42,333 bases of DNA, taken from positions 14,939-57,271 of the forward strand of contig NASX01000030.1 of the NCBI GenBank assembly GCA_002085155.1, in the 5' to 3' direction. A model generated the notes under the pieces. It made no database searches. It had not been told where the DNA came from and worked only from the letters and a program-made list of their open reading frames with translations. This document shows positions 1 through 42,333 of the stretch, piece after piece. Made by a program: the position numbers and the translations under genes. Position 1 is the first letter of the stretch, and every line of letters starts with the position of its first letter. The DNA is from Sorangiineae bacterium NIC37A_2. Lineage in GTDB: Bacteria > Myxococcota_A > Polyangia > Polyangiales > Polyangiaceae.

Positions 1-2
1 AC

Positions 3-569
3 CCCACCTCGGACTTTCACGAATCGGAACCTGAAGAAGCGAACGCTTTCTTCCGCGTGGGCGACGAGCAGATGAGCGTGGCGCCTCCTCCCGAAGAGAT
101 GGACGGCGCCCTTGACTCCGAGCCGCTCGAGCCTGTGATCGGCGGTCTGTCGCGGCGTCCGGCGTCCCCGAGGAACCGGCGCATCGTCGTCGGAGTGCTG
201 GCCGTTATGGTGAGCATTTTGTTAGTGGGCCTGCTCACCTCCAAGAAGGAACCGGAGCCGGAGCCCGGGTCTACGGAGCGGAGGGCCGAAGTTCCCGCGG
301 CGACCGAACGAGCCCCCGAGGCCGCGCCCGATGAGCCTCTCGCTACCACTTCGGAGTACGAAGTTTCCCCCGCTCGGGGGGCAGCGCCTCGAGGAGCGGC
401 CTCCGAAGGCGGACCGCTTTCGAGCGAGCCCCTTTCGAGTGAACCCTCCTCCCTTCGCTCCGGTCCTCGCGGGGCCGCAGCGCGCAGGACGCGCGCCGTG
501 GAGCAGGCCAAGGCCACCAAGAAGCCCTCCGACAAACCGCCTGCAGCAGGCTTCCCGGTAGCGGAGTAA
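3..569 (+). CDS. One-TM hypothetical protein, 5' end cut by window edge
   Basis: The frame is open from the first bases, so the true start lies outside the window; an internal GTG at 57 is the first visible candidate but is probably not the real one. The visible part begins acidic (repeated Glu/Asp, with FFRVGDEQ), then a Pro/Glu-rich stretch, a basic patch (SRRPASPRNRR) and one membrane segment (IVVGVLAVMVSILLVGLL). The rest is low-complexity Glu/Ala/Pro/Ser and then Lys-rich. This layout (cytoplasmic acidic part, single TM, disordered tail) is common in myxobacterial regulatory or envelope proteins, but I recognise no domain and assign no function. It converges on the hydrolase-like gene on the minus strand. 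Confidence 0.6.
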   Translation, partial: PTSDFHESEPEEANAFFRVGDEQMSVAPPPEEMDGALDSEPLEPVIGGLSRRPASPRNRRIVVGVLAVMVSILLVGLLTSKKEPEPEPGSTERRAEVPAATERAPEAAPDEPLATTSEYEVSPARGAAPRGAASEGGPLSSEPLSSEPSSLRSGPRGAAARRTRAVEQAKATKKPSDKPPAAGFPVAE

Positions 570-595
570 GCTCCTCGGGAGGCGTCGATCGTTGT

Positions 596-614
596 GCGCC
601 CGAAAGCGGGGCGC
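596..614. terminator. Weak hairpin between convergent genes
   Basis: GCGCCC (596-601) pairs perfectly with GGGCGC (609-614) around a 7-nt loop. It sits in the 54-bp gap between two convergent stop codons (569 and 624) and could end transcription from both sides. There is no T-tract, so this rests on position and pairing only. Confidence 0.3.
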
Positions 615-623
615 TTGCCGACG

Positions 624-1484
624 TTAACGGGCTCGCTCACCGCTGAAGAAGCGGCGCAGGAGCTCGGCGCATTGCTCGGGAATTTCCGTGTGGGGCGCGT
701 GTCCGGCGTCGAGGATTTCGAAACCCGTACCCGGGATCTCGCGGGCCAGCATTCTACCGAGTGTGAGCGGGATGAGACGATCTTCTCGCCCCCAGAGCAG
801 CAGTGTCGGACAGCGGAGGCGCCGGCAGTCGGCGATGATGGAACGGGTGTCGACCGAGTTGCGGAGGAGCGCGAGCAGAGCGGCGCGTGAGGCGGGGCTC
901 GACACGCCGAGGAAGTTTGCGGAGATGTCCTCGGGGCTCGCATCTTTATGGATGCGCGCTTTGTACTGGTGGGAGAAGAGCCTCTGGCTCATGAGCTGAC
1001 CGAGCGCGAGCTCTCCGACGACCGGCGCGAGCAGGAGGCGCAATAAGCCTGGGAATGCACCTTCGGGCCCGAGGGGGCTCGCGAGCGCGATGGTGCGGAC
1101 GAGCTCAGGACGCCGGGCCCCGAGGTGAATCGCGGCGGCTCCGCCGAGGCCGTGGCCGAAGATGTGAGCACGAGCGAGCCCGAGGCCCCCCATGAGATCC
1201 GTCAGGGACTCAGCGACGCGCGCGGGTGAATAGTCGTACTTTGTAGGAGGCGGTTTCTCGCTCTCGCCGAGTCCGGGTAGATCGACGGCGATGAAGCGGA
1301 AGTGCTGACCTAAGAGACGCCCGATCGGAGCCAAGGAGGAGCGGGGAGCAAGGACTCCGGGCAAAGCCACGACGGCGGGCCGCGCCTCACCGTCCCTACA
1401 GCTCCACTCTGTCGTGCGAAGACGGATGGATCCAGCGAGGACATCAGAATGGCTCTCGAAGGTCGGCGCCGCAGGGTCGCTCAT
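624..1484 (-). CDS. Alpha/beta-hydrolase fold protein lacking the nucleophile
   Basis: This 286-aa protein has the alpha/beta-hydrolase layout: an oxyanion-region LPG near residue 42, DLPGLGESEKP at 68-78, the nucleophile elbow at 110-114, an acid residue in GREDRLIP (Asp235) and a histidine in DAGHAPH (His262). The elbow reads G-H-G-L-G, so position 112, where active members carry Ser (sometimes Asp or Cys), is Gly. Acid and His are kept. Loss of the nucleophile suggests a non-hydrolytic role or a cofactor-free enzyme of another kind. The ATG at 1484 was chosen because the upstream frame extension (to 1667) runs through the 35-bp repeat tract and has no hydrolase-like sequence. No clear Shine-Dalgarno is seen. 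Confidence 0.8.
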   Translation of the reverse strand: MSDPAAPTFESHSDVLAGSIRLRTTEWSCRDGEARPAVVALPGVLAPRSSLAPIGRLLGQHFRFIAVDLPGLGESEKPPPTKYDYSPARVAESLTDLMGGLGLARAHIFGHGLGGAAAIHLGARRPELVRTIALASPLGPEGAFPGLLRLLLAPVVGELALGQLMSQRLFSHQYKARIHKDASPEDISANFLGVSSPASRAALLALLRNSVDTRSIIADCRRLRCPTLLLWGREDRLIPLTLGRMLAREIPGTGFEILDAGHAPHTEIPEQCAELLRRFFSGERAR

Positions 1485-1610
1485 CGTGCCGGGCCGACCA
1501 TAGCAGTTTTTGCGGGTAGGGCGATGTCGGGCAGCCCCCTGAGGCCAGCAGCCAGGAGCGGGGACCACGAAGGGCGACCCCCGCGCGGCGGGGCCTCGGG
1601 CGAAAACTTC

Positions 1611-1715
1611 ATGGACGGCGGACCGTCTCCATGGACGATAGGATGATGGACGGTCAGCCGTCTCCATGGACGACGCATCAATGGATGGTGGACCGTCTCC
1701 ATGGATGACGCGCTA
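1611..1715. repeat. Three tandem 35-bp repeats with internal dyad
   Basis: Units start at 1611, 1646 and 1681, an exact 35-bp period. Each begins ATGGAYGG and carries CCGTCTCCATGGAYGA in the middle; the last 5-6 bases vary. Inside each unit ATGGACGG can pair with CCGTCTCCAT apart from two extra bases, so each copy can form a hairpin. The tract lies between the hydrolase-like gene and the MerR-like operon. It is not CRISPR-like: there are no unique spacers and only three units. Confidence 0.85.
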
Positions 1716-2045
1716 GTGTGACAAAAAATATCCGACCTGGGATCTCGCGAGCGATCGGGCTGCTTCGTTCAGATCGTGCGCAAATCTTTGCTCGAGAAGT
1801 TCTTGGTTCTCCTCCACTCAGTAGAATATATTCGAAGTCGTTGGGAACGGGCCCGCCCCGAGGTGCTCCGAGCCCAAGATGCAGGTTGGGTTGCATCTTT
1901 GGACTCATCGGCTTTCGGGCGGGTCACTCGTCCCCTCACGCGCGAAAGGTCGAAAGCGGGAACCTGGTCCTCGCCCCTCGTGCGCCTTCGCCTCGACCTT
2001 CGGGGTGCGATTTTCTTTTTCTCTCTATCTCCTCGAGCCGACTCT
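1716..2045. other. Non-coding leader upstream of the MerR-like gene
   Basis: About 330 bp without a convincing gene. The MerR-like frame stays open here back to 1776, but the translation is low quality and unlike the family. A possible promoter is TTCTTG (1800-1805) and TAGAAT (1822-1827) with a 16-bp spacer, inside the most AT-rich part of the stretch. This is weak evidence. Confidence 0.35.
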
Positions 2046-2552
2046 GTGAAAAACGCTACCCCGCCCGCTGCCTCGAACCAGGGACTCTCTTTGGGAGATG
2101 TCCTTGAGACTGTTCGCGAGCGTGGCCTCGAGGTGAGCGAGGCGACTTTTCGCAAGTATGTGCAGCTTGGACTTCTGCCGCGCAGCGTCCGAGTTGGAAC
2201 CAAAGGCAAGCATCGCGGATCGCTTGGGCTCTATCCCCCGAGCACTGTTGAGCGCATCGTGCTCATCAAGCGTCTTTTGGCTGAAAACTTCACGATCGAA
2301 GAGATCAAAAATGAGTTCTTGTTCTTGCGCAATGAACTCGACGAGATCGAGGCCCGGCTCGACAAGATCTTCAGTGAGCTCGGGAACTTCGTTCGCGAGC
2401 GCTATGGAACGAATCACATCCTGGGTTTGGACTTGGGACGCGCCCAAAGTGACGCAGAGTCACTGATCGTGCGCCTTGAGAAGCTCAGGGACGGAATTGT
2501 GGCAGCGAAGAACCGCCGGACGCCGATGCCGGCGCGGGTCGTGGGCTATTGA
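2046..2552 (+). CDS. MerR-like winged-helix transcriptional regulator
   Basis: With the GTG start at 2046 the protein is 168 aa. Residues ~15-95 form a MerR-type DNA-binding region: [10 protein letters not shown] (helix 1), [17 protein letters not shown] (the family's recognition pattern, in which a helix is followed by 'YxxxGLLP'), a basic wing (GTKGKHRGS), then [19 protein letters not shown] and [11 protein letters not shown] coiled-coil-like segment follows ([19 protein letters not shown]), as in MerR dimerisation helices. No effector-binding Cys cluster is visible. The start is uncertain, with no strong SD; the frame is open further upstream but the extra residues look non-coding. It is followed 17 bp later by the sigma region-4-like gene, so the two are probably co-transcribed with the MutS-like gene. 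Confidence 0.75.
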
Positions 2553-2569
2553 GGAAAGGGAACGAAGAA

Positions 2570-3148
2570 GTGGCTGATAATACGGCGAAAGTGGAGAAGG
2601 CAGAGGGCCATGATGCGATCACCCGCGAACAGAAGCGCTCCAGGCGCAAGCGTGTCGTCCGGGCTCGAACCATCAGCGTCAAACGTCTCACACAGAAGGA
2701 GCTCGCTGCCGGTCGTCTCTTGTTCCCAGAGAAGGACTACTGGAAGCCGCGCACCCGCGAAGCGTGCGCCCAGATCGAGCGTCCCTGCCCCTACGTCTCC
2801 TGCAAGCATCATTTGTTCATCGACGTGTCGCCGCGCACCGGAGCCATCAAGCTGAACTTCCCGGATCTCGAGGTTTGGGAGCTGAAGGAGTCTTGTGCTC
2901 TCGACGTGGCGGACCGCGGCGGGACCACCCTCGAGGACGTCGGAGCCATCATGAACCTGACCCGGGAGCGCATCCGTCAGGTCGAGGTGAAGGCGCTCGC
3001 GAAACTCGAAGCCTTGCGCGAAATGGAATCTCTCCGCGAGTACGTGGAAGAAGGGCCCATCGGCAAGCGCCGTCTGCCCAAACTCGAGGGCCGCTCTCAT
3101 CTCTCTCTCGTCCAAGACGGCGATGGCGACGCTGGCGACGAAGAATGA
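2570..3148 (+). CDS. Stand-alone sigma-70 region-4-like DNA-binding protein
   Basis: This 192-aa protein contains one clear element: residues ~119-147 ([20 protein letters not shown] and following) match the sigma-70 region 4.2 helix-turn-helix, including the TRERIRQVE recognition-helix signature. Regions 1-3 of a sigma factor are missing. The N-terminus is Lys/Arg-rich (residues 21-40). The middle has four cysteines (66, 73, 78, 109), two of them in CPYVSCKHH, which could bind a metal or form a redox pair. The start is the GTG at 2570, with GGAAAGGGA about 7 nt upstream; a TTG at 2549 is an alternative. It overlaps the start of the MutS-like gene by 26 bp. It might bind -35 elements or the RNA polymerase flap, but this is inference. 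Confidence 0.75.
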
Positions 3149-4772
3149 GCGCCCCGGGGCGCGTGCCCCCGAGCTCCTCTTCGCCTCCCTTCGCCCGCTC
3201 GAGCTTTTGACGCGCTCCGCGCGTGAAGTCCTCGCCTTCGCCTTCGCCCGGGGGACGAGTGAAGCCGATCTCCTCGGCAGCTTCGCGCGCCGCAGCCTCG
3301 AGTCGACCATCGACTCGAAGTCGATCGAACAAGATCTGTTCATCGACGAGCTGCTCAAAGATGGATTTCCTATTTTGGTGGGTGAGCGAAGTTACGCTCC
3401 CTTCCGCCCCGCGTTGAAGCGGATCCTCTTGCACCCGCCGAGCAGTCTCGCTGACGTCGAGTTTCGACAAGCCATCGTCTGGGAGCTGTCGAACAACGCG
3501 ACCCTCAAGGAACAGACAGAGACAGCTTACGAGGTGCTCCGAGAGCTCGTCCGAGCGCTGTTTGAAAGTCCGAATTTTTCAAGCAAAGGCGCGACCCTCC
3601 GACGTCGCCTGAACATTCTGACCTCCTTTCTGGCCGCGGTGCGCGCGCTCGCTGCCATCGAGGGCGCAACTTCCGGCCTCTCACGGGTGGGTGAGTTTGC
3701 TCGCAGCGCCCTCGAGTCCAGCGCCTTCGAGCGGGTTCGGGAGCTCCTCGCTTTTGACGAGAGCAAGACCGTGATCGAGGCGCGCCTCAAGGTGGGCGCG
3801 GACGGGACTCTGCGCCATGTCGAGATGGTCCGGTCGGTGGAGCTTGCTCTGCCGGGCACGCCTCGAGGCCCCATTGGTAGGTTTTTTCGCGCGCTCTGGG
3901 GGATGATCCAGGGTCATCGCTTCTCTGAGGAGGAGGTTCTGAGTCAGCTCGTCGAAGGTGCTTTTTCCGCCGTTGAAGCGGATATCGCCACGCTCATCGA
4001 TGTCTACCTGAGTCTCGAGTTCTATCTTGGTTCGCTCGGCTTTCGGGCGCGTGCAGAGCGAGCAGGGCTCCCGACCAGTCTGGCCCGTTTTTCCTCGGAG
4101 CGCTCTTACGAGTCCCTCTGGAATCCGTGGCTCCTCGGGGCAGCTCGAACTGTGACGCCCACCAGCATGAGTTTCAGAGGGACGAGCGGCACAACCATCC
4201 TGACCGGGCCCAACTCGGGAGGAAAGACGCGCCTCCTTCAGTCGATCGCCATCACCCAGCTGCTTGGGCAAAGCGGCTTGTTCGTTCCAGCCGCGCGCGC
4301 GGAGCTGACCTTGGCTCCCCAGATGTATTTCTCGCTGATCGAGAGGCCGAGCGCCGAAGGAGACGAAGGGAGGCTCGGCACGGAGCTCCGCCGCGTTCGC
4401 CAGGTGTTCGAGAGATGTGGTCCGGGGTCGCTGGTCATCATGGACGAGCTCTGTTCTGGAACGAACCCCTCGGAAGGCGAGGAGATCTTCGTGATGGTGC
4501 TCGAGCTGTTCGAAGAACTGCGACCTGTGGTCTTCGTCTCGACGCACTTCCTCGACTTTGCGTCGCGGCTCGAGGCCGCGCGGGGGAGCGCTCTCGACTT
4601 CTATCAAGTGGAGCTCGGGAGCGATGGTTTGCCGACATTTCGCTTCATCCGCGGTGTTGCTACGACGAGTCTCGCGAGTCGGACGGCGGAGCGCCTCGGA
4701 GTGACTCGTGAGGAACTCCGTCGCCTTTCCGCGGAGCGTCGACTGAAGGGCGAGCACCCCGAGCCCGACTGA
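3123..4772 (+). CDS. MutS-family ATPase without mismatch-recognition domain
   Basis: The 549-aa protein ends in a MutS-type ABC ATPase: Walker [10 protein letters not shown] (361-369), Walker B LVIMDE (437-442), the D-loop-like [10 protein letters not shown] just after it, and a switch His in STHFLD (His475). Residues ~1-340 are mostly helical and resemble the core/clamp part of MutS2-like proteins. It lacks the N-terminal mismatch-binding domain with the Phe-x-Glu motif and the C-terminal Smr nuclease of MutS2. The length fits short MutS-like proteins of unknown role. The ATG at 3123 lies inside the preceding gene (26-bp overlap), pointing to translational coupling with the sigma4-like DNA-binding protein. 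A role in recombination or replication-fork structures is possible but unproven. Confidence 0.85.
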
Positions 4773-4792
4773 GGCCTGCACCGTGAGCGCAC

Positions 4793-4878
4793 CCCCGTGA
4801 GCGCACCCCTGAGCGCACCCCTGGGCGCCCCTTTTGAGCGCCCCCTTTGAGCGCCCCCTTTGAGCGCACCCCTGAGCC
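4793..4878. repeat. Short tandem repeats (TGAGCGCMCCCC-type)
   Basis: About seven imperfect 12-13-bp units follow the MutS-like stop codon. Each is a variant of TGAGCGCACCCC or TGAGCGCCCCCTT. The copies differ mainly in A/C at one place and in the number of C/T at the end, which is typical of slipped-strand expansion. No hairpin or coding potential is evident. Confidence 0.75.
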
Positions 4879-5151
4879 TGGGCGTCGCGGAAGCGCTGTC
4901 CCCCCTCTTTGCTAAATGCATGTTTGAAGAGCCGACGGGCGCTGTCGCTGAACCACCTTCCATGGGTGAGTGGAAAGGGAGCGGTGTGATTTCGTTCGCC
5001 TCAAGGCGAAAGCTGCCTGATCTCGCCGATTTTATGTTGCTTTGGCTCGACCGCTGTCGATCTTGAACTACGATAAAAGGACGAGCTCTTTCGGAGCGCT
5101 CGGGGGTTTCAACACTTGGGGTTACATGGTGAAGGAACGGAGCGCATCGAG
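4879..5151. other. Intergenic region with palindrome and possible promoter
   Basis: No gene is supported here. A 16-bp dyad TTCGCCTcaAGGCGAA lies at 4995-5010 and could be an operator or hairpin. TCGACC (5047-5052) and TACGAT (5069-5074), 16 bp apart, are a weak sigma-70-like promoter for the kinase gene. Confidence 0.35.
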
Positions 5152-6765
5152 GTGAAGGCGGACCAGGCGCCATCGACAACCATCTTCATCATCGATGATG
5201 ACGCGGTGAGTTCGGGGCGTCTCCGGGCACACTTTTCGGCCGCCCTTCCCCATGTGGACCTTGCCGTTTGGCCGTCGCTTGCGGCAGCAGCCGAGGGGCT
5301 TGGTCAAAAACAGCCCGAATGCATCGTCGTTGCGGAGCACCTCTTGGACGGGTCGGGACGCTCGCTTCTCGAGCTCTTGACCGCCGCGAGCGACAAGGCG
5401 CCTCCGCTCATTGTCGCGACGGCAGAGAGCGAGCGTCGCTGGGCCATTCGTTCTCTGAGCTCTATCGCGTGGGAATACGATGCTGTGAGCGGCCGCGCGG
5501 ATTCGACCCCGGCGCGCGACTTGACGCGGATGGTGGGCGAGGTCCTCGAGCGACGAGGTCGACGTCGCGATGAGGTCCGGCGCGCCTATGCTGAGCGTCT
5601 AGGAACCCTACGCCGCATGTTTGGGAGGGCGGCCCACGAGATCAACAACCCCGCCGCGATCATTCGGCTCGCCTTGTCGGCTGTCCGGGAAGCCGTCGAG
5701 CCTCATCGGGCTGACGGCGAGCAGGAGCTCAGCCGCACGCTGTCAGCCGACGAAGTCACGAGGCTGCACGAGCTCGTCCAGTCAGCGGAGGACGCCCTCG
5801 GGCGCATTACGGCGGGCCTTCGGGAGCTCGAGAGCCGAGCGGGGCTCGCCTTGGGACATCAGAGCTCGGTGACCATGAATGAGGTCGCGCGCGCGGTCGA
5901 GGCGCGGGTCCTCGAAGAAGCGCGCACCTCCGAGGTAGAGATCCTGTTCGAATACGGCGCTGAGGAGAGCTTTTTCGGCGATCGCGACCAGCTCGGGAAC
6001 CTGATCCAAGACTTACTCGACAACGCCATCGAGGCGGCCGGAGAAAACGGACGAGTCCGCGTGATCACCGGCGTCGAGGGCGGACAGGCGCTCTTGACCG
6101 TGGAGGATAGCGGGGAAGGGGTCGATTCCGAGCTCGTCGAGGACATCTTCGAGCCTCTTTTCTCCACGCGCTTCGATCGGGGGGCGCTCGGGATGGGTCT
6201 GTCGCGCGTTTGGGGTATCGTCGAGCGGCACGGAGGGACCATCACCGTCGAACGGAGCCCGCTCGGGGGAGCGAAGTTTGTGGTTTTATTGCCCCTCGAC
6301 CAAGGCGCAGAGCCGCTCAGTGTCGTCTCGTCTCAGCTGGTCCCCTCTTCGCGCACCGAGCGTGAGGAGCGCATCCTGATCGTCGACGACGAACCCCAAA
6401 TCCTCGCTTCGTACAGCCGTGTCCTTCGGCAGCGTTACGAGGTGGACGTCGCTCCCTCGAGCCAGGCCGCATTGAAGCTGATCAGAGAGCGCTCTTACGC
6501 GCTGATTTTATGCGACGTGATCATGCCCGGGGAAGACGGCGTTCGCTTCGCCGAGAGGCTTCTCTCCGATCACCCGGAGCAAGCGAACGTCCTCCTCTTC
6601 TGCACAGGGGGAGTGCTCGAAGCGCCCCAAGAACGCTTCCTCACGATGTGGGAAAACGGATTTTTGAAGAAGCCGATGTCCGCGGACGAGCTGTTGAAAT
6701 CGGTTTCCGTGTTCATCGAGTCGAAGTCTGATCTGCCGCTTGAGCTCGAGCTCCCCGCGAGCTGA
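5152..6765 (+). CDS. Hybrid sensor kinase, REC-HisKA-HATPase-REC
   Basis: This soluble hybrid kinase is 537 aa from the GTG at 5152 (a TTG at 5116 would add 12 residues). Order: receiver-like domain (~10-120), dimerisation/phosphoacceptor region with H-box HEINNP (His162), HATPase_c with N-box (Asn291), G1 VEDSGEGVD, F-box FEPLFSTR and G2 GALGMGLSR, then a full receiver (~405-520) with DDE, phosphoacceptor Asp455 (LCDV), Thr485 and Lys506. The first receiver keeps the acidic DDD triad (15-17), but the phosphoacceptor place reads VVAEHLLDGSG with Ala61. It is therefore probably a pseudo-receiver that senses or binds a partner. There is no TM segment, so the input is cytoplasmic. No cognate output gene is adjacent. 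Confidence 0.88.
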   Translation: MKADQAPSTTIFIIDDDAVSSGRLRAHFSAALPHVDLAVWPSLAAAAEGLGQKQPECIVVAEHLLDGSGRSLLELLTAASDKAPPLIVATAESERRWAIRSLSSIAWEYDAVSGRADSTPARDLTRMVGEVLERRGRRRDEVRRAYAERLGTLRRMFGRAAHEINNPAAIIRLALSAVREAVEPHRADGEQELSRTLSADEVTRLHELVQSAEDALGRITAGLRELESRAGLALGHQSSVTMNEVARAVEARVLEEARTSEVEILFEYGAEESFFGDRDQLGNLIQDLLDNAIEAAGENGRVRVITGVEGGQALLTVEDSGEGVDSELVEDIFEPLFSTRFDRGALGMGLSRVWGIVERHGGTITVERSPLGGAKFVVLLPLDQGAEPLSVVSSQLVPSSRTEREERILIVDDEPQILASYSRVLRQRYEVDVAPSSQAALKLIRERSYALILCDVIMPGEDGVRFAERLLSDHPEQANVLLFCTGGVLEAPQERFLTMWENGFLKKPMSADELLKSVSVFIESKSDLPLELELPAS

Positions 6766-6777
6766 GACGGAACTCGT

Positions 6778-8097
6778 CTAACGCCGCCCAGGCCGGGGAA
6801 CCTTTGGACTCTTCGGGGTCGACTCGTCGCCTTCTGGAAGCAGCTCACCGACTTTCTCGCGGTCGGAGGCGGTCATCTTGTCGAGCTGATCCACAGCGCG
6901 CCGAAGTGCATTGGCACCGAAGCGGGCGTGCACCTGGTCCATGACCGCGCCGAGGGAAGGACGGCCAGGCGGCTCCTCAGTCGCCACCGGGAACAAGGAG
7001 AGCTGCGGCTTTTCGGCTTCGGTCTCCGCCCGGCGGAGTGCGCTCAAAGTGACCCCGAGCAGACGCACCGGTGACTCGAGCTCGATGCTTTGGAGGAGGC
7101 TCTCCGCTGCCTTTCGGATGGTCATGGCGTCGTCGGTAGGTCGATCGAGGCGCTTCTGGCGTGTGAGCCCTTCAAAGATCTCGAAAGCGGCGGTTCGTTT
7201 GCCCGAGCGCTTTTTCTCGAACTTGATCTTCAGCGTCACCGTTTGGCCAAGGTATCCGGCCCGTCGCGCGCGGCTGGCCACGGTCTCAGAATGCTCCACG
7301 ATGGCCTCGACGAGCTTCAAGCGCTGCGCGACGGGGCCCGGGAACGTCGACTCTTCGCCGATCGACTTGGGCGCGCGCTCGGTCTCCACCGGCCGCTCAT
7401 CGTGGCCCATGGCGCGGGCCTGGATCGCCTCGGCGTGCCTGCCGAAGACCTTGCGGACTGTTTCGACGGGAGCGTCTCGAAGCGCGCCGAGGGTTTCGAT
7501 GCCGAGGGCAAGCAAGCGCTCCTCCGCCTTGGGTCCAATGCCCCAGAGTTTCCGGATGGGCATTTTCGCGAGCAGTGCGGTCGCCTCTTCCTCTGTGATT
7601 TGGTAAAGGCCGTCCGGTTTGCCTAAGCCGCAGGCGATCTTGGCGAGGAGTTTGTTCGGGCCGAGTCCGACGGAGACGGCGAGGTCTGTTTCCTCTCGCA
7701 CGCGGGCCTTGAGGCGCCTTGCGAGCGCTTCGGGGCCTTCGAAGAGGTGGGCGGAGTGGGTGATGTCGAGGAAGGCCTCGTCGAGGGCCAAAGGTTCGAT
7801 GAGGTCAGTGAACTCCTCGAAGACGCCCCGGATCTGTCGGCTGACGGCCGCGTATTTCGGCATGTTGCCGTGGAGGTAAACGCCCTGGGGGCACAACTTG
7901 CGCGCTTGCCAGGTGGGCATGGCGGAGTGGACCCCGAACTTGCGCGCCTCGTAGGAGGCCGCTGCGACGACGCCTCGGCTGCCGGTGCCTCCGACGATGA
8001 CGGGTTTGCCTCGCAGGGACGGATCGTCGCGCTGCTCGACGGAGGCGAAAAACGCATCCATGTCGGCGTGCAGAATCGAACGCGTCGAGCGAGTCAC
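6778..8097 (-). CDS. dinB: DNA polymerase IV (Y-family translesion polymerase)
   Basis: This error-prone polymerase copies past damaged bases. The Y-family signatures are clear: ILHADMDAFFASVE at the N-terminus (metal-binding Asp), the palm motif LDEAFLD at ~105-111 with the catalytic Asp-Glu pair, VSVGLGPNKLLAKIA, and the helix-hairpin-helix region IRKLWGIGPKAEERLLALGI. The little-finger domain follows and includes the ST[FW]-type sequence EESTFPGP. At 439 aa it is longer than E. coli Pol IV (351 aa). The extra C-terminus contains LSLFP, which resembles the QLxLF beta-clamp-binding motif. The GTG at 8097 gives the usual short N-terminus; a TTG at 8136 is an alternative. It lies 42 bp after the M19 gene, on the same strand. 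Confidence 0.93.
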   Translation of the reverse strand: MTRSTRSILHADMDAFFASVEQRDDPSLRGKPVIVGGTGSRGVVAAASYEARKFGVHSAMPTWQARKLCPQGVYLHGNMPKYAAVSRQIRGVFEEFTDLIEPLALDEAFLDITHSAHLFEGPEALARRLKARVREETDLAVSVGLGPNKLLAKIACGLGKPDGLYQITEEEATALLAKMPIRKLWGIGPKAEERLLALGIETLGALRDAPVETVRKVFGRHAEAIQARAMGHDERPVETERAPKSIGEESTFPGPVAQRLKLVEAIVEHSETVASRARRAGYLGQTVTLKIKFEKKRSGKRTAAFEIFEGLTRQKRLDRPTDDAMTIRKAAESLLQSIELESPVRLLGVTLSALRRAETEAEKPQLSLFPVATEEPPGRPSLGAVMDQVHARFGANALRRAVDQLDKMTASDREKVGELLPEGDESTPKSPKVPRPGRR

Positions 8098-8139
8098 CTC
8101 AGAAGCGAGCGTACCGAGCGCCCACGGGCTCGACAAACG

Positions 8140-9231
8140 TCAGTCTTCGGGGCGCAGCTCCGCGAGCACGCGGAGCGCATTTTCCCCCAGGATGCCGACG
8201 ATTGTGCGCTCGTCAAAGCGCCGGTCGAGCATCGCTTGGACCAGACGGGGGAGCTCGAGGCAGGTCGGCATGTCGCGGGGCGGGCAGATGAGCCCATCGA
8301 AATCGCTCCCGAGGGCTACGTGCTCAGGTCCGACAACGCGCACCGCGTGTTCGATGTGGTCGACGAGGCTCTTGATGGTCCCCGAAAGCAGACCGTCTCC
8401 GAGGTAGAGTGAGTGGAAGATGATGCCGACCACGCCGCCGCGGTCCGCGATGGCCCGGAGCGCTCGGTCGTCGATGTTTCGCCACATGGCGTGAGCCCCG
8501 CTGACCCCTGTGTGGGAGACGATGGGGACGGCGCCCGGAGGGAGGACATCGAGGGCGGCCCAGAAGGCTCGCGGGTGAATGTGCGCGAGGTCGATGAAAA
8601 TGCGCCGTTCGGCGAGGCGCTCAATGAGCTCTCGGCCGCGGCGGGTCAGCGCCTCTCCGCTCTGGGTGACGAAGGAGGAGCTCGAGGCTCCGTAGGCGTT
8701 CCTGGTGAGATGGACGAGCCCGACCGAGACCAGATCGCCTCCGAGCTCGTCGAACAAGTGTTCGTCGCTCCCGAGCGCCCCGGCCCCCTGCACTGCGAGA
8801 AACGCGGCGTGGAGCCCCGCCTCTTGGCAAGCGCGATAGCCGCGCGCGCCCCGCACGAAGCGCGCTCGGTTTCCACGCTCCAGCTCCGAGCGGAGCTCAG
8901 CGAACTGCCTGCGAAACGCGTCGGCGCCGAGCTCGATGGGCCGGAGCGGATTCGCTGTGAGGCTGTAGAAGGCGCCGCGTAAACCTACCTCGAGGATGCG
9001 CGGCAGGTCTGCCTGTCCGAAAAGGAGCGCGCGCCGGAGCCCGATCTCGTGGCGCTTGCGCAAGTCGTAGCCGAGGGCTCGGCGAAAGCTCGGGCTCTCC
9101 ATGTGCAGGTCGACCGTGGGCGAGGCCAAAAAAAGGTCGGCCGCGCCGAGGGAGATCCCACAGGCAGCGGCCGTATCCGAAGGAGTGCGTCGAGTCGCTC
9201 GCTCGACGTCGTCTCCGCGTGCGCTCTTCAT
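8140..9231 (-). CDS. M19 (renal dipeptidase) family protein, altered metal site
   Basis: The 363-aa protein has the M19 motifs in order: DLHMESP (41-47; classical DGHNDLP), DLAH (214-217), VSHTG (238-242), RNIDD (251-255) and GSDFDG (308-313). Known members are zinc enzymes cleaving dipeptides, with ligands equivalent to His20, Asp22, Glu125, His198 and His219 of human renal dipeptidase. Here the second ligand is Glu45 instead of Asp, and the bridging Glu125 position reads LAVQGAGAL, i.e. Gln148. The Gln should weaken or abolish the binuclear zinc site. No signal peptide is apparent, so it is probably cytoplasmic. Family membership is secure; dipeptidase activity is doubtful. It may act on a different amide or lactone, or be regulatory. 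Confidence 0.87.
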   Translation of the reverse strand: MKSARGDDVERATRRTPSDTAAACGISLGAADLFLASPTVDLHMESPSFRRALGYDLRKRHEIGLRRALLFGQADLPRILEVGLRGAFYSLTANPLRPIELGADAFRRQFAELRSELERGNRARFVRGARGYRACQEAGLHAAFLAVQGAGALGSDEHLFDELGGDLVSVGLVHLTRNAYGASSSSFVTQSGEALTRRGRELIERLAERRIFIDLAHIHPRAFWAALDVLPPGAVPIVSHTGVSGAHAMWRNIDDRALRAIADRGGVVGIIFHSLYLGDGLLSGTIKSLVDHIEHAVRVVGPEHVALGSDFDGLICPPRDMPTCLELPRLVQAMLDRRFDERTIVGILGENALRVLAELRPED

Positions 9232-9242
9232 GAAAAGGCTTG

Positions 9243-9524
9243 TTAGAGCCCCTGGGGCACCTGGTCGAGGTTGACCTCGCCGAGGGCGTAACGAATGAGC
9301 GCGCTCCGGTTGGCCTTGGTCATGCCCTTGGCCTTCAGGGACTCGACCATGTTGTCCAGATGGTCCAGGTCTTTGGTGTACATGGAGATGCAGATCACCT
9401 TGTAGTGAGCCGGCTTCTCCGATCGTTTCGCCTCGAGGGCCTCCGCAAGGAACGGAGATTCTTGGTCGCGTGCGTCATGGGTCCTGGGCGCCGCTGTCGC
9501 CCCGAAGTCGGAATGGTCGTTCAT
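9243..9524 (-). CDS. Small ribbon-helix-helix-like protein
   Basis: The protein is 93 aa. The first ~35 residues are polar and probably disordered. Residues ~40-88 begin with a beta strand ([10 protein letters not shown]), then two helices ([17 protein letters not shown] and [15 protein letters not shown]). The pattern strand, helix, short turn, '[10 protein letters not shown]' helix is that of a ribbon-helix-helix DNA-binding domain, in which paired strands enter the major groove. An 11-bp gap separates its stop from the start of the M19 gene, so the two are probably co-transcribed. No partner toxin is present. It may be a transcription repressor, but the target is unknown. Confidence 0.7.
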
Positions 9525-9671
9525 CGTGCCTCCTCATGCGGCGCAATCGCCGCGCACTCATCGCAATGCACGAAAGCGGAGCAGGCGGCCAAGTTTCGGT
9601 AAGTATTTCGTGTGCCTCGGGGCGCAAATTGCGGCCGAGGAGCTAGAAGGCACGCGCAGAGGGCTTCCTCC

Positions 9672-9699
9672 GACCCGAGAGGGCTCGAGCTCTCGGGTC
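9672..9699 (-). terminator. Hairpin downstream of purH
   Basis: GACCCGAGAG (9672-9681) and CTCTCGGGTC (9690-9699) form a perfect 10-bp stem with an 8-nt loop, about 44 bp past the purH stop. No T-tract follows on the minus strand, so termination may be weak or Rho-assisted. The rest of the 218-bp gap shows nothing clear. Confidence 0.45.
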
Positions 9700-9742
9700 T
9701 GCCTCAGCGCCCAGAGAGCTCGCCGTTTTGAGAGGGTCTCCG

Positions 9743-11305
9743 TCAGTGGCGGAAGTGGCGGGCGCCGGTGAAGACCATGGAGACGCCGAGGCGGTTCGCG
9801 GCGTCGATGACCTCTGGGTCCTTCTTGCTTCCGCCAGGCTGAGCGAAGGCTACGACACCGGCCTCTGCGGCGAGCTCGACCCCGTCCGGGAAGGGGAAGA
9901 AGGCGTCAGAGGCGAGGACTGCCCCCCGGGCGAGGGGACCGGCCTGCTCGCAGGCGATGCGCACAGCATTGACCCGCGCCGTTTGGCCGCCGCCGATGCC
10001 GACCGTCGCGAGGACTCCGGGAGCGACCTCCCGGGCGAGGACGATGGCGTTCGAGCGCACGTGTTTTGCGACGCCCCAGGCAAACTCGAGAGCGTTGCGT
10101 TCGACCTCGGAAGGCTTCTTTTCGGTCACGACGGGGGCCTGAAGGACCTCGCCGGTGCCGGTGCTGTCCCGCTCCTGGACGACGTAGCCGCCGCCGATCC
10201 CTTTGGCGACGAGCTCGTGATGATCCGAGCCGAGCCAGGCGCTTGTCGCGAGCAGGCGCAGGTTCGGTTTCTTCCGGAGCAGCGCCAAAGCGCTCTCTTC
10301 GAAGCGCGGAGCGATCACGCACTCGAGGAACGTCTCACTGAGCACAAGGGCGGTCTCTTCGTCGACGGGACGGTTCAGGGCGACGATGCCTCCGAAGGCG
10401 CTCACCGCGTCCGCGTCGCGGGCGGCCCGGTAAGCATCGACCAGCTTCGGCGCAGTGGCTGCACCCGAGGGGCAGGCGTGTTTGATCACGACGGCAGCGG
10501 GACCGGTGAACTCTCGAACCGCTTCGAGCGCGGCGCTCGCGTCGACGAGGTTATTGTAGGAGAGCTCCTTCTGGCCCGTGCCGAGGCTTTCGGCGAGCGC
10601 CAGGCTGCCGGCGGGAGCGTCGCGCGTGACGTAAAATGCGCCTTTTTGATGGGGATTTTCGCCGTAACGGAGCGGGTAGCCCTTCACGAGAGCGAGAGTC
10701 AGGTTCTTCGGGAAGCCGTCGGGCTCCTCAAGAGCGGTCATCCATCCGCTGATGGCGGCGTCGTAAGCCGCGGTGAGGGCGAAGGCCTTCCCGGCGAGCT
10801 TGCGGCGCAGTTCCTTCGAGACCTCGCCGGTCTTCTCGATCTCGGCCAGCACGATGCCGTAGTCGTCGGGATCGGTGACGATGGCGACGCGCTCGTGATT
10901 CTTGGCGGCGCTGCGCACCATGCTGGGGCCGCCGATGTCGATGTTCTCAATGAGCTCCTCGAAGGTCGCGCCGGGCTTCTTCAGAGTCTGCTCAAAGGGG
11001 TAAAGATTGACGACGACGAGGTCGATGAACTCGGCTCCGATGCGCGTGAGGTCCGCTTCGTCGTGATTCTCTCGGGCCAAGATGCCGCCGTGGACCTTCG
11101 GGTGCAGCGTCTTGACGCGGCCGTCCATGACCTCAGGTGAGCCGGTGTACTCATCCACCGGGACCACCTCAATGCCCGCTTGGACGAGGGTCTTGTAGGT
11201 GCCTCCTGTGGACAGGAGCACGGTGCCGCGATCGGCGAGCGCGCGAGCGAAGCTGACGAGGCCAGTCTTATCGGATACGGAGAGAAGCGCGCGACGGATC
11301 GGCAT
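9743..11305 (-). CDS. purH: Bifunctional AICAR formyltransferase/IMP cyclohydrolase
   Basis: This enzyme carries out the last two steps of purine synthesis: formylation of AICAR with 10-formyl-THF, then ring closure to IMP. The N-terminal IMP cyclohydrolase (MGS-like) domain starts RRALLSVSDKTGLVSFARAL and includes STGGTYKTL and HPKVHGGILA. The transformylase domain carries RYGENPHQKGAFY, LSYNNLVD, the catalytic Lys-His in VIKHACPSGAA, SAFGGIVALN, and ends GVSMVFTGARHFRH. The length of 520 aa is normal. The usual KHxNPCG segment reads KHACPSG here, so the Asn-Pro-Cys is changed while Lys-His is retained. It lies 46 bp downstream of the pseudouridine synthase gene on the same strand and may share its transcript. 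Confidence 0.96.
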   Translation of the reverse strand: MPIRRALLSVSDKTGLVSFARALADRGTVLLSTGGTYKTLVQAGIEVVPVDEYTGSPEVMDGRVKTLHPKVHGGILARENHDEADLTRIGAEFIDLVVVNLYPFEQTLKKPGATFEELIENIDIGGPSMVRSAAKNHERVAIVTDPDDYGIVLAEIEKTGEVSKELRRKLAGKAFALTAAYDAAISGWMTALEEPDGFPKNLTLALVKGYPLRYGENPHQKGAFYVTRDAPAGSLALAESLGTGQKELSYNNLVDASAALEAVREFTGPAAVVIKHACPSGAATAPKLVDAYRAARDADAVSAFGGIVALNRPVDEETALVLSETFLECVIAPRFEESALALLRKKPNLRLLATSAWLGSDHHELVAKGIGGGYVVQERDSTGTGEVLQAPVVTEKKPSEVERNALEFAWGVAKHVRSNAIVLAREVAPGVLATVGIGGGQTARVNAVRIACEQAGPLARGAVLASDAFFPFPDGVELAAEAGVVAFAQPGGSKKDPEVIDAANRLGVSMVFTGARHFRH

Positions 11306-11351
11306 GGGGACTTTCGGTTATCGTCCGCCGGGCTCTCCGTCAACGGGATCT

Positions 11352-12392
11352 TTACGCGCTTGCCGGCTCCGCAAAGTCGTCGGCGCGTCCTCCACGATCC
11401 AGCCAAAATGTACGGAGGTCCGCGGGAAGGGGGGCGACGAAATGATGGATCTGTCCGGTGAAACAGTGGCGCACAGTGTGGCTCCGAGCGTGGAGCGCGT
11501 GGCGGGGGAGCTCGAGGACCCGCAGATCTTCCTCGGTGAGCTGACCATCGGCGGCGCGGGCGAGTAGGCCTTCGTCGGGGCCGTAGAGCTTGTCACCGAC
11601 AAGAGGTGCTCCGAGGTGCGCGAGGTGGACCCGGATTTGGTGCTGACGGCCGGTGTGGAGTCCGCACTCGACCAGCGCGTAGCCGTGAGCCGTTGCGCGG
11701 ACTTTGACGGTGGTGCGCGCGCTTTGGCCGCGGCCGCGCTCGGTGACGCGGACCTTGACGCGCAGAGGGCTCGGGTCGTCCTCGAGGGGCAAGTCACAGA
11801 GACCTTCACTCGGCACGCCGTGGGTGATGGCGAGGTAGGTCTTGTCGGCGCGCTCGGGGGGGAGACCGAGGTCGGCCGCTCGGGCTGCGGCGAGACTTCG
11901 CTCCTCGAGCTGGATCTTGAAGGCACGATCGGCTTCGGTCGATTTTCCGAGCAGGAGTACGCCGCTCGTCTCGCGGTCAAGGCGGTGGATCAGGCTCAGC
12001 GTTTGATGGGGGCGCTCCCGCTCGAGCGTCCGGATCACCGTGTGTTTATGGTGCCGCGCGGTCGGGTGCACGGTCATGAGCGGAGGTTTGTTCACGACCA
12101 AGAGGTGGTCGTCCTCGTAGATGTGACCGATCGGCTCCCGGGGCGGTTCTTCGTCGAGGGGCGGACGCCACAGATAGATCTTCTGCTCAGCTTTCAGGCG
12201 CTCGGAAGACCTGAGTTTCCGCCCATCCTCGCTGAAGGCGCTCGCCTTGATGATCGCCTGCGCCCGGGAGCGGCTCGTCGCTCGCAACTCGAGCGGAAGG
12301 AAACGGTCCAGACGCATCCCTTCGCATTCCGGCGGAACGCGCAGGACGCGTAAGATCGCATCTTCGTCCACTTCCGGCGGACGCCGGGTCAC
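11352..12392 (-). CDS. RluA-family rRNA/tRNA pseudouridine synthase
   Basis: The 346-aa protein has an S4-like RNA-binding N-terminus (EGMRLDRFLPLEL...SRSRAQAIIKASAF) followed by an RluA catalytic domain. Motif II HRLDRETSGVLLL (~135-147) contains the catalytic Asp that attacks the uridine. Supporting motifs are IGHIYEDDHLLVVNKPP, KTYLAITHG and the C-terminal GLHTGRQHQIRVHLAHLGAPLVGDKLYG. The substrate site (23S rRNA or tRNA) cannot be told from sequence, so no rlu symbol is given. It starts with a GTG that overlaps the argB stop (GTGA, 12389-12392), which indicates translational coupling to arginine synthesis. Confidence 0.92.
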   Translation of the reverse strand: MTRRPPEVDEDAILRVLRVPPECEGMRLDRFLPLELRATSRSRAQAIIKASAFSEDGRKLRSSERLKAEQKIYLWRPPLDEEPPREPIGHIYEDDHLLVVNKPPLMTVHPTARHHKHTVIRTLERERPHQTLSLIHRLDRETSGVLLLGKSTEADRAFKIQLEERSLAAARAADLGLPPERADKTYLAITHGVPSEGLCDLPLEDDPSPLRVKVRVTERGRGQSARTTVKVRATAHGYALVECGLHTGRQHQIRVHLAHLGAPLVGDKLYGPDEGLLARAADGQLTEEDLRVLELPRHALHARSHTVRHCFTGQIHHFVAPLPADLRTFWLDRGGRADDFAEPASA

Positions 12393-13285
12393 AAGGAAAT
12401 ATTGTCCTTCTTGATCTCGGTGCCGACCCCTTGATCGGTGAAGATTTCGAGCAGGAGCGCGTGGCGGGTGCGGCCGTCCACGATGTGGACCTTTTTGACG
12501 CCGCGCTCGACGGCGTCGAGCGCGCAGCGCACCTTCGGGATCATGCCGCCGCTGATGACGCCGCTCTGGATCAGCGACTGGGCCGCTTCGCTCGTCAGCT
12601 CACTGATGAGCTCCCCGTTTTGGTCTTTGACGCCGGCCACGTCCGTCATCAGCATCAGCTTCTCCGCGGAGAGCGCCGCCGCGATGCGACCGGCCGCGGT
12701 ATCGGCATTGATGTTGAGCGCTTCGCCGCTTGCGCTCTGGCCGATCGGTGCGACGACGGGCACGTAACCTCCGCGCAAGAGATCGCCGAGCAGATTCGGG
12801 CTGACGCTTTCGATATCGCCGACGCGCCCGAGGTCGACCGTGACCTGTCGGCCCTCCTTGTCGAGTTTCTGCTCGGGGCCACGCCGGCGCGCTCGGATGA
12901 AGCGATCATCTTTCCCGCTGAGACCAACGGCGCGCACCCCTTCGTCCGCAATGAGACCAACGATCTCCGAGTTGACCTTACCCCCGAGGACCATCTCGAC
13001 GACATCCATCGTCGCATCGTCAGTGACGCGCAGGCCGCTCTGGAACGTCGGCACGATGCCCATCTGCGCGAGCGTCTCGTTGATCTGAGGACCGCCGCCA
13101 TGCACCACAACCACCTGAATCCCGACGTAGCGAAGCAGCGCGACGTCGCGCGCAAAGGAGCGCTTCAAGGTCTCGTCGACCATGGCGTGCCCGCCGTATT
13201 TCACGACGAACACCCGACCGTGGAAGCGCTGAATGTAGGGGAGCGCTTCGTGGAGAGTGGCGGCTTTCTGAATCAGGGCATCCAT
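12389..13285 (-). CDS. argB: Acetylglutamate kinase
   Basis: This enzyme phosphorylates N-acetyl-L-glutamate in the second step of arginine synthesis. The amino-acid kinase fold is evident from VFVVKYGGHAMVDE (phosphate binding), VVVHGGGPQINETL, the substrate region SGLRVTD, NINADTAAGRIAAAL, LMLMTDVAGV and SGGMIPKV. The length is 298 aa, normal for the family. The ATG at 13285 was chosen over longer in-frame options (to 13462) because upstream residues are not argB-like and would overlap the divergent glycosyltransferase gene; GAGG lies about 8 nt upstream. The N-terminal helix (DALIQKAATLHEALPYIQRF) resembles the arginine-sensing helix of hexameric, feedback-inhibited forms. It is the first gene of the argB/RluA/purH run. 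Confidence 0.95.
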   Translation of the reverse strand: MDALIQKAATLHEALPYIQRFHGRVFVVKYGGHAMVDETLKRSFARDVALLRYVGIQVVVVHGGGPQINETLAQMGIVPTFQSGLRVTDDATMDVVEMVLGGKVNSEIVGLIADEGVRAVGLSGKDDRFIRARRRGPEQKLDKEGRQVTVDLGRVGDIESVSPNLLGDLLRGGYVPVVAPIGQSASGEALNINADTAAGRIAAALSAEKLMLMTDVAGVKDQNGELISELTSEAAQSLIQSGVISGGMIPKVRCALDAVERGVKKVHIVDGRTRHALLLEIFTDQGVGTEIKKDNISL

Positions 13286-13424
13286 GGCAAGGCCTCGGGG
13301 AGGGAACGCGGCCGGCTCATAGCAGGCGCATTCGGGCCCGACGAGAGGGGGAGGGCGTCTACCCTGGCAGGCGGCCCGACGGAGGCCTTTTGACGGGGAG
13401 TCGGCCGTGCTAGGGGCGAAATTC

Positions 13425-14846
13425 ATGAATTTGCTCCTGGTCGGTCTCGAGCTCAGCCCCATCTCCGTGCGTTCGGGCGCGGCGGAATCGCTGCTCGCCC
13501 TCTCGAAGTCGCTCCGGCTCCTGGATCACGAGGTCACCATCGTGATCCCCTACTTCGAGTCGGTCTCGAGCTCAGGGCTGCTGGCCGCGCGGCGCATTTC
13601 CCCGCTCCCCTGCAAGGCGGGGTCGGCGCGGGTCTACGAATCGACCCTGCCGAGCGGCGCGAAGCTCGTGCTGCTGGAGGTCGGAGGAGAGCCCTACGCG
13701 CAGGATGCCTTCACCCGGGAGGGCTCCGAGCGCACGACTCTTGAGTTCGCCGAGGCGGTCGTCCGGTTGGTCCTCGAGCGTTTGAATCAAGGCCAGGGCC
13801 CCGACCTCGTCCATGCCATCGGAGACCGAGCGGGCCTCGTGCTGCCGCTGCTTCGTTTCGAGGATGCGGCGATCGGTCGAGCGGTCTCTCTCCTATTGCC
13901 TTACGAGCCTGGCGAGCTGTCTGCGGAGCTTCTCGCTGAGTGGAAACTCGAAGCAGAGCCCCAGAAGGACTCCCGCTCGCGGCTCGCCTGTGTGCTAGGC
14001 GCCGCAGAAACTGTCATTTGTCCTTCACGCTTCGTACGCGACGCATTCCTGGGTCCCTTGGGTCCTCGCTCGAGTGTGCTCAGGCTCGAGGAGCGCGGGC
14101 TGGTGCACATCGTGCCGGAAGGACTCGACGTCGGCGTGTACAACCCGGCGAGCGATCCGGCGCTTCCCTTCCGCTACACACCTCACGACCGAAGCGGCAA
14201 GGCTCGCTCGCGCTCGAAGTACATCCAGGAACATCGCCTGACTCAAGGGGCGGAATCGCCGCTCGTCGCTGTCGACCTTGTGCGAGCGAGCAGCAGCGAT
14301 GTGAAGCGCGCGCTCGATGAGGTGCCCGGTTTGGTGCGCCAGGGAGTGCTCGCGGTCCTCTGCGTGCGGCGGGAGCACCAGGCAGAGGCGACGGAAGCTG
14401 CCTCGGCGTTTGCGGATCGAGTTGCGGTCGAGGTGGAGCCGGGGCCTGCGCGGGCGCGTTGGGCCCTTGGTGCTGCGGATTTCTGGCTGCCGCTCGGGGG
14501 CGATGACGGCTCGGGCCGTCGGCTCCTCGAGGCCGCCCGCTACGGGGCCGTTCCGCTGGTCGAGAGCGCTGGGCCATTGGCTGAGCGCGCTGTTCCCGTC
14601 GACGCCGAGCTCTACTCTGGCACCGCGCTCGTCTACGATCCGAGCGAGAGTCTCACTGAAGCCGCGGGGCGCGCGATCGCGGCTTACCGCCGGCCTGCCT
14701 TCTCGAGCTGGGTGGGACGCGTCATGGCGCAAGATTTCGCCTGGGATCGGGCAGCCCGCCGGCACCTGCAGCTCTATCGTCAGATGCTCCGTGGCGGAGC
14801 ATCGAGTCGCTCCGAGCTCGGGGCCGCTGAAGCCAGCGCTCTCTGA
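13425..14846 (+). CDS. Degenerate glycogen synthase (GT5)-like protein
   Basis: This 473-aa protein aligns by eye with GlgA: an N-terminal Rossmann part (LVGLELSPISVRSGAAESLL, compare VCSEMFPLLKTGGLADV), TVICPSRFVRDAF, PEGLDVGVYNPASDPALPFR (compare NGIDxxxWNPxxDxxL), SGKARSRSKYIQE, and a C-terminal RYGAVPLVESAGPLAE (compare KYGTLPLVRxTGGLAD). Active GlgA residues are missing: the KTGG lysine is VRSG, the GRLxxQKG Arg/Lys region reads VDLVRASSSD, and the EPCGL glutamate region reads GGDDGSG. It probably does not make glucan and may bind a sugar nucleotide or regulate. The ATG at 13425 follows AGGGGC at good spacing. It is divergent from argB. Its last 67 bp overlap the 3' end of the convergent membrane-protein gene. 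Confidence 0.75.
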   Translation: MNLLLVGLELSPISVRSGAAESLLALSKSLRLLDHEVTIVIPYFESVSSSGLLAARRISPLPCKAGSARVYESTLPSGAKLVLLEVGGEPYAQDAFTREGSERTTLEFAEAVVRLVLERLNQGQGPDLVHAIGDRAGLVLPLLRFEDAAIGRAVSLLLPYEPGELSAELLAEWKLEAEPQKDSRSRLACVLGAAETVICPSRFVRDAFLGPLGPRSSVLRLEERGLVHIVPEGLDVGVYNPASDPALPFRYTPHDRSGKARSRSKYIQEHRLTQGAESPLVAVDLVRASSSDVKRALDEVPGLVRQGVLAVLCVRREHQAEATEAASAFADRVAVEVEPGPARARWALGAADFWLPLGGDDGSGRRLLEAARYGAVPLVESAGPLAERAVPVDAELYSGTALVYDPSESLTEAAGRAIAAYRRPAFSSWVGRVMAQDFAWDRAARRHLQLYRQMLRGGASSRSELGAAEASAL

Positions 14847-15589
14847 TAGACAAGGTCGACCGCGATCTTCCCCGCGAGTGTGAGGAAAAACAAGAGCGGT
14901 GCGGCCTCCGTCTTGTTCTCGAGCGCCCAGAGTCCGGCCGCGTACGTCGTGAGCGAGAGGGTCGCCCCGAGGCAGGTGAGGCCGAGGGTGACGCCGAAGA
15001 GCGAAAGAGGGCGGGCTTTGAGCGCGCCGAGCGCTGAGGCCAGAGGGGCGAAGAGTGAGGCGGTCGGGCTGCTCAGAGAATGGAGCGCGGTCAACGTTTC
15101 GAACGCGTGAGCGAATGAGCGGCCGATGAGCAGGGCGACAAGTCCTAGGGCGACCGCGTTACCCGGTTCGTGATACGCGTCGCTCTTTCGGGCGAGCGCG
15201 AGGGCTCCGAGGAAAAGGAGGCTACCGAACGTCACGCGGAGCGGAAAGGTGAGGAGCAGCGCCCTGCCGATGCGGCGAAAAGCGATCCCTTCAAAGCCGA
15301 GCGCGGCCCAGGTCGTGACGAGCCGGACGAGCCAAAGGACGACCGAGAGCCCCAAAAAGGCGACCAAGAACGAACTCAAAGCACCCTTCCACTCCTCGAA
15401 GCTGAGGCGCGCGGCATCGAGCAAGAGCAGCATCCCTCCCGAAAGAAGCTCGCTGTCGTCGATCCGCAGACGGAGAACCGGTCGTGCGACCTGTGCCGTG
15501 GCGAGCTCGGAGGCAGCCTTGAGGAACAAGGCGGCGCACAAGATAAACGCAGCGTCTCGGACGAGGCCTCTCATGCCGCTCTGCCTCAT
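14780..15589 (-). CDS. Polytopic membrane protein of unknown function
   Basis: The 269-aa protein has about six hydrophobic segments: DAAFILCAALFLKAAS, LSSFLVAFLGLSVVLWLV, FPLRVTFGSLLFLGALALA, AVALGLVALLIG, LSLFGVTLGLTCLGATLSL and AAPLLFFLTLAGKIAVDLVY. No family motif is recognised. Its ATG overlaps the M1 peptidase stop (ATGA at 15586-15589), so the two are translated together and may work together in the envelope. Its 3' end overlaps the GlgA-like gene on the other strand by 67 bp. Confidence 0.75.
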   Translation of the reverse strand: MRQSGMRGLVRDAAFILCAALFLKAASELATAQVARPVLRLRIDDSELLSGGMLLLLDAARLSFEEWKGALSSFLVAFLGLSVVLWLVRLVTTWAALGFEGIAFRRIGRALLLTFPLRVTFGSLLFLGALALARKSDAYHEPGNAVALGLVALLIGRSFAHAFETLTALHSLSSPTASLFAPLASALGALKARPLSLFGVTLGLTCLGATLSLTTYAAGLWALENKTEAAPLLFFLTLAGKIAVDLVYQRALASAAPSSERLDAPPRSI

Positions 15590-17415
15590 CCGAAGAGTCC
15601 CGAGAGCAGCAGCACGACCAGCGTTCCTAGCAGGCTTTGTGTGCCTGACTGGCGCAGGGCATGGCTCGGCCGATATTGGTTGTTGGTGCGGTTGGGATCG
15701 ATGAAGAGGGACCCTTCCGGATCCAGAGCGAGCTCGACCAAGGGCGAGTGATGATCGAAGGTCAGCTCGGTGCTACCGCGGAGCGAAACGATCTGATCTC
15801 TACCGTCGGCGAAGCGCGCCCGAGCCTGGATGGGCAGGGAGAGCGAACCCTCGAGCTCGACCCGAGCTCGGGTCTTGTAGCCGGATTCTGTCTGGTCGGA
15901 GGTGACGTTCGCAAGGCGATACCCAGCGGAGGCGCCTTCGAGGAGTGCGCGGAGATGGTCGACGGCTTCGGGGGAGAGACGCCCGGAAAGTGCCGCAAAA
16001 AAATCGGCTGTCGTCGGGTGTCCAAAGCGGTGCGCTTCGCTGTAGTCGCGGAGAGCAAGGTCAAACAGCTCGGGGCCATAAACCCGTCGGATCGTCTCGA
16101 GGGCGAGAACGGCGCGCGCGTAGATGGTCCGAGCGAGCTCTTCGAAGCTGCCGTATTCGGGGGCGGACAAGAGCGCGTTCGGCTTTTTCCCCCCGATACC
16201 CAAAAACCGCCACACGGCGGGCTCCGAGAGCTCGAGCACCGGGGAGCTCAACAGGCTACCGCTACCAAAAGTGCGCTCGAGGTAGCGGTATTCCGCGAGC
16301 GTCGCGAGGGACTCATCGAGCCAGGGTTCGCGGTACTCGTTGGATCCGAGCATGCCTTGAAACCACTGGTGGGAGAGCTCGTGAGCTGTGACGAGTTCGA
16401 GAGCGTGGGCCCCGAGCGCGATGGGCCAACCGAGGTCGCCGGTTGTGATGAATTGAGGATATTCCATGCCGCCGGCGGGAGCCGCGAATCGAGGCGGATG
16501 GACCACCGTGAGGGAAGGGTGGGGATAGGACCCGTAACGGGCACCGTTGTCGGAGAGGACCGCCGCGACCGTCGCGAAATAGCGGGGGAAAAGCCGTCTT
16601 TCACTTTCCGGCAGGAGGATCTTGACCTGGACATGGTCGACGGTCCGCTCTTCACTGACGAACCCAGGCCAGGCGGTGAAGGCGAAATCGTGCACCCGCG
16701 TTGCCCTGCTCAGATATACCTCGCGCCCGCCGCTCGCTTTCTGCCGGGTGAGTGATCCTGTGCTGCCGATCCGGTAGCTCTCTGGGACATTCAGCTCGAT
16801 CTGATAAGATCCAAAGTTGGCGGCGAACTCGGCGAGCGGGTGATAGCTGAAATGGTCAAACGCGCCTGAGGGCGAGAGCCGGGCCAGCTTGGGGTAGAAC
16901 GCAGAGACGAGGTGAAAGTCGCCGGCGTACCCGCTGCGTTCGACGATCTCCGGCAAGCGCGTCTCGAACTCAACGTCGAGCGTCATGCTCTGCCCGGGCG
17001 CAAGCGGGAGGGGCAGGGGCACCATGATGTCCGTGCGATCCTGGGGGTCTCCGGGCGAGTGAGGCGCAGCATTTTCCCAGAGGTTTTCCGGGCCATTTTC
17101 TCGCCAGACGAGCGAGTGGATCTCTGTCCTGCCCGGGCGTCCGAGGCTTCGGGCGCTGCGACTTCCAGTCGCGCCTGTGGGCAGAGGCCGGAGGAAAACC
17201 GTGCGCTCGTGCTCGAAGGCGTTCATGTAGAGATGGAACCAGAGCTCTTTGAGCTCGCGCTGGGTCGTGTTCCGAAAGGAGATCGCCGCCTGGCCCCTGA
17301 CCGCGTGCTCCTTCTCGTCGAGACGGAGCTCCATCGTGTAATCGACCGTTGGCCACGCGCCGAGCGTCGCTGCGAGCAAGGGAGCACTCAGCCAGCTCAC
17401 ATCTGCTCCGCCCAC
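15586..17415 (-). CDS. Exported M1-family zinc metallopeptidase
   Basis: The protein is 609 aa. The zinc site HELSHQW (His345, Glu346, His349) with the third ligand Glu368 in WLDESLA is the gluzincin pattern. GGMEYP (315-320) stands where aminopeptidase N has GAMEN and probably binds the substrate N-terminus. The N-terminal domain (WPTVDYTMELRLDEKEHAVRG) is the usual M1 beta saddle. The start region (VSWLSAPLLAATLGA) is a short signal-peptide-like stretch. The C-terminus ends in a hydrophobic tail (LLGTLVVLLLSGLFG) that could anchor it in a membrane. The long ERAP-type C-terminal domain is absent. It starts with a GTG, is coupled by ATGA to the downstream membrane protein, and follows the winged-module protein by 8 bp. 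Confidence 0.88.
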   Translation of the reverse strand: MGGADVSWLSAPLLAATLGAWPTVDYTMELRLDEKEHAVRGQAAISFRNTTQRELKELWFHLYMNAFEHERTVFLRPLPTGATGSRSARSLGRPGRTEIHSLVWRENGPENLWENAAPHSPGDPQDRTDIMVPLPLPLAPGQSMTLDVEFETRLPEIVERSGYAGDFHLVSAFYPKLARLSPSGAFDHFSYHPLAEFAANFGSYQIELNVPESYRIGSTGSLTRQKASGGREVYLSRATRVHDFAFTAWPGFVSEERTVDHVQVKILLPESERRLFPRYFATVAAVLSDNGARYGSYPHPSLTVVHPPRFAAPAGGMEYPQFITTGDLGWPIALGAHALELVTAHELSHQWFQGMLGSNEYREPWLDESLATLAEYRYLERTFGSGSLLSSPVLELSEPAVWRFLGIGGKKPNALLSAPEYGSFEELARTIYARAVLALETIRRVYGPELFDLALRDYSEAHRFGHPTTADFFAALSGRLSPEAVDHLRALLEGASAGYRLANVTSDQTESGYKTRARVELEGSLSLPIQARARFADGRDQIVSLRGSTELTFDHHSPLVELALDPEGSLFIDPNRTNNQYRPSHALRQSGTQSLLGTLVVLLLSGLFG

Positions 17416-17423
17416 GTCATGGG

Positions 17424-18431
17424 TTATCCGATCGTGATGACTTTTCGATCCAGAAGCTCACAGAGGATACGCATCGAATCGAGCCGACTCATGCCCGACA
17501 CGTCGAGAATTTCCTCGAGCGTAGAGAGGCCGTCGACCATTGAAAGCAAAAACCCGGCTCGGTGGTCGAGGGAGAGCCAGCGGAGCTGTTCGGGAGACAT
17601 GATGATGCGGGGAGGCTCGTCCAGGTTACTGAGACGGCTTCCGTACATGTCGAAAAGGACATCACGACATTTCTCCGCGAGGCTGGCCGCTTCTTTCTGA
17701 TCCGGACTCTTGCTCAGGATCCCCTCGGCGATGGCCAGGGCGCCGGAGAAATCCCCCATCGCGAAACGATCGCGCATTTCGAGCAGTGCTTCTCCATCTT
17801 CCGGTGGAGCGCTCGTGTAGCTCGGGAACTCGTAGCTCACCGCAGCGTGAGAGCGCGGCGTGATGGAGCGTGGGGGGCGCAAAGTTGCATCCAGCGCTGG
17901 CCCGTTCCAGGCTGCTGGGGAGGAGGGGGGCGGGAAGGACGCGGGCCTATCGCGAACGACGGGGCCGGAGGACGCCGGATCTTTCGGCATGCTCGGTGGA
18001 GCCGTGGGCATGGCGCTCGGGTGCAGCAAGGTGAAATCAGAGCCAGGTCCCTGGCTCAGTTCGCGCTGCAGGTCCCGCTCAAAGTCAGGATCAGGAGCTC
18101 GCGGGGGAGCGGGCGCGAGAGCTTCCGCTTCGCGGTCGAGGATCGCCGGTGGAATGCCCTCAAGACCTGCGTTTTCGCCTCCGAAGCCGTCGCCGAGGTC
18201 AATCGCAGCAGCCATGAGACGCCTTGCGAATTCGTCCCCCGGGACCTCGGGGATGGCCGTGACTCGATCGGCCGTATCCTCCCCACCAGCGGGCTGGTTG
18301 GATCGAACGATAACGTGGGTCGAGGTAGGGTAAACGACGGTCGGAGGCTCCTCGCCCCACTTGTAGTCGATATCGTCCAGATCCTCCGGAGGGAGGGCAG
18401 GGCGGGGAGGTCGAGAGCCCGGCGAGTTCAT
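17424..18431 (-). CDS. TPR-like protein with C-terminal winged module
   Basis: This 335-aa protein has a long, acidic and Pro-rich, probably disordered first half. A TPR-like helical pair follows at ~217-262 (EMRDRFAMGDFSGALAIAEG, then KSPDQKEAASLAEKCRDVLF). The C-terminal module (~273-335) is WLSLDHRAGFLLSMVDGLST, then LEEILDVSGMSRLDSMRILC and ELLDRKVITI, and looks like a winged helix. The same pattern occurs at the N-terminus of the J-domain protein two genes upstream. No enzyme motif is seen. The ATG at 18431 was chosen (a TTG two codons earlier is possible); it lies 23 bp after dnaK and 8 bp before the M1 gene. It is probably an adaptor or regulator; function unknown. Confidence 0.75.
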   Translation of the reverse strand: MNSPGSRPPRPALPPEDLDDIDYKWGEEPPTVVYPTSTHVIVRSNQPAGGEDTADRVTAIPEVPGDEFARRLMAAAIDLGDGFGGENAGLEGIPPAILDREAEALAPAPPRAPDPDFERDLQRELSQGPGSDFTLLHPSAMPTAPPSMPKDPASSGPVVRDRPASFPPPSSPAAWNGPALDATLRPPRSITPRSHAAVSYEFPSYTSAPPEDGEALLEMRDRFAMGDFSGALAIAEGILSKSPDQKEAASLAEKCRDVLFDMYGSRLSNLDEPPRIIMSPEQLRWLSLDHRAGFLLSMVDGLSTLEEILDVSGMSRLDSMRILCELLDRKVITIG

Positions 18432-18454
18432 CTCCAATCAGCCCGATTTTTGAT

Positions 18455-20278
<1,824 letters not shown>

Positions 20279-20497
20279 GTGATCCTTTTCTGCCTCCGCT
20301 GACTCTCGCTGGGAGCGTAGCATACCGGCGTTCCTTCAGTTTACGCCACAGCGCGACTGAAAATTGAGGGAGGCGAAAGTGCGCCCATTTCATGGCTCTC
20401 TCGAGCTTCGGGGGCTCTTTCGGGCGGGGTGCCCAGGCGCGACCCCGCTCACCATATGCTGGTCCCCCGTCCAGGTACTGGCGGGATCGGGAAGCAC

Positions 20498-22108
20498 TTA
20501 ACGAAGCTGTTTTTGAAGCGCTCGGGCCACTTCGTTGTCAGGCTCAAGCTCGAGGGCGCGCTGCACTTCACCCTGAGCGCTCGAGCGCATGCCGAGCTTT
20601 TCGTAGGCGCGCGCCAGGTCGAGGCGATATTCGACCTTCTTGCCGTTCGCGGCGACGGCTCGCCGCGCGAGCTCGGCGACCTTCTTGAGAGAGGCACCTT
20701 CCTTGGCCGCGCAGATTGCAGCTTCGCGGTAGTAACGGGCAGCGTCGGCGAGGAGTCCTGCGCTTTCCTTCCCGCGGGCGGCGCGTTCGTAAGAGCGGGC
20801 GGCGCGTTCGTAATAGCCGTCTCGCTGCTCGTATTGCGCCTGTTGTACGAACTTGTCGGCAAGCTCGCGATCGGCCTCGATCGAGGCTTGGGTGAGGGCG
20901 TCTCGGATCGCAACGTCGTCCGGCGCGAGCGAGGCCGCGATGCGGAGTGCGTTGACGTAGGAGGGGTAGTCCTTGCTCTCGCGGGCCGAGTTGGCCATTG
21001 AGACGTAATAGGCCGCCGCGCTTGCCTGGCTCTCGGCGCGAGCGTCGAAGCGATCTTTGAGCTCTCGAGCGACGCGCTCCCGGGTCGTCTCCGGATCGCT
21101 CGGCGGAAGTGACGACGGGTTCTCTGAGCGGCCCTCTCCGCTGCGAAACCCGAGTTTACGCGCAAGCAGCCTGCGCCCTGTAATCGGATCGGCGCTGATG
21201 CGCTCAGAGTTCACCTCGGAGGCGTGGGAAGGCGAGGGGATCGTCGGAACAGAGCCCGCGAGCTCAGCTGGCTCAAAGGCCGGAGCAGCGGGCGCTCTCG
21301 GAATCGACGGATTGTCGGAGGAGTCCGCGTCGCCGCTCCTCGGGGGTGCACCGGTCGGGGGCAACGAATCCCGGACCCCGTGGGTCTCCCGGCGGCTCGC
21401 GAGATACTGGTCGTACTCGGCGCGGGTCTTGGCGCGGCTGAGCGTGTCCTGCGCTTTGGTCAGGGCACTCGAAATTCTCTCGAGCTTCGAGCGGAAGATC
21501 CCGAGATTTTTTCCATAGAAGCGATCGGTGTGAAACTGTTGGATGAGTGTGAAGTAGGCGCGCTTGATCGCGGCTTTCTCGGCGTCCTCTGGCACACCTA
21601 AGAGTTCATAGTGTGTGGCCCGGGGGAGGAGTGCTTCCAGCTCCAAGATCTTCTCTTTGGTCGCTCGGTCGAGATCCGCCGGCTCATCGAGCAAGCTCAC
21701 ATCGTAAGCGGGAGCCCGGGGCTTGAGGTCGAGGATCGAATCTCGGGAGGCCGACGCAGGGTTCGCCGGCGGCGAGCTGGCCGATGAATGGGGCGGCGGC
21801 GCGCTGATAGAAGGGCTCGGATAGGGCGAGGCTCTTGGCGGACTCGGGGGAGCAGGGCTGGGGGGCGGTGGAGCGATAGCCGGCGGAGAACGGTACCCTT
21901 CGTGACGGAAGCTGACCGCTCCGAGGGACTCGAGCCGATCGAGGATCTCTTCGACGTCGCCTTCGCCGAGTCCAGTAGTGATGGCGATCTGGCTGACGCC
22001 AGCGAGTCCATCCAAGCGGCTCAGGACGAAGGCTTCCTTGGGACCGATGGGCAGGGTCCTCCAATCGAGGCCTGGCCTGGGTGTCGGGCGGCGGGGAGAC
22101 TCATCCAT
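20498..22108 (-). CDS. Winged module/J-domain/TPR hybrid with HTD motif
   Basis: This 536-aa protein has three parts. Residues ~14-68 are a winged-helix-like module (IGPKEAFVLSRLDGLAGVSQ, GLGEGDVEEILDRLESLGAV) like the C-terminus of the gene two positions downstream. A Pro/Ser-rich linker follows. Residues ~166-237 are a J-domain: HYELLGVPEDAEKAAIKRAY, FTLIQQFHTDRFYGKNLG, and AQDTLSRAKTRAEYDQYL. The loop that stimulates Hsp70 reads His193-Thr194-Asp195 where J-proteins have HPD. The last ~190 residues are TPR-like helices (YERAARSYERAARG, RLDLARAYEKLGM). No zinc fingers are present. The ATG at 22108 was chosen; a TTG at 22129 is possible. It is the first gene of the run and is the probable partner of the DnaK that follows 219 bp later. 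Confidence 0.85.
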   Translation of the reverse strand: MDESPRRPTPRPGLDWRTLPIGPKEAFVLSRLDGLAGVSQIAITTGLGEGDVEEILDRLESLGAVSFRHEGYRSPPAIAPPPPSPAPPSPPRASPYPSPSISAPPPHSSASSPPANPASASRDSILDLKPRAPAYDVSLLDEPADLDRATKEKILELEALLPRATHYELLGVPEDAEKAAIKRAYFTLIQQFHTDRFYGKNLGIFRSKLERISSALTKAQDTLSRAKTRAEYDQYLASRRETHGVRDSLPPTGAPPRSGDADSSDNPSIPRAPAAPAFEPAELAGSVPTIPSPSHASEVNSERISADPITGRRLLARKLGFRSGEGRSENPSSLPPSDPETTRERVARELKDRFDARAESQASAAAYYVSMANSARESKDYPSYVNALRIAASLAPDDVAIRDALTQASIEADRELADKFVQQAQYEQRDGYYERAARSYERAARGKESAGLLADAARYYREAAICAAKEGASLKKVAELARRAVAANGKKVEYRLDLARAYEKLGMRSSAQGEVQRALELEPDNEVARALQKQLR

Positions 22109-22280
22109 TTGACGTCGTACAAGGATCAATCAACTGGCAGCGGGCGGCAAATGCAACAGTTTCGCGTCATGCTGCCGGAAATGCGGGCTCCCCAAGAGCC
22201 CGCCTGCCTTGATGTCTGCGCGCGCCGGGCCCGAAAATGTCTCGTCGGGCCTTCCCGCCAGCGTCCGAGCCTGCCATGAG

Positions 22281-23012
22281 ATGGTCCGCATCATGCTCTC
22301 GGGCTCCCTTTTTGACAGACCCCGCGCGGTGACGCGCCTCCTCCTTGCACTTTGCATCGCGGACTTCGTCCTCATGTCCGTCGTCGACCGGAGGATACCT
22401 TTCGTGCTGTTCGGGGGGAGCGGCACGTTTGGCCCCCCCACGATCCGCTCGCTCGTCTTAGCGGGGGGCATTTTCAGTACACTTGTTGACCAGGAGCCCT
22501 ATCGTCTCCTGTCCGCGGTCTACGTACACCTGGGCCTCGACCATCTCGCGCTGAACATGGCGGCGCTTGTCTCGCTCGGTCGCAGCATCGAAGATCGCAT
22601 TGGTGGCGCTCGTCTCCTGCTCCTCTTTGTAGTGACAGGCATCCTCGGCTTTGCCGTGAGCCGCTTTTATTATGGCCAGGTGAGCCCCCCCACGGCAGGG
22701 GCGAGCGGGGCGCTGTTCGGCTTTGTCGGACACGATATCGGGGTCCTCCTCTCGCGCCGCGATCCTCGCGCGAAGGAGCTCATCCTCCAGCAGCTGGCCT
22801 ACGCCGTGGGGTTTGCGCTTCTGTTCAGCGTGAACAACGCGGCCCACGCGGGCGGGTTCCTGGCGGGGATCGTGCTCGGATACCTTTTCGAGATCGAGCG
22901 ACATCGACTCCGCCACGAGCCTCTGTTTCGTTCGGCGGCGCTCTTGTGCATTGCTCTTTCGATCTTGAGCGTCGTGCTTTCCGTCCGGTCCGTACTGAGC
23001 CTGAGCGCGTGA
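22281..23012 (+). CDS. Rhomboid-family intramembrane serine protease
   Basis: The 243-aa polytopic protein has the rhomboid catalytic motifs. Asn lies in HLALNMAAL, the nucleophile Ser in GASGALFGF, and His in NNAAHAGGFLAG. HLGLDH precedes the Asn, as is usual. About six to seven hydrophobic segments are present (ADFVLMSVV, LLLLFVVTGILGFAVS, QLAYAVGFALLF, GGFLAGIVLGYLF, AALLCIALSILSVVLSV). It cuts single-pass membrane proteins within the bilayer; the substrate is unknown. The ATG at 22281 was chosen; 22293 is also possible and neither has a clear SD. It is divergent from the J-domain gene and converges on the lipoprotein gene. Confidence 0.92.
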   Translation: MVRIMLSGSLFDRPRAVTRLLLALCIADFVLMSVVDRRIPFVLFGGSGTFGPPTIRSLVLAGGIFSTLVDQEPYRLLSAVYVHLGLDHLALNMAALVSLGRSIEDRIGGARLLLLFVVTGILGFAVSRFYYGQVSPPTAGASGALFGFVGHDIGVLLSRRDPRAKELILQQLAYAVGFALLFSVNNAAHAGGFLAGIVLGYLFEIERHRLRHEPLFRSAALLCIALSILSVVLSVRSVLSLSA

Positions 23013-23045
23013 AGTCTCTCTGAGAGCTGGCCGGTCGACCCAGAG

Positions 23046-24557
23046 CTACTCGGGGGCGGTTGCCCGAAACGCTCCGCGCAGGAGCGTGCCGTCCTTCTCG
23101 ACGGAGCCGATGTAGTTGCCCTGAAGCTCAAGGAGCGCTCCGCTCGGCGCGCTCTTCACCGTTCCACCGATCGCGATCTTCAGTGTCATGCGGGCACTGT
23201 CCGCCTCCGCCGTCTTGTCCCAGAGGTGTTCGAGGCCCTCTTCGCACAGAGAGAGCGCGCAGGCCTCATCGCAGCCGGGGTAGAGTTCACTCTTCGCGAA
23301 ACGAGAGGCGAGGCCGTCGCACGACAGCTTTTCCGAAAGGCGCCCGCGGCGGGTTGATGGATCTCTCGAACTGAGGGCCCTCGTGATGCCGGAGAGCCAG
23401 CGGACGGGCGCAAAGGTGATCTCACCGCTCAGAGCGAAGGAGTCTCCCGCGTCTGTTGTCATCGTCCATGGCGCGTCTGTTTCGAAGCCGGCTGCCTCTG
23501 CAAGGACGTTAGCCGCCGCGACGACGTTGAACTTCGCTGGCTCAGCGTGAGGCTCGAGGGTTCCGACGAGAGGAGGCCCTCCTTCAATGCTGAGGGCGGC
23601 TTGTGCGTATTCGTCTTCGAAGACGGCGTGGAGCCAGCCTTCGGCTCCGAGGAACTCGGCTACCGTGGCTTCGATGCGCTCCCGGTGTTCTGCCATCTTC
23701 CTGCGTTCTCTGGACGGAAGAACCTCGAGCATGGCCTCCACGAGGAGCGAGCTTTCGTCCTGGTCAGGCCCCATCGCTTCCAGTCGCTGTGCCACGAGCT
23801 GGCGGAGCCGGGCGATGAAGAGATGGTCCACTTCAGCAAAGGTCAAGACCGCGCCGAGCGCGCTGGAGGGAACGACCGGGAGGTCGGTGACGTTCACAGA
23901 AATCGGCCGCACGGTGTCGGCGACGAGCGTTGTTACGTCCAGGCACCCGGCGGCCAGATTGCCGGAGCGCACCACGATTGCGTATGCGGGGCCGACGGGG
24001 AGCGGACCCAGCGAGAGAGGGCTTGAACCGCGAGCGCTCGTCGGTCCTTTCGGGTAGTCGGGAATGAGGTTGGCGCAGAGAAGGTCGGGCCAGGCGGAAG
24101 CGACCCAGTCTTTGGGGTCACGGGTGCCGGTGTAAGCCGGCGTCACCAAAAGTGTCGCGAAACCCTGCCCTGAGACGGACACGGACCTCTCGGCAGTGGG
24201 TCCGTTTTTGATGGCAGCGCGGACGGTCAAGGCCCCCGGCGACTTGGGGGCCGTCAGGCTGACGTAAGCGGTGCCCTGCGCATCGGTTCGAGCCGACTCC
24301 GCTGACAGAAACGCCTCATTTTTTGCGTCACCGATGATGCCGAAAAGGACCCTGACCGAGCGCGCCGGTTTCACTTGGACGGCCAGAACGGCGGTGGCTC
24401 CCGGCTCGAGCTGCAGGGGCGTCTGGGGGAGGAACGTGAGGGTTTCCTCTTGGGGAACCTGGGTCCCGTCGTCGTCCGAGGCCCCTGGGACCTCGTCATA
24501 ACCACAGGCAGCGCCCAAAACAGCGAGGCAGAGCAGGAGGAGCGCGGGGCGCGTCAT
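23046..24557 (-). CDS. Large lipoprotein with Ig-like N-terminal domain
   Basis: The 503-aa protein has a lipoprotein signal (RPALLLLCLAVLGAAC, lipidated Cys18; Gly at -3 is slightly unusual). Residues ~40-130 look like a bacterial Ig-like domain (LQLEPGATAVLAVQVKPARS, TDAQGTAYVSLTAPKSPGAL). A middle helical part (~240-320) is rich in charged residues. Near the C-terminus several Cys (SCDGLA, PGCDEACALSLC) probably form disulphides, which fits export. No catalytic motif is recognised. It is probably an outer-membrane-associated surface protein of unknown role. It is divergent from the sigma-54 activator gene (134-bp gap). Confidence 0.75.
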   Translation of the reverse strand: MTRPALLLLCLAVLGAACGYDEVPGASDDDGTQVPQEETLTFLPQTPLQLEPGATAVLAVQVKPARSVRVLFGIIGDAKNEAFLSAESARTDAQGTAYVSLTAPKSPGALTVRAAIKNGPTAERSVSVSGQGFATLLVTPAYTGTRDPKDWVASAWPDLLCANLIPDYPKGPTSARGSSPLSLGPLPVGPAYAIVVRSGNLAAGCLDVTTLVADTVRPISVNVTDLPVVPSSALGAVLTFAEVDHLFIARLRQLVAQRLEAMGPDQDESSLLVEAMLEVLPSRERRKMAEHRERIEATVAEFLGAEGWLHAVFEDEYAQAALSIEGGPPLVGTLEPHAEPAKFNVVAAANVLAEAAGFETDAPWTMTTDAGDSFALSGEITFAPVRWLSGITRALSSRDPSTRRGRLSEKLSCDGLASRFAKSELYPGCDEACALSLCEEGLEHLWDKTAEADSARMTLKIAIGGTVKSAPSGALLELQGNYIGSVEKDGTLLRGAFRATAPE

Positions 24558-24691
24558 GGAGCCTTTCTGAGGCTAGCAGCCTGGGCGGGGCTTGACGACC
24601 CGACCTGGCCCTCAATTCGGCGGCTGAGGGCGCCCGGGGAGGCAGCGGTTTCGGAATTCGCTTCCCCGGGGGTAGCCTGTCCCTTCGGGAG

Positions 24692-26125
24692 ATGACTCTT
24701 CGCCCCAGCGAACCGCGGGTCCTCGTCGTCGACGATGAGCCCACCCTGCGCCAAACCCTAACGATTCTTTTGCGCCGAGCGGGCTTTGAACCGACCGTTT
24801 GCGCTGGATATTTCGAGGCGCTGGGCGCGATCCGCGACGCTCCGCGGCCCTATCCCGTTGTCCTTACGGACCTGGCCATGCCCGGGGGATCGGGTCTCGA
24901 CGTATTGGCCGCTGCGAAGGCGCGGAGCCCGCACACTCAGGTCGTTTTCATGACGGCCCACTCTTCCGTCGAGAGCGCTGTCGATGCGATGCGGGGTGGT
25001 GCCTATGATTTCGTGAAGAAGCCCTTCGACACGGGTGAGCTCGTGGTCGTGCTCACCAAGGCGCTCGAGAAGTTCGCGCTCACGACCGAGAACGCAGCGC
25101 TCCGGGCGCGCGTGCAGCACGACGAGGCTGCGCCGATCTTGGGGCGGAGCCCGGTCATGCGAAAGGTGATGGATCTGGTGCAGCGTGTGGCCCGCTCGCG
25201 TACCAGCGTCCTCATCACGGGCGAGAGCGGTACCGGCAAAGAACGCATCGCCCAGGCCGTCCATCGCGCCTCCGATCGAGCCGACCGGCCGTTCCTCGTC
25301 ATCAACTGTGGAGCGCTTCCGGAAAACTTGATGGAAAGTGAGCTTTTTGGTCACGAGAAGGGCGCGTTCACGGGAGCTTCGGAGCGGACCTTGGGGCTCT
25401 TTCGCGAAGCGGAGGGGGGGACCGTCTTCCTCGACGAGATCGGCGAGCTCCCGCTCCCTCTGCAGGTGAAGCTCCTGCGCGTACTCCAAGAAAGAAAGGT
25501 GCGTCCTGTCGGGTCGGCGAAGGAGGTTCCGGTGGATGTGCGGGTCATCGCCGCTACCAATCGACCCATTGAAGCCGACGTTGAGGCTGAGAAGTTCCGG
25601 AGCGATCTTTATTATCGCATCAATGTCGTGCGCATTGAACTCCCCCCGCTGCGCGAGCGGAGAGAGGACATCTTCGACTTGGTGGATTCGTTTCGAGAGA
25701 GGTTTGCGCTCGAGCTCGGCAAGGACGTGCGCGGCGTCACGCCGGACGCTCTGCGGGCCCTCTTGGCCTATGATTTTCCAGGAAACGTGCGCGAGCTCGA
25801 GAACATGATGGAGCGCGCGGTGACCCTGGCGGGCAGTACACAGCTCGGCCTGGGCGATTTCCCCGAGACGATCGGCGGCTGGGCGAGCGCGCCCGGGCCG
25901 GCCCTTTTGGAACTTCCCGAAGGCGGTTGCGACTTGGACGCAGTCCTCATGGAGGTCGAGCGGCGCCTCTTGACCGAGGCTCTCGAGCGCGCGGGTGGGA
26001 TTCGCACCCACGCCGCGAAGCTACTCGGGGTCAGCTTTCGCTCGTTCCGCTATCGACTATCGAAACATTCTCTCGATCCCGACGGCGGTTCCCTGGAGGA
26101 AGGCGACGCAGATGACGAGGCCTGA
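24692..26125 (+). CDS. NtrC-family sigma-54 response regulator, PilR-like
   Basis: The 477-aa protein has an N-terminal receiver (VLVVDDEP, phosphoacceptor Asp60 in VVLTDLAMPG, Thr88, Lys110) and a central AAA+ domain: Walker A GESGTGKE (177-184), the sigma-54 contact loop GAFTGA (224-229), Walker B GTVFLDEIGE and the arginine-finger region FRSDLYYRINV. A C-terminal Fis-type helix-turn-helix is present (IRTHAAKLLGVSFRSFRYRL). It activates promoters read by sigma-54 RNA polymerase after phosphorylation. Its place directly before two prepilin genes suggests control of pilins, as PilR does, but no PilS-type kinase is adjacent. A sigma-54-like promoter occurs elsewhere in the window (36.2 kb). 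Confidence 0.93.
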   Translation: MTLRPSEPRVLVVDDEPTLRQTLTILLRRAGFEPTVCAGYFEALGAIRDAPRPYPVVLTDLAMPGGSGLDVLAAAKARSPHTQVVFMTAHSSVESAVDAMRGGAYDFVKKPFDTGELVVVLTKALEKFALTTENAALRARVQHDEAAPILGRSPVMRKVMDLVQRVARSRTSVLITGESGTGKERIAQAVHRASDRADRPFLVINCGALPENLMESELFGHEKGAFTGASERTLGLFREAEGGTVFLDEIGELPLPLQVKLLRVLQERKVRPVGSAKEVPVDVRVIAATNRPIEADVEAEKFRSDLYYRINVVRIELPPLRERREDIFDLVDSFRERFALELGKDVRGVTPDALRALLAYDFPGNVRELENMMERAVTLAGSTQLGLGDFPETIGGWASAPGPALLELPEGGCDLDAVLMEVERRLLTEALERAGGIRTHAAKLLGVSFRSFRYRLSKHSLDPDGGSLEEGDADDEA

Positions 26126-26193
26126 GCTCGCCCCCAGTGCGAGGCCGGGAGCTAGGGCTCCCGCTCATAGAGCGGCCGTGCTATTTTCCTAGG

Positions 26194-26778
26194 GTGAATC
26201 TTTGCAGGTCCCATACGCGGCTCTCTCTGCCCAGCCGTAGCGGCGTGGGCGGAGCATGTCGGAACCGAGGATTCACGCTCACGGAGCTGATGGTCGTGAT
26301 CGTGCTCATCAGCGTCCTCGCTGCCCTCGCATATCCGTCGCTCCGCAAGCGCATTGAAGAAGCGCACGGACGAGAAGGAGTCGGCCAGATGCGCGCCATC
26401 GCTGGAGCCCAGGAGCGGTTTCGCTCCGAGCACATGATGTACCTGGACGTTTCGCCGAATAATACCCTTTACCCGAACCCGTCGCCGAACACGACCCGCT
26501 ACCATTTCCGTCAGCCCGCCCACGCCGACTACGCGCGCTGGGAAGTGCTCGCGCCGGAGATCAAAGTGCCAACGCCCTATTCGTTCCTTTCCCGTGCGGG
26601 GCTGGCCGGGGCCACTTTGCCGACCAACCCGATGGGGCTCGCGTGGCCGACCACGCTGCCAGGTGGCCCCTGGTATTATGTCTACGGCGTCGGCGATATC
26701 GACGGTGACGGAGTTCAGCAGAAGATGCTCGTTTCGAGCTTCGAACCTCAAGTGGTGCTCACGGGAGCCGGGGAGTGA
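26194..26778 (+). CDS. Type IV prepilin, PilA-like
   Basis: The processing site reads G|FTLTELMVVIVLISVLAALA, with Phe at +1, Glu at +5 and the long hydrophobic N-helix typical of type IV pilins. The globular part is of average length and contains LDVSPNNTLYPNPSPN, partly echoed in the next gene (LNVSTNINTYYPNASP). It ends GVGDIDGDGVQQKMLVSSF, a common feature of myxobacterial pilins. The start is unsure: a GTG at 26194 gives a 26-residue leader; GTG at 26137 and at 26245 (9-residue leader) are alternatives. None has a good SD. It overlaps the next gene at its stop codon. It could be the major pilin or a minor one. Confidence 0.85.
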   Translation: MNLCRSHTRLSLPSRSGVGGACRNRGFTLTELMVVIVLISVLAALAYPSLRKRIEEAHGREGVGQMRAIAGAQERFRSEHMMYLDVSPNNTLYPNPSPNTTRYHFRQPAHADYARWEVLAPEIKVPTPYSFLSRAGLAGATLPTNPMGLAWPTTLPGGPWYYVYGVGDIDGDGVQQKMLVSSFEPQVVLTGAGE

Positions 26779-27344
26779 TGACGATGAAAGCGAGAGGAAA
26801 AGCTCAGAAGATCTCGGCAAGTCGCGCCCGCGGTTTCACTTTGGTGGAGCTCATGGCTGTTGTGGTCATCACAGGGATCTTGGCGTCTCTCGCGATGGTG
26901 GGTTACCGCCGCTACGTCGACAGCGCGAAGACAGGCGAGGCGCGCGAGGTGATTGGCTCGATCAAAGCCGGGCAGGAATCCTATTTCGACGAGACGATGC
27001 GTTTTCTGAACGTGTCGACCAACATCAACACCTATTACCCCAACGCTTCGCCCACCGGCTTCATCAAGACGAGCTGGGTGAGCGATTCCGATGCATATAA
27101 GAATTTCGGGCGTATTGGGGTGAACGTTACCTCGCCCGTCTACTTCGGGTACGCCTCGATCGCCTCGCTGGGTGGGGATGAGCCCTCAGCGGGAGATGGC
27201 GTAACCAATTGGAGTCCGCCCACGACGGCTCAGCCTTACTACATTGTCAAAGCGGTCTGTGACATCAACCCAGGGGGAGAGAAGACCGTCTTCGTGAGCT
27301 CGAGTTTTCAGTCGGATATTTACGGCGAGAACGTCGGCGAGTAG
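26778..27344 (+). CDS. Second type IV prepilin
   Basis: The basic leader (MTMKARGKAQKISASRARG, 19 residues) ends at G|FTLVELMAVVVITGILASLA, a textbook prepilin-peptidase site with Phe+1 and Glu+5. The mature part continues with GYRRYVDSAKTGEAREVIGS, a helix found in PilA pilins. The C-terminal part has a Cys in KAVCDINPGGEKTVFVSSSF. Length is 188 aa. The ATG at 26778 overlaps the upstream TGA (TGATG), with GGGGAG just before; GTG 26775 and ATG 26784 are close alternatives. Tandem arrangement and shared motifs suggest duplication from the preceding gene and a joint role in one pilus. Confidence 0.87.
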   Translation: MTMKARGKAQKISASRARGFTLVELMAVVVITGILASLAMVGYRRYVDSAKTGEAREVIGSIKAGQESYFDETMRFLNVSTNINTYYPNASPTGFIKTSWVSDSDAYKNFGRIGVNVTSPVYFGYASIASLGGDEPSAGDGVTNWSPPTTAQPYYIVKAVCDINPGGEKTVFVSSSFQSDIYGENVGE

Positions 27345-27354
27345 CAATCTAGTC

Positions 27355-27837
27355 GTGGCCTGGTCACCGATACAGCTCGCTCTCGGATTCTCCCTTGGTT
27401 CGAGCGTTGTAGTCGTCGCCGTTCCCGCATTTCTTCGCGACTTTCACGCGTCGCGGCTCGCCGAGCCCCTGGAGGGCCTCGCGGAGATCTCCGGACGCGC
27501 GAGCGCGCTGGGAGCCGGCTTGCCTGTAGAGCGGGCCTTCCCCCCGAGCGCGCCGCTCACCCCTCTGCGCGTTCCGGGGGCGACTCCGCTGCTCGACCCG
27601 CCGGGCACTTGGGACCATCCGACCTGGCGTCTGCTCGACTTCCGAAAAGAGCGAGCGCACTTTTTCTCCTTCCAGTTCGACAGCCAGTGCAGCCCGGAGC
27701 GGGCGACGTTCGTCGCGAGCGCCTTTGGGGACCAAGACGCTGATGGGCTCTATTCGGAGTTCTCTGTGACCGGCGAGATGGTCGGTTCTGGACTGCCCGT
27801 TGTTTATCCCATCGAAATCTATCGTGAGGTGGAATGA
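27355..27837 (+). CDS. Pilin-like protein lacking Glu+5
   Basis: The 160-aa protein begins MAWSPIQLALG|FSLGSSVVVVAVPAFLRDF. This keeps Gly-1, Phe+1 and the hydrophobic helix of a type IV pilin, but +5 is Ser instead of Glu. The C-terminal half also looks pilin-like: WRLLDFRKERAHFFSFQF and ASAFGDQDADGLYSEFSVTG. Glu+5 is needed for efficient N-methylation and for subunit docking in known pilins. A tip or initiating minor pilin, which does not need to dock onto a subunit below, can lack it (as GspK does). It starts with a GTG 10 bp after the previous stop and overlaps the next gene by ATGA. Confidence 0.7.
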   Translation: MAWSPIQLALGFSLGSSVVVVAVPAFLRDFHASRLAEPLEGLAEISGRASALGAGLPVERAFPPSAPLTPLRVPGATPLLDPPGTWDHPTWRLLDFRKERAHFFSFQFDSQCSPERATFVASAFGDQDADGLYSEFSVTGEMVGSGLPVVYPIEIYREVE

Positions 27838-28757
27838 AGAGCGGCCGGGCGCGAGGGATCTGGCTTTCCCTGCTTTGCCTCGCGCTCGGGGCGGCGGCCT
27901 TTTCGACGGCGCGGGGGGCGCTTCGGGACCCCTACGCAGCCCTGGGTGAGGCGGAAGATCTCACGGCGCTCCCCGATCCTGAGAAGCTCAAGGTGTTCTC
28001 GCTCGGCTACGAGGCGGCTGTTGCAGACTACTTGTTTGCTAACACGCTCGTTCGTGCGGGGCGCGCCTTTGCCCAGAAGCGGCACTTCGAGCATCTCGAT
28101 CGTTACCTGCGCGCGATCATCTACCTCGATCCCTATTATCGCGACGTTTACGTCTTCGCCGATTCGCTGCTCACCCTGAGCACCGTGAAGTCTCCACCCG
28201 AGAACTTTCGCCACGCCCGCGACATTCTAGAAGTTGGCCTCGCACACTTCCCAAGTGATGCGGAGCTGTGGCTCTCTACGGCCCAGTTCGTTCTTTACCT
28301 CGCGCCTCCCTGGCTCGGGGACGGCGAAGATCCCGACGAATGGCGCTCCAAAGGGGCAGAGATCATGCAGCGCGCCTGCGAGCTCAGTGCGGACGAGCCT
28401 CCCGCGGGGTGCATCTCCTCGCTGCGTCGACTGAGTGAAGCCGGTCAGACTGAAGCGGCTATCGCGTCCATCGAGCGCATGCTCGTGCTCGCCGAGGACC
28501 CGGCGTTTCGCGCGGCGCTGTCGGCGAAACTTGCGGAACTCGTGAGCGAAGCCAGAGCGCGGACCTTCGGGGACCGCACCGCGGCCCTCGCTCGCCGGCA
28601 CCTGTTTGATCTTCCGCTCGCCTCCCGCGCCGAATACCAGATCATGGGTCCAGCATTTTCGGGTATCGATTGCTTGATCGGCAGCGCACCCGAGGAGTCC
28701 TGCGCTACGTCATTTCGGGCCGAGAGCGCGAAGGACAGGCGCGGTTCGGCTGAGTGA
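27834..28757 (+). CDS. Exported TPR protein of the pilin locus
   Basis: The 307-aa protein has an N-terminal signal or anchor (IWLSLLCLALGAAAFSTARG). Then come several TPR-like helical pairs: GYEAAVADYLFANTLVRAGR, HLDRYLRAIIYLDPYYRDVY, NFRHARDILEVGLAHFPSDA, AELWLSTAQFVLYLAP, and QTEAAIASIERML. TPR proteins act as scaffolds, and PilF-type TPR proteins help pilus secretin assembly; whether this is a counterpart is not known. Two Cys (CELSADEPPAGC) could form a disulphide. It is coupled to the pilin-like gene by an ATGA overlap. The operon probably ends at the hairpin that follows. Confidence 0.75.
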   Translation: MKSGRARGIWLSLLCLALGAAAFSTARGALRDPYAALGEAEDLTALPDPEKLKVFSLGYEAAVADYLFANTLVRAGRAFAQKRHFEHLDRYLRAIIYLDPYYRDVYVFADSLLTLSTVKSPPENFRHARDILEVGLAHFPSDAELWLSTAQFVLYLAPPWLGDGEDPDEWRSKGAEIMQRACELSADEPPAGCISSLRRLSEAGQTEAAIASIERMLVLAEDPAFRAALSAKLAELVSEARARTFGDRTAALARRHLFDLPLASRAEYQIMGPAFSGIDCLIGSAPEESCATSFRAESAKDRRGSAE

Positions 28758-28791
28758 CCGGCGGAGAAGAGCCCACGGCTGCCCCGAGCGC

Positions 28792-28822
28792 GGCTGTGGC
28801 CCTCTCGAGGAGGGCCACAGCC
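28792..28822. terminator. Perfect 13-bp hairpin between convergent genes
   Basis: GGCTGTGGCCCTC (28792-28804) pairs perfectly with GAGGGCCACAGCC (28810-28822) around a 5-nt loop. It lies in the 121-bp gap between the TPR gene and the 3' end of the PEGA gene. There is no T-tract on either side, but the very stable stem fits a two-way terminator. Confidence 0.65.
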
Positions 28823-28878
28823 AGCAAACGAGGGAATCGAGGGGACCTCTGCGGGCGCTCGGGGCGACAGGGGCGCGC

Positions 28879-31023
28879 TTAGAAGCGCACCACTGCGACC
28901 GCGGTTTGTCCGGGGGCAACGGTCACGGTCTGCGTCTTGCGGCCGTGCTGCGGGTGCACGAACACGACAGTGTGAGTGCCAGCTTTGACCTTCACGCCCA
29001 TCTTGGGGGTGCTCCCGAGGGGCTTACCATCGAGGATGACGCTCGAGATGGGGATGGAGTTGATGTTGAGGGTGCCTTGACCGCTCGGAGCTGCGCTGCT
29101 GTTCGAAGACGAGGACGCGGCGCTCGAGCTGCTCGTCGTGGAGCGAGTCGAGGACGAGGATGAAGAAGAACTGCGCTCCTCGCTTGGCTCCAGGGAGACG
29201 ACGATCGTCTGCTCGGGCGAATCCGCCGTCAGCTCGACGCGCTTTTCGAAATCGGCATAACCGCTCTTCTTGGCCACGATGCGGTAGTCGCCGTCCGCCG
29301 GGATTTCGATGCTTCTCGGCAGGTCCACCTTGTGGAGCTTCACCGGCTTCTTTCCGGAGCCGAGGAGCAGGATCTCGGCTCCGTCGGTGTTTTGTCCGAG
29401 TTCGACGCGGAGCTGGCCTTTCTCGAGCTTGAACGACGGATCAAGCCTTAGGACTTCATTCGAAGAGATCGAGACAGTCTTCTTGTAGGGAGCGAAATAG
29501 GGGCTCCCGCTGATTTCGATCTCGTGGGACCCAGGTGAGAGATCCGTGAGCTCCTGAGGAAGCGGACCGATCTCCTTGCCATCGACGAACAGCTTCATGC
29601 CGGACGGTCCAGAGGGGACGTTGAGACCGGTCCCCGAGCTGCCGGGGATGAGCTCGAGGTTGACGGGCGTTTCTTCGCCCTTTTCGACCTTAACCAACAT
29701 CGGGGCCATCTCAGCGAAGCCAGGCGCGGTCGCGCGTACGGAGTGCGTCTTGGCAGCCAGACCGTCGATCACGCAGGGCGACTGAGAGCACTTGGGCTCG
29801 TCGTTCACCAAAATGCTCACATTGTCGATGGCCTTGCCGCCGGGGCCGCCGACGGACACCACGATCGTGCCGGTTCCACCCGAAAAGGCGAAGAACGCGC
29901 CGACGGTGAGGAGGACGAGCGCCCCGGCCCCGATCCATTTGCCCGTGTTGCTCGAGCTTTGGGGCGGGGGAACCGGATAGGACGGGACGCGGGAAGGCGA
30001 GTAGGTCGCCTCAGCGGGCGGAGCGGAGCTGCGCGCGACAGCGGGCGCGCCAAAGTTCGGAGGCGGGCTCGAACCGAAAGCGGAAGGAGCAGCGGGTGCG
30101 CTCGGGAAGCTCGGCGGTTGCGAGGAGGAGTATTGGATCCCGCCTTGCGGCGAGGGAGGACTTCCGCTGCCGACGACAATCGGCGGGGGCCCTGAGAGGA
30201 CCGGTGGAGGTCCGGCCGGAGGCGCCGCGGGCGGCGGAGCTACGGCTCGCGAAGCGGAGAGACTCGGCGCGGCGCCGGGTGCGCTCGCCGTCGGTGGGGG
30301 AGGCGGCGGGACCTTCGACGGAGCGCTGGCGCCGAGCAGCGCGCGCGCAGCGGACTCCCCTGCCGTGCGATCAAAGACGGTCGTCTTCTCGTCCTCGTCG
30401 TCCCAATCGTCGGTGGGAGAGTCCGCCGTGAGAGCGGGCGTGACGAGCGGGCTGGGAGGAGGAGGAGCGGCCACCGGGGGCGCCGCCGGTGGGGGCACGG
30501 GGGCCGGAGCTCCCGTGAGCGTGCGAGGAGGCGCGGGCGGAGGGGCCTTGGAAATCGTCGGCGGCGGGGGCGGAGCCTTCGAGACTGCCGTCGGTGGCGG
30601 AGGAGGAGCTGCGGCCGCTGAGGGGGGCGCAGGGGGAGCCACAACCGCAGGCGCGGTAGGTGCGCTCACGGGCGGCGCAGGCGGTGGCGTGGGCCGAGAG
30701 AGCTGCGGGGCCGACGCGGCCGCGGGGGGGGCGGGCGGCGGAGGCGGCGGCACCTTCGAAACGCTCGGCGCCGGAGGCGGCGGGGGCGGCGCTTGGGAGG
30801 TGATCAGGGACGGGGGAGCAGGATTCGGGACTGCCGGCGGCACCGGCGGCGGCAAAGAGCTTGCCTTCGACGGCGGGGGTGGCGGGGGCACCTTGCTCTT
30901 GGAAGGAGGACCTGGAGGCGCCGCAAGACCGAGGAGAGTTTTCCCTCCACCTACGGTTGGCTTGGGCTGCTTTGCGCCGAGGCCTTCGAACACATCTAGG
31001 TCTGAACCGCCCTGATCACTCAT
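28879..31023 (-). CDS. Proline-rich one-TM protein with PEGA-type repeats
   Basis: The 714-aa protein starts with VGGGKTLLGLA and continues to ~355 as a Pro/Ala-rich disordered region with many PPPPPP runs. An acidic patch WDDEDEKTTVFDRT lies at ~207-220. One TM segment follows (WIGAGALVLLTVGAFFAF, ~363-380). The outer part has PEGA-like beta repeats (VSILVNDEPKCSQSPCVIDG, GMKLFVDGKEIGPLPQELTD, SSVILDGKPLGSTPKMGVKV) that end in ...VVRF. A Ser-rich linker (~608-640) precedes the last PEGA unit. PEGA domains probably bind cell-wall or surface structures. The cytoplasmic part may be a docking platform. It is divergent from the small lipoprotein gene. Confidence 0.82.
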   Translation of the reverse strand: MSDQGGSDLDVFEGLGAKQPKPTVGGGKTLLGLAAPPGPPSKSKVPPPPPPSKASSLPPPVPPAVPNPAPPSLITSQAPPPPPPAPSVSKVPPPPPPAPPAAASAPQLSRPTPPPAPPVSAPTAPAVVAPPAPPSAAAAPPPPPTAVSKAPPPPPTISKAPPPAPPRTLTGAPAPVPPPAAPPVAAPPPPSPLVTPALTADSPTDDWDDEDEKTTVFDRTAGESAARALLGASAPSKVPPPPPPTASAPGAAPSLSASRAVAPPPAAPPAGPPPVLSGPPPIVVGSGSPPSPQGGIQYSSSQPPSFPSAPAAPSAFGSSPPPNFGAPAVARSSAPPAEATYSPSRVPSYPVPPPQSSSNTGKWIGAGALVLLTVGAFFAFSGGTGTIVVSVGGPGGKAIDNVSILVNDEPKCSQSPCVIDGLAAKTHSVRATAPGFAEMAPMLVKVEKGEETPVNLELIPGSSGTGLNVPSGPSGMKLFVDGKEIGPLPQELTDLSPGSHEIEISGSPYFAPYKKTVSISSNEVLRLDPSFKLEKGQLRVELGQNTDGAEILLLGSGKKPVKLHKVDLPRSIEIPADGDYRIVAKKSGYADFEKRVELTADSPEQTIVVSLEPSEERSSSSSSSSTRSTTSSSSAASSSSNSSAAPSGQGTLNINSIPISSVILDGKPLGSTPKMGVKVKAGTHTVVFVHPQHGRKTQTVTVAPGQTAVAVVRF

Positions 31024-31291
31024 TGGAAGAAATTCTCCGTCTTTTCCCGGCCTCGCTGCACCTCGCGCTCCTTTTGCTTCTCATCGCATTTGATGAGCAT
31101 TCCGTCGATGCGCGGATTTCGGTCCGAGTAGACTAGCCACATTGTACGGCGGATGGCGAGGGGATTAACCCGCACTGGAACGGGAATTTGACCACATCGC
31201 ATCAAATGCTCCGTCTTTCTCGAAAAGTTTTCGTGTTGCAGAAATTCTGGCCCGAGATTCCGCTGTTTTTGGATCGGTGCTAGGCTGACGC

Positions 31292-31660
31292 GTGGCTTCG
31301 AGTCGGCGAGCTTTTGTCGCGATCGTTTTGGGTGGACTTTTCGCATGTTCCTGTCTTTCGCCGACGCTCCCGCTGCCTCCTCCGGTTCGCCCGATCGTTT
31401 CACCGCCCGATCGCGAGGGATATAGCACCGTGCGGGGCCGAGTCCCCGGCGGGACCACGGCTATCGTGGAGAATCTGTCGACGGGAGACCTGATCGGCAA
31501 GTCGACGGAAGAGACCGGGAAGTTCGAGATCCGCATCGGGGCGAGCTCTTACGACCGCCTCAACCTCTACTATTTCGACGGACTCGAGAGGAGCCAGTCG
31601 ATCGTGGTGCTGGTGCCCGCGGACGGCTCAGGGGAGGGCGGCGCTGGCGGCGCCCCATAG
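31292..31660 (+). CDS. Small lipoprotein with beta-sandwich-like domain
   Basis: The 122-aa protein has a lipoprotein signal (RRAFVAIVLGGLFAC, Cys19; LFAC lipobox; a second Cys at 21). A Pro-rich spacer follows, then a ~70-residue region (STVRGRVPGGTTAIVENLST, ETGKFEIRIGASSYDRLNLY) that resembles a carboxypeptidase-regulatory-like beta sandwich: 'V.G.V.GG...V.N..TG......T...G.F.I'. A short Gly-rich tail closes it. It starts with a GTG, with no clear SD. It is divergent from the PEGA gene across 268 bp that hold no other gene. Confidence 0.65.
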   Translation: MASSRRAFVAIVLGGLFACSCLSPTLPLPPPVRPIVSPPDREGYSTVRGRVPGGTTAIVENLSTGDLIGKSTEETGKFEIRIGASSYDRLNLYYFDGLERSQSIVVLVPADGSGEGGAGGAP

Positions 31661-31757
31661 GTGAGCTCTTTTGACGCCCTTTGGGGGGCGCTTTCGAAGC
31701 CTCCTCCGCGGGCAAGCTCGAGCTATCGAGCGCGCTCGGCGTGATCCGCGGACGGGT

Positions 31758-31839
31758 GCGCTCGGGGCATCGCTCAGAGCGTCCTCAGGACGCGGCGAGC
31801 GCTCGGGGCATCGCTCAGAGCGTCCTCAGGACGCGGCGA
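31758..31839. repeat. Perfect 41-bp tandem duplication at the rimO stop
   Basis: Bases 31758-31798 are repeated exactly at 31799-31839. The second copy contains the last codons and the stop of rimO (minus strand, stop at 31815-31817); the first copy lies just downstream of it. Each copy carries the dyad GCGTCCTcAGGACGC, a 7-bp stem with a one-base centre that could act in termination or RNA stability. Confidence 0.9.
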
Positions 31840-33284
31840 CCGTCCGAGGCTTTGATGACGAGCGCGGGGGCTCGCAGTGAGGGCTCCCTGGCCGCTCCTT
31901 CGATCACCTCGCCGTCTTCGTCGAGGACGCCGAGCAGGTCGTAGTCCGTGGCCTTTTCGATGCGGGCTTTGACGATCGTGCCCGGCCTGGGATCTCCCAG
32001 GGAGAGGAAGACGACGCCGTCGATCTCTGGCGCTTGGCCTCCGTGGCGTCCGACGAGCACGAGCTCGCTCTCTTCGCTCGGTCCTTCCACGAGCACTTCG
32101 AGCTCGCGTCCGACCAGCGCTCGATTCTTCTTGCGGCTGATCTCGCGCTGCAGGGCCATCAGCTTTCGATGCCGCTGGTAGGACTCGATAGGGCGGACCT
32201 TGTCTGCGAAGTTCCTGGCCTCACAGTCCTCTTCGTCCGAATAACGAAACACTCCCACGCGGTCGAACTCTGCGAAGCGAACGAAGTCGCACAGCTCCGC
32301 GAACTCTTGCTCCGTCTCGCCCGGATGGCCCACGATGAAGGCGGTACGGAAGGTCAGGTCCCGAACCCTCGCCCTGAGCTTTTCGACGAGCGAGTAGAGG
32401 CGCTTTCCGCCGTGACCCCGCTTCATGCGGCGGAGCATGCCGTCTGCGGCGTGCTGCAGCGGCATGTCGACGTAAGGCAAAACCACCGGGTGTGAGTCGA
32501 GGAGCTCGATGAGGCCGTCGGTGATTGTCTCGGGATAGAGGTAGAAGATACGGAGCCAGTGCAGCCCGCGCACCTCGGCGACCCTTTGGACGAGCTTCTC
32601 CAGGGAGGTGCCGTCTCCGAGGTCGCGCCCGTAGGCGATCGTATCCTGGGAGATCAGGTTGACCTCCAGCACGCCCATCGAGACGAGCCGCTCAACTTCG
32701 CGGACGATGTCGTCGATGGTGCGGCTCCGCTGCTTGCCGCGCATCTTCGGGATCACACAGAAGGAGCAGCTGCGATTGCAGCCTTCGGCGATTTTGACGT
32801 AGGCGCTGGCGCCCCGGGTCGAGAGCATCCGCGGATCTTCAGCGGACACGACCCAATCTTTCGGCTGGCCGACGAGCATGCGCGTCCGCTCACCGTCGAG
32901 CACGGCCGAGAGCTTCGGCATGTCGCTCGAGCCCAGAAAGTGGTCCACTTCAGGGAGCGATTCGGAGAGCTCGCCGGGGTAGCGCTGCGAAAGGCAACCT
33001 GAGACGACGAGCTTCTTGCAGCGACCGGACTTCTTGAGCTCGGCCATTTCGAGGATCGTCTCGATGGACTCTTTCTTCGCCGACTCAATGAAGCCACAAG
33101 TGTTGACGACGATGACCTCCGCGTCGCTCGCCTCGTCGACGTGGCGATAGCCCTTCTGGAGCGCGCCACCGAGCATCACCTCGCTATCGACTCGGTTCTT
33201 GGGACAACCGAGGGAAACGAAGTGGACCGTGCGCGGGGTGCTCTCGCCCCCGCTGCCGGCATCGCTCACGATTGACTCATCCAT
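31815..33284 (-). CDS. rimO: Ribosomal protein uS12 methylthiotransferase
   Basis: RimO is a radical-SAM enzyme that adds a methylthio group to a conserved Asp of ribosomal protein S12. The N-terminal UPF0004 domain has three cluster Cys (27 in SLGCPKNRVDSE, 63 in NTCGF, 97 in SGCLSQRY). The radical-SAM motif CNRSCSFC has Cys169, 173 and 176. Further support comes from PYVDMPLQHAADGMLRRMKR, TAFIVGHPGETEQEF and a C-terminal TRAM domain (LVGRELEVLVEG...). SLGCPKN and the PLQH segment separate RimO from MiaB. Length is 489 aa. The ATG at 33284 overlaps the carA end by 19 bp, so it is the last gene of the pyrC-carA-rimO operon. Its C-terminal codons lie in the 41-bp tandem duplication. Confidence 0.95.
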   Translation of the reverse strand: MDESIVSDAGSGGESTPRTVHFVSLGCPKNRVDSEVMLGGALQKGYRHVDEASDAEVIVVNTCGFIESAKKESIETILEMAELKKSGRCKKLVVSGCLSQRYPGELSESLPEVDHFLGSSDMPKLSAVLDGERTRMLVGQPKDWVVSAEDPRMLSTRGASAYVKIAEGCNRSCSFCVIPKMRGKQRSRTIDDIVREVERLVSMGVLEVNLISQDTIAYGRDLGDGTSLEKLVQRVAEVRGLHWLRIFYLYPETITDGLIELLDSHPVVLPYVDMPLQHAADGMLRRMKRGHGGKRLYSLVEKLRARVRDLTFRTAFIVGHPGETEQEFAELCDFVRFAEFDRVGVFRYSDEEDCEARNFADKVRPIESYQRHRKLMALQREISRKKNRALVGRELEVLVEGPSEESELVLVGRHGGQAPEIDGVVFLSLGDPRPGTIVKARIEKATDYDLLGVLDEDGEVIEGAAREPSLRAPALVIKASDGRRVLRTL

Positions 33285-34393
33285 TGGGTAAACTGCTCGA
33301 AGAGCGGGAACGCGTCGTGGGGGCCTGCGCCCGCCTCAGGATGGTACTGGACGGAGAAGGCACGCGCCTCCTCAGCGAGGAGCCCTTCGCTCGAGCCGTC
33401 GTTCAAGTGCACGTGGCTCGTCGTCGCGCGACCCTTCAGCGACTCGACGTCAACCACAAACCCATGATTTTGCAGTGTGATCTGGACGCGTCCGGTCGCT
33501 AGATGCAAGACGGGCTGGTTCAAGCCGCGATGGCCGAACTTGAGTTTGCTTGTGGTGCCGCCGAGAGCGCGGGCGAGCAGCTGGTGCCCGAGGCAAATCC
33601 CGAACATGGGCTTCTTGCCGAGGAGGCCTTCGATGGTCTTGACCACGTGGGGCAGCGCCGCCGGATCTCCGGGGCCGCTCGAGAGGAAGATACCGTCCGG
33701 GTTGGTGGCGAGGATTTCACTCTCGCTCGCGTTTGCGGGCAGGCAGGTGAGCTCACAACCGGCGCTCACCAAACAGCGCAGAATGTTTCGCTTGGCTCCG
33801 AAGTCGAGCACTGTGACTTTGAACGGTCCGGCGGCCGGCACGAGAGGCCTCCCCATGACTTCGGGACTGAAAACTCCGAGGTTCTCAGTGAAGCGATAGG
33901 CCTGCTTCGGGGTGACCTGGCTGACCAGGTCGAGCCCCTCCATGCTCGGAGCTGAGCGGGCTCGAGCGACGAGATCGTCGGGGTTCCCCGTGCCGATGCA
34001 GCCATTTTGGCTACCTTTGTCGCGCAGGTGACGGGTCAGGCGGCGCGTGTCGATGCCGCCGATCGCGACGATCCCGTTTTCCCTGAGATACTCGGACAGC
34101 GTTTTTTCGCTGCGGTAGTTCGAAGGAAGCGGGGAGGGATCGCGAACGATGAATCCGCTCACCTGCGGGCGTCCGGACGTGCTCTCCGGATCGTCGCCGT
34201 TGATGCCGGTGTTGCCGATGTGGGGAGCCGTCATCGTCACCAGCTGACCGGTGAAAGAGGGATCGGTGAGGACCTCTTGGTATCCGCTCATGCCGGTCGT
34301 GAATACGACCTCACCGGTAGCTACTGCCTCGGCGCCGAAATGGAACCCGGGAAAAATGGAACCGTCGGCGAGGGCGAGGTATGCGCGATTCAA
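33266..34393 (-). CDS. carA: Carbamoyl phosphate synthase, small subunit
   Basis: This is the glutaminase subunit that supplies ammonia for carbamoyl phosphate (pyrimidine and arginine synthesis). The N-terminal domain has GEVVFTTGMSGYQEVLTDPS and NTGINGDD. The class I amidotransferase part has FLSSGPGDPA, the nucleophile Cys in FGICLGHQLLARALGG, and the His-Glu pair in SVQYHPEAGAGPHDA. The length of 375 aa is standard. A TTG start at 34393 was chosen: AGGAG lies 8 nt upstream, the residues that follow (NRAYLALADGSIFPG) match CarA, and TTG overlaps the pyrC stop as TTGA. The much longer open frame upstream (to 35065) is a shadow of pyrC. The carB gene is not in the window. Confidence 0.95.
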   Translation of the reverse strand: MNRAYLALADGSIFPGFHFGAEAVATGEVVFTTGMSGYQEVLTDPSFTGQLVTMTAPHIGNTGINGDDPESTSGRPQVSGFIVRDPSPLPSNYRSEKTLSEYLRENGIVAIGGIDTRRLTRHLRDKGSQNGCIGTGNPDDLVARARSAPSMEGLDLVSQVTPKQAYRFTENLGVFSPEVMGRPLVPAAGPFKVTVLDFGAKRNILRCLVSAGCELTCLPANASESEILATNPDGIFLSSGPGDPAALPHVVKTIEGLLGKKPMFGICLGHQLLARALGGTTSKLKFGHRGLNQPVLHLATGRVQITLQNHGFVVDVESLKGRATTSHVHLNDGSSEGLLAEEARAFSVQYHPEAGAGPHDAFPLFEQFTQWMSQS

Positions 34394-35727
34394 TGCTTTT
34401 CTCCTGTGCGATCGTAGACAATCGAGCCCCGCGCCATCGTCAGTAGCGGTCGCGCGGTGAGCTCTCGGGTGAGGAATGGGGAGTTCCTGCTCTTCGAAAA
34501 CAATTCGATCTCTGCGGGGATGTAGCGAGCTCCGGGATCGATGAGCGTCAGCTCGGCGAGGGCCCCTTCGCGAATGGTGGGGGGGCGAAGACCAGCAATC
34601 CGAGCGGGAGCCTGACTCATGGCGTCGATGAGGCGGCTCAGCGTGAGGCCATCTTTGCCCACCAGGTCGAAGAGGAGGCCAAAACAGAGCTCGAGGCCCA
34701 TCATGCCGGGGCTCGCCTCGGAGAACTCGAGGTCCTTTTCGAGCCTGGAATGGGGCGCGTGGTCGGTGGCGATGGCATCGATCACGCCTTCGGCGAGGGC
34801 GCGCCGGAGGGCTGCGATGTCCTCCGCTTCGCGGAGCGGAGGGTTGACGCGACAGCCGGTGTCGTAGCCGAGCACAGCTTCGTCGGTCAAAAGGAGGTGG
34901 TGCGGGGTGACCTCGGCGGTGACCTTGAGGCCCCGAGACTTTGCCTCGGAAATGATGCGGGCGGAGCCGAGCGTCGAGATGTGTGCGGCGTGATACTTGG
35001 CGCCGACGTACTCGGCGAGAAGAACGTCGCGCGCGATGATGATGTCTTCGGCGACCCGCGGCCAACCGCGCAGACCGAGCATCGCGCTCACCTTCCCTTC
35101 ATGCATCGAGGCGCCGAGCGTGAGGTCATGATCCTCGGCGTGCTGGACCACGGGCATGTCGAAGTTGCGCGCGTACTCCAGAGCCCGGCGCATGACCGCG
35201 GCGTTCATCACGCACACCCCGTCATCGCTCACTGCCACCGCTCCGGCGTCCCTGAGATCGGCGAACTCGGTGAGCTCCTCGCCGCGCATGCCCTTGGTCA
35301 CAGCTCCAATCGGGTGCAGTGAGGGCCCGCCGTGCGCTCGGGCCTTACTCACCATCATCTCGGTGATGGCGCGGGTGTCGTTGACGGGTTTGGTGTTGGC
35401 CATCACGCAGACGTGCGCGTAGCCACCGGCCGCAGCCGCGTTCAGGCCTGAGCTAATGTCCTCCTTGTACTCTTGGCCGGGCTCCCGAAGGTGAGCGTGA
35501 AGGTCCACGAACGCCGGGACGAGTAGGAGTCCTCCGCCAGGGATGACGCGGGCTTGGGTCTGATCGAGCCCAGCTGCCGCGTCGCGGCCCACTCTCGTGA
35601 TCGTGCCTTTTTCGATGACGACGTCGACGACTTCGTCGAGGTGGTAGCTCGGATCGATCGCTCGGACCCCGAGAAAGATCACGAGCGTCTCTGGCTCGCT
35701 CCCGGGGGTCATGATTGCCTTGGGCAT
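34390..35727 (-). CDS. pyrC: Dihydroorotase, class I
   Basis: This zinc amidohydrolase closes carbamoyl-aspartate to dihydroorotate in pyrimidine synthesis. The metal motif DLHAHLREPGQEYKEDISSG has the His-x-His pair and LREPG. Further signatures are HAEDHDL, YHAAHIST, VTPHHLLLTDE and the catalytic Asp in AIATDHAPH. Class I (PyrC of the 'HxHLR' multidomain type, ~430 aa) fits the 445-aa length. The ATG at 35727 is the first in-frame ATG that gives a full N-terminal beta sandwich; ATG 35712 is possible. It is the first gene of the operon; pyrB is not adjacent, and the 141-bp region upstream shows no clear attenuator. Confidence 0.94.
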   Translation of the reverse strand: MPKAIMTPGSEPETLVIFLGVRAIDPSYHLDEVVDVVIEKGTITRVGRDAAAGLDQTQARVIPGGGLLLVPAFVDLHAHLREPGQEYKEDISSGLNAAAAGGYAHVCVMANTKPVNDTRAITEMMVSKARAHGGPSLHPIGAVTKGMRGEELTEFADLRDAGAVAVSDDGVCVMNAAVMRRALEYARNFDMPVVQHAEDHDLTLGASMHEGKVSAMLGLRGWPRVAEDIIIARDVLLAEYVGAKYHAAHISTLGSARIISEAKSRGLKVTAEVTPHHLLLTDEAVLGYDTGCRVNPPLREAEDIAALRRALAEGVIDAIATDHAPHSRLEKDLEFSEASPGMMGLELCFGLLFDLVGKDGLTLSRLIDAMSQAPARIAGLRPPTIREGALAELTLIDPGARYIPAEIELFSKSRNSPFLTRELTARPLLTMARGSIVYDRTGEKH

Positions 35728-35868
35728 CGGGGTGCGGGCTCATAGCACCAGCGCTCGACCTCGTCAGCGTCTTCACGGTCCGGATGTTGTCGTACGAAGA
35801 CGCAAAGTGATCCTTGCGCAGAGCTGAGGCGCGGTGTACTGAGCGTCCCCCGAAGCCGACAAGGCCGC

Positions 35869-35951
35869 GCGAAGATGGCGGAATGGCAGACGCGCTGGTT
35901 TCAGGTACCAGTGCCCGCAAGGGCGTGGAGGTTCAAGTCCTCTTCTTCGCA
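35869..35951 (+). tRNA. tRNA-Leu, anticodon CAG
   Basis: The acceptor stem GCGAAGA pairs with TCTTCGC (35944-35950), discriminator A at 35951. The D-arm is GGCGGAATGGCAGACGC-like. The anticodon arm CTGGT-TTCAGGT-ACCAG gives anticodon CAG. A long variable arm (GTGCCCGCAAGGGCG), typical of class II tRNAs, and the T-arm GGAGG-TTCAAGT-CCTCT complete the cloverleaf. CCA is not encoded (CGA follows). It reads CUG, the favoured Leu codon of GC-rich genomes. Confidence 0.95.
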
Positions 35952-35959
35952 CGAAACGC

Positions 35960-35994
35960 CGCCTGAGGGCCCCTCCAGAGGGCGCCCTCAGGCG
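35960..35994 (+). terminator. Long hairpin after tRNA-Leu
   Basis: CGCCTGAGGGC (35960-35970) and GCCCTCAGGCG (35984-35994) form a perfect 11-bp stem, extended inside by CCCTC/GAGGG. A second small hairpin GAGCCT/AGGCTC follows (35994-36010), starting with a short T-run. It probably ends the tRNA transcript. Confidence 0.7.
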
Positions 35995-36010
35995 AGCCTG
36001 TTTGAGGCTC

Positions 36011-36226
36011 ACGGAAGGAGCATGCCGTCGAGTCGCCGGAACGACTGGAGGGCAAGGCTGTGTTCGCCGGTCCGGTTCATCCTCTCCTGCGCTGACCAAT
36101 GGGGCTCGTCGCTCACTCCTCCGAGCAGATCCCCGTTCGGCCGGGTCAATTCGGACCCCAGAGGCGCCAACTTCAGGACAACTCGGTGATTTCCTGACGC
36201 TCCCTCACATCTTGGGTCTGTACAGG
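36011..36226. other. Intergenic stretch without recognised features
   Basis: This region lies between the tRNA terminator and the sigma-54-like promoter. I see no gene with family support and no clear repeat. The open frame that runs through it is the upstream extension of the small lipoprotein and has no recognisable sequence. Confidence 0.5.
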
Positions 36227-36242
36227 TGGCACGCGTTGTGCT
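36227..36242 (+). promoter_or_regulatory. Sigma-54 (-24/-12) promoter
   Basis: TGGCACGCGTTGTGCT matches the sigma-54 consensus TGGCAC-R-N4-TTGC-W at all positions but one (G for T at the first base of TTGC). The GG and GC dinucleotides are exactly 10 bp apart, as required. It faces the small repeat lipoprotein, whose ATG is 57 bp downstream, giving an expected transcript start near 36253. Confidence 0.75.
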
Positions 36243-36298
36243 TATTGGGGCAGGCGACACCCGTTAAAGAACATTGGGTTGTTCCGAGGACACTAAAA

Positions 36299-36565
36299 AT
36301 GAAAAAAGCTCTCACACTCATTTCGGTACTCTCCCTCTCGACGGCGCTCTCGATCAGCGCCTGTTCGAGCAGTGACGAAGACAGCGACGGCGTTGCCGGC
36401 GACACCAGCACCGGCGGCAAGACCAGCACCGGCGGCAAGACCAGCACCGGTGGCAAGACCAGCACCGGCGGCAAGACCAGCACCGGCGGCAGCGCTGGCG
36501 ACAGCGGCACCACCGGCGGTAGCGCTGGTGACGTCAGCGTCGCTGGCCAGGGCGGCGCGGAATAA
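36299..36565 (+). CDS. Small lipoprotein with TSTGGK repeats
   Basis: The 88-aa protein starts at ATG 36299 with GAGGA about 9 nt upstream. A classic lipoprotein signal (MKKALTLISVLSLSTALSIS, then AC; lipobox ISAC, Cys22) is followed by SSSDEDSDG. The rest is four TSTGGK units, one broken unit and Gly/Ser/Ala-rich sequence. No folded domain is present, so the mature protein is a ~67-residue flexible, lipid-anchored peptide. Such GG-rich linkers are used by Polyangia lipoproteins as spacers, but here nothing is attached to it. It stands behind a sigma-54-type promoter and ends at an intrinsic-type hairpin, so it is a single-gene unit. Confidence 0.8.
   Translation: MKKALTLISVLSLSTALSISACSSSDEDSDGVAGDTSTGGKTSTGGKTSTGGKTSTGGKTSTGGSAGDSGTTGGSAGDVSVAGQGGAE
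36404..36493 (+). repeat. Five 18-bp coding repeats
   Basis: The unit ACCAGCACCGGCGGCAAG (TSTGGK) starts at 36404, 36422, 36440, 36458 and 36476. Copy 3 has one silent change (GGT for GGC), and the last copy ends AGC instead of AAG. The near identity at DNA level suggests recent expansion by slippage. Confidence 0.9.
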
Positions 36566-36581
36566 TTCCGCCCGTCTGGGA

Positions 36582-36618
36582 AAGAACGGGGGCCCATTCG
36601 AGGCTCCCGTTCTTATTT
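36582..36618 (+). terminator. Terminator hairpin after the small lipoprotein
   Basis: AAGAACGGGGGCC (36582-36594) pairs with GGCTCCCGTTCTT (36602-36614) with one G-T wobble and a 7-nt loop. ATTT follows, a short weak T-tract. Confidence 0.75.
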
Positions 36619-37169
36619 CCACCTGTGTGGATTCCTGTGTCGTTGTGATATTCGGCTGGAGCCTATGACATGAATGTCATGCTCCTACCCGGGCGGTCGT
36701 CGCCTTCATGTTACGACAAAGTTGCACAGTTGCCCCGCACAGCAATATTTCCTTCGGATCGCGACTCGTCACTACCTGTGACATCTGTGTCGTGCGAAGT
36801 AAACGTAGCACCTTGTCACCTAGGTGCGTCCCCTGTCCGACCTTCGCCTTTTTCTAAGTGCATACGGCCCTGAACGGGCGATGAGCGGTTGCGCGGAGTG
36901 ACGATAGAGTCGCGTCTTTTTGAGGCGCCTCCAAAATTCCCCTTGTTTCGTCGACGCCCGGGGGCGCCAGACGGAGGTGCGACTTTTCGATCCTACTCCC
37001 GTCGGGAAAGCCCCGGTGCGAAGCAGGCTGCGCTGATTTTTTTAAAAAAACCGGCGACCAGCAGAGCCCCATTCTGATTTTCCGCTGACGCGTGTGTCGG
37101 CAGCTTTTCCTTCTGAGCTGCTCACATCCGACGGGGAAAAGGTTAGGGTCGCGGCCCGTGGGAGTTTCC
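36619..37169. other. Long non-coding region with palindromes
   Basis: About 550 bp with no convincing gene. It holds ATGACATgaATGTCAT (36665-36680), a perfect two-arm dyad; CACCTAGGTG (36817-36826) inside a wider GCACC...GGTGC dyad; and TTTTTTTAAAAAAA (37037-37050), striking in such GC-rich DNA. These may be operators or promoter elements for the helicase/nuclease pair that follows, but I cannot place a clear -35/-10 box. Confidence 0.45.
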
Positions 37170-38537
37170 GTGCGATTTGCGTTAGGTACGCTCGAGGTCC
37201 GGGGGCTTTCGCCGGAGCAGGCGGAAGGGCTCTCCTGGGACGATCGAGCCCTCTGCCATCGCGTCTCTGCTCATGAGTACGCTCCGCTTTTGAGGAGGCT
37301 GCACAAGGCGGGCATTCCCTTCGACGATCAGGCTCGCAGCTATGACTCACTTGCCCTGGTTCCGAGGGAACAGAGGCAGCCTCGCCCCTTTCAGACGGAA
37401 AGTATCGCCGCCTGGACGGGCCAAAAGAGCCGAGGAGTAGTGGTTCTTCCGACAGGGGCCGGCAAGAGTCACGTGGCCCTATTGGCTATGCTCGAAAAGG
37501 GCCGCTCCACCTTGGTGATCGCCCCGACCCTCGATCTGGTCCGGCAATGGCACGAGACCCTGACCCGATTTTTCGCAATCGAGGTGGGAATCCTTGGGGG
37601 CGGAGAACACGAGGTGCGCCCTGTGACGGTGAGCACCTACGACTCGGCCCATCTACATATGGAGCGCTACGGGAACCGCTTCGGATTAGTAGTATTCGAT
37701 GAGTGCCACCACCTGCCCGGTGATACCTATAGCGAGGCGGCTCGCATGTGCATTGCGCCATTTCGGCTGGGCCTGACGGCGACCCCGGAGCGCTCGGATG
37801 GACGGGAGAGCTTGCTCGACGAGCTGGTCGGACCGGTCGTCTACCGAAAGAACATCACGGACATGGCGGGCACCTACCTCGCCGAGTACGAGACGCGGCG
37901 CATCGTCGTCGAATTGTCCCCGGAAGAACGCGAGGAATACGAACAGGCCCGGGATCTCTATCTCAATTTCGTCCGGTCCCAAGGCATCGCGCTCAGCTCT
38001 CCCCGCGGCTTCCAGGAGTTTGTGGGGCGCTCGACCCGGACCGAGGCTGGTCGGCGGGCTTACGCTGGCTACCGCCGACAAAGGAGCCTCGCCTTTGCAC
38101 CGGCTGCGAAACTCGAGAAGCTCGAGGAGCTCCTCACGCGCCACGCGGCGGATCGTTCGATCATCTTCACGGAGGACAATCGAACTGCCTACGAAATTAG
38201 CCGCCGCTTCTTGGTCCCCATCATCACCCATCAGACGAAGGTGAAAGAACGCACGGATATCCTGAGCGGGCTGGCGGAGGGGCGCTACCAAGCGATCGTG
38301 ACTTCAAAGGTGCTCAATGAAGGCGTCGACGTGCCTTCGGCGAGCGTGGCGATCGTCGTGAGCGGAAACAGCTCGGTTCTCGAGCACGTGCAGCGTCTCG
38401 GGCGAATCTTGCGCCAGGTCGGAGACAAACGAGCGACGTTATATGAGCTGGTCTCGGGGAACACGAGCGAAGCAAAGACGAGCGACCGGCGCCGGGAGCA
38501 CGCGGCGTATCGGGCGCGGCGCCGGAGGAGCCCATGA
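37170..38537 (+). CDS. XPB/Rad25-type DNA helicase
   Basis: This 455-aa superfamily 2 helicase shows Walker A LPTGAGKS (93-100), motif II DECH (177-180), motif III TAT (203-205) in LGLTATPERSDGRE, and motif VI QRLGRILR (408-415). The order and spacing (short N-terminal damage-recognition-like domain, FQTES Q-motif-like box, LNEGVDVPSASVAI in the second RecA domain) match XPB rather than UvrB or RecG. XPB unwinds DNA in archaeal and eukaryal nucleotide excision repair. The GTG at 37170 has GGGAG at 6-nt spacing; a GTG at 37158 is possible. Its stop overlaps the start of the Bax1-like gene (ATGA), so the two are made together. Confidence 0.9.
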   Translation: MRFALGTLEVRGLSPEQAEGLSWDDRALCHRVSAHEYAPLLRRLHKAGIPFDDQARSYDSLALVPREQRQPRPFQTESIAAWTGQKSRGVVVLPTGAGKSHVALLAMLEKGRSTLVIAPTLDLVRQWHETLTRFFAIEVGILGGGEHEVRPVTVSTYDSAHLHMERYGNRFGLVVFDECHHLPGDTYSEAARMCIAPFRLGLTATPERSDGRESLLDELVGPVVYRKNITDMAGTYLAEYETRRIVVELSPEEREEYEQARDLYLNFVRSQGIALSSPRGFQEFVGRSTRTEAGRRAYAGYRRQRSLAFAPAAKLEKLEELLTRHAADRSIIFTEDNRTAYEISRRFLVPIITHQTKVKERTDILSGLAEGRYQAIVTSKVLNEGVDVPSASVAIVVSGNSSVLEHVQRLGRILRQVGDKRATLYELVSGNTSEAKTSDRRREHAAYRARRRRSP

Positions 38538-39745
38538 GCGCGCTTTTGTCTCCGGATCTGATCGCGACGCGCCGCCGAGGAGACGAGCTCAAGTTGGCTC
38601 CGCTCTCGGCAGCCGATCGCGAGAGAGCGATCGAGATCGCTCAGGAGATCCTTTATGCGCTCGGCGGTCTGCTCGGGAGTACCGAGGAGGAAGTCGAACT
38701 TTGTCTCGGGGGGATCGAGTGCACGACTCGGGAGAAAAAGCTCAAGACAGCACTCGAAAGGCTGGCGCTTTCGAACTCGACTTTTGAAGCGCCGACTGAG
38801 CTCGCGCCGGTGGAGCTGCGGCGTATGGTCTTCGAAGAGGCCGCTCGGGCTCGAGCGGAAATGCGGGAGAAGTTCGATCGCAAACTCGTCCTCTCTCAGG
38901 TCGGCGAGCGTGTGGGGGCCACTCGGGAAGAGCTCGAACGAGCGCTGTTTTCGGACTTGAAGGGCGCAGCGGAGCTTCGTGCGGCGCCCGCGCTCTCCGC
39001 CGAAGCGCTCGTCGCCATGTACGAAGAGGCCCAGCTTCTTGGTGTGTTCCTCCGGGCAGTGAGGGTCCGCGCGCGGCTTCGGCTCGAGAATCCCGCGGAG
39101 GTGAGGACTCTCTTTTGGAAGCTGAAGTTTCGCGAGCTTCTGTTTCGGCTCGAAGAGCGAGGGCCCGGCGAATACGAGCTGCAGCTGGAGGGACCGAGCT
39201 CTCTTCTCGTCTCATCGACGCGCTACGGCTTGCGTTTTTCTCAGGTGATCGGGGCGGTCATTCGCGCGGGGGCCACAAGCCTCGAGGCGGACGTCCTGTG
39301 GGGCAAATCAAAGCGTCCGCTCACATTCCGTCACGCTCCACGTCCGATCCGCGAGGGAGCGTACGACGCCGAAGACGATCTCCGCCCCGAACTCTCTGCA
39401 CTTCTCGAGAGCCCCCTATTTGAGGAAAAAGGCATTTGGGTGGCCCGCGCCTCGAGCCTGCTACATGTCCCAGGGCTTGGAGTGGTCGTTCCTGATCTGG
39501 AGTTTCGGAGCGCGGGGAGCGCGCCAGTCTTCTTTGAGCTTCTCGGGGAGACGAGTCGCGAGGCGGCGTTCAAGAGAGCCGATTGGGCGCGACAGAACCC
39601 TTCGTCGCGCGTGATCTTCGCGGCGTCGAGTCGCTTGCGGGTGAGCCCGGAGATCTTTGAAGGAGTCCAGGGGAGCCGACTGCTGGTTTACCCGGGAAGC
39701 CTCACGCCGAAGAAGGTGCTCGTCGCGCTCCAAGACCTCTTGTGA
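38534..39745 (+). CDS. Bax1-like nuclease (DUF790), XPB partner
   Basis: The 403-aa protein matches DUF790/Bax1 in outline: MSALLSPDLIATRRRGDELK at the start (archaeal members begin with a similar 'LP.EL...R' line), AQLLGVFLRAVRVRARL, KLKFRELLFRLEERGPGEYE, LQLEGPSSLLVSSTRYGLRF, and a C-terminal PD-(D/E)xK-like nuclease core with PDLEFR, FFELLGE and AFKRADW. Bax1 is known in archaea as an XPB-bound, structure-specific endonuclease that cuts 3' to damage bubbles. The ATGA overlap with the XPB-type gene fits a stable complex. No other repair gene is next to it, although dinB lies elsewhere in the window. Confidence 0.83.
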   Translation: MSALLSPDLIATRRRGDELKLAPLSAADRERAIEIAQEILYALGGLLGSTEEEVELCLGGIECTTREKKLKTALERLALSNSTFEAPTELAPVELRRMVFEEAARARAEMREKFDRKLVLSQVGERVGATREELERALFSDLKGAAELRAAPALSAEALVAMYEEAQLLGVFLRAVRVRARLRLENPAEVRTLFWKLKFRELLFRLEERGPGEYELQLEGPSSLLVSSTRYGLRFSQVIGAVIRAGATSLEADVLWGKSKRPLTFRHAPRPIREGAYDAEDDLRPELSALLESPLFEEKGIWVARASSLLHVPGLGVVVPDLEFRSAGSAPVFFELLGETSREAAFKRADWARQNPSSRVIFAASSRLRVSPEIFEGVQGSRLLVYPGSLTPKKVLVALQDLL

Positions 39746-39939
39746 CAGAGGCTGGAGAAGTGGGCCGCCGCTGCGCCGTGGGAGCGCTTCCTCGATTTGT
39801 GGTAGCGGGGGCGAAATTATGCCGTGTTATCGCATAAATTTTTAGAACTTGAGCGATGGCTGTGGTTTTTCGGGGTGCGCGCCATGTGGTGAGGCTACAA
39901 TTCGACGCGCACCCTTCGCTTGAACGATTGCCTCTGCCC

Positions 39940-41178
39940 ATGATTTACCGCCGCCTTAGCTTTGTCTCCGCCCTCACTCTCGCCGCTTGCAGTAGCTCGT
40001 CTGGGGGCTTTGATGCGAACAATGACAAGGTAGCTGACGGCCTCGGGTCGTTGGTCGATAGTGACGGGGACGGCTTCGCGGACAGCATCGACATCGACGG
40101 TGATGGTCTTCCCGACGGGCTTGGGATCGACACGAACGGTGATGGGATGGTCGACGGGCTCTTGCTCGATACCGACTGTGACGGGATCTACGAGAGCGTC
40201 TCGAAGAACAAGGACAAGACCCCCGAATATATGATTCAACCTCCCGGTCCGACGCCAGGCTGCGGGCCGACGGGGTCCGGCGGCTCGGCTCCCGGAAGCG
40301 GGGGAGGCGGCAATCCGCAGGTGGGCGGTTCGCCGTCGGTTGGCGGCTCAGGTCCGTCCGTCGGTGGGGCTCCGTCCGCGGGGGGAACACCTGCGGCCGG
40401 CGGCATGCCCGCAGCCGGTGGCGCTCAGACTGGGTCGGGAGGCGCTGCTTTCGTCGAAGGAGGGCTCGGCGCGAGCCCGAGCTACATCGGATCGGGGAAG
40501 ACCACGGACCGCTACGCCGAGGAAGAGGTCTACCGAAACGGTACCCCCTATCGCTTCATCGCCAATGGCTGGGGGACGAACTGGGGGAGCCACTCGATTT
40601 CCTGGCGCGGCACCTCGTTCATCGTCGAGTCACTGACCGGAAGCCAAGGATCCGATTACTCCCCGGCTGGCTATCCGACGATGTTCTGCGGCCTGTATTC
40701 GGAGAAGCAAGTCGACGGCTGCGGCCTTCCCGCCAGCATTTCGAGTCTGCAAACCATTAAGACGGGATGGGCTTGGAGCGGGCCGTCGAGCGGCCAGTAC
40801 AACGCCGCCTGGGACATTTGGATCGGCGATGGTGGCCAGCTCAAGTCCTACCTGATGGTTTGGCTGCGCGATCCACCCGGACAGCAGCCCGCCGGTGCCG
40901 CTGCGGCGGCGAACGTCCAAGTGCCGAATGTTCCGGGAACTTGGAGCGTTTGGACGGGGAACGTGAACGGTCGCCCCATCGTGAACTACGTCAAACCCGA
41001 GGGCCAGGACCTCTCGGAGCTCGAGTTCGATGTCATGGACTTCTACGAGCATGCCAAGAGCCGGAATTACAACCTGCCTGGCGGCCAGATCATGGCTGTT
41101 GCAATTGGGTTTGAAGTTTGGAATGGACCCGTCTCGAATATTGAGACGAAGGATTTTTACGTCCACGTCAACAAGTAA
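39940..41178 (+). CDS. Lipoprotein with Ca-binding repeats and GH12-like domain
   Basis: The 412-aa protein starts with a lipoprotein signal (RRLSFVSALTLAAC, Cys17). Residues ~24-84 hold DxDxDG calcium-type repeats (DSDGDGFADSIDIDGDGLPD and DTNGDGMVDG). A Gly/Ser/Pro-rich linker (~112-178) follows. The last ~230 residues resemble glycoside hydrolase family 12: FIANGWGTNWG, YNAAWDIWIGD, LMVWLRDPPGQQPAG, and AIGFEVWNG. The acid/base Glu392 (GFEVW) is kept. At the nucleophile place, where GH12 enzymes read (Y)EIMIWL, this protein has SYLMVWL, so Tyr304 replaces Glu. It may bind rather than cut beta-glucan. The ATG at 39940 gives a complete signal; the upstream extension has none. Confidence 0.75.
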   Translation: MIYRRLSFVSALTLAACSSSSGGFDANNDKVADGLGSLVDSDGDGFADSIDIDGDGLPDGLGIDTNGDGMVDGLLLDTDCDGIYESVSKNKDKTPEYMIQPPGPTPGCGPTGSGGSAPGSGGGGNPQVGGSPSVGGSGPSVGGAPSAGGTPAAGGMPAAGGAQTGSGGAAFVEGGLGASPSYIGSGKTTDRYAEEEVYRNGTPYRFIANGWGTNWGSHSISWRGTSFIVESLTGSQGSDYSPAGYPTMFCGLYSEKQVDGCGLPASISSLQTIKTGWAWSGPSSGQYNAAWDIWIGDGGQLKSYLMVWLRDPPGQQPAGAAAAANVQVPNVPGTWSVWTGNVNGRPIVNYVKPEGQDLSELEFDVMDFYEHAKSRNYNLPGGQIMAVAIGFEVWNGPVSNIETKDFYVHVNK

Positions 41179-41304
41179 GATCTCGCGACGGGGGGGTACG
41201 CCAGCGCGAACCCGCTTCTGCACTTCCGCGTTGCTCGCAACTATAAAACCGCTAATCTTTCCAAAGACAGAAAGGACTTCCTAACGGAAGTAACCCAAAA
41301 TACC

Positions 41305-42228
41305 ATGAGCAAACTCTCCTATTCCTTAGTATCTGCAGTTGCGCTGGGGGCGCTCCTGATGGCCTGTGGCGAATCGAGCAGCAACGCTCCGATCGTGCCG
41401 TCGGGCGGCTCGGCGAATCCGGGTGCTGGCGGCGCGGATCCTGGCGCGGGCGGTGCGCAGCCTGGCGCAGGCGGCGACGCAGTTCCGGGCGCCGGTGGTG
41501 ACGCGGTTCCGGGCGCCGGTGGTGATGAGGCCGGCACCGGTGGCGACGCTCCGGTTGTGGAAGGTGTGCCCCTCGCGTTCACCGATGGTTGGATCGAGGC
41601 TGACGCGAACACGCTCGGCGTTCAGGGCGCTGTGTTCGCATACGCGGATCCGCACACGGAGACCGGCGACGGAGTGGGCCCTGCCATGGTGACCACGATC
41701 GAGGGTCCGACCGCTTGTATCAGCGGTGAGGCGTTCAAGGTCGACACCAAGTGCGACACGACCATGCTGACGCCCCCTGCCATGGATTGCTACGGAGAGT
41801 ACTGGGGCGCGGCCATCGGCTTCAACCTCAACCAGCCGAAGGTCCCCGATCCCGACAATCCGGAAGAGGAAATCGGCGGCGATCCGGAGCCCTTCGACCT
41901 GAGCGGCAAGGTGAGCGCCTTCTCCTTCAAGATCACCGGCGCTACGATCCCGACGTCGCTCCGCTTCTCGGTGGATTCTGGCGAAGGTGACGCTGTGACC
42001 CAGTACTGCACCACGAGCATGACGAAGATCGTTCCCGATGCGAACGGCGTCGTGACCGTGAAGCTCGATGACCTGCGCTCTGAGTGCTGGCTCGGGACCG
42101 CGTTCTCCGATCCTCAGAACCGCGCCGACCTCACGAAGATCGTGAAGATCGCCTGGGGCGTCGTGACGAACGACAAGTCTGCTGTGCCCTTCGACTTCTG
42201 CGTCAGCGAAGTGATCGCTGTCCCGTAA
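41305..42228 (+). CDS. Lipoprotein with Gly-rich linker and lectin-like domain
   Basis: The 307-aa protein has a lipoprotein signal ending LLMAC (Cys21). A linker (~30-80) is built of GAGGADP, GAGGAQP and PGAGGDAV units. The remaining ~220 residues form one domain with several Cys (ACISGE, DTKCDTT, MDCYGEYWG, QYCTTS, SECWLG, FCVSE), probably disulphide-bonded. Its pattern (AIGFNLNQP, DLSGKVSAFSFKITGATIPT, VVTVKLDDLRSECW, KIVKIAWGVVTN) resembles jelly-roll carbohydrate-binding modules found in Polyangia lipoproteins. No catalytic residues are evident. Both this gene and the upstream GH12-like gene encode surface lipoproteins with Gly linkers, and they may act on the same polysaccharide. Confidence 0.78.
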   Translation: MSKLSYSLVSAVALGALLMACGESSSNAPIVPSGGSANPGAGGADPGAGGAQPGAGGDAVPGAGGDAVPGAGGDEAGTGGDAPVVEGVPLAFTDGWIEADANTLGVQGAVFAYADPHTETGDGVGPAMVTTIEGPTACISGEAFKVDTKCDTTMLTPPAMDCYGEYWGAAIGFNLNQPKVPDPDNPEEEIGGDPEPFDLSGKVSAFSFKITGATIPTSLRFSVDSGEGDAVTQYCTTSMTKIVPDANGVVTVKLDDLRSECWLGTAFSDPQNRADLTKIVKIAWGVVTNDKSAVPFDFCVSEVIAVP

Positions 42229-42251
42229 GGAGCGAGCGCGACAGACCAAGA

Positions 42252-42291
42252 AAGGCCCGGGGCGTGACGCCTCGGGCCTTCTTTTGTTTTT
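42252..42291 (+). terminator. Intrinsic terminator
   Basis: AAGGCCCGGGGCG (42252-42264) pairs with CGCCTCGGGCCTT (42268-42280) with one G-T wobble and a 3-nt loop. CTTTTGTTTTT follows. This is the clearest Rho-independent terminator in the window, 24 bp past the lipoprotein stop. Confidence 0.92.
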
Positions 42292-42333
42292 GAAGTGAGC
42301 GACTGCCTTCGGGGGTTTTGAAGCCAGCGACTG

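Follow-up and report, generated by a model that had tools for sequence, protein, structure and literature searches.

The locus examined here raises the question of whether a J-domain can still trigger its Hsp70 partner when the proline of the HPD motif has been exchanged for threonine. The window, that is, the whole 42,333-nucleotide stretch of DNA that was analysed, carries on its minus strand a gene for a J-domain protein of 536 amino acids (20498..22108). The frame opens with an ATG at 22108, with an alternative TTG 21 bases upstream at 22129, and its translation includes ...TLIQQFHTDRFYGKNLG... The trigger loop reads QQFHTDRFYGKNLG; within it H193-T194-D195, specified by the minus-strand codons CAC-ACC-GAT (21532-21524), occupy the place of HPD. 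The substitution had been reported in an initial annotation, whose reading the translated frame confirms, as it does the numbering of the threonine as residue 194 from the ATG; the loop FHTDRFYGKN, given there as 21508-21537, was two bases off and spans 21506-21535. The annotation also pointed to a partner DnaK next door, and such a gene does lie directly downstream on the same strand (18455..20323). Its product scores 710.4 bits against Pfam HSP70 (PF00012) and 777.9 bits against NCBIfam PRK00290 (cut-off 648); the ORF runs from an ATG at 20323, and conservation sets in at another ATG, at 20278.

The domain bearing the altered loop is a real J-domain. Residues 165-233 match the full Pfam DnaJ model (PF00226, positions 1-63) with 36.7 bits against a cut-off of 27.8 (E 4.4e-9); of the HPD tripeptide itself, His and Asp are present and Pro is absent. 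A predicted model of the protein, built on 26 sequences (mean pLDDT 80.7), suggests a small N-terminal domain (approximately residues 1-68), a disordered Pro/Ser-rich linker, the J-domain, a further disordered linker and a C-terminal helical array (339-536). In the modelled J-domain hairpin, helix II (178-192) is followed by the loop and by an uninterrupted helix III (205-224), with H193 outside the helix, a short helix at 194-197 and pLDDT block means of 94-97 over residues 161-240. The portion of the array from 415 to 536 matches TPR structures, such as HOP TPR1 (1elw_A: Z 17.4, rmsd 2.1, 115 residues aligned), and the matches of the structure search were filled by TPR domains, leaving the J-domain and the N-terminal domain uncovered. 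When the protein was scanned against Pfam and NCBIfam, DnaJ alone exceeded its cut-off, with only TPR models and Yme1-like_N below it (to E 5). Neither a zinc finger nor a DnaJ C-terminal domain was found in the Pfam scan and, judged by these two absences, the protein is class C-like.

The two genes are followed by a third, encoding 337 amino acids for which no Pfam or NCBIfam family was found (17424..18437, minus strand), and by the last gene of the string, for an M1-type metallopeptidase (15586..17415, minus strand; Pfam Peptidase_M1). A J-protein gene directly upstream of dnaK, then the third gene, is the order that defines what we call the myxobacterial J-DnaK operon. It recurs in 15 of 20 stretches from related genomes, with DnaKs 69-80% identical to that of the window, and in nine of these 15 a relative of the peptidase adjoins the string. 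The five remaining stretches comprise second copies without DnaK (L043, L048, L051), one at a contig end (L041, from the same-genus genome G002) and one from G038 (L057). Named GTDB genomes scanned for a pattern from the N-terminal domain, clear of the HPD site, yielded 183 relatives; among the best 80, a DnaK relative stands beside the J-protein in 74 loci, and the motif reads HPD in 77 and HTD in three. Polyangium, Sorangium and Labilithrix are among the named holders of J-protein relatives. GrpE was not found by Pfam among the six window proteins scanned. The possibility that the window DnaK corresponds to SglK (MXAN_6671) was rejected on gene order: according to the available text of PMC11019930, SglK is preceded by the GrpE homologue MXAN_6672 and has no neighbouring J-protein gene, whereas the window DnaK is preceded by a J-protein, with no GrpE among the six proteins. 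One Myxococcaceae genome encodes three DnaKs over the PRK00290 cut-off, so that elimination does not settle which is which.

To place the threonine among its relatives, loci L001-L009, L011-L139 and L170-L270 were pooled with the window, giving 237 J-domain rows. A row was kept if a same-strand DnaK lay between -800 and +1500 bases, and identical J-domains were merged, which left 130; among the 22 rows dropped because no DnaK was visible were the HTD forms L070 (at a contig end) and G038 (twice, as L038 and L057), the RFE form L041 and L008, an SPD J-domain of a different kind. In the family to which the window belongs, the search took in 108 genomes, and the stronger of the places listed were read, 71 being fetched, so that the sample covers part of the genomes. 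Among the 130 non-redundant DnaK-adjacent J-proteins, the motif at position 34 is HPD in 124, HTD in five and HSD in one, and its His and Asp are invariant (130 of 130). With Pro at position 34 in 124 of 130 such relatives, the departure from it in the window cannot be put down to chance. The HSD form (L228, from G019) is an operon J-protein with the codon TCG, beside an operon-type DnaK. HTD was also seen in J-protein relatives with no DnaK alongside (L057 of G038 and L273 of G050), and the window's own genome (G000, contig 30) contains another J-domain-like stretch, L008, with SPD for HPD.

A single base separates ACC from CCC, the window's genome is assembled in 150 contigs and another genome of the genus, G001, reads HPD; all this would suit a transient mutation confined to one genome, or a mistake in sequencing or assembly. 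Yet HTD stands at a J-DnaK-type locus in eight genomes of three families (the window's genome and G036; G057; G050, G043, G131, G056 and G130), to which the HSD form must be added, and errors would hardly give only Thr or Ser or be common to all sampled members of a family. We consider a neutral or erroneous letter quite unlikely. A FastTree phylogeny of 122 DnaK rows requires five changes to account for the six non-HPD forms, a number forced by the strongly supported branches alone; an IQ-TREE of 74 rows, made once near copies, short DnaKs and rows that were deep or long had been taken out, requires the same five. The window pairs with G001 with a support of 99 in both trees, and the only non-HPD forms that group together are L056 and L072, both from the family of G050; clustering of non-HPD forms is weak at most, 36 of 500 shuffles (122 rows) and 68 of 500 (74 rows) scoring as low. 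Orthologues beside this DnaK were where the initial annotation had proposed to look for the threonine. Within the genus it is not conserved, and the change is local there because G001 has HPD and G002 lacks it; elsewhere the threonine recurs beside the same kind of DnaK.

The family of G050 was then searched as a whole. All five genomes sampled from it, in three genera, carry HTD at a J-DnaK-type locus; DnaK is seen adjoining in three, and in the other two the contig ends too early. The motif looks fixed and long kept in this lineage, since two of its HTD J-domains share only 68% of their remaining positions and thus differ at about one third of them. Other J-domains read among the 30 loci of this search were HPD in 14 of 15 cases, L299 being without the motif. 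G050 carries a second HTD copy (L273), with no DnaK seen within 1.5 kb. In the family of G057, HTD was found in one of seven genomes. The five origins led to Thr four times and to Ser once. That all five should fall on these two residues has a probability of about 0.004 if the six residue classes one base away from CCN are taken as equally likely, a figure that ignores mutation bias and rests on a post hoc grouping; a mutational preference for CCC to ACC could account for Thr being in excess. Taken as a sequence pattern, this history argues that Pro-to-Thr exchange in the J-DnaK operon family is no simple accident.

If proline is dispensable, one explanation would be that the partner has changed to compensate for its absence, the co-evolution offered in the initial annotation. 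In E. coli, as described in the available part of PMC8215388, His33 contacts L391 in the linker, Pro34 contacts P419, and Asp35 contacts R167 and Q378. Counting rows in which the column is present (one DnaK partnering an HTD/HSD form is cut by a contig end, hence five rows or six), R167 is kept in 6/6 partners of HTD/HSD forms and 117/117 partners of HPD forms, P419 in 5/5 and 115/115, L391 in 5/5 and 116/116, and Q378 in 5/5 and 113/116, the other three having His. At every column conserved at 97% or more, the window DnaK has the conserved residue. Among columns conserved at 90% or more, none is changed in all partners of HTD/HSD forms; five differ in two or three such partners each, and none of these is a named contact site. 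With the docking residues unchanged, co-evolution of DnaK with HTD finds no support at this site. It could draw on the joint encoding of the pair (15 of the 20 stretches; 74 loci among the best 80 of 183) and on an unusual interface in the family, at which J position 26 is aromatic in 123 of 130 proteins and DnaK position 217 is Lys or Arg in 101 of 123. This interface, however, is common to HPD members and so is not tied to Thr, and the shortened loop near 208-211 is found in the other DnaKs compared as well. Compensation by DnaK is, in our estimation, very improbable.

The interface deserves a remark of its own. The corresponding residues of E. coli are Lys at J position 26 and Glu at DnaK 217 (E. 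coli numbering). J position 30 covaries with DnaK 217, although along clade lines, and cross-tables of J positions against DnaK 217 are confounded in the same way. A family-wide rewiring of charge (aromatic J 26, loss of the acids at DnaK 208 and 211, Lys at 217) was considered as the signature of a private pair and given up, the short loop being present in other DnaKs too; only positions 217 and 26 remain of it.

The reading that we favor, with a probability of roughly one half, is that the trigger tolerates HTD in an otherwise largely orthodox J-domain co-chaperone of the myxobacterial J-DnaK operon, and that it is possibly weakened in the window by the loss of a helix III phenylalanine (see below). 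In the canonical domain, Pro34 would stop helix II in such a way that His33 and Asp35 face the same side, and a residue of low helix propensity could do much of this work. Thr and Ser are weak helix formers and may for this reason keep a helix stop that Ala would not. The retained His and Asp would make the contacts with the linker and Arg167, so that contact between the J-domain and the operon DnaK would persist, while the TPR array and the N-terminal domain would bring clients or a location. HTD is probably slower than HPD, and the window protein may stand a further step down. In simulations described in the accessible text of PMC13012618, helix II becomes longer with P34A, and His33 and Asp35 are no longer held in their orientation; the same text states that in some systems even a change of HPD to AAA does not fully abolish activation. 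We thus infer retained stimulation, a helix-stop role for Thr, some weakening and the operon DnaK as partner from a set of sequence patterns: the invariance of His and Asp, at least five independent changes, retention in the family of G050, exchange for Thr or Ser only, conserved docking residues on DnaK, no speed-up of the J-domain and the contrast offered by G002.

Several points speak against tolerance. A 2026 review, in the part available (PMC13254874), presents HPE as the only replacement seemingly tolerated, HPN and QPD abolishing stimulation, and leaves undecided whether deviations from HPD are accidents or were selected. Thr would also lose the hydrophobic contact of Pro34 with P419 described in the available text of PMC8215388. 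The role of Pro, whether as helix stop, as P419 contact or as both, rests in the literature excerpts at hand on a structure and simulations; the contacts of His and Asp are clear. Finally, the loss of the phenylalanine in the window together with the loss of the motif in a genome of the same genus could mean that the J-domain is decaying in this genus.

The claim that the rest of the J-domain is intact, made in the initial annotation, does not fully hold. Seven J-domain columns outside HPD are conserved at 93% or more, and the window departs at one of them: Ser213 (codon 21470..21472, minus strand, computed from the ATG at 22108; alignment column 53) takes the place of a helix III Phe present in 123 of the 124 HPD relatives, the exception (L123) having His. 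The four other HTD forms keep all seven columns, and the HSD form departs at another one. Counted from Ala219 and Leu223 in ungapped register, the missing residue would be Phe47 of E. coli DnaJ, one of the contact residues named in the available part of the 2026 simulation paper (PMC13012618). The HMMER alignment to E. coli DnaJ interrupts helix III with a gap and would set Leu opposite Phe47, the Ser then standing at a family-conserved Phe other than Phe47; we prefer the ungapped register because helix III is continuous over 205-224 in the model. Since this Phe is lost in addition to Pro, stimulation is probably weaker in the window species.

One could then envision that the J-domain of the window's genus is losing its trigger altogether and docks on DnaK, or merely sits near it, without stimulating, as a type IV or pseudo J-protein would, other J-proteins serving DnaK instead. 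Docking alone was also entertained in the initial annotation, and for the window protein it retains some standing: among the six HTD/HSD forms only this one has Ser at the helix III Phe, at least two canonical-looking HPD J-proteins are encoded elsewhere in the genome (L001 and L002), and the review calls type IV J-proteins presumably nonfunctional (PMC13254874, available part). Same-genus G002 points in the same direction. Its J-protein relative (L041; contig 434, 3-1442) has the loop FRFE, hence RFE for HPD, and no N-terminal domain was seen in its frame; its neighbour is an NtrC gene with 64% identity to the one located close to the J-protein of the window. Neither the operon DnaK nor the third gene was found in a search of that genome, the third gene giving no match, and for the peptidase there was only a distant match at 26%, not an orthologue. 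G002 has two DnaKs over the PRK00290 cut-off, and the window's genome and G001 have three each. The operon has likely been lost in G002, although a gap is possible in an assembly that is 89% complete and whose contig ends at the J-gene. In G001, the gene string is present, with a DnaK about 80% identical to that of the window.

Other evidence weighs against a lost trigger. Relative to its DnaK, the window J-domain has not diverged beyond expectation (rank 60 of 111), and fast evolution was looked for and not seen; 17 of 124 HPD forms likewise depart at one or more of the seven conserved columns; and both the His and Asp of the motif and the docking residues of DnaK are kept. In G002, for which no partner was found, His and Asp have disappeared; beside a DnaK, with Thr or Ser in place of Pro, both remain. 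For HTD in general, docking only becomes less likely because all 130 DnaK-adjacent relatives have His and Asp, HTD is common to five of five genomes of the G050 family and the window J-domain shows no speed-up. We consider a lost trigger in the window's genus, the chief competing reading, doubtful, though it is to be taken seriously.

Tolerance of HTD can also be put in more general terms. It is tempting to propose, at slightly under even confidence and from sequence comparison, that HTD and HSD represent a second working state of the trigger, in which Pro has given way to a hydroxyl residue without a change in Hsp70, a state reached five times or more within a single operon family and kept across a bacterial family. 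Myxobacteria are rich in Ser/Thr kinases, and in a bolder version of this proposal the Thr or Ser may be a phosphorylation site that gates the co-chaperone. If the proposal is true, it warns against annotating every non-HPD J-protein as inactive. The repeated exchange of Pro alone beside an unchanged DnaK amounts to a natural test of the need for proline, and natural HPD/HTD pairs with DnaKs about 80% identical are available, G001 and the window being an example.

These properties invite comparison with known J-proteins, for which we draw on the available text of the review (PMC13254874). As in class C J-proteins with TPRs, such as human DNAJC7, the J-domain of the window protein is not N-terminal, the chain contains a TPR-like array, and no zinc-finger or C-terminal domain was found; unlike them, the window protein has in addition a small domain at its N-terminus that is akin to the end of the third gene's product, and reads HTD. 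With type IV or pseudo J-proteins (Pam16, or DNAJB13 with HPL) it shares a recognisable J-domain whose HPD is non-conservatively replaced, here Pro by Thr, and by that definition it is one of them, a label that proves nothing on activity. In contrast to Pam16 and DNAJB13, the window family keeps His and Asp, in the cases seen exchanges Pro for Thr or Ser only, and has its gene beside an intact DnaK. A further comparison is with E. coli DjlB and DjlC (HPE), in which an altered HPD is likewise paired with a particular Hsp70, HscC; there, however, Asp is changed and the Hsp70 is divergent, whereas in the window Pro is changed and DnaK passes the PRK00290 cut-off. Among open-licence PMC papers, a collection in which subscription papers are mostly uncovered, none combining HTD with J-domain terms was found.

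In Myxococcus xanthus, itself a myxobacterium, the J-protein MXAN_3015 and the DnaK MXAN_3016 have neighbouring locus numbers (PMC11019930 and PMC8265645, available parts), a likeness to the window pair. MXAN_3015 is reported to bind MxDnaK1 and not MxDnaK2 (PMC11019930), and sporulation and oxidative resistance fell when any one of four minor hsp70 genes, including MXAN_3016, was deleted (PMC8265645), both statements as given in the accessible text. Should the window pair be orthologous to MXAN_3015 and MXAN_3016, its J-protein may act for the housekeeping DnaK as well.

A stretch similar to the J-protein's N-terminal domain (21881-22108, minus strand) lies at the C-terminus of the third gene's product (17427-17699, minus strand); BLASTP aligns the two with 32% identity over 62 columns (E 9e-7). 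The pattern LSRVDGxxSxxDIAxxTGL...LxxLGAV is reminiscent of PqqD/RRE-like winged domains.
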